64,000 nucleotides of DNA from Flavobacteriales bacterium (GTDB taxonomy: Bacteria; Bacteroidota; Bacteroidia; Flavobacteriales_E; Vicingaceae): NCBI GenBank assembly GCA_002706365.1, contig PALM01000017.1, positions 1 to 64,000 of the forward strand, in the 5' to 3' direction. Both the position numbers and the translations under genes were made by a program. Shown one piece after another: positions 1-64,000 of this stretch. Below the pieces are notes generated by a model. The model did no database searches. It was not told the origin of the DNA and worked only from the letters and a program-made list of their open reading frames with translations. How positions within the stretch are numbered: the first letter of the stretch is position 1; each line of letters begins with the position of its first letter.

Positions 1-71
1 ATCGTGAAGAGAAGACGCTCTCGTCCGAAATTCTAATACTATTTTCGCATTCCATACGTTCATTTCACGCT

Positions 72-776
72 ATGCGTAAATTATATTCATTTGTATTCCT
101 ATTATGCCTTGCAGTCTCAGGCTTAAACGCCCAAAAGATTGCAGAGTTCGGTCCTACCGTTGGTAGATCCTACTATCTAGGTGAGATCAATCCAAAAACT
201 CATATTGGCAATGGAGTAGGTAGTTTGAGTTACGGTTTGATCTTCCGTTATAATCTCAATGAGAGGTGGGCATTGAAGCTAAATCTAAACCGCGCTACAC
301 TTACCGCTGAAGACGAGTCGATGGATTTCTTATTCAACCAATCTAGACTTGCAAGCTTTGAAACCAAGGTAACAGAGATCACAGGGAATATAGAATTCAA
401 CTTCTTACCTTTTCGTATTGGTACACCTAACAAAAGTTTTAGTCCATACCTTTTCACAGGCTTTTCTTACTTCTGGTATAATCCTTCAACCTATATAGAA
501 GGTGCTGAGGTAGTAACTTCAGAATCCGCTGATGGCAATGGATTAGCATTTGTATTTGGCCCTGGAATCAAAACCAACATTGGCAAAAAATTCAGTATTG
601 CTGTTGAATGGGGTTTTAGAAAGACTGGAACTGATGCATTAGACGGATTGCCAAACAAAATAGGTGAACTCTATGAGCTTGGAAAAGACTACGATAACGA
701 CTGGTATGTGATCAGCGGAATAATGCTGACATTCAAGCTAACCAATGAAGGCCCTTGTCCGGGATTGTATTTTTAA
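72..776 (+). CDS. DUF6089 family outer-membrane beta-barrel protein
   Basis: A 234-residue protein with a signal peptide at about residues 1-20 (hydrophobic stretch ending GLNA before Q21), followed by alternating polar/hydrophobic strands rich in Gly, Tyr and Phe, as in small outer-membrane barrels. It ends in an aromatic residue (GLYF), common for barrel C-termini. I recognise it as the DUF6089 protein that in Bacteroidota usually sits directly before uppS and bamA; molecular function is unknown. ATG 72 is chosen because the signal peptide starts there, although the frame is open to the window edge. The position suggests an accessory role in outer-membrane biogenesis (inference). Confidence 0.8.
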   Translation: MRKLYSFVFLLCLAVSGLNAQKIAEFGPTVGRSYYLGEINPKTHIGNGVGSLSYGLIFRYNLNERWALKLNLNRATLTAEDESMDFLFNQSRLASFETKVTEITGNIEFNFLPFRIGTPNKSFSPYLFTGFSYFWYNPSTYIEGAEVVTSESADGNGLAFVFGPGIKTNIGKKFSIAVEWGFRKTGTDALDGLPNKIGELYELGKDYDNDWYVISGIMLTFKLTNEGPCPGLYF

Positions 777-781
777 TTTTG
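755..781 (+). promoter_or_regulatory. Putative Bacteroidota-type promoter for uppS-bamA
   Basis: TTG at 755-757 and TAATTTTG at 774-781 are separated by 16 bp, matching the Bacteroidota -33/-7 pattern (TTG, then TAnnTTTG). It lies across the end of the DUF6089 gene and would start transcription roughly 35 bases before the uppS ATG. The motif is visible; promoter activity is inferred. Confidence 0.45.
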
Positions 782-823
782 CCCGATAAATCAGAACTTT
801 GCCGGCCTTAATTTTTGGAGAGC

Positions 824-1567
824 ATGCCCATTCCCGAAAGCCTTGATAGAAATAAAATCCCTGAACACATTGCCATAATCATGGATGGTAATGGTCGTTG
901 GGCTAAAAAAAACAATAAGGCAAGAGTCTTTGGTCATAAGAATGGAGTAAAATCTGTTCGCGAAGTCACGGAAGGGGCAGCTGAGTGCGGTGTAAAATAT
1001 CTCACATTATACGCCTTCTCCACAGAGAATTGGAATCGGCCTAAATCAGAAGTGAATGCTTTGATGCAGCTTTTGGTAACAACCATAGGTAAAGAAACCA
1101 AAACCCTACAAAAGAATAATATCCGATTATTGGCAATCGGCGACCTTGAGAATCTTCCGGGAAACTGTAATTCGGAGCTTCAAAGAGCGATGAAAGAAAC
1201 TGCCAATAATGATGGGATGACATTGATACTAGCTTTGAGTTATAGCTCAAAGTGGGAGATTCTCAATGCAGTACGAAGGCTGTTAAATGATGTTAAAGAC
1301 CAGGATCTAAGCGAATTTGAGCTAAATGAGCAGGTCTTCAATAGCTATCTTTGTACGGCTGGAATTCCGGATCCAGAACTGCTGATCAGAACCAGTGGGG
1401 AATACCGGATAAGTAATTTTTTGTTGTGGCAATTGGCCTATGCCGAACTTTATTTCACCTCAAAGTTGTGGCCCGACTTTAAGAGAGAAGATCTTTGGGA
1501 AGCGATCATTGATTATCAAGGACGCGAAAGAAGATTTGGAAAAACTAGTGAGCAACTCACTTCATGA
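824..1567 (+). CDS. uppS: Isoprenyl transferase (undecaprenyl diphosphate synthase)
   Basis: Cis-prenyltransferase that condenses isopentenyl diphosphate onto farnesyl diphosphate to give the C55 lipid carrier for peptidoglycan and other surface glycans. Visible motifs are the catalytic-Asp signature IIMDGNGRWA (Asp about residue 21), the TLYAFSTENW substrate segment, and RTSGEYRISNF followed by LLWQLAYAELYF near the C-terminus. Length (247 aa) is normal. A TTG at 815 would extend it by three residues, but ATG 824 is preferred; it has GGAG just upstream. The stop overlaps the bamA ATG (ATGA), so the two genes are probably translationally coupled. Confidence 0.95.
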   Translation: MPIPESLDRNKIPEHIAIIMDGNGRWAKKNNKARVFGHKNGVKSVREVTEGAAECGVKYLTLYAFSTENWNRPKSEVNALMQLLVTTIGKETKTLQKNNIRLLAIGDLENLPGNCNSELQRAMKETANNDGMTLILALSYSSKWEILNAVRRLLNDVKDQDLSEFELNEQVFNSYLCTAGIPDPELLIRTSGEYRISNFLLWQLAYAELYFTSKLWPDFKREDLWEAIIDYQGRERRFGKTSEQLTS

Positions 1568-4110
1568 GAATTAGATCCACCAGAATAATTCTGCTTTTGA
1601 TATTGAGCTTTTGCACTGCATTGCTGAGTCAATTGCATGCGCAAATCACTATCGACCCTGCTCTTGAAGTACTCGATTATACCTCGCCTAGAACCTATAC
1701 TATTGGTGACATTACCGTTACCGGAACAACAAATCTTGATCATACAGCACTTATTGCCATCTCAGGCTTAGAAGTTGGACAAGAGATTAGAGTTCCAGGA
1801 GATGATATTTCTATTGCACTTACCAAACTATGGCAACAAGAGTTGTTTACCGACATCGAGATAAGTGCTAGCGAAGTGAAGGGAGACCTTATCTTTCTAA
1901 CTATTCACTTAGAGGAGAGACCAAGACTATCAAAATTTAGATTTAGAGGAGTAAAAAAGGGAAAACAAGAGTCGCTTCGTGAAGAGATCCGATTGATTCG
2001 CGGTAAAGTGATCACACCAAACCTTTTGAGTAACACCAAAAGAACAATTGAGAACTATTACACAGACAAAGGGTATTACAATGCAGAAGTAGACTTGATT
2101 GTAGAAGATGATAGCACCATTAACAACTCGAAAGTGATTACGATCCAAGTGAAAAAGAAGGATCGTATCAAAGTGCGCGACATCATCATAGAAGGCAATG
2201 AAATACTGAGCGATAAACAGATTCGCAAGACCATGCGTAATACGAAACGCAAGAGATTCATTAGAATATTCAAGGCTTCAAAGTTCATAAGAGATGATTA
2301 TGAAGCGGATCTAAAATCGGTCATTGCCAAATACAATACCAATGGTTATAGAGATGCAAAATTCACCTTCGATACGGTTTATCAGGTGAGTCCAAAAAGG
2401 GTGAGCATCAAATTAAAGATCGAAGAAGGAAAACAATATTACTTCGGTGATATCAAGTGGATAGGCAATAGTAAGTTCACCGATGAAGAGCTAGATAGGA
2501 TCCTGGGAATTGAGAGAGGTGATGTTTACAATCAAGGGCTTTTCGATAGAAGATTGTATCAAGATCAAGCAGGTAGAGACATCAGCTCTTTGTATCTAGA
2601 TGATGGATACCTTTTCTTTTCGCCGAATGTAGTTGAAGTGCAAGTTAGAAACGACACTATCGACTACGAGATAAGGCTCAGGGAGGGTCGTCAAGCGAGA
2701 ATTGATCAGGTTACCATTAAGGGGAACACCAAGACTAATGATCATGTGATCCGCAGAGAGATCAGAACCTATCCGGGTCAGCTTTTCAGCAGAACAGACA
2801 TCATAAGAAGTCAGCAAGAGCTAATGCAATTGGGCTACTTCAATCAGGAAAAGATGGGTGTAAATCCAATTCCCGATCAGCAAAGTGGAACAGTTGATAT
2901 TGAGTATATCGTTGAAGAAGCACCATCAGATCAGATCGAACTATCAGGTGGTTGGGGTGGCGGCCGAGTTGTAGGTAGCTTGGGCTTGAGCTTCAATAAC
3001 TTCTCGGCAAAGAAATTCTTCAAAAAAGGAGCTTGGAATCCTTTGCCTTCTGGAGACGGACAACGATTGAGCTTAAGGGCACAGACAAATGGGGTATTCT
3101 TCCAGTCTTATAACATCTCATTCACAGAGCCATGGTTGGGAGGTAGAAAGCCCAATAGTTTAAGTGTAAGTGCTTTCTATTCAAGACAGACAAATGGAGC
3201 CGATCGATTTATCCGCAACAGCTTTGGAGATCGAATAGAAAATCCAAATAGACAGGCTCTTGGAATTTGGGGAGTTTCTGTTGGATTAGGTAGAAGATTG
3301 GTAGCTCCGGATGATTTCTTCCAGCTCTATAATGAGATTAGCTATCAATACTACGAGCTCCAGAATTGGGGGAACTTTATCTTCGGAAGTGGGTACGCGC
3401 ACAACTTGAGCTTCAAGACTATTTTCTCTAGAAACTCTATTGACCGCCCTATTTACCCTACTAGAGGTGCCAACACTTCTATCTCCTTGCAATTCACTCC
3501 TCCTTATTCTCTATTTGGAGAAGAGGAGAATTACGATGAGCTCACCAACCAAGAGCGATATAAATTCATTGAATTCCACAAATGGAAATTCAACTCATCT
3601 TGGTTTACACCCTTGAGTGGTGGGAAGCACCAATTGGTATTGAACACCAGAGTTGGTTTTGGATATCTGGGAACATACAATCAGGACTTAGGGCAGTCAC
3701 CATTTGAGAGATTCTACCTTGGTGGTGATGGATTAAGTGGATTTAACCTTGATGGATCAGAAATCATTGCCCTGAGAGGTTATGGTGATCGTCAATTATC
3801 TCCGAGAACTGGTGCAACATTAGTAAGTAAGTATACTGCAGAACTTAGATTTCCGTTTAGTTTGAATCCAAGTGCAACTATTTACGGTTTGGCATTTGCT
3901 GAAGCTGGAGACTCCTGGTTTGATTTTGATCAATTCTCTCCATTTGAAGTGAAGCGCTCTGTGGGTTTTGGAGTTAGAATATACATGCCTTTCTTTGGCT
4001 TACTAGGTCTAGACTGGGGTTATCGATTGGATGACATCCCAGGGAGAACCGATCCAAATAGTCGTACAGAATTCCACTTTACCATTGGTGGTAATATTGG
4101 TGGTTGGTAA
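1564..4110 (+). CDS. bamA: Outer-membrane protein assembly factor BamA
   Basis: Omp85-family core of the machine that folds and inserts outer-membrane beta-barrels. The 848 residues comprise a signal peptide (about 1-26), a series of POTRA repeats to about residue 430, and a C-terminal 16-strand barrel. The barrel carries an IALRGY segment at the position of the conserved (V/I)RG(F/Y) lid motif. Length fits BamA. It follows uppS with a 4-base overlap and is followed by two OmpH/Skp chaperone genes, the usual Bacteroidota arrangement. Confidence 0.95.
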   Translation: MRIRSTRIILLLILSFCTALLSQLHAQITIDPALEVLDYTSPRTYTIGDITVTGTTNLDHTALIAISGLEVGQEIRVPGDDISIALTKLWQQELFTDIEISASEVKGDLIFLTIHLEERPRLSKFRFRGVKKGKQESLREEIRLIRGKVITPNLLSNTKRTIENYYTDKGYYNAEVDLIVEDDSTINNSKVITIQVKKKDRIKVRDIIIEGNEILSDKQIRKTMRNTKRKRFIRIFKASKFIRDDYEADLKSVIAKYNTNGYRDAKFTFDTVYQVSPKRVSIKLKIEEGKQYYFGDIKWIGNSKFTDEELDRILGIERGDVYNQGLFDRRLYQDQAGRDISSLYLDDGYLFFSPNVVEVQVRNDTIDYEIRLREGRQARIDQVTIKGNTKTNDHVIRREIRTYPGQLFSRTDIIRSQQELMQLGYFNQEKMGVNPIPDQQSGTVDIEYIVEEAPSDQIELSGGWGGGRVVGSLGLSFNNFSAKKFFKKGAWNPLPSGDGQRLSLRAQTNGVFFQSYNISFTEPWLGGRKPNSLSVSAFYSRQTNGADRFIRNSFGDRIENPNRQALGIWGVSVGLGRRLVAPDDFFQLYNEISYQYYELQNWGNFIFGSGYAHNLSFKTIFSRNSIDRPIYPTRGANTSISLQFTPPYSLFGEEENYDELTNQERYKFIEFHKWKFNSSWFTPLSGGKHQLVLNTRVGFGYLGTYNQDLGQSPFERFYLGGDGLSGFNLDGSEIIALRGYGDRQLSPRTGATLVSKYTAELRFPFSLNPSATIYGLAFAEAGDSWFDFDQFSPFEVKRSVGFGVRIYMPFFGLLGLDWGYRLDDIPGRTDPNSRTEFHFTIGGNIGGW

Positions 4111-4126
4111 TATAAAATCCATGCAT

Positions 4127-4645
4127 ATGAAAAAGTTATTTTTCTTAAGCTGTCTGCTCATACTAAGTATAGCAGCCTCAGCCCAAAAATTCGCCTACAT
4201 TGATTCAGAGTATATATTGAACAATATCCCTGAGTACCAAGAGGCGAAAAAGCAATTAGATGCGCTTTCAGACGAATGGCAAAAGCAGATCGAAAGGAAG
4301 TATGAGGAGATTGATAAGATGTACAAAGACTATCAAGCCGAAGAGATCCTGCTCACAGAAAAAATGAAGAATAAGCGTAGAGAGGAAATCCTAAAAAAGG
4401 AAGAAGAGGCCAGAGAGTACAAAAAAGAAAAGTTTGGAGTTGATGGGGAACTTTTCAAGAAAAGGAAGGAGCTGATCAAGCCAATTCAAGAAAAGATCTA
4501 CAAGGCTGTGCAAGAAACTGCAAACATTGGCAGGTATGCTATAATATTCGATAAAGCGGGCGAGGCCACTATGGTCTACACGAATCCAAAGTATGATAAA
4601 AGCGATGATATTCTGAGAAGAATGGGGTACAAACCTGGAGAATAA
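4127..4645 (+). CDS. OmpH/Skp family periplasmic chaperone (first copy)
   Basis: Skp-like holdase that escorts unfolded outer-membrane proteins to BamA. From ATG 4127 it has a signal peptide (KKLFFLSCLLILSIAASA, then Q), a YIDSEYIL segment typical of the OmpH N-terminus, and a long highly charged Lys/Glu-rich helical region (about residues 45-125) that would form the coiled-coil tentacles. An in-frame ATG two codons earlier (4121) is equally possible. A longer reading frame that begins inside bamA is not used because it would bury the signal peptide. The second copy follows after 78 bases. Confidence 0.88.
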   Translation: MKKLFFLSCLLILSIAASAQKFAYIDSEYILNNIPEYQEAKKQLDALSDEWQKQIERKYEEIDKMYKDYQAEEILLTEKMKNKRREEILKKEEEAREYKKEKFGVDGELFKKRKELIKPIQEKIYKAVQETANIGRYAIIFDKAGEATMVYTNPKYDKSDDILRRMGYKPGE

Positions 4646-4723
4646 TCACATTTGGCACGATTATTACCAGTTATCATACTGAAATAGCAAATAATTGAAT
4701 AACAACAACTAAATTCGCGCAAA

Positions 4724-5227
4724 ATGAAAAAGATGAAACATATTATATTGGTATTCGCTACTTTGTTGAGTACCGCGGTATTTGGACAAAAATTAGGACA
4801 CATTAATTCAAATGAGTTGCTTTTGGCAATGCCAGAGCGAACTACTATTGAAAATCAGATAAAGAAGTATGCTCAGGATCTTGAGTCACAGCTTTCTGCA
4901 ATGACTAAAGAGTATCAAAGCAAAGTTCAAAGCTATCAGGCAAATGAAGCTACCATGACTGAGGCTATCAAAAAAGACAAAATCAAAGAGATTACCAATT
5001 TGGAAGAGCGTATCTCTGAGTTCCAGCAAACTGCCCAAAAGGATCTTCAAGCTAAAGAAGAGAGTTTGTTAAAACCATTGATCGACAAAGCCAAGAAAGC
5101 CATTGAAGATGTAGCTAAAGAAAATGGATACACCTACATTTTCGATTCAGGTGTTGGAGTTCTCCTCTATCAAAGGGACTCAGACGACATCATGCCTTTG
5201 GTAAAGAAAAAATTGGGTCTGTTGTAA
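4724..5227 (+). CDS. OmpH/Skp family periplasmic chaperone (second copy)
   Basis: A 167-residue paralogue of the preceding gene: signal peptide about 1-20 (ending AVFG before Q), the GHINSNELL N-terminal segment, a central charged helical stretch with many Lys, Glu and Gln, and a C-terminal YTYIFDSG strand typical of the family. Tandem Skp-like genes behind bamA are common in Bacteroidota and may serve different clients (inference). A strong intrinsic terminator follows immediately, so this is the likely end of the uppS-bamA-ompH-ompH transcription unit. Confidence 0.9.
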   Translation: MKKMKHIILVFATLLSTAVFGQKLGHINSNELLLAMPERTTIENQIKKYAQDLESQLSAMTKEYQSKVQSYQANEATMTEAIKKDKIKEITNLEERISEFQQTAQKDLQAKEESLLKPLIDKAKKAIEDVAKENGYTYIFDSGVGVLLYQRDSDDIMPLVKKKLGLL

Positions 5228-5248
5228 AACATATTCACGCGAATTCAA

Positions 5249-5280
5249 AAAGCAGTTTCATATTGAAGCTGCTTTTTTTA
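5249..5280 (+). terminator. Rho-independent terminator after the ompH pair
   Basis: Stem AGCAGTTTCA (5251-5260) pairs with TGAAGCTGCT (5264-5273) around a TAT loop with one G-U wobble, followed by a run of seven T. It separates the envelope operon from murI. Confidence 0.85.
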
Positions 5281-5293
5281 TGTTCGTAGGCTA

Positions 5294-6130
5294 ATGAGCG
5301 AATCAAATTCAAATAATCTAAAAGCTGAGAATCCAATAGGGATTTTCGACTCCGGTATTGGCGGACTAACCGTTGCCCATGCGATCAAAGAGCTGCTGCC
5401 AGAGGAACAATTGATCTATTTTGGCGATACTGCACACTTGCCTTATGGAGATAAAGCAAGCTATTCTATAAAGCATTATGCCACTGAGCTGAGTAAGTTT
5501 CTGCTTGATCAAGGCTGTAAGGTGATCGTGATCGCTTGTCATACCGCTTCCTCTGTAGCCAATGAAGAAGTAAAATCAGTTGTAGGAGATCAGGCTTTAG
5601 TGATCAATGTGGTTGAACCGGTTATTGGCAAATTGATCAGAGAGTCTCAAAATGGAGGCAAGAAGGTTGGAATTATTGGGACCAAAGGAACCATTCAGTC
5701 TGAGGTATATCCAACAAGACTAAGTGCGCAGGATGAGAGCATTGAAGTTAGACCGCTTGCCACTCCCCTGCTTTGTCCTATGATCGAAGAGGGTTTTATC
5801 GATGATCGAATTAGTGAAACGGTTATTGAATCTTATTTAAAACAAGATCAATTGTCGGCCATTAACAAGATTGTCCTGGCATGCACACACTACCCTTTGA
5901 TCAAGAAACAGATCGATAATTACTATCAAGGTGGAGTAGAGATCATAGATTCTTCTGAAGAAGCGGCAATGCACTTGAAAGAATTACTAACAGAGCACAA
6001 TCTCCTCAATCAAAAGCTCAGCAAAGAGCATCATTTCTACGTGTCTGATTACACTCCTTCATTTGAGAAGAGCACACATTTTTTCTTTGGAGAGAAGGTG
6101 AAGCTGGAAAAAGGAAGTATTTGGTCTTAG
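5294..6130 (+). CDS. murI: Glutamate racemase
   Basis: Converts L-glutamate to D-glutamate for peptidoglycan in the cytoplasm. Both catalytic cysteine motifs are present: IACHTASS in the first half and LACTHYPL in the second, plus the substrate-loop signatures FDSGIGGLTV and FGDTAHLPYG. Length of 278 aa is normal for the family. It lies 13 bases beyond a terminator, so it likely has its own start signal or read-through. It is convergent with the gamma-carbonic anhydrase-like gene. Confidence 0.95.
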   Translation: MSESNSNNLKAENPIGIFDSGIGGLTVAHAIKELLPEEQLIYFGDTAHLPYGDKASYSIKHYATELSKFLLDQGCKVIVIACHTASSVANEEVKSVVGDQALVINVVEPVIGKLIRESQNGGKKVGIIGTKGTIQSEVYPTRLSAQDESIEVRPLATPLLCPMIEEGFIDDRISETVIESYLKQDQLSAINKIVLACTHYPLIKKQIDNYYQGGVEIIDSSEEAAMHLKELLTEHNLLNQKLSKEHHFYVSDYTPSFEKSTHFFFGEKVKLEKGSIWS

Positions 6131-6161
6131 CGGAAATGGCCATTTGAGATCGATATGAACA

Positions 6162-6182
6162 CGCAGGATCAGAGATCCTGCG
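6162..6182. terminator. Hairpin between convergent murI and the hexapeptide protein
   Basis: A perfect 9-bp inverted repeat, CGCAGGATC (6162-6170) and GATCCTGCG (6174-6182), with an AGA loop, lies exactly in the gap between two convergent genes. It lacks a T-tract, so termination would be weak or factor-assisted; the role is inferred from position. Confidence 0.5.
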
Positions 6183-6189
6183 GTGCAGA

Positions 6190-6702
6190 CTACTTATACC
6201 AAGAAGAATACTTGATATAATTCTTAGCAATTCGCTCTATCTCGCCATTTCGCAATTCATCACTCACTTCTCCGATCTTTTTTGCAGGCATTCCCGCATA
6301 GATTGAACCCGCTGAGATCTTGGTACCTTGAGTAACAACTGCCCCTGCAGCAATAATACTATAGCTTTCAACCTCAGCATCATCCATCACAATAGAACCC
6401 ATGCCCACAAGCACCTTATCATGAAGTTTGCAGCCGTGTACAAGGGCATTGTGACCAATAGACACATCATTGCCAATTTGAGTATCGGCTTTTTGATAAG
6501 TACAATGAATTACTGCTCCATCTTGTACATTCACTCTATCGCCAATGCGGATTTGATGAACGTCTGCTCTGATCACGGCATTATACCACACACTGCATTG
6601 GTCTCCCATGATCAGATCGCCAATTAAGGTGGCGTTTTCGGCAATGAAACAATCATCGCCCCATTGGGGATCAAAGCCCCTAAGTGATTTTATTATGGCC
6701 AT
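6190..6702 (-). CDS. Gamma-carbonic anhydrase family (hexapeptide-repeat) protein
   Basis: A 170-residue left-handed beta-helix protein of the YrdA/PaaY gamma-class carbonic anhydrase-like family. The sequence shows repeated [LIV]-G-x4 hexapeptide turns from about residue 12 to 135. Candidate metal-ligand histidines lie in VIHCTY, SIGHNALVHGC and the segment between them, as in the family. Members are zinc-binding trimers; carbonic anhydrase activity has been shown for only some, so activity here is uncertain. Divergent from the nfuA-like gene across a 69-base spacer. Confidence 0.88.
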   Translation of the reverse strand: MAIIKSLRGFDPQWGDDCFIAENATLIGDLIMGDQCSVWYNAVIRADVHQIRIGDRVNVQDGAVIHCTYQKADTQIGNDVSIGHNALVHGCKLHDKVLVGMGSIVMDDAEVESYSIIAAGAVVTQGTKISAGSIYAGMPAKKIGEVSDELRNGEIERIAKNYIKYSSWYK

Positions 6703-6724
6703 CGCTTTATAAGTCGCTAAATGA

Positions 6725-6756
6725 CAAAGCTAATGATCAATTCTTGACTAATTTTG
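6725..6756. promoter_or_regulatory. Back-to-back -7 elements between the hexapeptide gene and nfuA-like gene
   Basis: On the minus strand TAGCTTTG (reads CAAAGCTA at 6725-6732) faces the hexapeptide gene. On the plus strand TAATTTTG (6749-6756) lies 15 bases before the nfuA-like ATG. Both match the Bacteroidota -7 consensus TAnnTTTG. No clear TTG -33 box is seen for either, so these are moderate-confidence calls. Confidence 0.4.
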
Positions 6757-6771
6757 TTGAAAGTTTTGAAG

Positions 6772-7386
6772 ATGGAAAAAACTGAATTAGCACCACATAC
6801 AATTTACGCAGAAAGCACACCGAATCCAACTACCATGAAATTCGTCTCGAATAGGTATTTGGTAATAGACGGACAGCAATACGAATATACTCCTGAAGAG
6901 GATTTGAGCAATTCACCCTTGGCGGCCAAGCTATTGAATCTTCCTTTCGTTTCTAAGGTTTTTATCGCGAGCAACTTTGTAGCAGTAAGCAAAACCGATA
7001 TTATCGAATGGGAAGATGTGATCCATCAATTGAGAGATATGCTTTCTGAATTCCTGAATGCTGGCGGCCAAGTAATCATCAAGTCGAAAGCCGATGAAGA
7101 AGCCGGCAATGAAACTGAGGACGCAAGTGGAAAAGATGAGTCTGAATTCTCAGATATTGAAAAGAAAGTTTCTTCCATTCTAAATGAATATGTTCGTCCG
7201 GCTGTAGAAGGTGATGGAGGAGCAATTGAACTTCATTCATGCGTTGAGGGCAAGGTAAAAGTTGTACTCAAAGGAGCCTGCAGTGGCTGCCCCTCTTCAA
7301 CGATGACTCTGAAAAATGGCATTGAAAGCATGTTAATGGATATGCTGCCAGGCGAAATAAAGGAAGTGGAAGCCATTAATGGCTAA
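6772..7386 (+). CDS. NifU/Nfu-type Fe-S cluster carrier protein
   Basis: A 204-residue two-domain protein. An Nfu N-terminal domain (about 8-95, with the STPNPTTMKF signature) joins through an acidic linker (about 106-127) to a NifU C-terminal domain (about 128-200) carrying the cluster-binding C170-x2-C173 in GACSGCPSS. Such proteins carry 4Fe-4S clusters from the SUF machinery to client enzymes; the suf operon is 12 kb away. A TTG at 6754 would extend the frame, but ATG 6772 gives the family N-terminus. Its last bases overlap an in-frame ATG for the next gene, suggesting co-transcription. Confidence 0.9.
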   Translation: MEKTELAPHTIYAESTPNPTTMKFVSNRYLVIDGQQYEYTPEEDLSNSPLAAKLLNLPFVSKVFIASNFVAVSKTDIIEWEDVIHQLRDMLSEFLNAGGQVIIKSKADEEAGNETEDASGKDESEFSDIEKKVSSILNEYVRPAVEGDGGAIELHSCVEGKVKVVLKGACSGCPSSTMTLKNGIESMLMDMLPGEIKEVEAING

Positions 7387-7408
7387 TTTCGTAAGCATAG
7401 TATTGCTT

Positions 7409-8782
7409 ATGAAACACTTATATTCTCTCCTAACAATCCTGATGAGCACAATTAGCATTGGACTAATTGCTCAGCCTACGATCGATTCTAGCAGTATGCC
7501 AAGTACTGGTGATACATTAAGATATAGTATAGCTGTACCTGACTCTGCTGTCTTACTTAATTTCAATAGCACAGGTGCAAATCAAACTTGGAGATTCGAT
7601 AGCCTTCAAGCAATTAGACAAGGATTGTCTGAGTTTATCAGTGCTTCCCAAAGTGGCTATACCCAAGTACCAACTAGCAGAACCGGAGAATTACTTACAG
7701 ACTCGCTAGTATTGGGTACGATCACTCTCTTAGACGTCTATAATTTCTATAATAATAGCACTTCAGAGTATGCTTTGGACTACCGTGGCTTTTCAACCCC
7801 AACAGGCTTTAGCCCTCCATTCCCCACTGTAATAAGAGAATCTCCTCAATTTGTGGATAAGGACGAAGTATATCAATTTCCTTTGAACTATTTAGATAGA
7901 GATAGTAGCACCTTCGATTTTACCTATCAGAATGTAATTTTAGGAGTATACATAAGCTCTAGAGGCTACCGCATCAATGAAGTTGAGGCCTGGGGCACCA
8001 TTACAACTCCTTATGGAACTTTTAACTGTATCAAGGTAAAGACAGACATAGTCACTTATGACACATTGAGCTTTGGAACAACTCAATTTGGAATAAACAG
8101 CCATCAAAGAGAATACAAATGGCTTAGCCCGAATGTGGGTATTCCCATTGCCAATCTATCAGGAAATGTGGTTGCAGGAGTTTTTGTCCCTGGAAATATT
8201 CAATATAGGGATACTTTGCGGCCGGCTGTGCCAAATATCTTTGCTCCGATAGCAATTTTCAATGCAGATACTACAACTGTAAACTTGAATGGCAGTGTAC
8301 TGTTTTCAAATAATACCATTAGCATTACTCCTGCTACCTATCAGTGGAGTATTAGTCCGGTTACACACCAATATATCAACGGCAGCAATGCCAATTCAGC
8401 TGAGCCAGAAGTACAATTCAACGCCATTGGTTTCTATGATGTACAGCTTATCGCTACAAATAGCAGAGGAAGTGATACCTTGTTCATTCCCTCCTATATT
8501 GAAGTGAGATTAGCAAGTGGCATCAATGATCAATCATCTCTTGATAATAAAATACTTCTTTATCCAAACCCAGTTCGATCGGGAGAAGAAATGATCCTTG
8601 AGACTGAAGTAAAGATCAATGAGATCTTGATATTTGATCAACAATCCAGATTGGTGAGAAGGATCAGACCAAATAGTACAAATCGCATTGTCATCAATAC
8701 CGCCGATCTAGAATCAGGAATTTATATCTTACAGCTAGAGGCTGAAGAATCAAGCATACAGAAAAAAATAATCATCCAATAG
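7409..8782 (+). CDS. Secreted PKD-like protein with T9SS type A sorting domain
   Basis: A 457-residue secreted protein. It has a signal peptide from ATG 7409 (YSLLTILMSTISIGLIAQ), an N-terminal region of unknown fold (about 20-270), a PKD/Ig-like segment (about 275-365) and a C-terminal sorting domain beginning near LLYPNPV. The sorting domain continues with the typical GIYILQLE strand and a lysine-rich end. The domain marks cargo of the type IX secretion system, usually anchored at the cell surface. ATG 7379 overlaps the nfuA stop but precedes the signal peptide by ten residues. No enzymatic motif is recognised. Confidence 0.85.
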   Translation: MKHLYSLLTILMSTISIGLIAQPTIDSSSMPSTGDTLRYSIAVPDSAVLLNFNSTGANQTWRFDSLQAIRQGLSEFISASQSGYTQVPTSRTGELLTDSLVLGTITLLDVYNFYNNSTSEYALDYRGFSTPTGFSPPFPTVIRESPQFVDKDEVYQFPLNYLDRDSSTFDFTYQNVILGVYISSRGYRINEVEAWGTITTPYGTFNCIKVKTDIVTYDTLSFGTTQFGINSHQREYKWLSPNVGIPIANLSGNVVAGVFVPGNIQYRDTLRPAVPNIFAPIAIFNADTTTVNLNGSVLFSNNTISITPATYQWSISPVTHQYINGSNANSAEPEVQFNAIGFYDVQLIATNSRGSDTLFIPSYIEVRLASGINDQSSLDNKILLYPNPVRSGEEMILETEVKINEILIFDQQSRLVRRIRPNSTNRIVINTADLESGIYILQLEAEESSIQKKIIIQ

Positions 8783-8783
8783 A

Positions 8784-10166
8784 ATGAGTGAACTCAAGGC
8801 AGAGGACAAAAGCAATCAAAAAACCTACGAGCAAAAGCCAAGAGAACGTATTTATCCTATTGAGAAGCTGATCCGTCCGGTTGAAGAATTATTGCGCAAT
8901 CGACCAATATCCGGTATTCTTCTTTTCCTTTCTGTAATTGCCGCATTGTTCTGGGTGAATTCTGATGCTGCAGAGAGTTATCATCACCTATGGCAAAAAC
9001 GATTTACCATAAGCTTTGGCGACTATACCATTGATCGCAATCTACATCACTGGATCAATGAAGGATTAATGGGAATATTCTTCTTCGTGGTTGGCTTGGA
9101 GATCAAAAGAGAGATCATACTTGGGGAACTCTCTTCTTGGAAAAAAGCCTCCCTTCCAGTTGCTGCTGCAATTGGTGGTATGCTAATGCCCGCCCTGATC
9201 TATACATTTTTCAATGCAGGTGAATATGGCGAGTCTGGTTGGGGTGTGCCAATGGCAACAGATATTGCATTCTGCTTGGGGATACTTTCCTTATTGGGGA
9301 ACAAAGTGCCAATTAGCTTAAAGATCTTCCTTACAGCCTTGGCCATAGTAGACGACTTGGGTGCAGTGCTCGTAATTGCCTTCTTCTATACCAATGACCT
9401 CTTCATCTTCTACCTGGAATTTGCCCTTATCTTCTTTGGTTTGCTGGTAGCAGGAAATCTTTTGGGTATTCGCAATACTTTGTTTTACGCTGTTCTTGGT
9501 ATTCTAGGAGTATGGGTATCCTTCCTAAATTCGGGAGTGCATGCCACTTTAGCTGGTGTAATTGTGGCGATGACCATTCCGGTTAAAGCAAAGATCAATG
9601 AGCAAAAGTTGATCATTCAGTTTGCAAGACTATTGGAACGCTTCAAGAACACTAAGAAAGTAAGAGGATTCTATGTAAGTGAGCAACAGGGTGAAATCAT
9701 AGAACAGATCAAAGAAACCCGAAAGAAAGCAGAGTCGCCACTTCAAAAGATGGAGAACTCCCTAAACCCTTTTGTATCATTCATTGTACTTCCACTTTTT
9801 GCCCTTGCCAATTCAGGTGTAGAATTCAGCTCAGACCTTTGGACTAGCATGGCATCCAATGTTTCATTGGGTATCATATTCGGACTTATATTGGGAAAGG
9901 CAAGTGGGATAGCCGGTTTCTCCTATCTCTTTGTGAAGTTAGGTATCTCAGAGCTTCCGAAAAATACCAATTGGGGTGTTATGATAGGAGCAGGTATCAT
10001 GGGAGGTATTGGATTCACCATGTCGATTTTCATTTCTGAACTAGCCTTCCCATCAGAAGAAGTGAGAACCCAGGCCAAAATGGCAATCCTTCTTGCATCC
10101 ACATTAGCTGCGATCCTTGGAATGCTTGTGATCTCTATCTTCAGTAAGAAGATCACGAAAATCTAA
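8784..10166 (+). CDS. nhaA: Na+/H+ antiporter NhaA
   Basis: Inner-membrane sodium/proton antiporter. It contains the NhaA signatures GLEIKREI near the N-terminal membrane segments, VPMATDIAFCLG, the ion-binding Asp pair in IVDDLGAVLV, and a C-terminal GAGIMGGIGFTMS helix. At 460 aa it exceeds the roughly 390 aa of the E. coli protein. The extra length lies in a charged N-terminal tail (about 45 residues) and a charged cytoplasmic loop (about residues 270-320, rich in Lys, Glu and Gln), a form common in Bacteroidota. It starts one base after the previous stop, implying co-transcription. Confidence 0.95.
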   Translation: MSELKAEDKSNQKTYEQKPRERIYPIEKLIRPVEELLRNRPISGILLFLSVIAALFWVNSDAAESYHHLWQKRFTISFGDYTIDRNLHHWINEGLMGIFFFVVGLEIKREIILGELSSWKKASLPVAAAIGGMLMPALIYTFFNAGEYGESGWGVPMATDIAFCLGILSLLGNKVPISLKIFLTALAIVDDLGAVLVIAFFYTNDLFIFYLEFALIFFGLLVAGNLLGIRNTLFYAVLGILGVWVSFLNSGVHATLAGVIVAMTIPVKAKINEQKLIIQFARLLERFKNTKKVRGFYVSEQQGEIIEQIKETRKKAESPLQKMENSLNPFVSFIVLPLFALANSGVEFSSDLWTSMASNVSLGIIFGLILGKASGIAGFSYLFVKLGISELPKNTNWGVMIGAGIMGGIGFTMSIFISELAFPSEEVRTQAKMAILLASTLAAILGMLVISIFSKKITKI

Positions 10167-10214
10167 GCAATCCTTTATCGTCTGAAAGCAGCCCTTCAGC
10201 AATTGCAGAATGCT

Positions 10215-10222
10215 TAATTTTG
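10215..10222 (+). promoter_or_regulatory. Putative -7 element for the PurF-like gene
   Basis: TAATTTTG, followed by CCC, lies 37 bases before ATG 10259. It matches the Bacteroidota -7 consensus; no good TTG -33 box is seen at normal spacing. Confidence 0.35.
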
Positions 10223-10258
10223 CCCTTTCCATATGGTATACCTCCATGCCCCAATTTT

Positions 10259-12166
10259 ATGAGTGATCAGATCAAGCACGAATGCGGAATCGCATTTATT
10301 AGATTAAGAAAACCCCTCAATTATTACGTAGAGAAATACGGAACAGCTGCTTACGGTATAAACAAGCTATACCTGCTCATGGAAAAGCAGCACAACCGCG
10401 GACAAGATGGTGCCGGTGTAGCCAATATCAAATTGGATGTTGCTCCCGGACAACGATACATTTCCCGCTTGAGGTCGAATGATAACCAACCGATCAAAGA
10501 AATCTTCGGAAAGATCAATGGTTATCTTGAAGATGTACAAGACAAAGATCCTGCATTACTAAAAGATGTAGATTACCTCAAAGAGAATGTGCCATTCATA
10601 GGAGAGGTATTGCTTGGTCATTTGCGTTATGGAACTTTTGGTAGAAACAGCATTGAAAGCTGCCATCCATTTCTTCGTCAGAACAACTGGATGACGAGAA
10701 ATCTAGTTGTTGCGGGGAACTTCAACCTCACCAATGTGGATGAATTGTTCGACCTACTTGTTGGTCTTGGTCAGCATCCTAAAGAGCATTCAGATACTGT
10801 TACCGTTTTAGAGAAGATTGGTCATTTCTTGGATATGGAAAACCAAAAGCTCTACAAGAAATTCAAAGGGAAGGGCTACGATAAGAATGAGATCACCGAT
10901 TTGATCGTGGAGAACATGAAGGTCCATAGAATCCTGCGCAATGCAGCTGAAGACTGGGATGGTGGTTATGCAATGGCCGGAATGATGGGACATGGAGATG
11001 CTTTTGTTTTAAGGGATCCATCCGGTATTCGTCCGGCATTCTACTACTATGATGATGAAGTTGTGGTGGTGACCTCTGAGCGCCCTGCAATACAGACTGC
11101 CTTCAATGTACCAATTGAAGAAATTAAAGAAGTAGATCCAGGCCATGCCATCATTGTCAAGAAAGATGGAAGCGTTAATCTCAAAGAAGTAAGAAAACCC
11201 TTAGAAAAGACCGCATGTACTTTCGAGCGAATCTATTTCTCAAGAGGTAGCGATAAAGACATTTATCAAGAGCGCAAGAATCTCGGTCGCTCTATTTGTG
11301 ATGAAGTATTGAAGTCGATTGATAATGATCTTAGGAACTCTGTCTTTTCATTTGTGCCAAATACAGCTGAAACCGCTTATTATGGTATGGTTGAAGGTTT
11401 AAATGAATACTTGAATGGAGTGAAGCAGGATAAGATCTCTAAATTGGATCCAAAAGCTTCGGATTATGCCGATAAGCTTCACGATATCCTTCAGATCAAA
11501 CCTAGAACTGAGAAAATTGCAATTAAGGATGCGAAACTCAGAACCTTCATCACCCAGGATGAAGCCAGAGACGATTTGGTTACCCATGTGTACGACATCA
11601 CATACGGTTCCATCAAAAAAGGCAAAGACAATCTGGTTATTCTAGACGATTCTATTGTTAGAGGAACAACACTTAAGCAAAGTATACTTCGAATTCTAGA
11701 CCGTCTTGGTCCTAAGAAGATCGTAGTTGTGTCTTCTGCTCCTCAGATCCGTTATCCCGACTGCTATGGTATTGATATGGCCAAACTAGGCGATTTTGTT
11801 GCTTTTCAGGCGGCAATTAGCCTCTTGAAAGAAAGGGGAATGGAAAAAGTGATCGATGATGTCTATCAAAAGTGCAAGCAACAAGAAAACTTGCCAAAAG
11901 ATGAGATCAAGAACTTTGTGAAAGAAATCTACGAGCCATTTACAGCTGAAGAGATTTCTGCTAAGATATCTGAATTGCTCACTCCTGAAGATATCAATGC
12001 AGAAGTTCAAATACTTTATCAGAGCCTAGAAGGACTTCATAAGGCAATCCCCAATCATACCGGAGATTGGTACTTCAGTGGCAACTACCCTACAGCAGGT
12101 GGAAACAGAGTAGTGAACAAGAGTTTCATCTACTATGTAGAAGGTAAGAATAAAAGGGCATACTAA
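10259..12166 (+). CDS. PurF-like class II glutamine amidotransferase/phosphoribosyltransferase
   Basis: A 635-residue protein with an N-terminal Ntn glutaminase domain (Cys9 in ECGIAF, GHLRYGTFG, RDPSGIRPAF) and a phosphoribosyltransferase domain with the PRPP loop VILDDSIVRGTT. The architecture is that of amidophosphoribosyltransferase, first step of purine synthesis (glutamine + PRPP to phosphoribosylamine). It is about 130 residues longer than usual PurF. The excess includes a roughly 45-residue charged insert before the PRPP loop and a long C-terminal extension. The putative catalytic Cys is residue 9, so propeptide removal would be needed. The frame extends upstream from a TTG at 10220; ATG 10259 is preferred. 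It may be PurF or a Bacteroidota paralogue. Confidence 0.82.
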   Translation: MSDQIKHECGIAFIRLRKPLNYYVEKYGTAAYGINKLYLLMEKQHNRGQDGAGVANIKLDVAPGQRYISRLRSNDNQPIKEIFGKINGYLEDVQDKDPALLKDVDYLKENVPFIGEVLLGHLRYGTFGRNSIESCHPFLRQNNWMTRNLVVAGNFNLTNVDELFDLLVGLGQHPKEHSDTVTVLEKIGHFLDMENQKLYKKFKGKGYDKNEITDLIVENMKVHRILRNAAEDWDGGYAMAGMMGHGDAFVLRDPSGIRPAFYYYDDEVVVVTSERPAIQTAFNVPIEEIKEVDPGHAIIVKKDGSVNLKEVRKPLEKTACTFERIYFSRGSDKDIYQERKNLGRSICDEVLKSIDNDLRNSVFSFVPNTAETAYYGMVEGLNEYLNGVKQDKISKLDPKASDYADKLHDILQIKPRTEKIAIKDAKLRTFITQDEARDDLVTHVYDITYGSIKKGKDNLVILDDSIVRGTTLKQSILRILDRLGPKKIVVVSSAPQIRYPDCYGIDMAKLGDFVAFQAAISLLKERGMEKVIDDVYQKCKQQENLPKDEIKNFVKEIYEPFTAEEISAKISELLTPEDINAEVQILYQSLEGLHKAIPNHTGDWYFSGNYPTAGGNRVVNKSFIYYVEGKNKRAY

Positions 12167-12223
12167 AAGCCTTAAATATTGTGAACACCTGTCTCTTTGC
12201 TGGAGCTCAGAACTAAAAAAGGC

Positions 12224-12231
12224 TACATTTG
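12224..12231 (+). promoter_or_regulatory. Putative -7 element for dxs
   Basis: TACATTTG, 23 bases before the dxs ATG, matches TAnnTTTG. The nearest upstream TTG (12197-12199) is 24 bp away, slightly beyond normal spacing. Confidence 0.35.
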
Positions 12232-12254
12232 TTTGTGTAGTATTAATTTAACCC

Positions 12255-14198
12255 ATGGATTTTAAAGCAGGGAAATACCTTTCGAAGATTACCATTCCGG
12301 AAGATCTGAGAAGAGAACTGGAGTTAGCGGATCTACCTCAACTCTCAAAGGAACTTAGACAGTTCATTATTGATGTAGTATCTGTTAAAGGTGGTCACTT
12401 TGGTGCTAGCCTTGGTGTGGTTGAATTAACTGTTGCCCTGCATTACGTTTTCAATACCCCTTATGATCAGATTGTATGGGATGTAGGTCATCAAGCCTAC
12501 GGACATAAAATACTAAGTGGAAGAAGAGACATCTTTCACACCAATCGCAAATACAAAGGAATTAGTGGTTTCCCAAAACGATCTGAAAGCGAATATGATA
12601 CTTTCGGAGTAGGGCACTCTTCTACATCGATCTCTGCCGGCTTGGGTATGGCAGTGGGCTCAAGGCTTAAAGGCGAGACTGAACGACAGCATGTAGCTGT
12701 AATTGGAGATGGTGCCATGACAGCCGGTTTGGCTTTTGAAGGTTTAAACCATGGTGGTGTAGAGGATTCTAACCTCTTGGTGGTTCTTAACGACAATTGC
12801 ATGTCGATAGACCCAAATGTTGGCGCCCTAAAAGAGTATTTAACAGATATCACAACCTCACCAACCTATAATAAAGTAAAGGATGAGGTATGGAGTCTAT
12901 TGGGGAAGATCTCCAAGTTTGGCCCTAATGCTCAGTCGATCGTTCAAAAGATAGAGAATGGAATAAAAAGCTCTATGCTAAAGCAGAGCAACCTATTTGA
13001 GTCTTTGAACTTCCGTTACTTCGGTCCTATAGATGGACATGATGTTACCCACATGGCCGAGGTTTTAAAAGACCTTAAGGAAATCCCTGGACCTAAGATC
13101 CTGCATATTCTCACTGTAAAAGGTAAAGGATATGAGTTAGCTGAAAAAGATCAAACCAAATGGCATGCCCCTGGCATTTTCAACAAAGAGACTGGTGAGA
13201 TCATCAAGGTGACTCCAAAGGATCCGCAACCTCCAAAATATCAAGATGTTTTCGGACATACCATCGTTGAACTAGCTGAAAAGAATGAAAAGATTGTAGG
13301 TATCACTCCTGCGATGCCTTCGGGAAGTTCATTGAATATCATGATGAAGGCTATGCCCGATCGCGCATTTGATGTGGGTATTGCCGAACAGCATGCAGTG
13401 ACTTTCTCTGCTGGATTAGCGACAACTGGCATTATCCCTTATTGCAACATCTACTCATCTTTCATGCAAAGAGCCTATGATCAGGTAATTCATGATGTTG
13501 CAATACAAAAGCTGAATGTCATCTTCTGCTTAGATAGAGCTGGTGTTGCCGGAGCTGATGGACCAACTCACCATGGCGCCTATGACCTAGCCTATATGCG
13601 TTGTATCCCAAATATGATTGTCTCTTCCCCAATGAATGAAGAGGAGCTGAGAAATCTGATGTACACCGCACAGGCAGATGAACATGGCCCCTTCGTTATT
13701 AGATATCCTCGCGGACAAGGAGTTATGCCGGAGTGGAAAACACCAATGAAAAAGGTGAAGATCGGTGAAGGTAGAAAAGTGAAATCGGGTAATGATGTTG
13801 CCATCCTATCTATTGGACACATCGGTAATTATGCCTTGAAAGCTGCACAAGAATTAGAAAATGACAATGTCAGTGCTGCTGTCTATGATATGCGATTTGT
13901 AAAGCCAATTGACGAAATCCTACTTCATGAGGTATTCTCAAAGTTCGATAAAGTGGTAACAGTTGAGGATGGTTGCATTCAAGGAGGTATGGGAAGTGCA
14001 GTACTAGAATTCATGGCCGACAATGGCTACCAAGCTCAAGTGAAAAGACTTGGCATACCAGATCAGATCATCGAGCACGGTTCTCAAGATGAACTCTACA
14101 CCGAATGTGGATATGATGTGGAGAGTATCTGTAAAGCTTCAATAGAGTTGGCAGCTGAATCAGGATCTCAATCCGCTTCCAATAAATCTTACGCTTAA
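12255..14198 (+). CDS. dxs: 1-deoxy-D-xylulose-5-phosphate synthase
   Basis: Thiamine-diphosphate enzyme joining pyruvate and glyceraldehyde 3-phosphate in the first step of the MEP isoprenoid pathway, which supplies precursors for UppS and menaquinone. Visible motifs are HVWD-type [13 protein letters not shown], the ThDP/Mg motif [17 protein letters not shown], the transketolase central segment with [15 protein letters not shown], and a C-terminal transketolase domain ([17 protein letters not shown]). At 647 aa it is full length. It stands alone behind its own likely promoter, in the same direction as the PurF-like gene. Confidence 0.96.
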
Positions 14199-14229
14199 AA
14201 TTTAATTACCCAACCCTTTCTTTTTTCTC

Positions 14230-14264
14230 AGCGTCTTTACGACAAACAATTAAATCAAGACGCT
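14230..14264. promoter_or_regulatory. Inverted repeat abutting the start codon of the first PKD gene
   Basis: AGCGTCTT (14230-14237) and AAGACGCT (14257-14264) form a perfect 8-bp inverted repeat with a 19-base spacer. The second arm ends immediately before ATG 14265. It could be an operator or an mRNA hairpin next to the translation start. The repeat is seen; function is inferred. Confidence 0.5.
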
Positions 14265-15164
14265 ATGAGAAAGCACCTTTACTTATTTTTATCTCTTTTA
14301 TTTATTAGCTACACAGCTAGTCAGGCGCAATGTGTAGCAGATTATAATTTTACGACAAGCCCTAACAGTTTAACGGCGAATTTCTATGATTCTTCATCTC
14401 ATCCAGTAGGAATGCAAATGAATTATCATTGGTGGTTCAGTGATGGAAATGCTTCAAGTAGAGTACAGAACCCAACACATACATTCAGTCAGGCGGGTAC
14501 CTATATCGTATATCTTTCAATTTTTGATAGCCTTAATACCTGTTTTGATTCCCTATCATATTATGTAACGGTTCCTCAATCAAACCCTCAGGCATGTAAT
14601 GCTTCATTCACTGTTGGAATAGATACCAATTCAACCTTTACAGTATTGATTACCAATACTTCTTCAAACCTGCCATCTCATCAATATTCATGGGATTTTG
14701 GAGATAATTCAACTTCAAGCAATCGCAATCCAAGCCATGCGTATCAAAACTTTGGTGATTATCTAGTTTGCTTAACGATTTCAGACTCTCTTCAAAATTG
14801 TGTTTCTACTTTCTGTGATACCGTAGGTATGGACAGTTTAGGAAGACTCAAGTCAGGGGCAAATGGATTTAGTTTAAGAGTTGTAGATCCAATTGTCACA
14901 AATATTGAAGAAATCTCTTTAGAAAATGCATTAAAAGTTTATCCCAACCCAAGTAGTGATGTCCTTACCGTGGATCTATCTGCTATTGACCGACCAGTGA
15001 CCCTTCAGTTGCTTAATCTTAACGCTCAAGTAGTCAGTTTAACGAAGCGAACAATCGGCCAAAACAAGGTACAATTCGATCTGTCTGGTTTAACAGAAGG
15101 AATGTATCTTTTGCAAGTAGACGACGGAAAAAATAGGACCATCAAGAGAATAATAAAATGGTAA
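14265..15164 (+). CDS. PKD-domain surface protein with T9SS type A sorting domain (two PKD modules)
   Basis: A 299-residue secreted protein: signal peptide about 1-21, two PKD modules (about 22-105 and 110-190) each opening with a Cys-rich C-x-A-x-[YF] start and containing the WWFSDG or WDFGD turn typical of PKD folds. A linker follows, then a type A sorting domain from about residue 222 (VYPNPSSD ... GMYLLQVD). It is a paralogue of the next gene: the first module and the last module plus tail align closely. It probably begins an operon with that gene, a sigma factor and an anti-sigma-like protein. Likely surface adhesin or ligand (inference). Confidence 0.85.
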   Translation: MRKHLYLFLSLLFISYTASQAQCVADYNFTTSPNSLTANFYDSSSHPVGMQMNYHWWFSDGNASSRVQNPTHTFSQAGTYIVYLSIFDSLNTCFDSLSYYVTVPQSNPQACNASFTVGIDTNSTFTVLITNTSSNLPSHQYSWDFGDNSTSSNRNPSHAYQNFGDYLVCLTISDSLQNCVSTFCDTVGMDSLGRLKSGANGFSLRVVDPIVTNIEEISLENALKVYPNPSSDVLTVDLSAIDRPVTLQLLNLNAQVVSLTKRTIGQNKVQFDLSGLTEGMYLLQVDDGKNRTIKRIIKW

Positions 15165-15185
15165 GTGTTATCTTGAGTGGGATAA

Positions 15186-15224
15186 TGAGGCGGGAGTTTT
15201 CTCTCGCCTCATATTTTCTTTTTT
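15186..15224 (+). terminator. Intrinsic terminator or attenuator between the two PKD genes
   Basis: TGAGGCGGGAG (15186-15196) and CTCTCGCCTCA (15201-15211) form an 11-bp stem with one mismatch around a TTTT loop, followed by a T-rich tract to 15224. It would limit read-through from the first PKD gene into the second and the sigma factor, making differential expression likely. Confidence 0.75.
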
Positions 15225-15243
15225 AAAATGTAAACAACTACAG

Positions 15244-16926
15244 ATGAAAGATTTGTTATTAAGTAGCTTACTTATAGTAGCTACTTTTTTCAGTTTTTCA
15301 AGCCAGGCACAATGTGTAGCAAGCTACAATTTCACTACTACACCAAATAGCTTGACCGTTCAGTTCATTGATTCATCTTCACATCCTGTGGGGATGCAGA
15401 TGAACTATTATTGGTGGTTCAGTGATGGCAATGCCTCAAGCAGAGTACAAAACCCCACATATACCTTTAGTCAGGCGGGCACCTATATTGTCTACTTATC
15501 AATTTTTGATAGCCTAAATACCTGTTTCGACTCAACTTCACATTATGTAACCGTACCTGGGACTTCCCCTCCCTGTACAGCTTCTTTCAGTTATCAAATA
15601 CAGCCTAATGGTCAAAACTCAATTGTAAGTTTTACCAATCAATCCAGCTTTTATTCTGATTCTGCAATTTTTACTTACGACTATGGTGATAATCAATCGT
15701 ACTCAACCAAAGCTGCATTAGGCACATTAAATCCTCAGCATACCTATAGTCCAGGGAACTATGTAGTGAGCTTATCAATTATAGACTCACTATACAACTC
15801 GACTTGCTTCTATGCCGATACCATTGCTATTCCGGTGAATCCAATTCCTTGTTCAGTTGACTTTGCCTACACTTTTAGCCCGCAACAAAACACAACGCTT
15901 GTAGACTTTATTAACCTCTCGCAGAACTTCGATAGTACTGGATTCTTTACCTATAAATTCGGAGATGGGAATTCTCTTCAAATAAGCGCTTCTAGCCCCT
16001 CTATTGATACTCAGTGGGTCTACTCCCCTGGAAATTATGAATTCGAATTGAGTTTCTTCGATCCGATATCGACTGATAGCTGTTCGAAATCAGACTCTAT
16101 TCGCATTCCATACAATCAATACTGCAATGCAGGTTTTGATGTGAGTTTTCAAGGTGATAGCACATACTTCACGAATAGAGCAATCGGATATACTTCATTG
16201 ATCTATTATTTTGGGGATGGTGATTCTTCGATTCTGCCAAATCCTATTCACCAATACGCTCAGAGTAATAGATATACCGTTACTCAGATCATTTTTGATT
16301 CATTATCGAATTGCACAGATACAATTCAAAAAGATATTGATGTAAATATCTCTACTTCATGTATAGCTAGTTTCGTTCCCGCAATTGATACTACAAAGAA
16401 GCAATTGCTTTACCTCATCAATCAGTCTAGCGACATCTCAACTCATCAATATCAATGGTATTTTGGTGATGGATCTGTTGGGTCTAGCAGAACCCCATCA
16501 CATGAGTATGCCAGCTATGGAACCTACCCAATTTGTCTTACAGTAAGTGATTCTAGCCTCAATTGTGTAAGCACTTATTGCGATACTATAGGATTAGACT
16601 CCAACAGCAGATTCATTCGAAAAGCAGATGGATTTACCCTTCGTGTCTTGGATGGAGGCGCTATTGGAGTGGAAGAAAACAATGCTTTGAAGAGTATATC
16701 GGTCTATCCTAACCCCTTCAAAGATCAGATCAATCTAGACCTATCCAATGTCACAGGTCGAATTGATTATCAATTAGTTGGGATTAATGGTCAAGTAATA
16801 GCATCGGGAGTTATCGATCGCAGATATCACTCCTTGAATTTGAGTCATCTAGAAAACGGAATCTACTTTTTGATACTAAACCAAAGAGATAAGATTGAAA
16901 GAATAAAGGTCTTAAAGCTCAATTGA
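15244..16926 (+). CDS. PKD-domain surface protein with T9SS type A sorting domain (five PKD modules)
   Basis: A 560-residue paralogue of the preceding protein. Signal peptide about 1-22, then five PKD-like modules starting near residues 23, 114, 204, 297 and 378, each with a [WY]-[WFY]-x-F-G-D-G-like turn and paired cysteines. A type A sorting domain begins near 485 (VYPNPFKD ... GIYFLILN). The first module is nearly identical to that of its neighbour, and the last module and tail are clearly homologous, so the three middle modules mark the size difference. The sigma factor gene starts 13 bases downstream, so they are probably co-transcribed. Confidence 0.86.
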   Translation: MKDLLLSSLLIVATFFSFSSQAQCVASYNFTTTPNSLTVQFIDSSSHPVGMQMNYYWWFSDGNASSRVQNPTYTFSQAGTYIVYLSIFDSLNTCFDSTSHYVTVPGTSPPCTASFSYQIQPNGQNSIVSFTNQSSFYSDSAIFTYDYGDNQSYSTKAALGTLNPQHTYSPGNYVVSLSIIDSLYNSTCFYADTIAIPVNPIPCSVDFAYTFSPQQNTTLVDFINLSQNFDSTGFFTYKFGDGNSLQISASSPSIDTQWVYSPGNYEFELSFFDPISTDSCSKSDSIRIPYNQYCNAGFDVSFQGDSTYFTNRAIGYTSLIYYFGDGDSSILPNPIHQYAQSNRYTVTQIIFDSLSNCTDTIQKDIDVNISTSCIASFVPAIDTTKKQLLYLINQSSDISTHQYQWYFGDGSVGSSRTPSHEYASYGTYPICLTVSDSSLNCVSTYCDTIGLDSNSRFIRKADGFTLRVLDGGAIGVEENNALKSISVYPNPFKDQINLDLSNVTGRIDYQLVGINGQVIASGVIDRRYHSLNLSHLENGIYFLILNQRDKIERIKVLKLN

Positions 16927-16939
16927 GGTACTGCCAATT

Positions 16940-17497
16940 ATGCATATTGACAAAGAACTCATAAATGCTTGCTTAGAAAATGACAGACTAGCTCAAAACA
17001 GTTTATACAAGTTAGTTTTTTCATATCTGATGAGCCATTGCATCAGATATAAGAAAGACTATCAAACTGCCGGGAATAGCCTGAATGGAATCTTTTTGAA
17101 GATACTTACCCATTTAGGGGATTACGATGTTGAAGGCAGTTCATTCCAAGCTTGGATCAAACGTATTGCCGTAAATCAATTGATCGATGAGTATCGCAAA
17201 GAAGAAAGAGAAAAGAAGCATCTGGTTTTTGAAGAGAAGTTGAATTCAAATGAATTGAATCATTCAAGCTATGATCGCCAAATGCTTGAAATGGAATCTG
17301 AGTATCTGAGAAGAATGATATCAGAACTTCCACCAAAAACTGCAGCCGTCTTTAATCTATATGCAATAGATGGATACAAGCATAAAGAGATAGCTGAAAT
17401 GCTAGATATCTCAATAAACACATCAAAGTGGCATTTAAGCGATGCCAGGAAAAAACTTCAAGCCCGACTTGAGCTTGAGAAAAACACAATAGAATGA
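16940..17497 (+). CDS. ECF-type RNA polymerase sigma factor
   Basis: A 185-residue sigma-70 family protein of extracytoplasmic-function type. Region 2 spans about residues 5-90, including AWIKRIAVNQLIDEYRKEER, the -10 recognition/melting part. Region 4 (about 125-178) has a helix-turn-helix in HKEIAEMLDISINTSKWHLS followed by DARKKL, a form characteristic of Bacteroidota ECF sigmas. It directs core polymerase to a small regulon. Its stop overlaps the start of the next gene (ATGA, 17494-17497), the tight coupling usual for sigma/anti-sigma pairs. Confidence 0.92.
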   Translation: MHIDKELINACLENDRLAQNSLYKLVFSYLMSHCIRYKKDYQTAGNSLNGIFLKILTHLGDYDVEGSSFQAWIKRIAVNQLIDEYRKEEREKKHLVFEEKLNSNELNHSSYDRQMLEMESEYLRRMISELPPKTAAVFNLYAIDGYKHKEIAEMLDISINTSKWHLSDARKKLQARLELEKNTIE

Positions 17498-18930
17498 ATG
17501 CAGAAGAAATAGATGAATTGTTCAGGGAGGGAACGCAGGAGCACTTCCCATATGATGAGAAGCTATGGAATCAGGTGGAAGCTGATCTTCCGCCAACTGA
17601 TCAAAAGCGCAGATTTGGTGGCTATTGGATTCTAGGTTCCGCCATACTTATTGCTCTATTATCAGGCATATACTTTGTCAATCCAGTAGAAGAAAAGCAA
17701 TTGGCAGATAATCCACCACAAGCCTCACAAAATGAAGAAGCAATCACTTTGGCAGAGAATACCTCTGATGCAAGCAAGATAGAATCCAATGATAAAGAGC
17801 CTTTTGAACCTTCAAAATCAGCACTTACAGAAAGTCAGCATAAAACAACCGACTTAAATAAGTCTGAGCCTAGTAAGCAGATCAATAATAGCTCAAGCAA
17901 TCTTATAAGTAATGAGGTTTTGAAAACTGATACAAAGAAGAACGATCAAAAAGAAAGCAAGAACAATACTGATACTCAATTAGCTTCATTGCATGGAACT
18001 TTAAGCACTCATACAGCCATTAAGAATGGCAATGGTAAGTCGTCTTTAATAGAAACAGATAGAAATGATGATCTGGCTTCATTAAGTGTTAGCAAATTGG
18101 CTGAGGAGAATGAATTTAGCGACAATTTGAGAACGGAGAATATGAAGCTACTGACGCCATTTGGTTTTCAAACTAGTCCTATAAACAAAGAACCAATGAT
18201 AAGTCGGTCGCTAGTTGAGCACCCTACATCTTATAGCCCTCCTATTCTTCTTGAACTTCAATATAATACCTCATTGAGCGTAGAAAACAGAAATCAAACA
18301 GAAGCCAATGTTTCTGTGAGTCAATTTGCTTTATTGGGTATTAAAACCAAAGGCACATTCTCATATGGTGCAGGGATCAGATATCTAAAACTCATTGAAA
18401 GAGTGAGCTATAATATTGAGGACGAACGCCTAATTCAAACTACCATATCTGATACTAATTATGTGTTGGTAAATGGGAATTTCTCGCAGAATGGAGCTCC
18501 AATATGGTTGATCAAAGAAGAGATCAATACCTCCACTAATGAGGAATTACGAAGTGAGTCTTCATTGATCAGTGGAGAGAACATCCTTGAATCCATTCAG
18601 CTACCATTATTTGTTGGCTATCATTATCCAATTGGCAATTATCAACTTGGTCTGAGAAGCTCAATGGTACTGAGCTACCTTTATGCTGCTGAAGGATACT
18701 ATATGGATGAAGATCTGCAAAGCCTGGTGAAAATTGAAAACCCATCAAGCACTGAGTCCTTCTCAATTAATGTAGAAGCCGATCTCAGGTTTGGATATCG
18801 ATTGAATGAATTCTCATTGATCGGATCTAGCGTAAGATATCAATACGGTATAAGTGGAATAGCAACTTATGATGAAGCTAAATATGATGGGATGTTATTC
18901 GGATTGTGGATCCAACATCAATTCAAGTAA
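17494..18930 (+). CDS. Probable anti-sigma factor with inner-membrane helix and outer-membrane barrel-like domain
   Basis: A 478-residue protein in four visible parts. Residues 1-40 are a polar cytoplasmic head. Residues 42-62 form one transmembrane helix. Residues about 63-245 are a low-complexity linker rich in Ser, Asn, Lys, Glu and Thr. Residues about 250-478 are beta-rich with alternating aromatic residues and end in QHQFK, resembling Bacteroidota outer-membrane beta-barrel (porin-family) domains. No signal peptide is seen. The gene overlaps the ECF sigma by four bases, the usual anti-sigma position. The layout matches what I remember of dual-membrane-spanning anti-sigma factors (Dma) of Bacteroides; the assignment is inferred. 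Confidence 0.65.
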   Translation: MNAEEIDELFREGTQEHFPYDEKLWNQVEADLPPTDQKRRFGGYWILGSAILIALLSGIYFVNPVEEKQLADNPPQASQNEEAITLAENTSDASKIESNDKEPFEPSKSALTESQHKTTDLNKSEPSKQINNSSSNLISNEVLKTDTKKNDQKESKNNTDTQLASLHGTLSTHTAIKNGNGKSSLIETDRNDDLASLSVSKLAEENEFSDNLRTENMKLLTPFGFQTSPINKEPMISRSLVEHPTSYSPPILLELQYNTSLSVENRNQTEANVSVSQFALLGIKTKGTFSYGAGIRYLKLIERVSYNIEDERLIQTTISDTNYVLVNGNFSQNGAPIWLIKEEINTSTNEELRSESSLISGENILESIQLPLFVGYHYPIGNYQLGLRSSMVLSYLYAAEGYYMDEDLQSLVKIENPSSTESFSINVEADLRFGYRLNEFSLIGSSVRYQYGISGIATYDEAKYDGMLFGLWIQHQFK

Positions 18931-18938
18931 GACCTGGA

Positions 18939-19457
18939 CTAAGCGCTATTTCTTGGCTTCTTATAGAGTGGAACAGTAGAACAAGCTTCTCCAAACATCA
19001 TGGTCTTTACTACCGGCTGAAGCTTTCGCCCTAAGGCTAAGTATGCAGATGCAGGCACCTCTTTATCACTGCATCCTTTGATCACCAATTTTGCATCCTC
19101 ATAATCTTTAGGATCGATCTTGGCGATCTCATTTTCCCAAAGTGCCACCTCCAAAGTTTCTAGATTACCTTGTGTAACGAAATTGGCATATGGATTAATG
19201 GCTGTGCTTAGTAAAAGGTAGGCCCATGAGGGTATAATGGCATCCACAGAACAGTAAATAGCTACATTCTTTCCCTTGTATTCAGACCAGTCGTGCTCTT
19301 TTATAAAGGCTCTAAAGTCTTTCTCTTTCAGGGCCAATCCTTGCCAGAGATTATCTTTTAGGTCATAGAGCACTCTTTCTCCTTCTGGATACATTTCTTC
19401 AAGATCCAGGTTGATCAAACTGCTGTTCGCTACTCTATTGATAATCTCTTCTGCCAT
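18939..19457 (-). CDS. DUF2480 family protein, last gene of the suf operon
   Basis: A 172-residue soluble protein recognised as DUF2480, a Bacteroidota family of unknown function. Three cysteines stand in well-defined motifs: C69 (IYCSVDAIIPSWAY), C129 (IKGCSDKEVPASAY) and C159 (FGEACSTVPLYKKPR). No membrane segment or signal peptide is present. It follows the DUF59 gene by 13 bases in the suf operon, suggesting a link with Fe-S or sulfur handling; the cysteines could bind metal or persulfide (inference). Convergent with the anti-sigma-like gene, leaving only 8 bases between stops. Confidence 0.85.
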   Translation of the reverse strand: MAEEIINRVANSSLINLDLEEMYPEGERVLYDLKDNLWQGLALKEKDFRAFIKEHDWSEYKGKNVAIYCSVDAIIPSWAYLLLSTAINPYANFVTQGNLETLEVALWENEIAKIDPKDYEDAKLVIKGCSDKEVPASAYLALGRKLQPVVKTMMFGEACSTVPLYKKPRNSA

Positions 19458-19470
19458 CTTCGATCAAATT

Positions 19471-19806
19471 CTAAAGGAATCCCAATTCGAATTTTGCCTC
19501 TTCAGACATCATATCCTTATCCCAAGGTGGATCCCATACGATCTCTACCTTGGCTGATTTAACAGACCATAAGCCGGCAACTTTGCTTTCAACTTCAGCG
19601 GGAAGTGATTCAGCTACCGGACAATTAGGTGAGGTAAGAGTCATATCTACCTTCACGTCAAAATTCTCATCTACTTTGACTTCATATACCAATCCCAATT
19701 CGTAAATATTTACGGGGATCTCAGGGTCATAGATGGTTTTAAGCACATCGATCACCTGATTCTCGACCTCTTTAGGGCTCACATCTTTAAGATTCTTTTC
19801 AGCCAT
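19471..19806 (-). CDS. DUF59/MIP18 family SUF accessory protein (SufT-like)
   Basis: A 111-residue protein of the MIP18/DUF59 family, members of which (SufT, PaaD-like, CIA2) help mature Fe-S proteins. Motifs seen are YDPEIPVNIYELGLVY (about 26-41) and TSPNCPVAESLP with the conserved Cys62. The C-terminal half contains a typical VEIVWDPPWDKDMMSEEAK-like tail. It overlaps the end of sufE by 8 bases, so it is translated from the same message. The role in cluster delivery is established for the family but the target here is unknown. Confidence 0.9.
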   Translation of the reverse strand: MAEKNLKDVSPKEVENQVIDVLKTIYDPEIPVNIYELGLVYEVKVDENFDVKVDMTLTSPNCPVAESLPAEVESKVAGLWSVKSAKVEIVWDPPWDKDMMSEEAKFELGFL

Positions 19807-20227
19807 TCTTCAATTGGGTTTGAAACGCCAAAGCGTACATCTTCATTTGTTTCACCATGCTCACCAGACCATTTGATCTAGTCGGTGATAAATGTTCTTT
19901 CAATCCGATCTCATCGATAAAATAAAGATCCTCATTTACAATTTCTTCCGGACTGCTATCATCAAGCACTCTGATCATTAAAGAGATAATGCCTTTGGTG
20001 ATGATCGCATCGCTATCAGCCGTGAAACGGACTTTCCCATCTATTAGTTGAGCATCAAGCCACACTCTAGACTGACAACCTTTAATGATATTCTTCTCCA
20101 CTTTCTTACCCTCGTCAATCAGAGGCAATTCCTTCCCAAGCGAGATGATATACTCATACTTGTCCATCCAATCGTCGAACATGGCAAACTCATCTATCAC
20201 TTCATTTTGTCTCTCTTTTATGCTCAT
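19799..20227 (-). CDS. sufE: SufE family sulfur-acceptor protein
   Basis: A 142-residue SufE. It accepts persulfide sulfur from SufS and passes it to the SufBCD scaffold. The active-site cysteine is C51 in KGCQSRVWLDA, and the N-terminal FDDWMDKYEYIISLGKELP segment is typical. Its ATG overlaps the sufS stop by 4 bases and its end overlaps the DUF59 gene by 8, so the three are translationally coupled. Length matches E. coli SufE. Confidence 0.94.
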   Translation of the reverse strand: MSIKERQNEVIDEFAMFDDWMDKYEYIISLGKELPLIDEGKKVEKNIIKGCQSRVWLDAQLIDGKVRFTADSDAIITKGIISLMIRVLDDSSPEEIVNEDLYFIDEIGLKEHLSPTRSNGLVSMVKQMKMYALAFQTQLKNG

Positions 20228-21459
20228 ATCAGCATATTTTTAGCACGTTCTATCGCATTAACAAGTACATCTATTTCTTCTTTGGTATTATAGAATGCAA
20301 AGGAAGCCCTAACTGTTCCCAAGATCCCAAATCTTTCCATTAATGGCTGAGTGCAATGATGCCCTGTTCTGACAGCTACTCCCATTTTATCTACCAATAC
20401 CCCTAGATCGTAAGCGTGAACACCATCGATTACAAAGGAAATTACGCTGGCTTTTTCCTTAGCCTCGCCTATGATCCTTAATCCTTCAATTGTCTTTAGC
20501 CTTTTGGTGGCATATTCCAAGAGTTCCATTTCATGATTATGGATCTCATCCCAGCTGAATTGTTGCAGATAGTCCAAAGCAGCTTTAGTGGCAATTCCAT
20601 CAGCAATATTTGGAGTCCCGGCTTCGAACTTATGAGGTAACTCATTGTAGGTAGTTTTCTCAAAAGTGACCGTTTTGATCATATCGCCACCACCTTGATA
20701 GGGAGGCAAGCTTTCAAGTATCTCCTTCTTTCCATACAGTATGCCAACGCCAGTTGGACCGAAGACTTTATGCATGCTAAAGACATAGAAGTCGGCATCC
20801 AGATCTCTCACATCAACTTGCATATGAGGTGCAGATTGTGCACCATCAACTAAGACCTTAGCTCCTTTTTCATGCGCTTTGGCGATAATTTCTTTTACCG
20901 GATTAACTGTTCCTAGTGTATTGCTAATATGAACAATAGCTACAAGCTTTGTTCTCTCTGTGATAAGATCATAAAGCTCATCTAGGATCAGCTCTCCTTG
21001 ATCATTGATAGGAGCCACCTTAAGTTTTGCTCCTTTCTCTTCACAGATCATCTGCCAAGGCACAATGTTAGAGTGATGCTCCATTGCCGTGATGAGAATC
21101 TCATCTCCCTCTTTAAGATTGAATCTACCAAAACTGGATGCTACTAGATTTATCCCATCTGTAGTTCCTTTGGTGAAAATAATCTCTTCGGTATGCTGAG
21201 CATTGAGGAATTCGCGCATTTGCACTCTAGCTTCTTCATAGGCTGAAGTAGCTTCCTGACTCAAAGTGTGAACGCCACGGTGAATGTTGGCATTTTCTTG
21301 AGTATAGTAGTTGTTGAGGCTATCGATCACCGACTGTGGCTTTTGGGCAGTTGCTCCATTATCGAGGTAAACCAATCGCTTTCCATTCACTTCTCTTTGA
21401 AGGATGGGAAAGTCCTTTCGAACCTCTTCCACATTGAACTTTTGGGTGATCGTTTGCAT
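20224..21459 (-). CDS. sufS: Cysteine desulfurase SufS
   Basis: PLP enzyme releasing sulfur from cysteine for Fe-S assembly. The 411 residues show YLDNGATAQKP near the N-terminus, the substrate/PLP segment ITAMEHHSNIVPW, the PLP-binding lysine in FSMHKVFGPTGVG (about residue 229), and the catalytic cysteine in RTGHHCTQPLM (about 365). This is the class II desulfurase that partners with SufE, encoded next. It starts directly after sufD without a gap. Confidence 0.96.
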   Translation of the reverse strand: MQTITQKFNVEEVRKDFPILQREVNGKRLVYLDNGATAQKPQSVIDSLNNYYTQENANIHRGVHTLSQEATSAYEEARVQMREFLNAQHTEEIIFTKGTTDGINLVASSFGRFNLKEGDEILITAMEHHSNIVPWQMICEEKGAKLKVAPINDQGELILDELYDLITERTKLVAIVHISNTLGTVNPVKEIIAKAHEKGAKVLVDGAQSAPHMQVDVRDLDADFYVFSMHKVFGPTGVGILYGKKEILESLPPYQGGGDMIKTVTFEKTTYNELPHKFEAGTPNIADGIATKAALDYLQQFSWDEIHNHEMELLEYATKRLKTIEGLRIIGEAKEKASVISFVIDGVHAYDLGVLVDKMGVAVRTGHHCTQPLMERFGILGTVRASFAFYNTKEEIDVLVNAIERAKNMLI

Positions 21460-22752
21460 CTACTTTACCCCGCTGTATTTTTTATCGATCACAGACTGCA
21501 CTTCTTCTCTTAAATGTTCCACTCCAATTTGCTCAACCAAATCAGTTAAAAAGGCATTCAATAGCACAGCTCTGGCCTTCTTCTTACCAATACCTCTACT
21601 TCTCAAATAGAAGATCGCTTCTTCATCCATCTGACCAGTAGTAGAACCGTGAGAACACTTTACATCATCTGCATAGATCTCCAATTCTGGTTTAGAATAG
21701 ATCGATGCATCATCGGTCAATACCATATTGGCATTCGACTGATATGCGTTGGTCTTTTGTGCGATGGGATGCACGAACACCTTTCCGTTGAATACTCCTG
21801 TAGAAGCATCATCTGCAATGGTCTTGTACAACTCATGAGAAACACAATTTGGCTCTCTATGGTGAATCAAAGTATGGTGATCCACATGCTGCTTGCCATG
21901 AAGAAGGCTCAATCCATTCATCCAGCTTTCTATATGCTCACCATTCAAGTCTAGATTGAGATTATTCCTCAATAATCCCCCACCAAGACTAATTGTATTC
22001 ATCTTGAACTGAGAACTTCCCTCTTGAGAGACCTCATCATTTGAGATCTGATAAGCATCGTCATTTTCTGATTGAAGCTTATTGATCTCCAAATTGGCAT
22101 TCTTTTCTACGAAGATCTCAGACAACTGATTGGTGAATGAATTTCCTTCATTGGCTGAAATATGCTTCATCACCACTTTGGCAGAAGAACCTTCTTCAAG
22201 ATAGATGAAGTTTCTAGGATTGCTCATCGGTTGATTGCCCGCTGAGATATTTACAATATAATATACTGATTCAGCAGCCTTCCCTTTCTTCAAATGCAAA
22301 TAGGCACCATCTTGATGATAGGCCGTATTGATCATGGAGAAGATCTCCTCTTTCTTAGTCAATGAATCAAAAGATCCTTTAAGCTTATCGCTCTTCTCTT
22401 TAGCTTCTGAAAGTGGCATGAAATCAATACCTGCTTCAGCCTCTGTCCAGCTAAGCTCATCTGTATAGTAACCATTCACAAAGACTAAACAGTTCTTTGT
22501 AGGCACTGATAGATCAATGTCCGAATCTACATCTGCAGGACCAAGCTGATAGCTTTCTCTGATCAGTTTATTGATTCTGGTGTACTTCCAATACTCCGTC
22601 TTAGAAGTCGGAAATTCTAATCCTTTCAATGCTTTTTCAGCAGCTCTTCTTTTCTCCACAAAGCTCTCTTTGTCGTGAGAGAAGTCGATCATACCATAAT
22701 GTGAAAGGAACTTCTCCTTATTACTCATCTTCACTGTCGCTTCCAACATCAT
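21460..22752 (-). CDS. sufD: Fe-S scaffold subunit SufD
   Basis: SufD subunit of the SufBCD scaffold complex. The 430-residue protein has the parallel beta-helix core (about 130-380) with SufBD signatures HHTLIHHREPNCVSHELYK and MVLTDDASIYSKPELEIYADDVKCSHGSTTG. The last segment holds the conserved Cys/His that help form the nascent cluster site with SufB. The start is ATG 22752; a later in-frame ATG at 22728 (MSNKEKF) is also plausible. It lies one base beyond the sufC stop. Confidence 0.95.
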   Translation of the reverse strand: MMLEATVKMSNKEKFLSHYGMIDFSHDKESFVEKRRAAEKALKGLEFPTSKTEYWKYTRINKLIRESYQLGPADVDSDIDLSVPTKNCLVFVNGYYTDELSWTEAEAGIDFMPLSEAKEKSDKLKGSFDSLTKKEEIFSMINTAYHQDGAYLHLKKGKAAESVYYIVNISAGNQPMSNPRNFIYLEEGSSAKVVMKHISANEGNSFTNQLSEIFVEKNANLEINKLQSENDDAYQISNDEVSQEGSSQFKMNTISLGGGLLRNNLNLDLNGEHIESWMNGLSLLHGKQHVDHHTLIHHREPNCVSHELYKTIADDASTGVFNGKVFVHPIAQKTNAYQSNANMVLTDDASIYSKPELEIYADDVKCSHGSTTGQMDEEAIFYLRSRGIGKKKARAVLLNAFLTDLVEQIGVEHLREEVQSVIDKKYSGVK

Positions 22753-22753
22753 A

Positions 22754-23509
22754 TTAGGCCTTTACTGCTTCTTCTTTGATCCAATCATAACCTCTCTCTT
22801 CTAGCTCTAGAGCAAGTTCTTTACCACCGGTCTTTACAATTCTACCGTTTGCCAATACATGCACATAGTCTGGTACAATGTAATCTAGCAATCTTTGGTA
22901 GTGAGTGATCACGATAGTTGCATTATCCGGCGATTTCAATTTATTCACGCCCTCGGATACAACTTTAAGTGCATCGATATCCAAACCACTATCGGTCTCA
23001 TCAAGGATGGCCAACTTTGGCTCTAGCATTGCCATTTGGAAGATCTCGTTTCGTTTCTTCTCACCACCTGAGAAACCTTCATTTACCGAGCGGTTGTTGA
23101 ATTTTCCTTCCAATCCAACCAATTTGCTTTTCTCTTTTACCCTTTGAAGGAAATCTTTTGCTGCAATAGGCTCTTCACCTTTCTTCTCGCGAATCTCATT
23201 GATCGCAGTCTTCAAGAAATTGATATTGCTAACGCCCGGAATTTCAACTGGATATTGGAATGCCAAGAATATACCGGCTCTAGCTCTATCTTCTGCTTCC
23301 ATATCCAAAAGATCCTCGCTTAAGAAGTCTACGCTTCCTTCAGTTACTTCATACTCATCTCTTCCTGCTAAGACACTAGATAGCGTGCTCTTCCCTGAAC
23401 CGTTTGGACCCATGATGGCGTGCACCTCTCCGGCTTTTACTTCCAAATCAATTCCCTTTAGAATCTCATTGCCCTCAATGGAGGCGTGTAAATTTTTGAT
23501 CTTTAACAT
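22754..23509 (-). CDS. sufC: SufC ATPase of the Fe-S assembly complex
   Basis: ABC-type ATPase that energises the SufBCD scaffold. The 251 residues include Walker A (GPNGSGKST), an ABC signature FSGGEKKRNE, Walker B (LAILDETDSGLDIDAL) and the H-loop His (VITHYQRLL). It is not a transporter: there is no membrane partner and its neighbours are sufB and sufD. A 54-base gap separates it from sufB. Confidence 0.97.
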   Translation of the reverse strand: MLKIKNLHASIEGNEILKGIDLEVKAGEVHAIMGPNGSGKSTLSSVLAGRDEYEVTEGSVDFLSEDLLDMEAEDRARAGIFLAFQYPVEIPGVSNINFLKTAINEIREKKGEEPIAAKDFLQRVKEKSKLVGLEGKFNNRSVNEGFSGGEKKRNEIFQMAMLEPKLAILDETDSGLDIDALKVVSEGVNKLKSPDNATIVITHYQRLLDYIVPDYVHVLANGRIVKTGGKELALELEERGYDWIKEEAVKA

Positions 23510-23563
23510 TCTTGCTTTGCTTATTTCTGTTTGGTTATTTTCTTAATGATTTTTAGACAGCTC

Positions 23564-25027
23564 TTAGCCTACAGAGCCTTCAAGACTAATCTCCAATAGC
23601 TTTTGTGCTTCAACTGCGAACTCCATTGGAAGTTGGTTCAATACCTCTTTGCAATATCCATTCACAATTAGGTTAATGGCAGTCTCTTCATCCATTCCCC
23701 TTTGTTTGCAATAGAAGATCTGATCTTCGCCGATCTTAGAAGTGGTAGCTTCATGCTCAACTTGCGAAGAACTATTGTCGACTTCTATATATGGGAAAGT
23801 GTGCGCACCACACTTATTGCCCATTAACAATGAGTCGCATTGGGTAAAGTTCCTGCTATTGGTAGCATGCTTATTGATCTTTACCAATCCTCTATAAGAG
23901 TTGTTTGCTTGTCCGGCAGATATTCCCTTGGAAATAATTGTACTCTTGGTATTCTTACCAACATGCAACATCTTGCTTCCGGTATCTGCTTGCTGATGAT
24001 TAGCAGTTACTGCTACGGAATAGAATTCTCCAATAGAACGATCTCCTTTGAGCACACAGCCTGGGTATTTCCAGGTTACAGCAGAACCAGTTTCAACCTG
24101 TGTCCATGAGATCTTAGAATCCTCCATGCACAAGCCTCTCTTGGTCACAAAATTGTAGATCCCTCCTTTTCCTTCTTTGCTTCCAGGGTACCAGTTTTGG
24201 ATGGTAGAATATTTGATTTCTGCTCTGTCTAGCGCGATCAATTCAACCACTGCAGCATGCAATTGATTCTCATCTCGCATTGGTGCAGTACAACCTTCAA
24301 GATAACTTACATAGCTGTCTTCATCAGCAACTACAAGTGTTCTTTCAAACTGTCCAGTATTTGCCTCATTGATTCTGAAATATGTAGAAAGTTCCATTGG
24401 GCAGCGAACGCCTTTTGGAATGTAGCAAAATGAACCATCGGTGAAAACCGCTGAATTCAAGGCTGCGTAAAAATTGTCTGAAGCGGGAACCACAGTTCCC
24501 AAATACTTCCTTACCAATTCCGGATGTTCCTGAACTGCTTCACTGAATGAGCAGAAGATAATGCCAAGCTCTCCCAGTTTTTCTTTGAAGGTGGTTTTTA
24601 CAGAGACACTATCAATTACAGCATCAACGGCAACTCCTGTCAAACGTTTTTGTTCATCAAGGGAGATGCCTAACTTTTCAAAAGTTTCCAGTAATTCAGG
24701 ATCAACTTCATCAAGACTCTCCAATTCCTTTTTCTTTTTTGGAGCAGAATAATAGTGTAAATCTTGGAAATCCGGTTTAGGATATTTCAAATGCGCCCAT
24801 TCAGGCTCAGTCATTTGCTCCCAAATTTTCAAAGATTTTAATCTGTATTCTAACAACCATTCCGGCTCGTTCTTCTTTGCAGAAATGAAACGAACGATTT
24901 CTTCACTTAAGCCTTTAGGAGCTTTGTCGGATTCAATATTAGTTACGAATCCATACTTATACTCACTACTGGTGATCTCTTCTAATAATTCTTCTTCTGA
25001 AGCCATATTTTTCTTCTGATTCTCCAT
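23564..25027 (-). CDS. sufB: Fe-S scaffold subunit SufB
   Basis: SufB, the main scaffold on which 4Fe-4S clusters are built. The 487-residue protein has the long beta-helix core and the signatures [40 protein letters not shown] and [20 protein letters not shown] that contain conserved cysteines. Length is normal. It is the second gene of the operon, 7 bases after sufA. Confidence 0.96.
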
Positions 25028-25034
25028 TTAATTC

Positions 25035-25361
25035 TTAGATCGAAAAGCTTTCTCCGCAACCGCATGTTCTGCTGGCATTTGGATTTATGAAAGTGAAACC
25101 TTTCCCATTCAGACCACCACTAAAATCTAATTCAGTACCGGCTAGATAAAGCACACTTTTCTTATCTACAACTACCTTCACATCATTGTCTTCGATCAAT
25201 TTATCATCATCTAACATTTCGGAATCGAATTCCAGATTGTACATCAATCCAGAACAACCTCCGCCTTTCACTCCAACTCTGATAAAACTATCAGTACTCT
25301 TCCCTTCAGCGGCAAGCAATTCTCTGATTTTATCACGTGCTGTATCCTTCACTTTGATCAT
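25035..25361 (-). CDS. sufA: A-type Fe-S carrier (SufA/IscA/HesB family)
   Basis: A 108-residue A-type carrier that shuttles Fe-S clusters or iron. The three ligand cysteines are C36 (GGGCSGLMY) and C100/C102 (TCGCGESF), in the standard C-x(60-65)-C-x-C spacing. A longer frame starts at 25391, but ATG 25361 (MIKVKD) is preferred. The family normally starts there, and a -7 promoter element lies inside the extra 30 bases. It is the first gene of the suf operon. Confidence 0.92.
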   Translation of the reverse strand: MIKVKDTARDKIRELLAAEGKSTDSFIRVGVKGGGCSGLMYNLEFDSEMLDDDKLIEDNDVKVVVDKKSVLYLAGTELDFSGGLNGKGFTFINPNASRTCGCGESFSI

Positions 25362-25377
25362 ATCAATGCAGTTTTTT

Positions 25378-25386
25378 GCAAAGTTA
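25378..25386 (-). promoter_or_regulatory. Putative -7 promoter element of the suf operon
   Basis: The minus strand reads TAACTTTGC here, a match to TAnnTTTG, placing a start site only about 10 bases before the sufA ATG at 25361. No TTG is found at -33 spacing; that position is occupied by the palindrome at 25393-25417. Confidence 0.5.
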
Positions 25387-25392
25387 ACCATC

Positions 25393-25417
25393 TTTATTTA
25401 GAATTAGTCTAAATAAA
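25393..25417. promoter_or_regulatory. Perfect 25-bp palindromic operator-like site before the suf operon
   Basis: TTTATTTAGA (25393-25402), spacer ATTAG, TCTAAATAAA (25408-25417): a perfect 10-bp inverted repeat. It starts 6 bp upstream of the suf -7 element, overlapping where the -33 box should be. This is the shape of a dimeric regulator site (iron- or cluster-responsive regulators of Fur, DtxR/MntR or Rrf2 type are candidates), but the regulator is not identified. Confidence 0.6.
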
Positions 25418-25488
25418 CTTACTTCAAAAGAACAGATGAGATGTGCTTTTGTTGAGCTTTTAAAGCCTGTTATTCCTCGTAAATAGAC

Positions 25489-25496
25489 TAATTTTG
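25489..25496 (+). promoter_or_regulatory. Putative -7 element for thiL, nearly leaderless
   Basis: TAATTTTG followed by CC lies only four bases before the thiL ATG at 25501. Transcription would begin at or next to the start codon, so the message would be leaderless. No clear -33 TTG is seen. Confidence 0.4.
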
Positions 25497-25500
25497 CCAA

Positions 25501-26541
25501 ATGGAAGAAAGCAATCAGCAGGAGCCCACTCCATTGGGCGATTTGGGAGAGTTTGGACTCATTCAGCATCTCACGGAAAAGATCGATATCAAGCACAAAA
25601 GCAGTGTATTAGGCATTGGAGATGATGCTGCAATCATTTCTGCTGGCAAGGGCCAGAAAGTGGTGAGCACAGATATGCTTGTTGAGGGTGTTCATTTCGA
25701 TCTATTGTACACTCCCTTAAAGCACTTGGGCTACAAAGCAGTTGTAGTAAACCTATCTGATATCTATGCTATGAATGCCATCCCAGAACAGATCACTGTT
25801 TCACTGGCGCTTTCAAATCGATATTCTGTTGAGGCATTGGAGGAACTCTACGAGGGAATTCAATTGGCATGCGAAATATACAATGTGGATCTTGTAGGTG
25901 GCGATACCACATCTTCTCAAGCTGGTTTGGTAATCAGTATCACTGCTATTGGAGAGCAGGAAGAATCAAAGATAGTAAGGCGATCTGGGGCTCGTGAAAA
26001 TGATCTTATCTGCCTTAGTGGTGATTTAGGAGCGGCTTTCGCCGGATTGCAAATCCTCGAGAGAGAAAAGAGCATTTTTGAAAGCAATCAAAAGATCCAG
26101 CCAGACCTAAGCGGAAAGGACTATATCTTGGAACGTCAGCTAAAGCCCGAAGCGCGTAAGGATGTGATTCAATATTTTGATCAGGAGAATATCATACCCA
26201 CTTCTATGATCGATATCTCAGATGGATTATCCTCTGAATTAATTCACCTTTCAAAAGCTTCGGGAATAGGGGTTCAAGTTTATGAGGATAAGATTCCAAT
26301 CGACCCATCAACGGTTACCACTTGTGAAGAGCTTAATCTATCTCCCATCACCGCTGCATTGAATGGAGGTGAGGATTATGAACTCTTGTTCACCGTTTCA
26401 TTGGATCATCATGATAAGATCAAAAAGCTAGATGGAATCCAAATCATCGGCCATGTGACAGATGCCGCAGCTGGCTGTCAGCTCGTTACCAGAGACGAAA
26501 AAATGGTTGAGCTCAAGGCGCAGGGCTGGAGTGGAGTTTAG
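25501..26541 (+). CDS. thiL: Thiamine-monophosphate kinase
   Basis: Phosphorylates thiamine monophosphate to the active cofactor thiamine diphosphate, needed for example by Dxs. The 346-residue protein shows the PurM/ThiL-type motifs GIGDDAAII, STDMLVEGVHFDL, KAVVVNLSDIYAMNAIP and LVGGDTTSS, plus ISDGLSSELIHLS and NGGEDYELLFTV in the C-terminal domain. Length is normal. It is transcribed divergently from the suf operon and followed by a long non-coding spacer. Confidence 0.95.
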   Translation: MEESNQQEPTPLGDLGEFGLIQHLTEKIDIKHKSSVLGIGDDAAIISAGKGQKVVSTDMLVEGVHFDLLYTPLKHLGYKAVVVNLSDIYAMNAIPEQITVSLALSNRYSVEALEELYEGIQLACEIYNVDLVGGDTTSSQAGLVISITAIGEQEESKIVRRSGARENDLICLSGDLGAAFAGLQILEREKSIFESNQKIQPDLSGKDYILERQLKPEARKDVIQYFDQENIIPTSMIDISDGLSSELIHLSKASGIGVQVYEDKIPIDPSTVTTCEELNLSPITAALNGGEDYELLFTVSLDHHDKIKKLDGIQIIGHVTDAAAGCQLVTRDEKMVELKAQGWSGV

Positions 26542-26603
26542 TTTAGTTAGTTTCATATATCTTCTGTTTTTGCTAATGAAATTTTCGAATCTAGCTAAAG
26601 CCA

Positions 26604-26765
26604 TGAGGCCGAGGTCGAAGACCGAGGCCGACCACTTTACTAATAAAAACCTCATTTACTTTTAAAAAGAAGCCTTTCAAAGTTTAATAAGAAACTAAAA
26701 TAGTTGTGTATTCTAAAATGTGAAAAGTTTCCCAATGTCGGCCTCGTTCTTCGACCTCGGCCTTA
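26604..26765. repeat. 29-bp inverted repeat flanking about 100 bp
   Basis: The arm at 26604-26632 (containing GAGGCCGAGGTCGAAGACC) and the arm at 26737-26765 are inverted copies with 27 of 29 positions matching. The intervening 104 bases are AT-rich and have no ORF. The GC-rich arms contrast with the local base composition. A related word (GAGGACGGAGATCGAGGACG) occurs near 42577, so this may be part of a dispersed family. Confidence 0.75.
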
Positions 26766-26810
26766 AAGCAAGTGCAACTATCCTTCTACGCTAAAGCTTC
26801 GAAGGACAAG

Positions 26811-26825
26811 GAGTGCGCTAGAGTT
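26811..26825 (+). repeat. 15-mer GAGTGCGCTAGAGTT, copy 1
   Basis: The identical 15 bases occur at 42495-42509 in another intergenic spacer. Chance identity at this length within 64 kb is unlikely, so a shared dispersed repeat is inferred. Confidence 0.65.
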
Positions 26826-26829
26826 GGTT

Positions 26830-26857
26830 TTGAATGTTGAATTATGAATGTGTGAAT
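26830..26857 (+). repeat. Heptamer array, TGAAT type
   Basis: Four in-phase 7-mers: TTGAATG, TTGAATT, ATGAATG and a diverged TGTGAAT. It is part of the set of 7-bp-periodic arrays in intergenic spacers of this window. Confidence 0.55.
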
Positions 26858-26912
26858 TTTTAATTGATCATCACACCCTTCGAAAAGATCAGTCCATCGC
26901 GCTCAGGGCGGC

Positions 26913-26968
26913 GCATTGAAAATTCAAAATTGATTCTAGGTTCTAGACTCTAGGCTCTAGGTTCTCAA
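26913..26968 (+). repeat. Heptamer array, AAATTSA then YTCTAGR type
   Basis: Eight 7-mers in a single phase: GCATTGA, AAATTCA, AAATTGA, TTCTAGG, TTCTAGA, CTCTAGG, CTCTAGG and TTCTCAA. Two consensus words share one continuous 7-bp register. CTAG, a tetranucleotide usually rare in bacteria, occurs four times. Confidence 0.7.
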
Positions 26969-26972
26969 AAAA

Positions 26973-28769
26973 CTAATCATCCAATTTCAGTACCGCCAAA
27001 AACGCATTCTGTGGCACTTCTACGCTTCCGATCTGACGCATACGTTTCTTCCCTTCCTTCTGCTTTTCGAGGAGTTTACGCTTACGACTGATATCACCCC
27101 CATAACATTTTGCGGTTACATCCTTTCTAAGCGCTTTCACTGTTTCTCTCGCAATGATCTTCGCACCAACTGCAGCCTGAATGGCAATATCGAACTGTTG
27201 TCTTGGAAGTAGTTCTTTTAGCTTAATGCAAATTCTCTTTCCAAGATCGAATGCTTTGTCTTTGTGAATTAAAGCAGACAATGCATCTACCTGATCTCCA
27301 TTGAGCAGGATATCCATTTTCACCAATTTGGATTCTACATAGCCAATTGGATGATAGTCGAAGCTGGCATATCCTCTTGAGATAGTCTTCAATCGATCGT
27401 AGAAATCAAATACGATTTCAGCAAGAGGAATCTTAAAGGTCAATTCTACTCTATCTGTAGTTAGATAGACCTGATTCTCCAATTCTCCTCTTTTCTCAAT
27501 ACAGAGATTCATCACCGCACCTACATAATCCGACTTTGTAATGATCTGGGCCTTGATGAAAGGTTCTTCAACACGATCTAGAATAGTAGATTCAGGTAAT
27601 TCAGATGGGTTATTGATCAATATGGCCTCATCCGGATTTTTTACCAAGTATGCTTTATATGATACGTTGGGCACCGTGGTGATCACGGTCATATTGAACT
27701 CGCGCTCTAACCTTTCTTGAATGATCTCCATATGCAGCATTCCAAGGAACCCACATCGAAATCCAAAACCAAGAGCAGCAGAAGATTCAGGCTCAAATGT
27801 GAGAGAAGCATCATTCAATTGAAGCTTTTCCATACACTCTCTCAGCTCTTCGTATTCATCGGTATCAACAGGATAAATCCCGGCAAAAACCATTGGTTTT
27901 ACGTTCTCAAAACCCTGGATGGCTTCAGCGCAAGGACGCTCAAATGAAGTGAGGGTGTCTCCAACCTTTACTTCTTTGGCGGTTTTAATTCCGGAAATAA
28001 TGTATCCTACATCACCCGTTTTGATCACATTCCTCGGTTCCTTCTTCAATCGAAGTACACCAATCTCGTCGGCATCGTATTGCTTACCGGTATTCACAAA
28101 CTTTACTTTCTCACCCTTTCTGATCTGTCCGTTCTCGATCTTAAAATAAGCGTGAATCCCTCTATAGGAATCAAAAACAGAGTCAAATATCAAGGCTTGC
28201 AATGGCGCATCCGGATCACCTTCAGGATGTGGAACTCTATCCACAATCGCTTCTAAAATCTCTTCAACTCCCTGTCCGGTCTTTCCACTTGCTTCAAGTA
28301 TATCATCTCTATCGCAGCCAATAAGGTCTACGATCTGATCTTTCACTTCTTCGGGCATTGCCGAAGGCAGATCGATCTTGTTCAATACTGGAATGATCTC
28401 TAGATCATGCTCCAGAGCTAGATATAGGTTTGAGATGGTCTGAGCTTGAATCCCTTGAGCAGCATCTACAATGAGTAAAGCTCCTTCACATGCTGCAATG
28501 GATCTACTCACCTCATATGAGAAATCCACATGCCCGGGAGTATCAATAAGGTTTAGCACATAATCCTTCCCATTCAATTGATAGTTCATTTGAATAGCGT
28601 GACTCTTGATGGTAATACCCCTCTCACGCTCCAAATCCATATCATCTAAGGTCTGCGCTTGCAACTCTCTTAAGCTAATTGTCTGGGTCTTCTCCAACAG
28701 ACGATCTGCCAGAGTGCTCTTCCCATGATCAATGTGTGCAATGATGCAAAAATTCCTGATCTCTTCCAT
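26973..28769 (-). CDS. lepA: Elongation factor 4 (LepA)
   Basis: Ribosome-associated translational GTPase of 598 residues. G-domain motifs are [15 protein letters not shown] (G1), [11 protein letters not shown] (G2), [14 protein letters not shown] (G3) and PVLNKIDLP (G4). The LepA-specific C-terminal domain ends with [25 protein letters not shown]. The upstream TTG at 28775 is not used; ATG 28769 gives the family N-terminus [12 protein letters not shown]. Convergent with thiL across the repeat-filled spacer. Confidence 0.97.
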
Positions 28770-28785
28770 CCTCAAAATTGATTGG

Positions 28786-28793
28786 CAAATTTA
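28786..28793 (-). promoter_or_regulatory. Putative -7 element for lepA
   Basis: The minus strand reads TAAATTTG, 16 bases before the lepA ATG, matching TAnnTTTG. No TTG at -33 spacing was found. Confidence 0.4.
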
Positions 28794-28950
28794 CGCTTTA
28801 AATGAATTGGGAAATTGTTAAAAACAAATGCAACCTTCCATTTAATAGGGTCGTCTGCTCTGCAAGAATACTCCTCATCAATTGATTTGAGAAGATTTTT
28901 TACGTTACTTTACAAATCGTCTTTATTTGAGCGACAATTATTAGATTAAT

Positions 28951-31900
28951 ATGGCAACTATTTCTTTAGGAAGGATGATGCATCCAGCGAGGATGTTTTT
29001 TTTGGCTCTGATTTTTTTAGCGGGTTTTTCTAGTGTGAAATCACAGGATTCAGAAGGTTGGGCAGCCGGCGAAATCGTATTAGAGTATGTGAATGGTACC
29101 TGTGAACCAGGTGATAGTATGGGTTATGATATAATCCTTAAATTCTACAGAGATGATATTGGTTCTACGGCTCAGCCGTTTCCAGATCCATATCCATGGA
29201 TGTTCGTTTACTCCCCTAAAAATGGTGTTCCAATTACATCAGCCATAAGGTTGCAAATGGACTTAGAAAAGCAGCAATCAGTTACCCAATATTGCTTGAA
29301 TGGCAATCCAGTTGCTACAGAAGGTGGTTGGTATAGATCTGCTAAGCCATTCAGAATTGCTTCTTCAGATCAAGGTACTTGGTTCTTTGCATTTCAAGGA
29401 AGATATGGTGGTGCCTTTAGATCATCAGAAGATTTGAATATTGCTCTCGGTCAGACATTCTATAATGAAACTAGATTGGTTCTCAATTGTGGTTATGTAA
29501 CAGGAAAGGTTTACGATAATAATGTTCAGGCTTTTGTAGACACCACTTTTTTCAATCCTGCTCCTAGATTTACCCCTACAGACTATGTTTTTGAAGATCC
29601 AGTAGCTTCATTTTGTGTTGGAAAAACTTATGAGTGGAATCAAAAGGCATTGATTGGAGATGATTTTGATAAGGTAGAGTTTGAGTTTGCTCCAATCTGG
29701 AGATTTAAGAATCTATTGGCCAGTTATCTTGCTAGCGAAGGTTATTCGATCAAGAGTCCATTTCCAACAGTTGGTATTATCGACGATAGTGATTTAGAGA
29801 ATAGAGGTATATTGAGGTTTACAGCAGAAAAACCTTTTGCGGGACCCGTCCCATTCTACGTATATAATTATAGAACAGTTTGGGATACCCTGGAAGGATC
29901 TGCCAATATAGAATTGGTTAAAAAATCGGATCTAGTTGTGCTCAGTCAGCGCGAGTATCGTTTCATTTTCGATGATGATTGTAACTCTCGACTTCCGGAA
30001 TTCATAGGTGGTGAATGGAGAGAGGCTAATCCTGGCTTGGGTGATTTTACATTCTTTGATACTTACAATCCGGCTGAAGATGCATATGAGTTCGATTGTG
30101 CTACCACTGAATTCGTCTTCAATCTTACAGAGCCTGTGCTCAGCGAATCTCTTGGATTGATTGGCACTCCTTATGAAGAGCAAGATCAGGGATTCCGTTT
30201 AGCAAGTTGGGAAAATGGAAACCCTCCAGATATTGGTCCAAACGCATTCTTAGATGATATTCCAATTCGAGTTGCTAGAGCTATTACCACTGTTAATGTG
30301 GATGAAACTGATGTAATTAGAATTACATTGGATAGAAGTGTTGGACCTGGAAAGTATACACTTTATATGAAGAAGGGTGACGATTTGAATACATTGGTAA
30401 ATAGATGTGAATCTGTACTTCCCGAGTTTGATTCACTAGCTACGATCTATATCAATACTAAATTTGAGTACGAACATCCAGTTGAGGAGTATGCATATTG
30501 TTTCCCTGCAGGAGACCCCCCTATTGCGCAGGTCAAGGCGAATATTGGTGATAATCAACCACCATATTATGTAGGTTGGAGATACTATGGTGGAAGTCAA
30601 AGATTCTTTCTTCCTGGAGCACCGGGTCCTAATCAATTCCCGACTGTAACCTTCCATGATACCACCCTATTAGGGCCAAGAAGGTTTAGATTGGATAATC
30701 CTGAAGATCCAAACTGGGTGAATACAGTAGGTATTGGTGCCGGATATTGGGAAGTTGGCCTCGGATATGATTACAGTACCTACGACGCACAAACAGGTCA
30801 AGTGATAGAATCTAGAATTTGTTATGCTTGGGATTATTTCTGGGTAGATACTGTTACAGTTGATTCGATCTATATAGATGATTACGACCTCTGTCCTAAA
30901 GAAGATCTTCCGATTATCGACCTTACTCAATTTTCAAGCAGTATAATCCAAGATTCCTCAGTTTGGTATAAGCGCCCTGATCAAGGGGGTTACTCTCAAA
31001 AAGACATTGTTTCTACAAACGATTATGTGTTCGACCCAAGAGGATCTTTCACAGGAGTCAATGATACAAATACCTACAGAGGAAGTATTCTATTGAGAGG
31101 TAGATTCAACCCAACTAGGAAGTGTAGAGTAGATTTCGACTTCCAGATCTTCAAGAACTTAGTTGAAGGGGAAATCTTCCCAAGGGATTCTCAGATCTGT
31201 GCTAATAATGAATATCAATTAGTGAATGCTGATAGTAATTTATATTTCAAGCCAGAGCAATATGAATTCCAGTGGTTCTTTGGTCAGGATACGCTATTTG
31301 ATGATACCGCTCAAACATCATTTGTTCAAGGTTCGGGATTCCATATTCTTGAAGTAACTAAAAACTCAATTGATACTACTTGTTCAATTAGAGATACTGT
31401 ATATGTTCAAATTGCGCCATTCATGGATTCTCTAATTGTTTTCTGTGATGAGATCACTTTTAACAATGGTCAAGTAGAACAGCTGTTTAGATGGTATAAT
31501 GTGCCTTTTGCTACAGCCTACGAAGCAAGAGAGGTTAAAGCAGACCTAAGTGTTGGACCATGGGTTCCAGTCAATGGCATGGATAGTCTTAGTCATAGAA
31601 CTATCGGTGGTCAAGTGGCTCTTGAAGTTAGAGCTGTAAATGAGAGAATTGCAGAATCTTCAATTTGTAGATACGGAGATACCTCTTATGCAAAAGCTTG
31701 TGATGCACTTGTAAAGCCAACCAACGTATTTACGCCTAATGGTGATGGAATCAATGATTTCTTGAAGTTCGATCTGGTTGAAGTATATCCTGGAAGTAGC
31801 TTAATTATCTTCAATAGATGGGGTAATAAGGTCTACGAAGACAACGATTACTACAACGATTGGGATGGAGAGGACTTCCAAGAAGGAACATATTTCTATG

Positions 31901-31971
31901 TACTTGATGTCAAAGATCCTGAAGGACTGCAAGACATCATAAAAGGAACCTTTACCCTTATTAGGGATTAA
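28951..31971 (+). CDS. Large secreted protein with T9SS type B (gliding-motility type) sorting domain
   Basis: A 1006-residue exported protein. A signal peptide lies within residues 1-31 (FFLALIFLAGFSSVKSQ). The long beta-rich body (about 35-900) is of unknown function, with many Asp, Tyr and Pro residues and scattered cysteines. The C-terminal domain of about 85 residues begins with TNVFTPNGDGINDFL and contains IFNRWGNKVYE and GTYFYVLDVKD, the signature of gliding-motility-associated/type B T9SS cargo. Such proteins are exported across the outer membrane and kept at the surface. A strong terminator follows. I do not recognise the central domains. Confidence 0.85.
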   Translation: MATISLGRMMHPARMFFLALIFLAGFSSVKSQDSEGWAAGEIVLEYVNGTCEPGDSMGYDIILKFYRDDIGSTAQPFPDPYPWMFVYSPKNGVPITSAIRLQMDLEKQQSVTQYCLNGNPVATEGGWYRSAKPFRIASSDQGTWFFAFQGRYGGAFRSSEDLNIALGQTFYNETRLVLNCGYVTGKVYDNNVQAFVDTTFFNPAPRFTPTDYVFEDPVASFCVGKTYEWNQKALIGDDFDKVEFEFAPIWRFKNLLASYLASEGYSIKSPFPTVGIIDDSDLENRGILRFTAEKPFAGPVPFYVYNYRTVWDTLEGSANIELVKKSDLVVLSQREYRFIFDDDCNSRLPEFIGGEWREANPGLGDFTFFDTYNPAEDAYEFDCATTEFVFNLTEPVLSESLGLIGTPYEEQDQGFRLASWENGNPPDIGPNAFLDDIPIRVARAITTVNVDETDVIRITLDRSVGPGKYTLYMKKGDDLNTLVNRCESVLPEFDSLATIYINTKFEYEHPVEEYAYCFPAGDPPIAQVKANIGDNQPPYYVGWRYYGGSQRFFLPGAPGPNQFPTVTFHDTTLLGPRRFRLDNPEDPNWVNTVGIGAGYWEVGLGYDYSTYDAQTGQVIESRICYAWDYFWVDTVTVDSIYIDDYDLCPKEDLPIIDLTQFSSSIIQDSSVWYKRPDQGGYSQKDIVSTNDYVFDPRGSFTGVNDTNTYRGSILLRGRFNPTRKCRVDFDFQIFKNLVEGEIFPRDSQICANNEYQLVNADSNLYFKPEQYEFQWFFGQDTLFDDTAQTSFVQGSGFHILEVTKNSIDTTCSIRDTVYVQIAPFMDSLIVFCDEITFNNGQVEQLFRWYNVPFATAYEAREVKADLSVGPWVPVNGMDSLSHRTIGGQVALEVRAVNERIAESSICRYGDTSYAKACDALVKPTNVFTPNGDGINDFLKFDLVEVYPGSSLIIFNRWGNKVYEDNDYYNDWDGEDFQEGTYFYVLDVKDPEGLQDIIKGTFTLIRD

Positions 31972-32000
31972 ATCAGCATTCTTAACAAACAAATAGTAGG

Positions 32001-32030
32001 CCCCTGTCGTTTTGACAGGGGTTTCTGCTT
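32001..32030 (+). terminator. Intrinsic terminator after the type B cargo gene
   Basis: Perfect 8-bp stem CCCCTGTC (32001-32008) and GACAGGGG (32014-32021) with a GTTTT loop, followed by TTTCTGCTTT. The metF -33 box (TTG 32012-32014) overlaps the hairpin. Confidence 0.8.
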
Positions 32031-32038
32031 TATATTTG
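32012..32038 (+). promoter_or_regulatory. Putative promoter for metF
   Basis: TTG (32012-32014), 16 bp, TATATTTG (32031-32038): a good Bacteroidota -33/-7 pair 18 bases before the metF ATG at 32057. It is partly embedded in the upstream terminator hairpin. Confidence 0.5.
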
Positions 32039-32056
32039 TCGCCCAAAAAACTGATA

Positions 32057-33010
32057 ATGCGAGTCATAGATAAACTCAAGAGTACTAAAGACACACTATT
32101 CTCATTTGAGCTACTCCCTCCTCTTAAAGGGAAGAGTATCGACTCAATCTATGCGGGTATAGACCCATTGATCGAGTTCAAGCCAGCATTCATCAATGTA
32201 ACCTATCACAGAGAAGAGTTTATCTATAAGAAGAGGGAGAAAGGATATTTGGAAAAGATCGCTATCAAAAAGCGACCTGGTACCGTTGGAATCTGCGCAG
32301 CAATAAAGAACAGATATAATATTGAGACTGTACCACATTTGATCTGTGGTGGTTTTAACAAAGAAGAGACTGAGAATGCACTAATCGATTTAAACTTCTT
32401 GGGAATTGATAATGTGCTAGCACTTAGAGGTGATCCCATTAAAACGGAAAGTCACTTTGTTCCTGAAGAAGGTGGTCACCGATATGCCGTGGATCTTGTG
32501 AAGCAGGTTGTAGATCTCAATAAGGGAATCTATATGGATGAGAATATTGAGAATGCCACGCCTACTAATTTCTCTATTGGTGTAGCAGGTTATCCTGAAA
32601 AGCATTTTGAGGCTCCAAATATGACAGCCGATATCAAAAGGTTGAAAGAAAAAATCGATGCGGGCGCTGATTATGTAGTGACTCAGTTATTCTTCGACAA
32701 TGAGAAATTTTTCAAATTTGTTGAAGATTGCAGAAAAGCAGGTATTGATGTGCCTATCGTACCTGGATTGAAACCTATTGAATCCTTGAGACACATTAGT
32801 TTCTTACCTAAATTCTTCAATATCGACCTCCCCCCAGCACTTACAGATGAATTGGAAAAGTGCAGCTCAAATGAAGAAGTGCGAGAAATTGGTAAGGAAT
32901 GGGCTATTGCCCAATCTAAGGAGCTAAAGGCAGCTGGTGTGCCTTGTATTCACTATTATACGATGGGAAGATCCTCTTCAGTAAAGGAAATAGCCTCTAA
33001 AGTATTCTAG
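32057..33010 (+). CDS. metF: 5,10-methylenetetrahydrofolate reductase
   Basis: Flavoenzyme reducing methylenetetrahydrofolate to 5-methyltetrahydrofolate for methionine synthesis. The 317-residue TIM-barrel protein shows FSFELLPPLKG (N-terminal Glu), NVTYHREE, HLICGGFNKEE, the LDNVLALRGDP-type segment FLGIDNVLALRGDP, and TQLFFDNEKFFKFVEDCRKAGI. The ATG at 32057 is preferred over an in-frame start at 32012, which lies inside the terminator/promoter. Confidence 0.95.
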   Translation: MRVIDKLKSTKDTLFSFELLPPLKGKSIDSIYAGIDPLIEFKPAFINVTYHREEFIYKKREKGYLEKIAIKKRPGTVGICAAIKNRYNIETVPHLICGGFNKEETENALIDLNFLGIDNVLALRGDPIKTESHFVPEEGGHRYAVDLVKQVVDLNKGIYMDENIENATPTNFSIGVAGYPEKHFEAPNMTADIKRLKEKIDAGADYVVTQLFFDNEKFFKFVEDCRKAGIDVPIVPGLKPIESLRHISFLPKFFNIDLPPALTDELEKCSSNEEVREIGKEWAIAQSKELKAAGVPCIHYYTMGRSSSVKEIASKVF

Positions 33011-33021
33011 ATGCTTAGAGC

Positions 33022-33600
33022 TTAGCTCTGTAATCTCTGCACGTATTTCCCAATAATATCGAATTCCAGATTGACCTGATCTCCCGACTTCAAGCTTTTG
33101 AAATTGGTGTGCTCATAGGTATATGGGATTATGGTTACACTGAAAGCAGTATCACTTACATCAAAAGCAGTAAGGCTTACCCCATTGATGCAAATAGATC
33201 CTTTTTCTACAATAAGTTTAGATGGTTCAGCTAGCTTGAATTGGTAGATCCAGCTCCCTTCCTTTTCCTCCACTGAAGTTACCTCAGCGGTTGAATCTAC
33301 ATGTCCTTGAACGATATGCCCGTCAAGACGGTCATTCAACTTCATGCATCTTTCAATATTCACCGGATCCCCACTTTGTAAACTACCCAGATTAGTCTTT
33401 TTGAGTGTCTCCTCAACGGCCACTACCTCATAGCTATCCATGTGAAGGACCTCAACGGTTAGGCAGACTCCATTATGAGCAATACTCTGGTCGACTTTTA
33501 ATTCAGGAGTCAAAGTACTTGATATCCTCAAACGCAAATTGCTGCCTTCCTTCTCTACTTTGCTAACTTTTTCTACGCGCTCAATTATTCCAGTGAACAT
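33022..33600 (-). CDS. ribE: Riboflavin synthase, alpha subunit
   Basis: Dismutates two 6,7-dimethyl-8-ribityllumazine molecules into riboflavin. The 192-residue protein begins with the family hallmark MFTGIIE. Two repeated barrel halves each contain the conserved pattern: SIAHNGVCLTV in the N-half and KGSICINGVSLTAF in the C-half, and GHIVQGHVDSTAEV lies between. Length is normal. It is the last of three closely packed minus-strand genes behind mqnC and a large T9SS cargo (13-base gap). Confidence 0.95.
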   Translation of the reverse strand: MFTGIIERVEKVSKVEKEGSNLRLRISSTLTPELKVDQSIAHNGVCLTVEVLHMDSYEVVAVEETLKKTNLGSLQSGDPVNIERCMKLNDRLDGHIVQGHVDSTAEVTSVEEKEGSWIYQFKLAEPSKLIVEKGSICINGVSLTAFDVSDTAFSVTIIPYTYEHTNFKSLKSGDQVNLEFDIIGKYVQRLQS

Positions 33601-33613
33601 CTAATTCTAATTG

Positions 33614-36226
33614 CTATTTGAAGTCTGAAGACTCCTTACTATTCAAAATACTAACTGGGCCCTTTAAGATTCTAAGTTTAGGTCCTTCGATCGACTTTTC
33701 ATACACTTCACAAACATAGAAGTATACTCCATCACTCAACAATTCCCCATTTTCTAGATTTTCTCCAGTCCAATTCAATTCCGGAATGTTGGTCTCAAAG
33801 ACTTTCTGATCCCATCGATTATATACTTGAAAATGAACAGAATCTACATATCTGAATCCTGGTAGTGGGATAAATAGATCGTTCTTATCATCTCCGTTTG
33901 GAGTGAAAACATTCGGAAGCTCGTAGATCGGACAGTAATCTGAACAAAGCTGATTGCTATAAATACTTTCATTCCCTGCAGAATCTAAAGCCGACACATA
34001 ATAACAGCCCGCTACTTCTCCAGAGAAAGTATAGCTCCTTGCCAAAGGATCATTCATATCGGCAATAAGCTCAAAATCTCCCTCAATAGTTTCCGAACGA
34101 TAAATTTTGAAACTCACAACATCTGATGCACAATCAGTAGTTGGAACTGTCCAGTTGATCTCTATATTATCAAACTCACACTCTGCATCAAGAGCAAAAT
34201 CAGGCCCACAAGGTGGTATAGTATCTTCCGGGATAGAGCAAGCTATTTGTGATAGATTAACCAATGGACTATCCACTCCGTTGATCTCGTAACTGCCAGA
34301 TGTTTTCACATAATAGCAATACTCAGCTCCATTTGTAAGATTCTCATCAATAAAATACAATGAATCAATTGTGGCAATGGAATCAAATGATCCTCCTGCA
34401 GGTAACTGACGAAAAATCGTATAAGTCTGGTTTATCCAAGGTACGTCGGCATTCCAATTCAATTCTATTTGGTTATCACTTGGCTGCAAGGTCAGAAACA
34501 CTGAAGATGCCCAAGTAGAACGACCACTTAATTGTCGTCCATTCCCCAGACTGTAGATTGTAACTCTATATTCATATTGGATCTCCTCTGTATTTAAGGA
34601 CGCCAATGTATAAGCTGTATTATTTATACCATCTAATGAATCTATGGTCCTAATTCCACCTGCACTTCGCTCTTCAATCAAATATCGATAAGGAGCTGGA
34701 AAGGCAACTGTATCTATTGAGTCTGGTGGAGCCCATTCAAGCATCATTTCACCGCTGCTAAGATCAGTTTGGCTAACGCTCACCTTCGTCATCAATGGTA
34801 CGATCTGATCGATCTCGGCACAGACTTCATCGGAAACATAACTCTCATCTCCGTCGGCAAAATACTTTGATATAAAATAACAGTACTTTCTTCCCGGAAC
34901 AAGCCCTTCACCCCCATCATCATCTAGAAATGAAGTGACATTCACATCATTAAGCGAAGCTATCAGCTGATAACCGATTCCATCGGGAACACCGGGAATA
35001 CAATTTCCTGAGACATAACCTGATGAATCTACCCTTCTATAGATATTAAAGCCGGCCGCATTCGGACAAGCAATATTGTCCCAATTTAGCTGAATGCCTG
35101 TTCCTTGCGCTAATGCAGATGCATTCTCAGGCCCTGGTGCAATCACTCGAATACCAATCGATTTGAAGGATGTTAAATTGGTGCTGGCATTTCGACTATC
35201 TACTGCATTATCTTCTGCTTTAATACTAATATCATAGAGTTTTGCTCGAGCATTTCCACAATTCGTATTCCAAATGAATGTTGCCGAAGAAGGATTGCCT
35301 AATACTGTTTGATTGAAACTTGCAGGGTTCCCCGATAGAATAAATGGCTCTCCAGTTGCCGTTAGTGTGACATCATCAACAGCATCCGGATCAGTTGCGG
35401 TAAGCGCAAAGCTCAGCTGATCTCCCGCTTCTACACAGTATAAACTGTTCGACTGTATCTGCGGTGCTGAATTATTACAACCTGGAAATACCTGGATCTG
35501 CAAATCTCTTAGCACATTACCTACCAAAACGCCATTGCGATATTCTTTTATCAGTATAGCTACATTATAGAGTCCTATTGAATTTGGTACATCCATAACC
35601 AAATCCCCAGTAGTGGGATTGACAAAAGTTGGTGTAGTGGCAGGAGGAAATGTGAATCCTGGAGCTACTAAACCTCCATTACCAAAACTTGGTGAAAGCT
35701 CATAGGCCAAAGAATCCCCATCTGGATCAACCGCTCCGGGATTATGCACAAAGATCTGGCCCGCACAGGCATTATCTATTGGATCATTGAGCAAGATCGG
35801 TGAATTGTTATTCAAATTCCCGAGCGGACTAATCCTCAACAAACTTCTAATGTAAAAAGGCACCCCAGTAGAATTGTCGATGTTGTCTACACCTCCATTC
35901 CTATTTGGGTCGGTAACACTAATCGTATAACTTCCCGGTCCGGGAAAAGTATGCTGTACCACCCAAGCCCTCTTTTGGATATTATCTGTGAGCTTTGGAA
36001 ATACAATAGTTTGTCGCACTGAATCGAGACCTGTATTATCTCCCCAATCCATCACAATTTCTTGTCGCTGAAAAGCCGGACTAGTAGGGTCTGAGAAGAT
36101 ATTTACTGTAATCTCATAAGTGAGACCATTGATATGACGATAAGTGATCTCCCCCGCCCTGTTGTGGGTAGCAAAAAGCGATAGCACGCCCAAAGAAAAA
36201 CAGAAAAGGAAGATCAGTTTTCTCAC
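33614..36226 (-). CDS. Large secreted protein with Ig/FN3-like modules and T9SS type B sorting domain
   Basis: An 870-residue exported protein: signal peptide about 1-19 (LIFLFCFSLGVLSLFA), then HNRAGEITYRHINGLTY, an opening I associate with Bacteroidota gliding-motility-associated proteins. Ig/cadherin-like repeats (NDPIDNACAGQIFVHNP, DPDGDSLAYEL) follow, then several fibronectin type III-like modules (about 370-760, with LNWDN, YCYFISKYFADGDESY and YCYYVKTSG). The type B sorting domain holds PNVFTPNGDDKNDLF and VYNRWDQKVFE. Likely a surface adhesin; substrate unknown. It lies between mqnC and ribE in one closely packed operon, which may be accidental. Confidence 0.85.
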   Translation of the reverse strand: MRKLIFLFCFSLGVLSLFATHNRAGEITYRHINGLTYEITVNIFSDPTSPAFQRQEIVMDWGDNTGLDSVRQTIVFPKLTDNIQKRAWVVQHTFPGPGSYTISVTDPNRNGGVDNIDNSTGVPFYIRSLLRISPLGNLNNNSPILLNDPIDNACAGQIFVHNPGAVDPDGDSLAYELSPSFGNGGLVAPGFTFPPATTPTFVNPTTGDLVMDVPNSIGLYNVAILIKEYRNGVLVGNVLRDLQIQVFPGCNNSAPQIQSNSLYCVEAGDQLSFALTATDPDAVDDVTLTATGEPFILSGNPASFNQTVLGNPSSATFIWNTNCGNARAKLYDISIKAEDNAVDSRNASTNLTSFKSIGIRVIAPGPENASALAQGTGIQLNWDNIACPNAAGFNIYRRVDSSGYVSGNCIPGVPDGIGYQLIASLNDVNVTSFLDDDGGEGLVPGRKYCYFISKYFADGDESYVSDEVCAEIDQIVPLMTKVSVSQTDLSSGEMMLEWAPPDSIDTVAFPAPYRYLIEERSAGGIRTIDSLDGINNTAYTLASLNTEEIQYEYRVTIYSLGNGRQLSGRSTWASSVFLTLQPSDNQIELNWNADVPWINQTYTIFRQLPAGGSFDSIATIDSLYFIDENLTNGAEYCYYVKTSGSYEINGVDSPLVNLSQIACSIPEDTIPPCGPDFALDAECEFDNIEINWTVPTTDCASDVVSFKIYRSETIEGDFELIADMNDPLARSYTFSGEVAGCYYVSALDSAGNESIYSNQLCSDYCPIYELPNVFTPNGDDKNDLFIPLPGFRYVDSVHFQVYNRWDQKVFETNIPELNWTGENLENGELLSDGVYFYVCEVYEKSIEGPKLRILKGPVSILNSKESSDFK

Positions 36227-36238
36227 TTAATAAAGACT

Positions 36239-37363
36239 CTAATAATCAATAAGTTGTTGCTCCATTTGCTCAGGAAGTTCTCTGTCTTCATACTCTTGAG
36301 TACGAAGCTGAGGCTCGAAACCAGCCTCACGGATTGCTTCCTGAATGCCTTCAGACGTAAATCTATGTGGAGCACCGGCAACAGAAACCACATTTTCTTC
36401 AATCATTATTGAACCCATGTCGTTTGCACCTGAATGCAGACAAATCTGCGCAGTTTCTTTCCCAACTGTTAACCAGCTTGCCTGAATATTCTCAATATTT
36501 GGTAGCATAATTCTGGAAAGAGCAATCATTCTGATGTATTCATCAGAGCTCACATTATTCTTAATTCCTTTCAATCGCTTTAGCAATGTTCCATCATCTT
36601 GGAATGGCCATGGTATAAATGCCAAAAAGCCTTTTGAATCTGCAGGCTTATCTGCCTGAACTTCCCTCAATCGAACAAGATGCTCGAAACGTTCATCCAA
36701 GGTTTCTATATGTCCGAACATCATGGTAGCAGATGTGGTAAGGTTCAACTTATGCGCAGCACGCATCACTTCCAACCATTCATCTCCGGTACATTTTCCT
36801 TTGGAGATCAATCTTCTCACTCTATCGTTGAGGATCTCAGCTCCGGCACCTGGAAGTGAATCCAATCCGGCCTCCTTAAGTTCTTTGAGGACTTCAGTAT
36901 GGCTTTTTCCCTCAATCTTTGCAATATGTGCAATCTCTGGGGGTCCAAGAGCGTGAAGTTTCAAATTAGGATAAAGAGATTTTAATTCTCTGAAAAGATC
37001 TGCATAGAACTTCAGTCCTAATTCCGGATGGTGACCACCTTGCAGCAGCAATTGCTCGCCACCGTAACGCATCATCTCATCGATCTTTTGCTTGTATTGC
37101 TCTATTGAGGTGATATAACTCTCCGGATGTCCGGGAACCCTGAAGAAATTGCAAAACTTACAATTCGCTATGCATACGTTGGTTGTATTGGCATTTCTGT
37201 CAATGATCCAGGTGACTTTCTCATTTCCCTTCTTGCGTACTTTTAATTCATGAGCCACCGCAGCCAAGTCGGCTGTTGATGCATTCTCAAATAAGAACTT
37301 TCCTTCTTCTGCTGTTAGGAAATCCTCCTCTAAAGCTCGTTTTAACAGGCTATCTACTTTCAA
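36239..37363 (-). CDS. mqnC: Cyclic dehypoxanthinyl futalosine synthase (radical SAM)
   Basis: Radical SAM enzyme of the futalosine route to menaquinone, converting dehypoxanthinyl futalosine to its cyclic form. The 374 residues include VTWIIDRNANTTNVCIANC with the cluster motif C-x3-C-x2-C (CIANCKFC), LLQGGHHPELG, LDSLPGAGAEIL, TTSATMMFGHIET and FIPWPFQDDGT, all typical for MqnC rather than MqnE. No other futalosine gene is in the window. It is divergent from pdxA and first in a minus-strand cluster with a T9SS cargo and ribE. Confidence 0.92.
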   Translation of the reverse strand: MKVDSLLKRALEEDFLTAEEGKFLFENASTADLAAVAHELKVRKKGNEKVTWIIDRNANTTNVCIANCKFCNFFRVPGHPESYITSIEQYKQKIDEMMRYGGEQLLLQGGHHPELGLKFYADLFRELKSLYPNLKLHALGPPEIAHIAKIEGKSHTEVLKELKEAGLDSLPGAGAEILNDRVRRLISKGKCTGDEWLEVMRAAHKLNLTTSATMMFGHIETLDERFEHLVRLREVQADKPADSKGFLAFIPWPFQDDGTLLKRLKGIKNNVSSDEYIRMIALSRIMLPNIENIQASWLTVGKETAQICLHSGANDMGSIMIEENVVSVAGAPHRFTSEGIQEAIREAGFEPQLRTQEYEDRELPEQMEQQLIDY

Positions 37364-37410
37364 TGCTAATTCTATTTGATTGATAACTAATACTTGCTTC
37401 TAAATTGTGT

Positions 37411-37433
37411 TAGCTTTGTGTTTATCAAAGTTA
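37411..37433. promoter_or_regulatory. Opposed -7 elements between mqnC and pdxA
   Basis: Plus strand TAGCTTTG (37411-37418) and minus strand TAACTTTG (reads CAAAGTTA at 37426-37433) match TAnnTTTG in opposite directions within the 120-base divergent spacer. A further CAGCTTTG at 37441 with TTG 22 bp upstream could also serve pdxA. Individual assignments are uncertain. Confidence 0.35.
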
Positions 37434-37483
37434 ACCAATTCAGCTTTGTCCTAGAGTTAACAAGTAGTTAGGATGCTTGTTTT

Positions 37484-38560
37484 ATGAAAATTTATCCTTT
37501 TATGAGCCCGAAACGAAGCAGTAAATCAATAATTGGAATTAGCATTGGAGATCTGAATGGGATAGGCTATGAGGTAATTCTTAAAACACTGGCCGACAGC
37601 AGAATAAATGATCTTGCACAGATCGTGATTTACGGCTCAAAGGATTCAGCTCAGTATTACCAAAAGCTTCTCAATCTAGATCAGTTGAAACTCAATTACA
37701 TCAAGAAGGTAGAAGACATAAAAGGGAGCAAGGCCCATTTATTGGAGGTGTGGAAAGACAAGGTGGAAATTGAGCCCGGCAAGGCCAATGCAGAAGCGGG
37801 AAAGTATGCCTTTAAGTCTTTAGAAGCGGCAGTAAAGGATCTTAAAGAAGGGCATATTGATGCTTTAGTTACTGCTCCGATCAATAAGAAAACCATTCAA
37901 TCTGAGGACTTTAATTTTCCCGGACATACAGAATACCTGCAAGCTACTGATGAGGCAGAAGACTCACTAATGCTAATGTTGAGTGAAAAAGCGAGAATTG
38001 GCGTGATCACCGGACATATTCCACTAAAAGATGTTGCTTCAACTATCAATACGGATCTAATTCTGAGAAAGCTCACCATTCTCAATCGCTCATTGAAGGA
38101 AGATTTCAGTATTCGTCAACCAAAAATCGCGATCCTAGGTCTTAACCCTCATGCCGGTGACAATGGACTATTAGGTGAAGAAGAAATAAAAGAGATCCAA
38201 CCGGCTATACAGCAAGCAAAGAGTATTGAGGTAATGGCATTTGGCCCATTCCCTGCAGATGGATTCTTTGGTTCTTCCGAATTCTTGAAATACGATGGCA
38301 TTCTGGCCATGTACCACGACCAAGGATTGATCCCCGCAAAATCCATGGCTTTTGGAGAAGGAACTAATTTCACTGCGGGACTTAGTTTCATACGCACATC
38401 CCCCGATCATGGGACTGCATTTGCCATCGCAGGCAAGGGTGAAGCGGATGAAAGTTCATTTAGAAATGCCCTCTATAGAGCTATTGAAATCAGTGGAAAT
38501 CGAAAAATGAATCAGGAATTGCTAGAAGGTCAGTTTTCGCCTCAAAAAAATAGAAAATAG
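37484..38560 (+). CDS. pdxA: 4-hydroxythreonine-4-phosphate dehydrogenase
   Basis: Oxidises 4-phosphohydroxy-L-threonine in the DXP-dependent pathway to pyridoxal phosphate; that pathway also uses the Dxs product made by the enzyme at 12.3 kb. The 358-residue protein shows IGDLNGIGYEVI and the three metal-ligand histidines in NFPGHTEYL, LNPHAGDNGLLG and MYHDQGLIPAK, plus RTSPDHGTAFAIAG. ATG 37502 (MSPKRSS) is an alternative start six codons later. It is followed by yceD-rpmF in the same direction. Confidence 0.94.
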   Translation: MKIYPFMSPKRSSKSIIGISIGDLNGIGYEVILKTLADSRINDLAQIVIYGSKDSAQYYQKLLNLDQLKLNYIKKVEDIKGSKAHLLEVWKDKVEIEPGKANAEAGKYAFKSLEAAVKDLKEGHIDALVTAPINKKTIQSEDFNFPGHTEYLQATDEAEDSLMLMLSEKARIGVITGHIPLKDVASTINTDLILRKLTILNRSLKEDFSIRQPKIAILGLNPHAGDNGLLGEEEIKEIQPAIQQAKSIEVMAFGPFPADGFFGSSEFLKYDGILAMYHDQGLIPAKSMAFGEGTNFTAGLSFIRTSPDHGTAFAIAGKGEADESSFRNALYRAIEISGNRKMNQELLEGQFSPQKNRK

Positions 38561-38575
38561 CTAGATTATTTTTAT

Positions 38576-38583
38576 TAAATTTG
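38576..38583 (+). promoter_or_regulatory. Putative -7 element for the yceD-rpmF unit
   Basis: TAAATTTG followed by CCCCC lies 28 bases before the yceD ATG at 38612 and matches TAnnTTTG. No -33 TTG at normal spacing is visible. Confidence 0.35.
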
Positions 38584-38611
38584 CCCCCTTTCTTTTGGGA
38601 AGGAGATTGAA

Positions 38612-39133
38612 ATGAAGAAGAAAAAACAGCGCTTGCTAATCCCTTTTAGCGGCCTGAAAGAAGGAAAGCACGAATTTAATTTTTCAATTAGTGCAGAGTT
38701 CTTTGAGCAGTATGAGCAGTCATTGGTAGAAGTTGCCGATGTATCGATCGAAGTGATATTCGAGAAGAAGAAGAATCTTCTGGAATTGGATATCGTTTTT
38801 GAAGGAACAGTTGAAAGTAACTGTGATCGATGCATGGACTCACTATCAATAGCAATCGAAGGAGATGAATTCCTGATCGTCAAGTTTGGCGATGAAGAAA
38901 GTGATGATGATCACATCATGTATATCCCGGATTCGGCTTATGAGTTGGATTTTAGTGATCAAGTATATGAATTGATCAATCTAGCTATGCCGGCCAAGGT
39001 AGAACATGAAGATGAAGAAGACTGCAATCAAGAGGTGCTCGAAAAATTAAGGGAGTACAGTTCGGCTCGTGAAGATGAGGATGATGATGAAATCGATCCA
39101 CGTTGGGCTGCACTGAATAAATTGAAGAAATAA
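38612..39133 (+). CDS. DUF177 (YceD family) protein
   Basis: A 173-residue acidic protein of the YceD/DUF177 family, usually encoded directly before rpmF. The family is thought to act in ribosomal RNA or large-subunit metabolism; the precise reaction is not established. Visible features are the SNCDRCMDSL Cys-x2-Cys motif, a following Asp/Glu-rich segment and a highly acidic tail ending in DPRWAALNKLKK, which is typical. It lies 42 bases before rpmF. Confidence 0.88.
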   Translation: MKKKKQRLLIPFSGLKEGKHEFNFSISAEFFEQYEQSLVEVADVSIEVIFEKKKNLLELDIVFEGTVESNCDRCMDSLSIAIEGDEFLIVKFGDEESDDDHIMYIPDSAYELDFSDQVYELINLAMPAKVEHEDEEDCNQEVLEKLREYSSAREDEDDDEIDPRWAALNKLKK

Positions 39134-39175
39134 GAATTAGAACAACAGAAATAGACTAGATAAAACCATATAGCC

Positions 39176-39364
39176 ATGGCACATCCTAAACGAAAGATAT
39201 CAAAGACCAGAAGAGACAAGCGTAGAACTCACTACAAAGCTGAGGCTCCAACTATTGCTACTTGTCCAACTACCGGTATGCCTCATCTATACCACAGAGC
39301 GCATTGGTATGAAGGAAAGCTTTACTACAAAGGCAAAGTAGTAATGGAAAAAGCAGGAGCGTAG
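39176..39364 (+). CDS. rpmF: 50S ribosomal protein L32
   Basis: A 62-residue ribosomal protein with the L32 N-terminus [20 protein letters not shown]. The segment [17 protein letters not shown] corresponds to the region that in zinc-binding forms carries two Cys pairs; only one Cys remains here, as in many Bacteroidota. The gene order yceD-rpmF-fabH is conserved in many bacteria. Confidence 0.96.
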
Positions 39365-39389
39365 TTAAACTGCGATCTTCAAAAAACTG

Positions 39390-39425
39390 AAAGGTGGATA
39401 ATCGAAAATGATTTCCACCTTTTTC
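39390..39425 (+). terminator. Intrinsic terminator after rpmF
   Basis: AAAGGTGGA (39390-39398) pairs with TCCACCTTT (39414-39422), with an inner AATC/GATT stem and a GAAAAT loop, and runs into a short T-tract. It separates yceD-rpmF from fabH-accBC. Confidence 0.8.
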
Positions 39426-39510
39426 TGTTTGTATTAAGCTAAAGTCTCCCTATGATATTTTAGAGATATAACCTACTTTAGCCCCCTAATTCGCATCCAT
39501 TAAGCAAACT

Positions 39511-40509
39511 ATGTCAAAAATTAGAGCAGCAATCACAGCTGTTGGCGGTTATGTTCCCGAATACCGCCTAACCAATGAGATCCTGGAAACCATGGTAGAT
39601 ACCACAGATGAGTGGATCATGAGCCGAACCGGGATCAAAGAAAGAAGAATACTCAAAGGTGAAGGCCTGGGCACTTCAGATATGGGTGCAGAAGCGGTGA
39701 AGCAACTGCTTGAAAAAAGAGGAATTGGTGCTGATGAGATCGATCTTTTGATCTGTTGTACAGTAACTCCCGATCTGGTTTTCCCGGCAACTGCGAATAT
39801 CATTACCGACAAAATTGGAGCGAAGAATGCCTTTGGTTTTGACCTAATGGCTGCTTGTTCTGGTTTTCTTTATGGATTAACTACAGGTTCAAAGTACATT
39901 GAATCCGGGCAATACAAGAAAGTAGTTGTAGTTGGTGGCGATAAGATGTCGTCGATCATCGACTATACCGACAGAACAACTTGTATCATTTTCGGAGATG
40001 GTTGTGGTGCAGCTTTACTGGAGCCTACAGAAGAAGAGGTTGGCATTATGGATGCGATCATGAAGAGCGATGGATCAGGAAGGGTACACTTGCATCAGAA
40101 GGCCGGTGGATCTGTGAAGCCAGCTTCTCATGAGACTGTTGATGCCAAGGAGCACTTTGTTTATCAAGAAGGTCAGCCAGTATTCAAATTCGCAGTTACC
40201 AATATGGCCGAGGTTTCTGCCGAGATCATGGAGCGCAACAATTTGGTTAGCGATGACATTACCTGGTTGGTGCCGCATCAAGCCAATAAGAGAATTATCG
40301 ACGCCACTGCAAACCGCATGGGTGTTGGAGAAGATAAAGTAATGTTGAACATTCATCGTTACGGAAATACCACCAATGGAACCATTCCACTCTGTTTATG
40401 GGAATGGGAAAACCAACTACACAAAGGAGACAACCTAGTCCTCTCTGCTTTTGGCGGAGGCTTTACATGGGGCTCTATATATCTGAAATGGGCCTACGAC
40501 TCCAAATAA
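39511..40509 (+). CDS. fabH: Beta-ketoacyl-ACP synthase III
   Basis: Starts fatty acid synthesis by condensing acetyl-CoA (or branched acyl-CoA) with malonyl-ACP. The 332-residue thiolase-fold protein shows the Cys-His-Asn triad: Cys in [12 protein letters not shown] (about residue 114), His in [13 protein letters not shown] (about 255) and Asn in [12 protein letters not shown] (about 287). The [15 protein letters not shown] start motif is also present. Directly followed by accB and accC, which supply malonyl-CoA. Confidence 0.96.
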
Positions 40510-40568
40510 GTTGGACGGCTCCATATAATTTTTAATTTTACACGCTTAAGCAACGAAAAAGATAGTTT

Positions 40569-41111
40569 ATGAAACTTACTGAAATTCAAGAACTGATCAA
40601 GTTTGTAGCCAAATCTGGTGTTACAGAAGTCGATATTGAACAAAAAGACTTCAAGATCAACATCAAAGCTTCTGGTGCAAAAAGAGGAAGAGGAAGACAA
40701 GGACAAGATGAGCCTCAGCAGCTTATGGCACAAATGATCCCTGCTCAAATGCCACAGGCAATGCCGCAACAAATGCCAGTTCAGCAAGCTGCTCCGGCAC
40801 AGGCTCCAGCAGAAGCACCAGCTCCGGCCGCTCCAAAATCTGGAGGTGATGAAGCAGAAAATGCAAATTATGTAGAAATCAAGTCGCCAATGATAGGAAC
40901 CTTCTATCGCAAGCCTTCACCAGACAAGGATGAGTTTGTGAATGTTGGAGATAACATTGGAAAAGGCGATGTAGTATGTGTGATCGAAGCTATGAAGCTC
41001 TTTAATGAGATTGAAAGTGAGATCAGCGGAAAGATCGTGAAAGTACTTGTGGACGATTCTACTCCGGTAGAATACGATCAGCCTTTGTTCCTTGTGGACC
41101 CTAAGGGCTAG
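40569..41111 (+). CDS. accB: Biotin carboxyl carrier protein of acetyl-CoA carboxylase
   Basis: Carries the biotin used by AccC and the carboxyltransferase to make malonyl-CoA. The 180-residue protein has an N-terminal segment (KLTEIQELIKFVAKSGVTEV), a flexible linker rich in Pro, Ala, Gln and Met (about 50-95), and a C-terminal biotinyl domain with IEAMKLFNEIESE, where Lys143 is the biotinylation site. The thumb segment GTFYRKPSPDKDEFV is present. accC follows after 26 bases. Confidence 0.96.
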   Translation: MKLTEIQELIKFVAKSGVTEVDIEQKDFKINIKASGAKRGRGRQGQDEPQQLMAQMIPAQMPQAMPQQMPVQQAAPAQAPAEAPAPAAPKSGGDEAENANYVEIKSPMIGTFYRKPSPDKDEFVNVGDNIGKGDVVCVIEAMKLFNEIESEISGKIVKVLVDDSTPVEYDQPLFLVDPKG

Positions 41112-41137
41112 TCCTTACATCTTAATTCGAAAGACAT

Positions 41138-42484
41138 ATGTTTAAAAAGGTATTGATCGCCAATAGGGGAGAGATCGCCCTTAGAGTATTGAGAACTTGT
41201 AAGGAAATGGGCATTAACACTGTTGCTGTCTATTCTAAAGCAGATGCAGATAGTCTTCATGTGCGTTTTGCCGATGAGGCTGTATGTATTGGTCCTGCGC
41301 CAAGTTCTGAGTCTTATTTGAAGATTCCTCACATTATGGCTGCTGCTGAGATCACAAATGCAGATGCTATTCACCCTGGATATGGTTTCCTATCTGAGAA
41401 TGCCAAATTTTCTAAGATCTGTGAAGAGCACGGTATCAAATTTATCGGTGCATCTCCGGAAATGATCGATGGAATGGGCGATAAGGCTTCGGCCAAATCA
41501 ACCATGATCAAGGCTGGTGTGCCAACTGTTCCAGGTTCTGAAGGTTTATTGAAGGATCTAGCTCATGCTAAGAAGTCGGCGAAAGAAATTGGCTATCCAG
41601 TAATGATGAAAGCTACGGCCGGTGGTGGTGGTAAAGGAATGCGCATCATCAAGTCGGAAGGAGAACTAGAAAAGGCTTGGGAAAGTGCTAGGACTGAAGC
41701 TAAAGCTGCTTTTGGTAATGATGGAATGTATATGGAGAAGTTCATTGAAGAACCTCGCCATATCGAGATCCAGATTGCAGGTGACCAATTCGGAAATTAC
41801 TGTCACCTTTCTGAAAGAGATTGCTCTGTTCAAAGAAGACATCAGAAACTTTGTGAAGAAACACCTTCTCCATTTATGACCGATAAACTTCGTGAAAAAA
41901 TGGGTGAAGCTGCTATCAAAGCGGCGGCGGCAGTGAAATATGAAGGAGTTGGAACAGTGGAGTTCCTTGTGGACAAAAACCGCAACTTCTACTTCATGGA
42001 AATGAATACACGTATTCAGGTAGAGCACACTATTACTGAGGAAGTGATCAACTTCGATCTGATCAAAGAGCAGATCAAGATCGCAGCCGGACATAAGATC
42101 TCAGGTGCAAATTACTACCCTCAAATGCATGCTATTCAGTGCAGGATCAATGCGGAAGACCCATTCAACGATTTCCGTCCGTCACCAGGAGCGATTACAA
42201 CCTATCACTCACCAGGCGGACATGGAGTTCGGGTAGATACGCATGCCTATGCTGGATATGTAATTCCTCCTCACTACGACTCAATGATCTCTAAACTGAT
42301 CACCGTAGCGCAGACAAGAGAAGAAGCGATTGAAAAGATGGAGAGAGCCTTGAGCGAATACGTAATTGAGGGCATCAAAACCACAATTCCATTCCATATT
42401 CAATTGATGAAGGATCCTAAATTTAGAGAAGGCAATGTGACTACTAAGTTTATGGATACGTTTGAGCTTAAGCCGGAGGATTAA
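41138..42484 (+). CDS. accC: Biotin carboxylase of acetyl-CoA carboxylase
   Basis: ATP-dependent carboxylation of biotin on AccB. The 448-residue ATP-grasp protein shows [33 protein letters not shown], the glycine-rich loop [29 protein letters not shown] and [19 protein letters not shown]. Length is typical. An intrinsic terminator follows the stop. Confidence 0.97.
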
Positions 42485-42494
42485 GAAGTGCCTA

Positions 42495-42509
42495 GAGTGC
42501 GCTAGAGTT
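42495..42509 (+). repeat. 15-mer GAGTGCGCTAGAGTT, copy 2
   Basis: Identical to 26811-26825. It begins only 11 bases after the accC stop codon. Confidence 0.65.
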
Positions 42510-42516
42510 AGAATAC

Positions 42517-42557
42517 AAAGTGGATAGAGGAGTACATCTCAGCTATCCACTTTTTTG
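42517..42557 (+). terminator. Intrinsic terminator after accC
   Basis: AAAGTGGATAG (42517-42527) and CTATCCACTTT (42543-42553) form an 11-bp stem with a 15-base loop and a T-run. Confidence 0.82.
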
Positions 42558-42670
42558 TTTTAAAGGATTGAGGACGGAGATCGAGGACGTCCTTCGGCGG
42601 AGTTTATCCTTACCATGGCCGAGGGGCTCAGGAACCAAGGACGAGGACGGGTTTTCAAGTCTCAAAAGCC

Positions 42671-42705
42671 ATCTAAGCTCTAAACTCTAACATCTAAAAT
42701 CTTAA
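42671..42705 (+). repeat. Heptamer array, NTCTAAN type
   Basis: Five in-phase 7-mers: ATCTAAG, CTCTAAA, CTCTAAC, ATCTAAA, ATCTTAA. It is the same length and a close relative of the YTCTAGR arrays at 26934, 54930 and 55346. Confidence 0.68.
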
Positions 42706-42900
42706 AGTAAATCCGCCTTAACCACTAAGGACACTAAGGTTTTACACAAAGAGCGCAAAGAAAGTTTCGATTGAAATGTCGCCGTGCAAGCCTGACGAAA
42801 GGAAGGCTTCTGGGCCTCCTTTGTGCGGCCCGACAGCAGGAGGGCCACCGTGGTTAAACCATTCAGTGCAGAAGGGAAATTTTTGATTCTAATTAATCCA

Positions 42901-42928
42901 GCTTCCGGCTTCCGGCATCCAGCTTCTG
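42901..42928 (+). repeat. Heptamer array, GCTTCCG type
   Basis: Four in-phase 7-mers: GCTTCCG, GCTTCCG, GCATCCA, GCTTCTG. The word differs from the TCTAG-type arrays but the period is the same. Confidence 0.62.
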
Positions 42929-42987
42929 TTGAATGGCTCTGTGGTTAAGAAAGATGGCAATTTTCTAACCTTCCTATTTCCAGAAAT

Positions 42988-43023
42988 AAAAAATCCTCCA
43001 AAACGAATGCTTCGGAGGATTTT
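42988..43023 (-). terminator. Intrinsic terminator of the efflux operon
   Basis: AAAATCCTCC (42990-42999) and GGAGGATTTT (43014-43023) form a 10-bp stem with an inner CGAA/TTCG stem and TGC loop. On the minus strand it ends in a T-tract, suiting the RND operon; it may work in both directions. Confidence 0.8.
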
Positions 43024-43046
43024 CACTTAAACTAACTACAACCTAC

Positions 43047-46000
43047 TTACGACTTAACTTTTATCAATCTGTATTTCGCTCTATGGAAGAGGTAATACAT
43101 CACCGGCACAATGACCAGCGTTAGGAATGTGGCGAAGCTCAATCCGAAGATGATGGTCCACGACATCGGTCCCCAGAAGATCACATTATCACCACCCATA
43201 TAGATCTGAGGGTTGAATTCAGAAAGTAAGGTGAAGAAATTGATGTTCAAACCAACAGCTAGTGGCAAGAGACCTAGGATTGTGGTAATTGCCGTTAGCA
43301 ATACTGGACGCAATCTCTTTTGTCCACCTTCAATAATAGAATCAAGTACCTCAGCAATTGGCAATCTCGCATTCTCATCAAGCTCTGATTCTTCTCTCTT
43401 TCTATCCATGATCAAATTGATGTAGTCGATCAGTACAATGGCATTGTTTACCACAATACCGGCCAGTGAAATGATCCCGATCATGGTCATAATGATCACA
43501 AAATCCATTTGGAAGATAACTAAACCAAGTAATACCCCAATCAATGAGAAGACTACCGAGATCAAGATAATGAATGGTGTAATTCCCGAGTTGAACTGAG
43601 ACACCATGATCAAGAAGATCAGGAATACGGCGATCATCAGGGCATTGCTCAAGAAAGCCATTTCTTTGGCTTGCTCTTCTTGCTGACCGGTAAATGAAAG
43701 ACTATTCCCTTCCGGAATCTCATAATCCTGTAGTCTCCTTTTGATCTTTTGCACCACTTCATTTGGATTGGCATCTTCCAACACATTTGAAGTAATGGTC
43801 ACTACCCTGGTAAGATCCTTTCTTTTAACCGTGCTAAATGTCGATGTCTTTCTAGCTTCAGCAACAGCAGAAACCGGTACCTGTCTGATCTTACCACTAG
43901 TTTGATCCCTAAAGGTGATCTTCTGATTCATCAAAGCATCCAGATCATAGCGATAAGTGCTATCGAAGCGGATATTGATCGGATAATCGTCCTCACCATC
44001 CTTATAGGTAGAAACTTCCTTCCCAAATAGAGCCGTTCGCAAAGCATCGCCAATTTGATAAGTTGATACATTCAATCTTCTCGACTTCTGACGGTCGATA
44101 ATGATCGGCATCTCAGGCTTACCCTGCTCTACATCGAGCTTCAACTCTTCAATACCATAGATATTCCCCTGATTGATATACGTTTTAATAGCCTCAGCTT
44201 CATCTACCAATTGCTGATAGTCATCTCCTTTAAGTTCAATATTAATTGGTGCACCTTGTGGCGGACCATCAGAGTTCTTAGCTACGATCACTTGAACTCC
44301 AGGATATGAACTTAGGGCCGCTCTCACATCTTCCATCACTTCAGAAGTGATTACACCCCTTCTATCTTGAAATTTGACGAATTGAACAGTAATACGAGCC
44401 TTATGAGGAGTGTTACCCATGGAAGGACCTTCATTCGGATCAGATGTTCCCGCTCCAACTTGTCCGATTACAGACTCAACAAGGAAGTTATTTCCATCTT
44501 CATCCTCATACTTCTTCATCATATTGATCACTTCTTGCTCGATCTTCTTAGTAGCCTCATTGGTGGTATTGATATCGGTACCAATTGGCATTTCAATATA
44601 GATGTTCAAGTATTGAGGCTGATTGATCGGGAAGAAGATCACTTTAGGTGTGAACATTCCCAATAGAATGAATGAGAAGATCAAGAGACCAAAAGTTCCA
44701 CCGAAGAGGTAATAAGGTCGCCTCTTTGCAAGCGCATAGGCCAATGTCTTCTTATACCATCTTTCCAGTGCTGGAATGATCCTCGTTTGAAAATGACGAG
44801 TTGCAGGATTCAAGATGAATGCATTCAATAGGATTAGAATACCTACAATGATCAATAGGTTACCAAAAGTGAGGAAGCCCATTAGATCGAAAAGGATCCC
44901 TATTCCAAAGAAGATCAAACTTCTCTTGATCCAATAACCTTTCGACTTAAACTCTTCTTCTACCTTCATTAAGGCAGCTGTTAGCACAGGGTTGATTACA
45001 AGGGCCACAAAGAGTGAAGAGGCCAAAACCGTGATCAAGGTAATGGGCAAGAACTTCATGAACTGCCCCATTAAACCGGGCCAGATGGCCAGAGGAAAGA
45101 AAGCTGCCAATGTAGTTGCAGTAGAGGCAATAATTGGCCAAGCCACCTGACCTACCCCATAGATTGCCGCTTTGGTACTACTCATGCCTTCATCCATGAG
45201 TCGGTAGATGTTCTCTACCACCACAATCCCATTATCTACCAACATACCCAATGCAAGCACCAATGAAAACAACACCATCATATTCAGAGTGGCTCCAATT
45301 GCAGATAGAATGATGAATGAAGTGAACATTGAAAGTGGGATAGCCACACCCACGAAGAGTGCATTTCTCAATCCCAGGAAGAATAGGAGTACCGCAACTA
45401 CCAAAATAACACCGAAGATGATACTGTTTTCCAGCTCATCAACCTGTGTTCTGGTTTGATCGGATTGGTCATTGGTAATGGATAGCTGCAAGTCGGATGG
45501 AAAATAATCCTTCTTCGCTTTTTCTATGATCACATTAATGTCGTCAGAAGCAGCGATCAAGTTTTCACCAGCTCTTTTGATCACATCCAGCATGATCACC
45601 GGTTGCATGTATTGGCGGGCGAAACTTTCAGGATCTTCACCTCGGAAATAAACGTTAGCCACATCTTTTAGATAAACCACATCTTGGTTCTCCTGCTTGA
45701 TGATCACATTCTCGATCTCTTGCATATTGGAGAATTCTCCAATTACGCGCACGTTCCTTTTGTAATTGTCGATCAATAGATCACCTCCTGAGATGGTCAC
45801 ATTTTCATTTCGAATGGCATTGGCAATATCGTTGAAGCTGATCTCCAATGACTCCATCTTAGGTAGATTCACAGAAATTTCAACTTCCTTTTCCTGATAA
45901 CCGCGAATATCCACTTTAGTGATCTGTGGAAGCTCTTCGATCTTATCTTCCAGATATTCTGCATAATCATGCAGCTGATCCATTGAATAATTACCAGAGA

Positions 46001-46475
46001 GATTGATATTCATAATTGGCACCAACTCAGAGAAGTTCATCTCAAAGATGTTGGGGTCAGCCGGTAGATCGGTTGGGAAATCGGGGTCCGACATAGCAAT
46101 ATCTACCTTATCCTTTACCTTTCTAAGGGCTTCTGTAGGTGTTACTTCAAAGTCGAACTTCACCTGAATTGAAGAGTAGCCTTGAATAGAAGAAGAATTG
46201 ATCTCATCTATACCAGAGATGGTATTGATCTCCTTTTCTAAAGGTCTGGTGATCAAACGCTCAATATCCAATGGTGAGTTCCCGGGGTATCCCGTACCCA
46301 CATAGATCTCAGGAACAATTACTTCCGGAAAGCTCTCCTTCGGCATTGAATTATAGCTGATCAGTCCGCCAATCAGAATAATAGCCGTGAGCACATAGAC
46401 AGTGATCTTGTTCTTGACAGAGGCTGTGGTTAAGCCAAACTGTTTGTATTTTTTGGATTTTTCCAATTCAGTCAT
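43047..46475 (-). CDS. RND-family multidrug efflux permease
   Basis: Inner-membrane proton-driven exporter of the HAE-1/AcrB type. The 1142 residues show an N-terminal helix, two large periplasmic loops and about 12 or more membrane helices. Family motifs include VPEIYVGTGYPGNSPLDIERLI, LGMLVDNGIVVVENIYRL (with the proton-relay Asp) and NNAIVLIDYINLI. It is about 90-100 residues longer than AcrB. Part of the excess is an extra hydrophobic segment (about 500-560, WIKRSLIFFGIGILFDLMGF onward) before the second half, and another lies near the C-terminus. Last gene of the tetR-tolC-MFP-RND operon; substrate unknown. Confidence 0.93.
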   Translation of the reverse strand: MTELEKSKKYKQFGLTTASVKNKITVYVLTAIILIGGLISYNSMPKESFPEVIVPEIYVGTGYPGNSPLDIERLITRPLEKEINTISGIDEINSSSIQGYSSIQVKFDFEVTPTEALRKVKDKVDIAMSDPDFPTDLPADPNIFEMNFSELVPIMNINLSGNYSMDQLHDYAEYLEDKIEELPQITKVDIRGYQEKEVEISVNLPKMESLEISFNDIANAIRNENVTISGGDLLIDNYKRNVRVIGEFSNMQEIENVIIKQENQDVVYLKDVANVYFRGEDPESFARQYMQPVIMLDVIKRAGENLIAASDDINVIIEKAKKDYFPSDLQLSITNDQSDQTRTQVDELENSIIFGVILVVAVLLFFLGLRNALFVGVAIPLSMFTSFIILSAIGATLNMMVLFSLVLALGMLVDNGIVVVENIYRLMDEGMSSTKAAIYGVGQVAWPIIASTATTLAAFFPLAIWPGLMGQFMKFLPITLITVLASSLFVALVINPVLTAALMKVEEEFKSKGYWIKRSLIFFGIGILFDLMGFLTFGNLLIIVGILILLNAFILNPATRHFQTRIIPALERWYKKTLAYALAKRRPYYLFGGTFGLLIFSFILLGMFTPKVIFFPINQPQYLNIYIEMPIGTDINTTNEATKKIEQEVINMMKKYEDEDGNNFLVESVIGQVGAGTSDPNEGPSMGNTPHKARITVQFVKFQDRRGVITSEVMEDVRAALSSYPGVQVIVAKNSDGPPQGAPINIELKGDDYQQLVDEAEAIKTYINQGNIYGIEELKLDVEQGKPEMPIIIDRQKSRRLNVSTYQIGDALRTALFGKEVSTYKDGEDDYPINIRFDSTYRYDLDALMNQKITFRDQTSGKIRQVPVSAVAEARKTSTFSTVKRKDLTRVVTITSNVLEDANPNEVVQKIKRRLQDYEIPEGNSLSFTGQQEEQAKEMAFLSNALMIAVFLIFLIMVSQFNSGITPFIILISVVFSLIGVLLGLVIFQMDFVIIMTMIGIISLAGIVVNNAIVLIDYINLIMDRKREESELDENARLPIAEVLDSIIEGGQKRLRPVLLTAITTILGLLPLAVGLNINFFTLLSEFNPQIYMGGDNVIFWGPMSWTIIFGLSFATFLTLVIVPVMYYLFHRAKYRLIKVKS

Positions 46476-46493
46476 GATTGTTCTTTTTCCGTT

Positions 46494-47618
46494 TTAGCTG
46501 GCTACAGCCACATTTTGCCCGTCATTCACACTTCTAGCGCCCTTATCGATCAAAATATCTCCATCATTCAAGCCTTCAGTGATCAGCGTCATGGCCTGAT
46601 AAGAAACGCCGGTTTTCACCATTCTCTTTTCTACCACACCATTTTTATAGAGCATCACGTAATCATTCCCATCAGGCGTTTGCTGAAGCATTCTGGATGG
46701 AATAGTGATGGCTTCATCCTTCACCTCAAAGTCTTTGATCCTAATCTTGGTAAGTAGATTGGGTTTTAACTGAACGATCCCGTTATTGAGCTCGATTCGA
46801 ACTTTGAAGGTGCGGTTATTTGGATTGATGAACTGTCCAACCTGATTTACCTTCGCCACAATACTAGTATCTAGATTGGTGATCTCTACAATGGCTTCTG
46901 TGCCTACTTTGATACTTCTGAGGTATTCTTCAGACACATCGGCTTTTACGTAGATGTTATCCAGATTCACTAATCTCAAGAATGGCATTCCCATATTGCC
47001 CATTTCTCCCTCTTTGGGGAATATCTCATCCACAATTCCACTAAATGGAGCTCTGATCACACTCATTTTGATCTGAGCCTGAATGGTTGCTCTGGTAGAT
47101 TCCAGACTCTCTTTCCTGTTCTTCGCTTCCAGATAAGCGACTTCCGAGCCTATCTCTTTATCGTGCAGCCTTTTCTGCTTTTCATAAATAGTGGTGGCAA
47201 GCTCCAGATTGGTTTCCACCTCTTTTAAGTTCGATTTCAGCACTTCGGCATCCATGGTTCCCAAAATCTGACCTTGAGTTACGCTCTGTCCTTCCTCTAC
47301 ATCAATGGAAGTGATCACACCTGCAGACTCCGGATAGATCAGCACATTTTGCGCCGATTCAATATTTCCATACACCTCCAAATAGTGATTAAAGTCGCCT
47401 TTGTTCACTTCTTTGGTAGTCACTTGCATTAGTGAGCTAACCGCAGCTTCGTCACCAATTTCTTGATTGATTGCTTTGATGCGATTCTCGATCTCTGCTT
47501 TCACCTTTAGAAGTGAGTCTTTCTCCAATCTCAATTCTTGAAGATGCGCATCACCTTGCTCATTCGAGCCACAAGCCATTACAAAAAGGCCGATAAGTAT
47601 GATTGTAATTCTTTTCAT
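46494..47618 (-). CDS. Efflux periplasmic adaptor (membrane fusion) lipoprotein
   Basis: Adaptor linking the RND permease to the TolC-like channel. The 374-residue protein has a lipoprotein signal with lipobox VMAC (Cys16), an early coiled-coil (about 25-60), a biotinyl/lipoyl-type half-motif (IDVEEGQSVTQGQILGTMD), an alpha-hairpin (about 130-180), and a second lipoyl half (RAPFSGIVDEIFPKEGEMG) leading into the beta-barrel domain. The gap to the permease gene is 18 bases. Confidence 0.93.
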   Translation of the reverse strand: MKRITIILIGLFVMACGSNEQGDAHLQELRLEKDSLLKVKAEIENRIKAINQEIGDEAAVSSLMQVTTKEVNKGDFNHYLEVYGNIESAQNVLIYPESAGVITSIDVEEGQSVTQGQILGTMDAEVLKSNLKEVETNLELATTIYEKQKRLHDKEIGSEVAYLEAKNRKESLESTRATIQAQIKMSVIRAPFSGIVDEIFPKEGEMGNMGMPFLRLVNLDNIYVKADVSEEYLRSIKVGTEAIVEITNLDTSIVAKVNQVGQFINPNNRTFKVRIELNNGIVQLKPNLLTKIRIKDFEVKDEAITIPSRMLQQTPDGNDYVMLYKNGVVEKRMVKTGVSYQAMTLITEGLNDGDILIDKGARSVNDGQNVAVAS

Positions 47619-47624
47619 TTCAGT

Positions 47625-48968
47625 TTAGTTGATGTTTAATGCTTTGTTTAGTTCTGCTTTTGCTTGGATCAGCTGTAAAGCTGCTCTCACAAAATTCCCT
47701 TGAGATTCTACCAATTGATTGTTGGCTTGAGTAAGGTCTGTGCTACTGCTCATCCCCTCTCTATACTTTATTTCAGTATTGCGATAGATACGCTTTGCCA
47801 GCTCCCAATTCTCCTTTGAATTCTCGTACTGATTGAGCGCGAATAAGTAATCAGATCGAGACCTGTCGGCATTGATCTGCAGTTGACGCTCAACTTGAGT
47901 TCTATTCAACTCCACTTGCTGAAGATCAAGCTTTGCCTGTTGTACTCTGTTTCTCTTTGAAAAGCCGGAAAAGATTGGCAGATTCATTTGCAAGCCTGCT
48001 AATTGAGAAGGGAACCATGGAGACTCACTGAAGAAATTGAATTCATCAGAAAAAGAGTTTTCCTGATAAGTATAGAATGCATTCAAGGTTGGCAGATAGT
48101 TCGATTTCTTCTCTTTCAATTGCAGCTTGGTAGCCTCTAATTGCGTGTTGATGGTTCTAAAATCAATGTGTTGCTCCAAATTGAATTCATTATCCAAAAA
48201 GCTGGCTTCCGGCAAACTCTCAATGATCAACTGAATACTGTCTGTCAAGGTCAGTTCTGCATCCAGTTCAATTCCCATTACAAATTTCAATTGATCTTTA
48301 GTGATCGGTACTAGGCGCTCAGATTGCTGATAACTGTTTCTTGCATTAATGTAAAGCAATTGCAATTGATCTTTGTCTTCCTGAGAAATGAAGCCTTCCT
48401 TATAAAGCTCTTCTGCTTCCTCATAATTGGATTTAAGTTGTTCGAAAATGGCCTTGGAGATCTCTGCATTCTCTTCTGCCACCAATACAGATCCATAGAG
48501 TGTAAGAATCATATTCTTTACCTCTATCTCACTTTTCTCCTTTTCATTTCTAGCCAGATCCACATACACTTTAGTTGCCTGCAGACCCACGAAATAAGAA
48601 CCATTGAAAAGCAATTGTCTGGCGGTAGCATCAAAGCCCATTGATTGCTCTGTACCAAATACCACTTCGGCGAATTCTCCGGGATTTCCGCCAAATGATT
48701 CAGCCGGAATTAGTTGTACCGGTAATTCCAAATAGTTATTGTAGTAAGCAGAAGCATTGATCTGTGGCAGACCAATACCAATAGTTTCCTTTACTTTTCT
48801 TTCCGACTTCTCAACTTCCATTTCGGCCAATTTGGTCTGGAAGGAATTCTCTTCCGCAAAGGTCTGCGCCTCTGCCAGAGAAAATTTGTATTCCTGTCCT
48901 TGAGAATACACCTTCCCCAGGCTAAGCACAAAAACAAGAAGTAAGATTATGGTTTGGTTATGTCTCAT
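47625..48968 (-). CDS. TolC family outer-membrane efflux channel
   Basis: Outer-membrane exit duct of the tripartite pump. The 447 residues have a signal peptide about 1-22 (ending VYS before Q), two repeated halves of long amphipathic helices with many Gln, Glu and Ala, and typical OEP features such as RQLLFNGSYFVGLQ and YREGMSSSTDLTQANNQL. It lies 3 bases after the tetR stop and 6 before the adaptor gene, indicating a single transcript. Confidence 0.93.
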   Translation of the reverse strand: MRHNQTIILLLVFVLSLGKVYSQGQEYKFSLAEAQTFAEENSFQTKLAEMEVEKSERKVKETIGIGLPQINASAYYNNYLELPVQLIPAESFGGNPGEFAEVVFGTEQSMGFDATARQLLFNGSYFVGLQATKVYVDLARNEKEKSEIEVKNMILTLYGSVLVAEENAEISKAIFEQLKSNYEEAEELYKEGFISQEDKDQLQLLYINARNSYQQSERLVPITKDQLKFVMGIELDAELTLTDSIQLIIESLPEASFLDNEFNLEQHIDFRTINTQLEATKLQLKEKKSNYLPTLNAFYTYQENSFSDEFNFFSESPWFPSQLAGLQMNLPIFSGFSKRNRVQQAKLDLQQVELNRTQVERQLQINADRSRSDYLFALNQYENSKENWELAKRIYRNTEIKYREGMSSSTDLTQANNQLVESQGNFVRAALQLIQAKAELNKALNIN

Positions 48969-48971
48969 TTC

Positions 48972-49586
48972 CTAAATATTATTCGCTTTGAATTTTTCTT
49001 TGAGATAGTTTCTTCCTTTTTCGTTGGCGATGCCTCGGATGTGGTAGCGCATCATTTGTTCATGAACTTCGCTTGCTTCGTATCCAGGATCCATAAATCC
49101 GGACTCAATAGGATTAAGCACAGTATTCACCATGCTCAAATAGAATCTAGCCACGATATCTGGATTCAAATTATCGCGGTATAAACCATCCTTCACCCCT
49201 TTTTCAAGATTGGTTTTAATAGTTTCATAGATGAAATGCTCTTTGTGTTGTTGGATTCTTTTCCAAGATTCTTGGTGATATCGCTGAAGATCGAACATCA
49301 CAGAAGGATGCATTTTTCTCATATTGCTTCTTACAAATGCAGTCAGCTCCATTAATTGATCAATCGCATTGCCTTTTGGCTCAACCACTTGACAAACTCC
49401 GTGTTGCTCTTCATCGATCTTACAAGTCACAACCTTATCAACCAATTCATTCTTATTTGATACAAACTGATAAAGGGTTTTCTTTGAAATTCCTAACTGC
49501 CTTGCAATCTCATCCATAGTCATACTCTTAATTCCGTAGACTATGAATAAGTCGCTCGCTTTCTCTATTAAATCCTTCTCTTCCAT
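48972..49586 (-). CDS. TetR family transcriptional regulator of the efflux operon
   Basis: A 204-residue TetR-type repressor, first gene of the efflux operon and so probably autoregulated. An N-terminal helix-turn-helix (about 20-50) contains MTMDEIARQLGISKKTLYQF; the C-terminal ligand-binding domain (about 60-195) is diverse as usual, with CQVV-like cysteines. A longer frame starts at 49631, but ATG 49586 (MEEKDLIEKA) matches the family start, and the extra bases contain repeated GGAAACA sites. Confidence 0.88.
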   Translation of the reverse strand: MEEKDLIEKASDLFIVYGIKSMTMDEIARQLGISKKTLYQFVSNKNELVDKVVTCKIDEEQHGVCQVVEPKGNAIDQLMELTAFVRSNMRKMHPSVMFDLQRYHQESWKRIQQHKEHFIYETIKTNLEKGVKDGLYRDNLNPDIVARFYLSMVNTVLNPIESGFMDPGYEASEVHEQMMRYHIRGIANEKGRNYLKEKFKANNI

Positions 49587-49605
49587 AAATTCGGCCGCAA
49601 ACATA

Positions 49606-49651
49606 GGAAACATTTCTCCTTTTGGAAACATTTTTTATTTTTTTTGTTTCC
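49606..49651. promoter_or_regulatory. Candidate TetR operator cluster (GGAAACA / TGTTTCC)
   Basis: GGAAACATTT occurs at 49606-49615 and 49624-49633, an 18-bp direct spacing, and the inverted half TGTTTCC at 49645-49651. The sites sit just upstream of tetR and in the spacer shared with asnS, a usual place for TetR-type operators. Binding is inferred. Confidence 0.5.
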
Positions 49652-49669
49652 ATTGAATTTTGAAATTAA

Positions 49670-49700
49670 TTGAATAGAGGTTGGAAAAAGCCGACTTTTG
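49670..49700 (+). promoter_or_regulatory. Putative promoter for asnS
   Basis: TTG (49670-49672), 20 bp, then GACTTTTG (49693-49700), one mismatch from TAnnTTTG, 24 bases before the asnS ATG. Confidence 0.4.
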
Positions 49701-49724
49701 CAGGAAAATTGCATTAGTTAGTCG

Positions 49725-51164
49725 ATGAAAAGAAGCGAGATCAAAGCCTTATTGGCAGCTGGAAAAGTCGGAGAAACAGTCTTGGTAAAGGCCTGGGTTA
49801 GAACCAAAAGAGGTAGTAAGAACGTCAATTTTATTGCCCTGAATGATGGTAGCTGTCTGCAGAATTTGCAGGTAGTGGCAGATTTAAAGAGTATCTCAGA
49901 AGAGATCTTGCAAAGGATCCATACTGGTGCCTGTATAGCCGTTGAGGGGAAATTAGCAGAATCTCAGGGAAGCGGACAAAGCGTTGAGCTGTTAGCTAAT
50001 AAGATTGATGTATTGGGAGAAGCGCATCCGGATGAATATCCACTTCAGCCTAAGAAACACAGCATGGAGTTTTTGCGTGAGATCGCTCATTTGCGTTTTA
50101 GAACCAATACCTTCAGCGCTGTAAACCGCATTCGTCACCACCTGATCTTTGCGGTGCACGATTATTTCAATAGTCGTGGATTCCTCAACATCCACACCCC
50201 AATCATCACCGGCTCTGATGCTGAAGGTGCTGGAGAAACTTTTAAGGTGACCAACTTCGATCTGAAGAATGTGCCTGTAAAAGATGGAGAGGTAGATTTT
50301 TCTGAAGACTTCTTTGGAAAGGAAACCAATCTAACAGTATCCGGACAGCTGGAAGGGGAATTGGCTGCCATGGCCATGGGAAAGATCTACACTTTCGGCC
50401 CAACATTCAGAGCTGAAAACTCAAATACCTCTCGTCACCTTGCCGAATTCTGGATGATCGAACCGGAAGTGGCTTTCGCCGATCTGGATGAAAATATGGA
50501 TCTGAGTGAAGACTTACTAAGAACATTATTGAAGTCGGTACTCGAGAATTGTGCAGATGATCTTGAGTTCTTGAGCAAGCGCAGAGAAGATGAAGAAAAG
50601 AACAAAAAGCAAGAAGATCGCTCGCCAATGAGTCTGCTCGAGCAATTGAAGTTCGTGGCCGAGAATGAATTCAAAAGAGTATCCTATACAGAGGCCATTG
50701 ATATTTTAAGAAACTCAAAGCCCAACAAGAAAAAGAAATTCAACTATTTGATCGAAGGATGGGGCGCTGATCTTCAGTCGGAGCACGAAAGATTCCTAGT
50801 TGAAAAGCACTTCAAACAGCCGGTTATCCTATACGATTATCCCAAAGACATCAAAGCCTTTTACATGAGGCTGAATGAAGATGGTAAAACAGTTAGAGCT
50901 ATGGATGTGCTCTTCCCGGGTATTGGTGAGATCGTAGGTGGATCTCAAAGAGAAGAGCGTCTAGAAGAATTGAAAGGCAGAATGGCTGAAATGAATATTC
51001 CGGAAGAGGAATTATGGTGGTATTTAGACCTCCGAAAGTTCGGCACGGCGCCGCATGCAGGTTTTGGCCTGGGATTTGAAAGGCTAGTGCAGTTCGCCAC
51101 CGGAATGGGCAACATTAGAGATGTGATCCCTTTCCCCAGAACACCAAAAAATGCTGAATTTTAA
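49725..51164 (+). CDS. asnS: Asparaginyl-tRNA synthetase
   Basis: Class II aminoacyl-tRNA synthetase of 479 residues. An N-terminal OB-fold anticodon-binding domain (about 15-100, with [19 protein letters not shown]) precedes the catalytic domain with motif 1 around [19 protein letters not shown], motif 2 in [21 protein letters not shown], and motif 3 in [15 protein letters not shown]. The HLAEFWM wording marks AsnRS rather than AspRS. Its presence suggests direct Asn-tRNA charging. Confidence 0.96.
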
Positions 51165-51183
51165 ATAGTAAATCATTCGCTAA

Positions 51184-52635
51184 ATGCTAAAGCAATCGCT
51201 ACAACAAAAAATGCTTCAAAAGCTGTCTCCCCAGCAGATTCAGCTTATGAAGTTATTGCAGTTGCCCACGGTTGCTTTGGAACAACGCATCAAGGAAGAA
51301 CTGGAAAGCAATCCTGCTCTAGATGAAGGTAGAGAAGAAAGCGAACAAGACGCTGATCTGGAAGACAACTACGAAGACCAAGAGACTAGCGAAGCAGAGG
51401 AAGAATTCGACTTCTCAGACTATGTGGATGATGATGACACTCCGGATTATAAGCTATCGGTAAATAATAAAGGTAGGGATGATGAAGATAGAGACATCCC
51501 CTACAGTGGTGGAACCACTTTTCACGAACGACTGCTAGCTCAGATACAGCTTCGCGACCTCACAGAAAAAGAAGAAGAGATCGCCGATCATTTGATTGGA
51601 AGTCTTGATGATGCCGGTTATTTGCGAAGAGACCTCACATCTGTTGAAGATGACCTTGCTTTTACACGAAATGTGATGGCTAGCCAGGAAGAGATCGAGA
51701 AAGTACTCAAAGTGGTTCAAGATCTGGATCCTGCCGGTGTAGGTGCCAGAGATCTGCAAGAATGCTTGCTTATTCAGATCAAAGCTAAAAAAAACAAGGA
51801 CATTCATACGCGAATTGCCATAGAGATCCTTGAAAATTACTTTGAAGAATTCACCAAGAAGCACTATAGCAAGATCCTCAACAAGTTGGAGATCGAGAAT
51901 GAAGACCTAAAAGAAGCGATTGAAGAAATCCTCAGATTGAATCCTAAGCCCGGGAATTCAATGGACTCTTCTTCAAAGACGGTACAGTCTGTTGTTCCGG
52001 ATTTTGATCTAAAGGTAAAAGATGGTGAAATTGAAATCAGTCTCAATGGAAGAAATGCGCCGCAACTCAAGGTTAGCAAAGAGTACAAAGGCATGATCGA
52101 TCACTATCGCAACAGCAAGGATAAGAGCAAATCGACCAAGGAAGCCATGACCTTTGTCAAGCAAAAACTCGATTCCGCCAAGTGGTTCATCGATGCCATT
52201 GTGCAACGTCAGAACACCCTGATCAACACTATGGAAGCAATCGCAGCACATCAAAGAGAGTATTTTCTGGAGGGTGATGAGACTAAATTGAAGCCGATGA
52301 TCTTGAAAGACATCGCAGAAAAGATCGATATGGATATCTCAACCATCTCAAGGGTGGTGAATAGCAAATATGTGGCTACTCCTTATGGCACATTTCTCTT
52401 AAAATCTTTCTTTTCAGAATCTATCTCCACTGAAGATGGAGAGGAAGTAAGCACAAGAGAGGTGAAGAAGATCCTCCAAGATATTATTGAGGAAGAGGAC
52501 AAGAAGAAGCCCCATACAGATGAGACTCTGGCCAAAATGTTGAGAGAGAAGAAGTACAATATTGCCCGCAGAACAATTGCAAAATATCGCGAGCAATTGA
52601 ATATTCCGGTTGCCAGATTAAGAAAGGAGCTATAA
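51184..52635 (+). CDS. rpoN: RNA polymerase sigma-54 factor
   Basis: Alternative sigma factor needing AAA+ activators. The 483-residue protein has region I (MLKQSLQQKMLQKLSPQQIQ... QLPTVALEQRIKEEL, Gln/Leu rich), an acidic region II (about 45-110), a core-binding domain, and a C-terminal DNA-binding domain. The C-terminal domain has an HTH (MDISTISRVVNSKYV) and the RpoN box ARRTIAKYRE. No activator gene is seen in the window. Its stop overlaps the next gene by one base (TAATG). Confidence 0.95.
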   Translation: MLKQSLQQKMLQKLSPQQIQLMKLLQLPTVALEQRIKEELESNPALDEGREESEQDADLEDNYEDQETSEAEEEFDFSDYVDDDDTPDYKLSVNNKGRDDEDRDIPYSGGTTFHERLLAQIQLRDLTEKEEEIADHLIGSLDDAGYLRRDLTSVEDDLAFTRNVMASQEEIEKVLKVVQDLDPAGVGARDLQECLLIQIKAKKNKDIHTRIAIEILENYFEEFTKKHYSKILNKLEIENEDLKEAIEEILRLNPKPGNSMDSSSKTVQSVVPDFDLKVKDGEIEISLNGRNAPQLKVSKEYKGMIDHYRNSKDKSKSTKEAMTFVKQKLDSAKWFIDAIVQRQNTLINTMEAIAAHQREYFLEGDETKLKPMILKDIAEKIDMDISTISRVVNSKYVATPYGTFLLKSFFSESISTEDGEEVSTREVKKILQDIIEEEDKKKPHTDETLAKMLREKKYNIARRTIAKYREQLNIPVARLRKEL

Positions 52636-53237
52636 TGGGAAAAGTGATTTCCTACCTCTTTCACCCCCTCTTTGCCCCTATTTATAGCTTGGCTTTGATC
52701 ACGAATCTTCCGCTCTACATCAATTTCAAATATGGAGATGAGTATTTTCTCTATATCTACTTCCTATTCTTTATCAACCTTGTCCTTGCTCCGCTATTTG
52801 TATCGCTTTACCTAAGAAGGGTAAAGATGATCGATAGTCTTGAGATGCGAACAGTGAAAGAGAGGGTACTACCTTACATTACCTATTTGATCTTTTACAC
52901 TTTCACCTATTTCTTGCTGAACAAATTAGACTTTCCAAAAATTTATCTACTACTGTACCTAGTGGCTGGTTTAGCAGTTGTAGCTCTAGTCATCTTCGCC
53001 TTTGTAAAGCTGAAAGTTTCTGCTCATCTCACAGCAATGGGTGGCATATGCGGAATGCTGATCGTGCTCTCTTCATATTATACAATTGACCTAAGCACAT
53101 GGCTTATGGCAGCCGTTCTTGCTTCCGGCTTGGTCGGTTCAGCTAGACTTCAAATGAAGGCACACAATTTCACAGAACTTCTTCTGGGTTTTGTTGTGGG
53201 TATTGGCGGACAGCTTTTGCTTTATGCCTTTGTCTGA
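52635..53237 (+). CDS. Multi-pass membrane protein, PAP2-like
   Basis: A 200-residue hydrophobic protein with about six predicted membrane helices. The C-terminal half (SAHLTAMGGICGMLIV then VGSARLQMKAHNFTELLLGF) resembles the last two motifs of PAP2-type phosphatases. A histidine is present in SAHLTAMGG, but the usual final S-R-x5-H-x3-D motif is altered, so catalytic activity is doubtful. It is translationally coupled to rpoN. I cannot assign a function. It is convergent with yraN, overlapping it by 16 bases. Confidence 0.75.
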   Translation: MGKVISYLFHPLFAPIYSLALITNLPLYINFKYGDEYFLYIYFLFFINLVLAPLFVSLYLRRVKMIDSLEMRTVKERVLPYITYLIFYTFTYFLLNKLDFPKIYLLLYLVAGLAVVALVIFAFVKLKVSAHLTAMGGICGMLIVLSSYYTIDLSTWLMAAVLASGLVGSARLQMKAHNFTELLLGFVVGIGGQLLLYAFV

Positions 53238-53596
53238 ACCAGCGGTTGAAAGGCCCCTTGCATATGATCTAACTCATACTTACCTCCATTGATGATTACT
53301 GAGATTATATCAAAGCGGCATTCAAGATCGATCTCATGTTTTTGGATATAAGTATCTGCGGCTCTTACTATTCTTCTCTGTTTACCGATGGTAACAGCAT
53401 CTTGCGGGCGTTCAACTGCATTTAGCCGTCGAGTCTTGACCTCTACAATAACGATCCAATCGCCTTTTTGAGCAACTATGTCTAGCTCACCTCTTCGAAA
53501 TTTCCAATTCCTGGCTTTGATCTGATAGCCTTCTTTACTGAGGTATGCTTCAGCCAACTGCTCTCCATATTTCCCAAGATCATTATGCTCGCTCAT
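53222..53596 (-). CDS. YraN family (UPF0102) nuclease-fold protein
   Basis: A 124-residue member of the YraN family, which has a restriction-endonuclease-like fold and an uncertain role, possibly in DNA processing. Seen motifs are GKYGEQLAEAYL at the N-terminus, the GELDIVAQKGDWIVIVEVKTR segment holding the Asp and the E-x-K of a PD-(D/E)XK core, and QRRIVRAADTYI. Length is typical. It overlaps the LD-carboxypeptidase gene by 14 bases, suggesting co-transcription. Confidence 0.9.
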   Translation of the reverse strand: MSEHNDLGKYGEQLAEAYLSKEGYQIKARNWKFRRGELDIVAQKGDWIVIVEVKTRRLNAVERPQDAVTIGKQRRIVRAADTYIQKHEIDLECRFDIISVIINGGKYELDHMQGAFQPLVQTKA

Positions 53597-54506
53597 GGAA
53601 TTGTAGCTTCATTTGATTTCCATTTTGGGATATGCTGGCTTTCCTACCCAAGATCAATGGTCGGTTGTCGTGTATATGTCCGGCAGGAAAACCAAAAACA
53701 AGCGGAATATTAAGCTCTCCCAATCGGTGAGCAATGATCTCCTCGGCAGTTTTGCCATAGGGAATGGTATTGTCGTTCATATCACTCATCCCCCCAATCA
53801 AAACACCTACACATCCTTCAAATAAATCGGAACGGATCAAATTCATCAGCATGCGATCGATATGATAGAGGTACTCATCTAGGTCTTCCATGAATATGAT
53901 CTTCCCCTTTCCATTAAGCTGGGCATTGCTACCACTCAAACTATAGAGGATGGATAGATTCCCACCAACAAGCTCGCCCGAAATATCCTCTTGAATAGTA
54001 TTGAAAGAATGAGCTTGGAAATTGTAATTGAGCTGTTCCCCAAAGAGTGCTTTATGCAGATCTCTCTCAGCTTCTTTGCTCAATCCACTACCATCCTGTT
54101 TTATATTAACTGGCATGGGTGCATGCAAACTCTCGATTCCAAAAGCTCTATTGAGGTATGAATGAAAAACGGTGATATCGCTATAGCCCACTAGCCATTT
54201 GGGCTTCATTTTGAAATTGCTCCAATCGATCCGATCCAAGACTTGCACACTTCCATATCCACCTCTTGCAAAAACGATCGCTTTTACAGATTCATCATCA
54301 AGAGCAGCTTGCAGATCAGCTGTTCGCTGAGCTTCGGTGCCAGCAAACTGATCATCTTCAGCAAAGAGATTTTCTCCATACTCCACTTTCAAGCCCCAGC
54401 TCTCAAAAAGTGATTTACTGGCTTCAATCTCCTCAGCGGAGATCTTTCTTGCGGTAGAGATAATGCGGATGTGATCTCCCGCTTTCAAATAGTTCGGCTG
54501 AATCAT
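53583..54506 (-). CDS. LD-carboxypeptidase (peptidase family S66)
   Basis: Cytoplasmic peptidoglycan-recycling enzyme that removes the terminal D-Ala from murein tetrapeptides. The 307-residue protein from ATG 54506 shows the nucleophile motif WLVGYSDITVFHSYL (Ser in GYSD), ARGGYGSVQVLDRIDW, and in the C-terminal part the Glu and His of the triad in EDLDEYLYHIDRM and VFGFPAGHIHDNRPLILG. A longer frame to 54626 has no family-like sequence. It overlaps yraN. Confidence 0.92.
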   Translation of the reverse strand: MIQPNYLKAGDHIRIISTARKISAEEIEASKSLFESWGLKVEYGENLFAEDDQFAGTEAQRTADLQAALDDESVKAIVFARGGYGSVQVLDRIDWSNFKMKPKWLVGYSDITVFHSYLNRAFGIESLHAPMPVNIKQDGSGLSKEAERDLHKALFGEQLNYNFQAHSFNTIQEDISGELVGGNLSILYSLSGSNAQLNGKGKIIFMEDLDEYLYHIDRMLMNLIRSDLFEGCVGVLIGGMSDMNDNTIPYGKTAEEIIAHRLGELNIPLVFGFPAGHIHDNRPLILGRKASISQNGNQMKLQFHERA

Positions 54507-54641
54507 ATACTCTAAGTTAGCGCATTCCCCTAAAGCACACAAGCGCAAATAAGAACTATTGCCATCCAGAATTAGTCCGCTTTCGCAGCTTTTTTCGTAA
54601 TCTTGTTCTCCCAAATTATTGGGCATTGTAGAAACAATGAA

Positions 54642-54715
54642 GGGCCCTTAGCTCAGTTGGTTAGAGCACCTGACTCATAATCAGGTGGTCGCTGGTTCGA
54701 GCCCAGCAGGGCCCA
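54642..54715 (+). tRNA. tRNA with CAU anticodon, probably tRNA-Ile2 (else elongator Met)
   Basis: A full cloverleaf of 74 bases: acceptor GGGCCCT/AGGGCCC, D-arm GCTC...GAGC, anticodon stem CCTGA/TCAGG with loop CTCATAA (anticodon CAT at 54676-54678), T-arm GCTGG-TTCGAGC-CCAGC, discriminator A, no encoded CCA. A paired first acceptor base and no GGG/CCC anticodon stem exclude the initiator. C4-G69 and C5-G68 and the TGGTCGCTGG variable/T-arm region resemble tRNA-Ile2, whose C34 is changed to lysidine by TilS. Elongator Met remains possible. Confidence 0.9.
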
Positions 54716-54747
54716 CTAGAGAGAGCAATTTCTCAAAATGATTGAAG

Positions 54748-54777
54748 AAGCGAGCAAAAGAAAGCTCGCTTTTTTTT
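54748..54777 (+). terminator. Intrinsic terminator after the tRNA
   Basis: AAGCGAGC (54748-54755) and GCTCGCTT (54764-54771) form an 8-bp stem with a purine loop and a run of eight T. Confidence 0.88.
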
Positions 54778-54929
54778 GTGAGCTATTTCAATCATCATTG
54801 CGAAGCAATGGAAATTGCTCTTTGACCTTGGGGCACAATGGTCAGCCGCAACGAAGTTGAGGCAACCTAGCGAGGGCCCAGATTTTTCAAATGTTCAGAT
54901 TGTCAGATTTTTTAGATTAGAAATTCAAT

Positions 54930-54964
54930 ATCTAGGTTCTCATATCTAGGTTCTAGACTCTTGA
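54930..54964 (+). repeat. Heptamer array, NTCTAGR type
   Basis: Five in-phase 7-mers: ATCTAGG, TTCTCAT, ATCTAGG, TTCTAGA, CTCTTGA. The preceding bases 54778-54929 contain a small ATTGC-GAA-GCAAT hairpin (54798-54810) and no gene. Confidence 0.65.
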
Positions 54965-55002
54965 CAACTAAATCAAATTTCTATCACGCTTGTTACATTC
55001 CC

Positions 55003-55290
55003 ATGCAACATCGTGAAAAGTTCACCAAAGTAGAGATCGATCGCATTATTGAAATGGCCTGGGAAGACCGAACTCCCTTTGATGCCATTGAATTCCAATT
55101 TGGCACTCCGGAAGATGAAGTGATCAAGATCATGCGGGCCGAACTCAAGCGTTCTTCTTTCAATCTCTGGCGCAAAAGAGTGCAATCCGGTCCTTCTCAA
55201 AAGCATCGTAAGAAGCGTGATCCGGAAATGGATCGGTTTAAATCGAGCCGACAAAAAACGATCTCTAACAATAAAATTTCGAAGAGGTAG
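55003..55290 (+). CDS. TIGR03643/DUF2805 family small protein
   Basis: A 95-residue basic protein I recognise as the TIGR03643 family of unknown function. Characteristic segments are VEIDRIIEMAWEDRTPFDAI, GTPEDEVIKIMRAELKRSSF, LWRKRVQSG and a C-terminal KISKR. The fold looks helix-turn-helix-like and the surface is strongly positive, so nucleic acid binding is possible (inference). ATG 55003 (MQHREKF) is preferred to 54961, which overlaps a repeat array. The gene is bracketed by heptamer arrays on both sides. Confidence 0.82.
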   Translation: MQHREKFTKVEIDRIIEMAWEDRTPFDAIEFQFGTPEDEVIKIMRAELKRSSFNLWRKRVQSGPSQKHRKKRDPEMDRFKSSRQKTISNNKISKR

Positions 55291-55345
55291 TCTATTTGCG
55301 TTCGGCCAGTGCACAGACAACATGTCCGCGCAAACAGCCATAAAA

Positions 55346-55380
55346 GTCTAGGTTCTAGGCTCTAGATTCTAGGTTCTATT
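55346..55380 (+). repeat. Heptamer array, YTCTAGR type
   Basis: Five in-phase 7-mers: GTCTAGG, TTCTAGG, CTCTAGA, TTCTAGG, TTCTATT, 32 bases before the acs start codon. Confidence 0.68.
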
Positions 55381-55411
55381 ATTACTATCTTAGTCATTCA
55401 AGTCAAAACCT

Positions 55412-57307
55412 ATGGACCTAAGACTAAAATCCTTCGAAGAATACAAATCAGCCTATAAAAGCAGTGTAGAAAATCCAGATGCCTTTTGGGATGGGATTGC
55501 CAAGCAATTCAAATGGATCAAACCCTATGATAAGGTTTGCGAATGGGATTTTAGAAAGCCGGATGTGAAGTGGTTTGTAGGCGGTAAAGTGAATATTACC
55601 GAGAATGCCCTAGACGTGCATTTACAGGAACGCCCAGATCAAACTGCAATTCTTTGGGAGCCGAATGAAGTAAACGAGCCGGCACTAGAGATATCATATA
55701 AAGAACTTTATCATAAAGTTTGTCGCTTTGCAAATGCCTTAAAAAAACAAGGCATTCAAAAAGGCGATCGAGTTGTACTTTATATGCCGATGGTACCAGA
55801 ACTTGCCATTGCTTGTCTTGCCTGTGCCCGAATTGGAGCTATCCATTCAGTAGTTTTTGCCGGATTCTCAGCCAAAGCCATGGCCGATCGCATCAATGAT
55901 GCCAGTGCAAAAATGGTGATCACTGCAGATGAATTGCGTAGAGGCGACAAGCGACTAAATATCAAAGAGATTGTAGATACTGCCCTTGAAGAATGTGCTT
56001 CTGTTGAAAGAGTGATCGTCTATCAATCAAAAGGAGAGAAACACAATTGGCATGAAGGTAGGGACCTCAGCTGGGATGAAGCTGAAGAAGGATGCAGTGA
56101 TGATTGCGCTGCAGAGCCAATGGACTCTGAAGATATGCTCTTCATTCTCTACACTTCCGGCTCAACTGGCAAACCCAAAGGAGTGGTACATACGCACGGC
56201 GGCTATATGGTTTATGCTACCTACTCATTTCAAAATGTCTTTCAATATGAGCCGGGCGACATCTATTGGTGTACTGCCGATATTGGTTGGATTACCGGGC
56301 ACTCCTACATCGTATACGGACCCCTGATCAGTGGAGCAACTACAATGATGTTTGAAGGTATTCCCTCCTACCCCGATCCGGGAAGATTTTGGAAGGTTTG
56401 CGAAAAGCATAAGGTCAATCAATTCTACACCGCCCCAACTGCCATTCGTGCATTGATGGGCTGTGGTAATGAGTTTGTAGAAGGCTATGACCTAAGTTCT
56501 CTTAAAGTACTTGGGACAGTTGGTGAACCAATCAATGAAGAGGCCTGGGAATGGTATCATAAAATGGTTGGCAAAGAGAACTGCCCTATCGTCGACACCT
56601 GGTGGCAAACTGAAACCGGTGGCATCATGATCTCTGGTTTAGGCGATCATTCGCCTCAAAAACCAACTTTTGCAGGCTATCCCCTGCCGGGAATTCAACC
56701 AGTAATCAAAAATGACAAAGGCGAGACCATTGAAGAAAATGGTTTTGAAGGTCTGCTATGCATTCAACATCCCTGGCCATCTGTTATTCGAACTACTTAT
56801 GGCAATCACGAAAGGTGTAAGCAAGTCTACTTTTCGGCTTTTGACAACTGCTATTTCACTGGCGATGGCGCCAAAAGGGATGAAAATGGAATGTATCGCA
56901 TTATTGGAAGAGTAGATGATGTGATCAATGTGAGTGGGCATCGTTTTGGGACTGCAGAGATCGAAGATGCAATTAACCAGCATCCTGAAGTGATCGAATC
57001 GGCTGTGGTAGGTTTTCCTCATGAAGTTAAAGGACAAGGAATCTACGCTTTTGTAATTGGTAGCAGTAACATTCACGAAGAAGGACTTGAAAAAGCAGTT
57101 CGGGCAATTGTGGAGGAAATGATCGGCAAGATTGCCAGACCAGATCACATTCAGATTGTGGATGGTCTTCCAAAAACGCGATCGGGAAAGATCATGAGAA
57201 GGATCTTGCGAAAGATCGTAGCCAATGAGGCAGATCAGTTAGGTGATACTAGTACTCTGTTGGATCCTGAAGTAGTGGACAAATTGATCGATGGTGTAAA
57301 AACCTAA
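55412..57307 (+). CDS. acs: Acetyl-CoA synthetase (acetate-CoA ligase)
   Basis: Activates acetate to acetyl-CoA through acetyl-AMP. The 631 residues contain the AMP-binding motif LYTSGSTGKPKGVVHTHGG, YWCTADIGWITGHSY, DTWWQTETGG, GDGAKRDENGMYRIIGRVDD and the C-terminal catalytic Lys593 in TRSGKIMRR, which is the known acetylation-regulated residue in the family. Length is typical for Acs. Its stop overlaps the convergent cysteine dioxygenase gene by 4 bases. Confidence 0.95.
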   Translation: MDLRLKSFEEYKSAYKSSVENPDAFWDGIAKQFKWIKPYDKVCEWDFRKPDVKWFVGGKVNITENALDVHLQERPDQTAILWEPNEVNEPALEISYKELYHKVCRFANALKKQGIQKGDRVVLYMPMVPELAIACLACARIGAIHSVVFAGFSAKAMADRINDASAKMVITADELRRGDKRLNIKEIVDTALEECASVERVIVYQSKGEKHNWHEGRDLSWDEAEEGCSDDCAAEPMDSEDMLFILYTSGSTGKPKGVVHTHGGYMVYATYSFQNVFQYEPGDIYWCTADIGWITGHSYIVYGPLISGATTMMFEGIPSYPDPGRFWKVCEKHKVNQFYTAPTAIRALMGCGNEFVEGYDLSSLKVLGTVGEPINEEAWEWYHKMVGKENCPIVDTWWQTETGGIMISGLGDHSPQKPTFAGYPLPGIQPVIKNDKGETIEENGFEGLLCIQHPWPSVIRTTYGNHERCKQVYFSAFDNCYFTGDGAKRDENGMYRIIGRVDDVINVSGHRFGTAEIEDAINQHPEVIESAVVGFPHEVKGQGIYAFVIGSSNIHEEGLEKAVRAIVEEMIGKIARPDHIQIVDGLPKTRSGKIMRRILRKIVANEADQLGDTSTLLDPEVVDKLIDGVKT

Positions 57308-57840
57308 ACTTCGACCATCTCCCCTTCATAGGTGTGATAAGTTAGTTCTGTGAGTTCAAATTCTTCGTTATCCTCATCGTAGACATTACATTCATCGATA
57401 GGATCCATGTAAAGGTGCAGGGTTATGGCTTTTCCATCAGCTATATTGGCTAAGGAATGGTATCCCATATCGTCGTTCATGTATGAGATTCCTTCTTTCA
57501 TGAGATCGAGTTCCTGTTCAACTTCCAGGTCAGTCTCATCACCTACAAAGCGCTTTTCGTGCAAACTGCCTTTTAACACATGTACCCAACATTCTTGATT
57601 GTTGTGACAGTGAATTGGGGTGGCTTGCCCTTCTTCCCAGCAAAGTAGAAGTAATTCGTAGTCGTCGGTTCGTTTGATGCAATTCCGAGTATAAGTATCT
57701 GATTCATAATACATATAGGGCTCAAAATCAGAGAGCGGAATATCAATCCGCTTACCCAACGCCTTGTACTCCTCCTTGCTTGAATTATCTAAAAGATCGA
57801 TCAATTCCTCAAGTGAAGAAATTTCAGTTTTCTGAATCAT
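57304..57840 (-). CDS. Cysteine dioxygenase family protein
   Basis: Non-heme iron cupin oxidising L-cysteine to cysteine sulfinate. The 178-residue protein shows the His-x-His ligands H77 and H79 in TPIHCHNNQECW, third ligand H128 in MGYHSLAN, Cys84 at the position of the CDO cysteine, and Arg52 in YTRNCIKR at the substrate-carboxylate position. The wording fits bacterial CDO, although related thiol dioxygenases (for example for 3-mercaptopropionate) cannot be excluded. It is divergent from a PLP decarboxylase gene, which suggests a hypotaurine route. Confidence 0.86.
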   Translation of the reverse strand: MIQKTEISSLEELIDLLDNSSKEEYKALGKRIDIPLSDFEPYMYYESDTYTRNCIKRTDDYELLLLCWEEGQATPIHCHNNQECWVHVLKGSLHEKRFVGDETDLEVEQELDLMKEGISYMNDDMGYHSLANIADGKAITLHLYMDPIDECNVYDEDNEEFELTELTYHTYEGEMVEV

Positions 57841-57906
57841 TTTTATTTGGTTTTGGGCTAATTTGGACGAAAAATGTCACAATTCCGACTAAAAAAAGGC
57901 AATTTT

Positions 57907-57945
57907 GCGCTTTTTACAAAGATAAGAAAAGCTGAACAAAAGCGC
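57907..57945. promoter_or_regulatory. Inverted repeat in the dioxygenase/decarboxylase divergent spacer
   Basis: GCGCTTTT (57907-57914) and AAAAGCGC (57938-57945) form a perfect 8-bp inverted repeat with a 23-base spacer lying over the minus-strand -7 element. It is a candidate shared operator; the regulator is unknown. Confidence 0.4.
57917..57924 (-). promoter_or_regulatory. Putative -7 element for the cysteine dioxygenase gene
   Basis: The minus strand reads TATCTTTG, matching TAnnTTTG, about 77 bases before the gene start. No clear -33 TTG. Confidence 0.35.
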
Positions 57946-57966
57946 TGATTCAGTTTTTATTAGGTG

Positions 57967-57974
57967 TAAGTTTG
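57967..57974 (+). promoter_or_regulatory. Putative -7 element for the decarboxylase operon, nearly leaderless
   Basis: TAAGTTTG lies four bases before ATG 57979, so the transcript would start at or very near the start codon. No clear -33 TTG. Confidence 0.38.
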
Positions 57975-57978
57975 AATT

Positions 57979-59376
57979 ATGCAAAAGCAGGATCTTGACC
58001 AATTTCGACAGATCGTCGAGCAACTCCTCAAAAAAGAACAATCTGAACCAATCGTAGAGCCCATCCCGGCTGATGAGCTTTGGAACCGACTGGATATCAG
58101 CTTGAATGAGGAGCCTTTAGCAGATGAGCAATTCTATAATGCTCTTCAGCAATTGGTGTATAATACCCCAAGAACAGCAAGCAAAAAGTTCTTCAATCAG
58201 CTATTTGCAGGAAGAAAAAGTAAGTCGGTATTGGGTGATCTTTTGAGTATTGTGCTCAATAATAGCATGTATACTTATAAGGTTGCCGGACCAATGGTGG
58301 GCGTGGAAAAAGAGATTATTCATCGTACTTCGGATCTATTGGGTTACGACAAACAAGCTGATGGAACCATTGTAACTGGAGGCTCATTGGCCAATTTCAT
58401 GGCCATGGTCATGGGAAGGGATCGTTTCCAAGACTCCATCAGAGATGAAGGGGTAAGTAAGAAAATGACCCTCTACACTTCTGAGGATTGCCACTACTCC
58501 ATTGCCAAGAATGCCAGCCTAATGGGCACCGGAAGAGAGCAAGTACGTTTTGTGGAAACGGATGAGACAGGACGTATGATCCCTTCTGATCTCAAGCGAC
58601 TAGTGCAAGAAGATATTTCAAATGGTTTTCAGCCATTTTTCGTGAATGTAACTGCAGGAACCACGGTAATGGGTGCTTTTGATCCTATTCCGGAAGTCAG
58701 CGCAATCTGTAAAGAATTCAATCTCTGGTTACACATAGATGGCGCCTACTGCGGCGCTGTGGTCTTTAGTAAAGAGTATAAGCGATTAGTAAATGGTGTT
58801 GAATTGGCAGATTCATTCAATGTGAATGCACATAAAATGCTCGGCACACCTCTGACTTGTTCAGTTTTGATAGTAAAAGACAAAGTGGATCTCAACCGCT
58901 CCTTTAGCACAGACGCTGATTATCTCTATCAAACGGATGGAGATGATTTCAATCTTGGTAAGATCTCTCTACAATGCGGAAGAAAGAACGATGCATTGAA
59001 ATTATGGACGCTTTGGAAGTCGCTTGGTACTTCGGGTTTGGCAAAAATGGTGGACCATCAGTTCTATCTTGCTGATGTAGCTAGAAAGTACATTCAAGAC
59101 CATCCTGATTACACTTTGTATAGCTATGAAGATTCTGTTTCCATTTGCTTTAATTATAAAGGCATTGATCCTAAGAAGCTCTGTACAAGATTGTATGAAG
59201 AAGCTGCCTTAATGGTTGGTTATGGAACTTTCAAGCATGATACTTTCGTGCGTTTTGTAACGGTAAATGCCGATAACTCTGAAGAAGATATCATCGCTTT
59301 CTTTAAAGATCTTGAGGCTTTTGTAGATGCACATGAGGCGGAGTTAATGGGCGACCAAAAACTTTCTGCCAGCTAG
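57979..59376 (+). CDS. Group II PLP-dependent decarboxylase (candidate cysteine sulfinate decarboxylase)
   Basis: A 465-residue decarboxylase of the glutamate/aromatic amino acid/cysteine sulfinate group. The PLP lysine is Lys286 in NVNAHKMLGTPL. Other family segments are FFNQLFAGRKS, GTIVTGGSLANFMAM, CHYSIAKNASLMG, TAGTTVMGAFDPI and LWLHIDGAYCGAVV. The family alone leaves the substrate open (glutamate, aspartate, cysteine sulfinate, diaminobutyrate). The divergent cysteine dioxygenase gene favours cysteine sulfinate, giving hypotaurine. It starts a three-gene operon with a Na+ symporter and a HAD enzyme, with a one-base gap. Confidence 0.85.
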   Translation: MQKQDLDQFRQIVEQLLKKEQSEPIVEPIPADELWNRLDISLNEEPLADEQFYNALQQLVYNTPRTASKKFFNQLFAGRKSKSVLGDLLSIVLNNSMYTYKVAGPMVGVEKEIIHRTSDLLGYDKQADGTIVTGGSLANFMAMVMGRDRFQDSIRDEGVSKKMTLYTSEDCHYSIAKNASLMGTGREQVRFVETDETGRMIPSDLKRLVQEDISNGFQPFFVNVTAGTTVMGAFDPIPEVSAICKEFNLWLHIDGAYCGAVVFSKEYKRLVNGVELADSFNVNAHKMLGTPLTCSVLIVKDKVDLNRSFSTDADYLYQTDGDDFNLGKISLQCGRKNDALKLWTLWKSLGTSGLAKMVDHQFYLADVARKYIQDHPDYTLYSYEDSVSICFNYKGIDPKKLCTRLYEEAALMVGYGTFKHDTFVRFVTVNADNSEEDIIAFFKDLEAFVDAHEAELMGDQKLSAS

Positions 59377-59377
59377 T

Positions 59378-60880
59378 ATGACGGTCAAGCTCATCGTACT
59401 CGGCATTTATTTCGCCATTCTTTTTCTCATTGGTATTGTAGCCTCTCGCCGCATTAAGGGGCTTAGCGATTTCTATGTCGGCGGCAAAAAACTCGGCTAT
59501 TGGGCTGTGGCCTTTTCAGCCAGAGCTACCGGAGAATCGGGTTGGTTACTCCTCGGATTAACAGGTATGGGAGCCATTGCCGGTGTCTCGGCCTATTGGG
59601 TGGTGATTGGAGAATTGCTGGGTGTTGGGATCTCTTGGTTTGTGATGGCTAAGAAGTTCAAACGCTTAAGCGATGGTTATGGATCCATTACGATCCCCGA
59701 TTATCTAGAAAGTCATTTTAAAGCCAAAACCCATCGATTAAGAGCCGTAGCTGCCTTCGCGCTATCTGTTTTCGTGATCATTTATGTGAGCGCTCAGATC
59801 GATGTGACCGGCAAGGCCTTTGAATCTCTACTTGGAATCAACTACTACACCGGGGCAATTGTGGGCTTTGTGATCGTCTTGGCTTACATCTTTACCGGTG
59901 GTTTCGTAGCCGTGGTTTGGTCGGATTTCTTTCAGGGTTTATTGATGTTTTTGGGATTGGTAGCCCTCCCAATTGTCGCATTCTGGTCAATTGATAACAT
60001 TGGCGATATCAGCAGTGGATTGGCCGCTATCGATCCGGATCTACTCGCTCCATTTGGCGGGGGAGACGATTGGCTGATGAAGCTTTTCACACTTCTTGGA
60101 TTTGCTATGATTGGATTGGGCTTCTTAGGCTCTCCGCAGATCTATGTGCGCTTTTTATCGATCAAGGATATGAAAGAGATCGATAAAGGCAAATGGGTTG
60201 CAGTGGTCTTTACTTTGCTTACCGATGCTGCCGCAGTGACCATAGGTTTGCTAGGAAGGTATCTTTTTACTGAAGCCGGACAGGATCCTGAAATGATATT
60301 GGGCAATACCGGGGAAGATGTCTTGATCACCATGATCGAGGATCTATTGCCATTGGGGATAATAGCTATTTACATCGCCATTATACTCTCTGCGATCATG
60401 TCTACAATTGATTCTTTGTTGGTGATGGCATCTTCAGCTGTTGTGAGGGATTATTATCAGCAGATCTATCATCCGGATCTGAAGGATAACAAAATGAGTA
60501 GCATCTCTAGGTGGGTAACGCTATTTATGGCATTGTTTGCACTGGGAATAGCCATTTGCGTGGCTGTAATGAGTCCGGATAGAACCGTATTTTGGTTTGT
60601 GATCTTTGGCTGGTCTGGAATTGCCGCCACTTTTTGTCCGGTCATTATCCTCTCACTTTTCTGGTCTAAGTTTTCCGAAAACGGTGCTTTGGCAGCCATG
60701 ATCACCGGTTTTTTATGTGTCCCATTTTTCAAATTTATTGTTCAGCCAATTGAAGGTATTGGTATCTACTTTGAAAAATTGGATGTGCTTGCTCCCTCAT
60801 TCCTTCTTGCTATGATCGCGGGTGTGATCTTTAGTAAACTCTATCCCCTTAAATCAACTGCAAAAACGAAAAATGCCTGA
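59378..60880 (+). CDS. Sodium:solute symporter (SSS family, PutP-like)
   Basis: A 500-residue inner-membrane importer with about 13 membrane helices and a LeuT-type fold, coupling Na+ entry to solute uptake. It opens like PutP, with DFYVGGKKLGYWAVAFSARA and ATGESGWLLLGLTGMGA, then YGSITIPDYLESHF and GFVAVVWSDFFQGLLMF. PutP-like members carry proline, but others carry osmolytes and other amino acids. Its one-base spacing from the decarboxylase suggests a related amino acid, such as a sulfur amino acid or an osmolyte (inference). Confidence 0.9.
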   Translation: MTVKLIVLGIYFAILFLIGIVASRRIKGLSDFYVGGKKLGYWAVAFSARATGESGWLLLGLTGMGAIAGVSAYWVVIGELLGVGISWFVMAKKFKRLSDGYGSITIPDYLESHFKAKTHRLRAVAAFALSVFVIIYVSAQIDVTGKAFESLLGINYYTGAIVGFVIVLAYIFTGGFVAVVWSDFFQGLLMFLGLVALPIVAFWSIDNIGDISSGLAAIDPDLLAPFGGGDDWLMKLFTLLGFAMIGLGFLGSPQIYVRFLSIKDMKEIDKGKWVAVVFTLLTDAAAVTIGLLGRYLFTEAGQDPEMILGNTGEDVLITMIEDLLPLGIIAIYIAIILSAIMSTIDSLLVMASSAVVRDYYQQIYHPDLKDNKMSSISRWVTLFMALFALGIAICVAVMSPDRTVFWFVIFGWSGIAATFCPVIILSLFWSKFSENGALAAMITGFLCVPFFKFIVQPIEGIGIYFEKLDVLAPSFLLAMIAGVIFSKLYPLKSTAKTKNA

Positions 60881-61514
60881 AATTAAATTAGATGGTATAG
60901 ACAATATCATCTTCGACTTGGGGATGGTAGTCATCGACCTTGAAATGGATGCTACCACGAATAGCTTTAAAAGCCTCTTTGGCGATGCTTATGATGAATC
61001 CATGTCTGCTCTCTCAAAAAAGCAGCACTTTGAAAATTACGAGACCGGTCAGATCAGCACCAATGAGTTTGTAGCAGGCATTCAAAGCCTACTTTCCGTC
61101 AAAGGTCAGGAACAAAGGATCATTTCAGCTTGGAATGCTATGCTGAAGACCATTCCAGAGCAGAATTTTCGCATTTTAAAGGCCGCTATGGCTAATTATC
61201 GCACCTTTTGCCTAAGTAATACCAATGAGTTGCATATCGACTTCATATACCACTATTTGAAGCGAGAGAAGCAAATGGAGAATCTTGACGATTACTTTGA
61301 AAAAGTATATCTCTCACATGAGATCCAATTGCGAAAACCCAATGAAGATATTTTTGAATTCGTGATCAAACAGAACGATCTGGTTCCAGAGCGAACGCTA
61401 TTCATTGATGATACTGCGGGACATTTAGAAGGCGCGAAGAAAGTGGGACTTCAAACCTATCATTTACAAGCTCCGGAAAAGCTTGAAGATATTCTAGGTT
61501 ATTTGGCGTCCTGA
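60873..61514 (+). CDS. HAD superfamily hydrolase (YihX-like)
   Basis: A 213-residue HAD phosphatase. Motif I is IFDLGMVVID (nucleophile about Asp15), motif II Ser in CLSNTNE, motif III Lys in QLRKPNED, motif IV Asp pair in FIDDTAGHLEGA. The helical cap between motifs I and II is of C1 type. The second Asp of motif I is replaced by Gly (D-x-G), as in YihX-like sugar phosphatases, so the substrate cannot be predicted. It overlaps the symporter gene by 8 bases and is convergent with the epimerase gene. Confidence 0.88.
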   Translation: MPEIKLDGIDNIIFDLGMVVIDLEMDATTNSFKSLFGDAYDESMSALSKKQHFENYETGQISTNEFVAGIQSLLSVKGQEQRIISAWNAMLKTIPEQNFRILKAAMANYRTFCLSNTNELHIDFIYHYLKREKQMENLDDYFEKVYLSHEIQLRKPNEDIFEFVIKQNDLVPERTLFIDDTAGHLEGAKKVGLQTYHLQAPEKLEDILGYLAS

Positions 61515-61903
61515 CAAAGTTCTACGAGAACTCTGGCGGTTGATTTAGGATGCAAAAAGGCAATTCGCTTATTGTCGGCCCCACCCTTTGGTGTTTGATG
61601 GATCAATTCATATCCCTCTTCTTTCAAGCGAGCTAATTCAGCATCAATATCATCCGTTTCAAATGCAATGTGATGAATTCCACCTTTTTGTTTTTCAAGG
61701 AATTTGGCAATTGGACTTTCGCTATTCGTAGGTCTGAGCAATTCAATTTTGCTTTCTCCGATCTTGAAGAACATGGTTTCCACGCCTTCGCTTTCTACAA
61801 TCTCGGTTTTATATGCTTTTGCACCCAAAAGACTTTCAAAGACCATCTCTGTACTTTCGAAGTCGCTCACCGCGATTCCCAAATGTTCTATTCGCTTTAA
61901 CAT
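61499..61903 (-). CDS. mce: Methylmalonyl-CoA epimerase
   Basis: Interconverts the 2R and 2S forms of methylmalonyl-CoA, linking propionate-type metabolism with succinyl-CoA. The 134-residue VOC-fold protein has metal ligands in IEHLGIAV (His7), GGIHHIAFE and the C-terminal ARVLVELCQ (Glu), and the KFLEKQKGGIHHIAFETDD segment typical of bacterial Mce. The mutase is not in this window. Confidence 0.92.
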   Translation of the reverse strand: MLKRIEHLGIAVSDFESTEMVFESLLGAKAYKTEIVESEGVETMFFKIGESKIELLRPTNSESPIAKFLEKQKGGIHHIAFETDDIDAELARLKEEGYELIHQTPKGGADNKRIAFLHPKSTARVLVELCQDAK

Positions 61904-61918
61904 GAGTAGTTATTTGCA

Positions 61919-61949
61919 AAAAAAAGACCCTGACAAAGTCAAGGCCCTT
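61919..61949 (-). terminator. Intrinsic terminator after the small T9SS cargo
   Basis: On the minus strand an 11-bp stem (including three G-U pairs) around a TTT loop is followed by a T-run (A-run 61919-61924 on plus). Confidence 0.7.
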
Positions 61950-61968
61950 TATAAAATTTCAATATTTC

Positions 61969-62769
61969 TTATCTGACGTAGATCGTTGAAGTCTTATTGT
62001 CGTAGCTAACATAATATTTTCCTTTTTCAAGGGACTCTACATCAGCCTTAGCTCCAAAACCTTTTTTCACAATCACACCATAACGATCGTAGATCTCATA
62101 AAGGGTTTCTCCCCCATTGAATTCGATCGCATCTTTCACTTTTTCATCTGCCAAAGTGATCTCACCAACGGATGAAGTGTAAGTGGCCTCATCTGAATAG
62201 CGTGGCTTTCCACTAAAATCAACTTGCTTGACCCTAGCCTTGTTCTCTCCGGAATGTGGAGTGATCTTATAAGAGTAAGTATGTGTTCCAGGAGTTCCTA
62301 TTCCTTTTACTTCTCCAACCTTCACCCATTTGTTCCAGCGGAATTGCTCAACAATATAATCCAAAGAACCAGTTTCATTGTCGGTAGTCCAATTCAAGAC
62401 CCCTTCATCATTGAAATTAATGGCTTTGGTATCAAAAGTACTTTTAGGTTTAAGGACCTCAGGATTCAAAACCTCAGGCTTACAATCATCTTTATGCTTG
62501 ATGTTGATCACCACTTTCTGACCAAGTTTAAGGTCGTGATTTCCAAAATCAATCTCAAAGGCAGATTGGTTAACCTCATCAGGGGATAATTTCCCGTTTA
62601 TGGTTACCTCAAATACACAGAATCCAACTCCGGCACCACCGAAAGGATTCTTAACAAAGAGATTCTTGCCCATATACTTTCCCTCCAAAACGATCATGCC
62701 AGCAAATAGGCCATTTACGCTAAGGATCAAAGAAAGAACCAGAAGGAATTTCAAGTGCTTCATTTTCAT
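61969..62769 (-). CDS. Secreted protein with T9SS-type C-terminal region
   Basis: A 266-residue exported protein: signal peptide from ATG 62769 (HLKFLLVLSLILSVNGLFA), a 90-residue beta-rich N-terminal domain (about 22-110) with two cysteines, a fibronectin III-like segment (about 120-200; VLNWTTDNETGSLDYIVEQF), and a C-terminal 70 residues resembling type A sorting domains (LYEIYDRYGVIVKKG, LEKGKYYVSYDNKTS, ending in IYVR). Function unknown. Alternative starts at 62793 and 62763 exist. It is followed by a terminator. Confidence 0.78.
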   Translation of the reverse strand: MKMKHLKFLLVLSLILSVNGLFAGMIVLEGKYMGKNLFVKNPFGGAGVGFCVFEVTINGKLSPDEVNQSAFEIDFGNHDLKLGQKVVINIKHKDDCKPEVLNPEVLKPKSTFDTKAINFNDEGVLNWTTDNETGSLDYIVEQFRWNKWVKVGEVKGIGTPGTHTYSYKITPHSGENKARVKQVDFSGKPRYSDEATYTSSVGEITLADEKVKDAIEFNGGETLYEIYDRYGVIVKKGFGAKADVESLEKGKYYVSYDNKTSTIYVR

Positions 62770-62895
62770 AATTTTCGCTCCTGAAACTTGCATTTCAAGA
62801 GAATTCCCTGTGCTTTTTGGTACCGTCTAAAGGTATTCAAATATAACACTCTAAATTAACAATTTCTTTAGAGGACTGTAATAATCGTGCCGAAG

Positions 62896-64000
62896 CTACG
62901 ACGCAGTCTCAATTTCTTCAAGTTTCTGTTTTAGCTCTTCTATACGTTTTCGCTTCTCTGGACCTCTTCTTTTTCTAGACGATTCAGTGAAATATTTATG
63001 GGCTCCCAAAAAGCCAATATTCATCTCTATCCATTTTTTTGGATCATCTTCTAGCTTGCCAAACTCCATTAATTCCCTTCTCAATGTTTCCGCTATCGGA
63101 TAGAAATCATTCCTTCCCAAATAATCCAAGTCAGAATCGCACATGATCTCTTCTAAATGATTGCTTGGATTCTGAGGAATTTTGGTGGCTTCGATCAATT
63201 CGATCACTTGTGCGATCTGCTCTTCAGTATATCCAAAGTTTGGCAACATCTCTTTAGCGAGATTAGCTCCAATTGGCTCATTCGACTCGTAAGAGTGGAT
63301 AAATCCCGCATCGTGGAAAAGCGCCGCAGTTTTAAGTAGATATAGATCTTCCCCTTGAACGCCTTCCCAAAGTGCTATGCGCTCTACAGATTCGCAGACA
63401 TCCATTGTATGATGGATACCGTGATAATAAAGGCCTTTTGGAAGATCCCCACTCAATCTTTTTACAATGTACTTTTCCGCATTGCGGTAATTGATATTGG
63501 AGTATAACTTCAGGTTTACATAATGCCAAAAGGCATCATTTGGCCTAATCCCATCCTCTTCAATTGATAGCTCTGGCTTGATCCCATGCACGAAATACAT
63601 ATCGATCTCACCCTTATGCTTGGCTTTGATCTTTCCTCGATATTCCGTTTCAAAGAATTCATCAATCGCCTCATAAGTAGTCTCGGAGATATTCACCTTT
63701 CCAATTTCTCCACTAGACTCCATGGTGTTGGCGATGTTTACTGTATCACCCCAAATATCATAGGCAAATCGCTTGATCCCTACCACCCCGGCAATCAGAT
63801 TCCCAGTATGTAGCCCGATCCTTATTTCCCAAGGACTCTGACCTTGTTCTTCCTTCACTTTCTTGATCTCCTGCATATAACGCTGGATCTCAAGTGCTGC
63901 TAGGGTAGTGTCTATTGGATTACTCTTATTTCGAATGGGAACACCACCAGCTGCCATATAGGAGTCACCGATGGTTTTGATCTTCTCTACATTGTATTTA
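62896..64000 (-). CDS. Class III adenylate cyclase domain fused to an HD domain (N-terminus beyond the window)
   Basis: Only the C-terminal part (about 367 residues) is present. The frame is open to the right edge. The class III cyclase segment shows EKIKTIGDSYMAAGGVP (metal Asp and adenine-specifying Lys), IGLHTGNLIAGVVG and YDIWGDTVNIANTMES (second specificity Asp). In that last segment the transition-state Asn is kept but the Arg four residues later is Thr. Next comes an HD-type phosphohydrolase region with GIHHTMDVCESV, ALFHDAGFIHSY and CDSDLDYLG, then a charged coiled tail. It is probably a membrane or sensor-linked cAMP protein; the N-terminal sensor is not visible. Confidence 0.85.
   Translation of the reverse strand, partial: KYNVEKIKTIGDSYMAAGGVPIRNKSNPIDTTLAALEIQRYMQEIKKVKEEQGQSPWEIRIGLHTGNLIAGVVGIKRFAYDIWGDTVNIANTMESSGEIGKVNISETTYEAIDEFFETEYRGKIKAKHKGEIDMYFVHGIKPELSIEEDGIRPNDAFWHYVNLKLYSNINYRNAEKYIVKRLSGDLPKGLYYHGIHHTMDVCESVERIALWEGVQGEDLYLLKTAALFHDAGFIHSYESNEPIGANLAKEMLPNFGYTEEQIAQVIELIEATKIPQNPSNHLEEIMCDSDLDYLGRNDFYPIAETLRRELMEFGKLEDDPKKWIEMNIGFLGAHKYFTESSRKRRGPEKRKRIEELKQKLEEIETAS

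Follow-up and report, generated by a model that had tools for sequence, protein, structure and literature searches.

A four-gene operon in the window (by which we mean the whole 64,000-nucleotide stretch analysed) probably belongs, with a likelihood that we put at roughly 0.7, to an autoregulated ECF sigma regulon for T9SS-exported PKD surface proteins under the control of a Dma-like anti-sigma factor. The sigma factor would direct RNA polymerase to boxes of the form ACCCAAC-N17-CGT, turning on PKD1; most relatives have a further such box, through which PKD2 and the sigma and anti-sigma genes would be switched on and the sigma factor would raise its own level; a few further T9SS surface proteins encoded elsewhere, whose genes carry the box, would be co-activated. 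The short N-terminus of the anti-sigma factor would hold the sigma factor at the inner membrane, and its disordered tether would cross the periplasm to an outer-membrane barrel, so that sigma release would follow from a change at the outer membrane, the tether probably being altered or cut. Gene adjacency, the box and the predicted regulon content come from genome comparison, and the anti-sigma architecture from structure prediction. These results support in part the sequence-only reading of the locus, which had suggested that the PKD proteins could be ligands, sensors or regulon members whose state is read by the anti-sigma factor across both membranes.

Operon layout and conservation

The four genes proposed from the sequence are real: they lie on one strand, PKD2 is separated from the sigma gene by 13 bases, and the sigma and anti-sigma genes overlap by 4 bases (ATGA), as their ORF coordinates confirm (Table 1). 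The domains called for the first three genes were likewise borne out by Pfam (PKD_4, Por_Secre_tail, Sigma70_r2/r4_2) and NCBIfam (TIGR02937). PKD1 and PKD2 alike contain PKD_4 and Por_Secre_tail, the latter at E-values of 9e-15 and 6e-11, respectively, as expected of T9SS type A cargo, and their N-termini, judged by eye, resemble signal peptides (a basic start, a hydrophobic stretch and AQC). The sigma protein matched TIGR02937 (E 2e-23), Sigma70_r4_2 (2e-16) and Sigma70_r2, and only the ECF superfamily exceeded the cut-off in the NCBIfam scan. The upstream neighbour, dxs, stops 66 bases 5' of PKD1, and the promoter-like box sits between them, so that the operon could be independent of dxs.

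Table 1. Features of the operon, and related anti-sigma-like proteins elsewhere in the family.
Feature	Position	Strand	Description
Promoter-like box, ECF type, ACCCAAC-N17-CGT	14208..14234	+	box start 57 bases 5' of PKD1 ATG; aligned with orthologous operons
PKD1	14265-15164	+	299 aa; 2 PKD domains, type A T9SS sorting domain, signal peptide (by eye)
Hairpin resembling an intrinsic terminator	15185-15212	+	12 pairs, loop 4, T-rich tail
PKD2	15244-16926	+	560 aa; 4-5 PKD domains, type A T9SS sorting domain, signal peptide (by eye)
ECF sigma factor	16940-17497	+	185 aa; regions 2 and 4; in class-wide clade (tree)
Dma-like anti-sigma factor	17494-18930	+	478 aa; conserved N-terminus, AlphaFold2, Foldseek
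Anti-sigma N-terminus, residues 1-32	17494..17589	+	predicted helices 3-17, 22-30 (AlphaFold2); conserved D7, F10, G13, W25, L32
Anti-sigma predicted single transmembrane helix, residues 44-62	17623..17679	+	AlphaFold2; hydropathy 2.0
Anti-sigma predicted disordered periplasmic tether, residues 63-237	17680..18204	+	pLDDT <50 at 62-234
Anti-sigma predicted C-terminal outer-membrane-type beta-barrel, residues 238-478	18205..18927	+	AlphaFold2, Foldseek
Paralogous anti-sigma-like proteins with CHU_C T9SS signal	L002:2030-3382 (G000:C47); L003:2031-3119 (G000:C40); L055, L056, L062, L063, L068, L069, L221, L223		

The two PKD proteins have diverged unevenly. Over the last PKD domain and the linker leading to the T9SS tail, identity is about 55% between orthologues but about 44% between PKD1 and PKD2, and the first PKD domain reaches 80–88% between PKD1 and PKD2 within three of six genomes, versus about 40% between genomes. 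This pattern suggests that the first domain is homogenized within a genome by concerted evolution. In the window the first domains (14265-14580 and 15244-15560) are 88% identical, compared with about 40% for orthologues elsewhere.

Close orthologues of the sigma factor, at 56–61% identity as opposed to 33–43% for paralogues in a sigma protein search of relatives, are present in eight of the 46 genomes of the order. Adjacency of the four families across Bacteroidota, named by the sequence-only reading among the things to check, was found on both scales: the order PKD(-PKD)-sigma-anti-sigma is kept in 8/8 genomes of the family that have a close orthologue of the sigma factor, and PKD genes lie near the sigma gene in most of the class loci described below. 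Two of the eight carry one longer PKD gene (one of these at a contig end), and in two genomes (G006, G019) the order is kept though the flanking genes are not dxs. The spacing between sigma and anti-sigma genes ranges from -4 to +6 among relatives, and the relatives with this adjacency are named Flavobacteriales/Bacteroidetes. In a tree, window-type sigma factors form one clade separate from the paralogues of the window's own genome, and the window's sigma factor falls in a group with a T9SS PKD gene upstream. One relative (G012, L075 at about 8911-9461) has an internal TAG in its sigma gene within an otherwise intact operon, which may be a pseudogene or a sequence error. Another locus (L110, PAVT01000013.1), titled Verrucomicrobia bacterium, has genes of this Bacteroidota family and is probably mislabelled.

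A class survey took in 80 further regions picked by sigma score, whose neighbours were tabulated with home-made PKD and T9SS-tail profiles; L082, L194 and L214, where the script scored no sigma ORF, were excluded from the context table, and L075 was excluded from the locus counts for its internal TAG. The resulting counts are descriptive, since similarity of the sigma factor, and no random draw, decided which loci were taken, and these have ancestry in common: among 65 class loci (sigma 219–275 bits), 50 have a PKD gene on the same strand within positions -2 to +4, 46 have a PKD protein of 330–420 aa (about 370–375) at +2, straight after the anti-sigma gene, and 28 have a PKD protein with a T9SS tail. 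Many of the +2 proteins have a lipobox, and their PKD domain was verified by Pfam in the three examined. Some members of the sigma clade among these loci lack a neighbouring T9SS PKD gene. Throughout the class, the gene after a sigma gene of this clade encodes an anti-sigma of the type seen in the window.

With 51 PKD matches in the window's genome the domain is common there, and unrelated PKD genes might on that account have come to lie beside a sigma pair by chance or hitchhiking. Because the arrangement recurs in other genomes, however, it stands above chance: the order is conserved with changed flanks, the box is conserved, and PKD appears in only two of 158 genes situated six or more positions away. 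Conservation thus rules out a chance neighbourhood, to which we assign a negligible probability.

Between PKD1 and PKD2 lies a terminator-like hairpin that the sequence-only reading had cast as an attenuator tuning stoichiometry. As a general rule, attenuation is ruled out by the relatives: all five that were folded have an equivalent strong hairpin in this gap, each followed immediately by a sigma box for PKD2, and hairpin plus box together imply two co-regulated units, PKD1 on the one hand and PKD2-sigma-anti-sigma on the other, with an ordinary unit boundary between them. In the window no sigma box was found after the hairpin upstream of PKD2, the hairpin lying 31 bases from the start codon, and transcription of PKD2, sigma and anti-sigma may depend on read-through or on an unseen promoter. 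Partial read-through would be the simplest route to the downstream genes, and if it occurs the attenuator idea is valid in the window; nonetheless, given what the same hairpin precedes in the relatives, we consider it unlikely that the hairpin sets PKD1 above the downstream genes.

The promoter-like box and the putative regulon

Upstream of the PKD genes, the operons of the family share ACCCAAC, exactly 17 bases and CGT, with one base differing in a few, and in other families the same box lies 5' of the sigma gene or of an adjacent PKD gene; the consensus from a logo is ACCCAAC(C/T)NTT..CGT(G/A)T. The core CCAAC-N17-CGT occurs in 85 of 181 regions upstream of the clade's genes for sigma factors, PKD proteins and proteins with T9SS tails, versus 0–5 matches in the same regions for alternative spacers (11–16 and 18–23). 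Controls were low throughout (dinucleotide shuffles, mean 0.3 and maximum 3; reversed pattern, 1; distant background genes, 0/158). The box was found upstream of paralogous sigma genes at none of 28 other ECF loci, and two paralogue sigma groups bear upstream boxes of their own, GGCAAC-N15/16-CGT(C/T) (L002, L055, L056, L068, L054) and TGCAAC..CATC (L003, L062, L063, L065, L069), about 40–100 bases before the sigma gene. That sigma clades have conserved upstream boxes of their own is the best evidence for assigning ACCCAAC-N17-CGT to this sigma factor, and from it we infer that the sigma factor uses the box. A scan for sigma-70 consensus promoters returned fewer sites than shuffled sequence did.

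Since the box is conserved, of ECF type and peculiar to this sigma clade, the PKD genes are very probably members of its regulon. Of the three roles that had been suggested for the PKD proteins, this one is upheld by the box before their genes and by conserved adjacency, and they are most likely, on comparative grounds, an output of the sigma factor. The window's genome contains two exact box matches, of which one precedes PKD1 and the other the gene of a DUF7619 protein of 586 aa that ends in a T9SS tail (L224:145-1967, G000:C15; box at C15:145). Allowing one mismatch, where chance matches are expected and the reversed control gives three, the box also precedes an adhesin-like protein of >1613 aa with a T9SS-like tail at its end (C20) and a PorP/SprF-like gene identified by eye (L264:4530-5632, G000:C43). 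Beside the latter gene, the opposite strand encodes a PKD protein of 1467 aa. In other genomes of the family, box matches outside the operon fall mostly inside ORFs. Across 13 class genomes a stricter pattern gave 29 matches, versus 11 for the reversed control, and about 22 of the 29, counted by eye, stand before this sigma gene or genes for secreted/T9SS proteins.

Two further features of the box regions may be recorded. In the window, a perfect 8-base inverted repeat, AGCGTCTT/AAGACGCT (14230-14237 / 14257-14264), surrounds the box CGT and runs up to the PKD1 start codon; the expected transcription start would lie downstream of its 5' arm. In G143 (L189, L230, L241, L254) boxes are clustered, with two before the sigma gene, one before a PKD gene, one before an apparent broken copy of that gene's start and two with no ORF behind them.

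The anti-sigma factor and described systems

The anti-sigma protein had no family match in the Pfam and NCBIfam scans, and a search with it found no paralogue in its own genome at E 0.01. Its AlphaFold2 model was built from a shallow alignment of 12 sequences and has a pTM of 0.46, within which the strands of residues 238–476 are mostly predicted at pLDDT 80–96; the best PDB matches of the barrel in Foldseek are the outer-membrane barrels OmpA, NspA, OmpW and OmpT. Together, AlphaFold2 and Foldseek agree with the earlier description of an inner-membrane helix joined to an outer-membrane-like beta domain, predicted to reach both membranes. Residues 1–32 are the presumed sigma-binding part, the predicted tether of about 170–175 residues is long enough to cross the periplasm, and the protein apparently spans from cytoplasm to outer membrane. 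Other ECF anti-sigma-like proteins of the family (Table 1) have a membrane helix and a linker, in many cases also PKD, joined in a single chain to a CHU_C T9SS signal at the C-terminus, and look like T9SS cargo themselves.

FecI/FecR signalling of Bacteroidota PULs also links the cell surface to a sigma factor via an inner-membrane anti-sigma factor. Although an inner-membrane anti-sigma is common to both systems, Pfam and NCBIfam found no FecR domain in the window's anti-sigma, and no TonB-dependent receptor was seen by eye among the neighbouring ORFs; identity with FecI/FecR is thus ruled out.

The Das/Dma pairs of Bacteroides thetaiotaomicron are reportedly the subject of a 2024 PNAS paper. 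According to one account, they consist of an ECF21 sigma and a dual membrane-spanning anti-sigma, and deletion of dma2 most strongly induces the genes of its own operon (PMC13088901). The statement that no described system has this layout overlooked these pairs, whose anti-sigma architecture is the same (PMC13088901): like them, the window has an adjacent ECF sigma and anti-sigma in a Bacteroidota genome, and its anti-sigma has an N-terminal part and, by prediction, a single membrane helix, a long disordered tether and a C-terminal barrel. The neighbours differ, however. Das/Dma operons have DUF4943/DUF4858 neighbours or act via NigD1, with effects on vesicles and PULs, whereas the window has PKD/T9SS partners, which receive 0 mentions in the Dma2 paper; nor do its available parts note an ACCCAAC-N17-CGT box for Das/Dma (PMC13088901).

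Two other systems share single elements with the window. In PorA-PorXY-SigP of Porphyromonas gingivalis, an ECF sigma factor is influenced from the surface by a protein that carries a T9SS C-terminal domain, as may be the case here, but this is a two-component system whose regulon is the T9SS machinery, with no Dma-like anti-sigma described in the accessible portion of the source (PMC7712824). The SM6 ECF promoters of Flavobacterium psychrophilum likewise have CGT at -10, and their regulon extends to T9SS genes and to a sigma/anti-sigma pair, whereas the -35 ACCCAAC element, the spacer and the PKD targets present in the window are not described in the sections available (PMC9723704). Neither the PKD/T9SS partners nor the PKD lipoprotein, the box or the anti-sigmas with a T9SS signal were found described in the searchable literature, which includes few subscription papers and so gives weak evidence of absence. 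The sigma/Dma-like pair is of a described kind, while its PKD/T9SS partners and box appear to be new.

The signal sensed by Dma-type anti-sigmas is given as unknown in the Dma2 paper (PMC13088901). The anti-sigma here has conserved candidate surface partners and a sharply defined box, from which a regulon can be read from sequence alone in many environmental Bacteroidota; what such anti-sigmas sense becomes testable by reporter, and abundant, functionally blank PKD surface proteins gain a regulatory context.

Candidate signals

Within the regulon reading, two accounts of the signal have to be weighed. The PKD proteins could be output only, surface adhesins or a coat with no signalling role, while the barrel senses some unrelated, as yet unnamed envelope or extracellular cue, and to this we give an even chance. 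Regulon membership by itself would account for the adjacency and the boxes, some clade members do without a T9SS PKD neighbour, and the Dma2 authors propose that an unknown glycan is sensed at the outer-membrane surface (PMC13088901). Yet paralogous anti-sigmas fuse PKD and T9SS-signal domains behind a membrane helix, so that PKD and anti-sigma belong together there, and most of the class has a gene for a PKD lipoprotein after the anti-sigma gene.

Those same fusions, with the conserved adjacency, speak for the PKD proteins being the ligand, such that the anti-sigma barrel would be loaded by surface PKD proteins and read their display, as feedback on T9SS export. The pattern of PKD divergence (last domain and linker about 55% between orthologues, first domain homogenized in 3/6 genomes) points the same way, as does PorA, a T9SS-signal protein that influences a sigma pathway in P. 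gingivalis (PMC7712824). Co-regulation already explains the adjacency, however, and the contact between barrel and PKD protein is a presumed one, so that we regard this account as doubtful; the idea that the anti-sigma may read PKD proteins as ligands or sensors is encouraged by the fused paralogues. Wider still, and rather improbable in our estimation, would be a class-wide Bacteroidota system in which anti-sigma barrels read the display of sigma-made T9SS PKD proteins, export feeding back on transcription, and in which a sister family has fused PKD sensor and T9SS signal into the anti-sigma itself.
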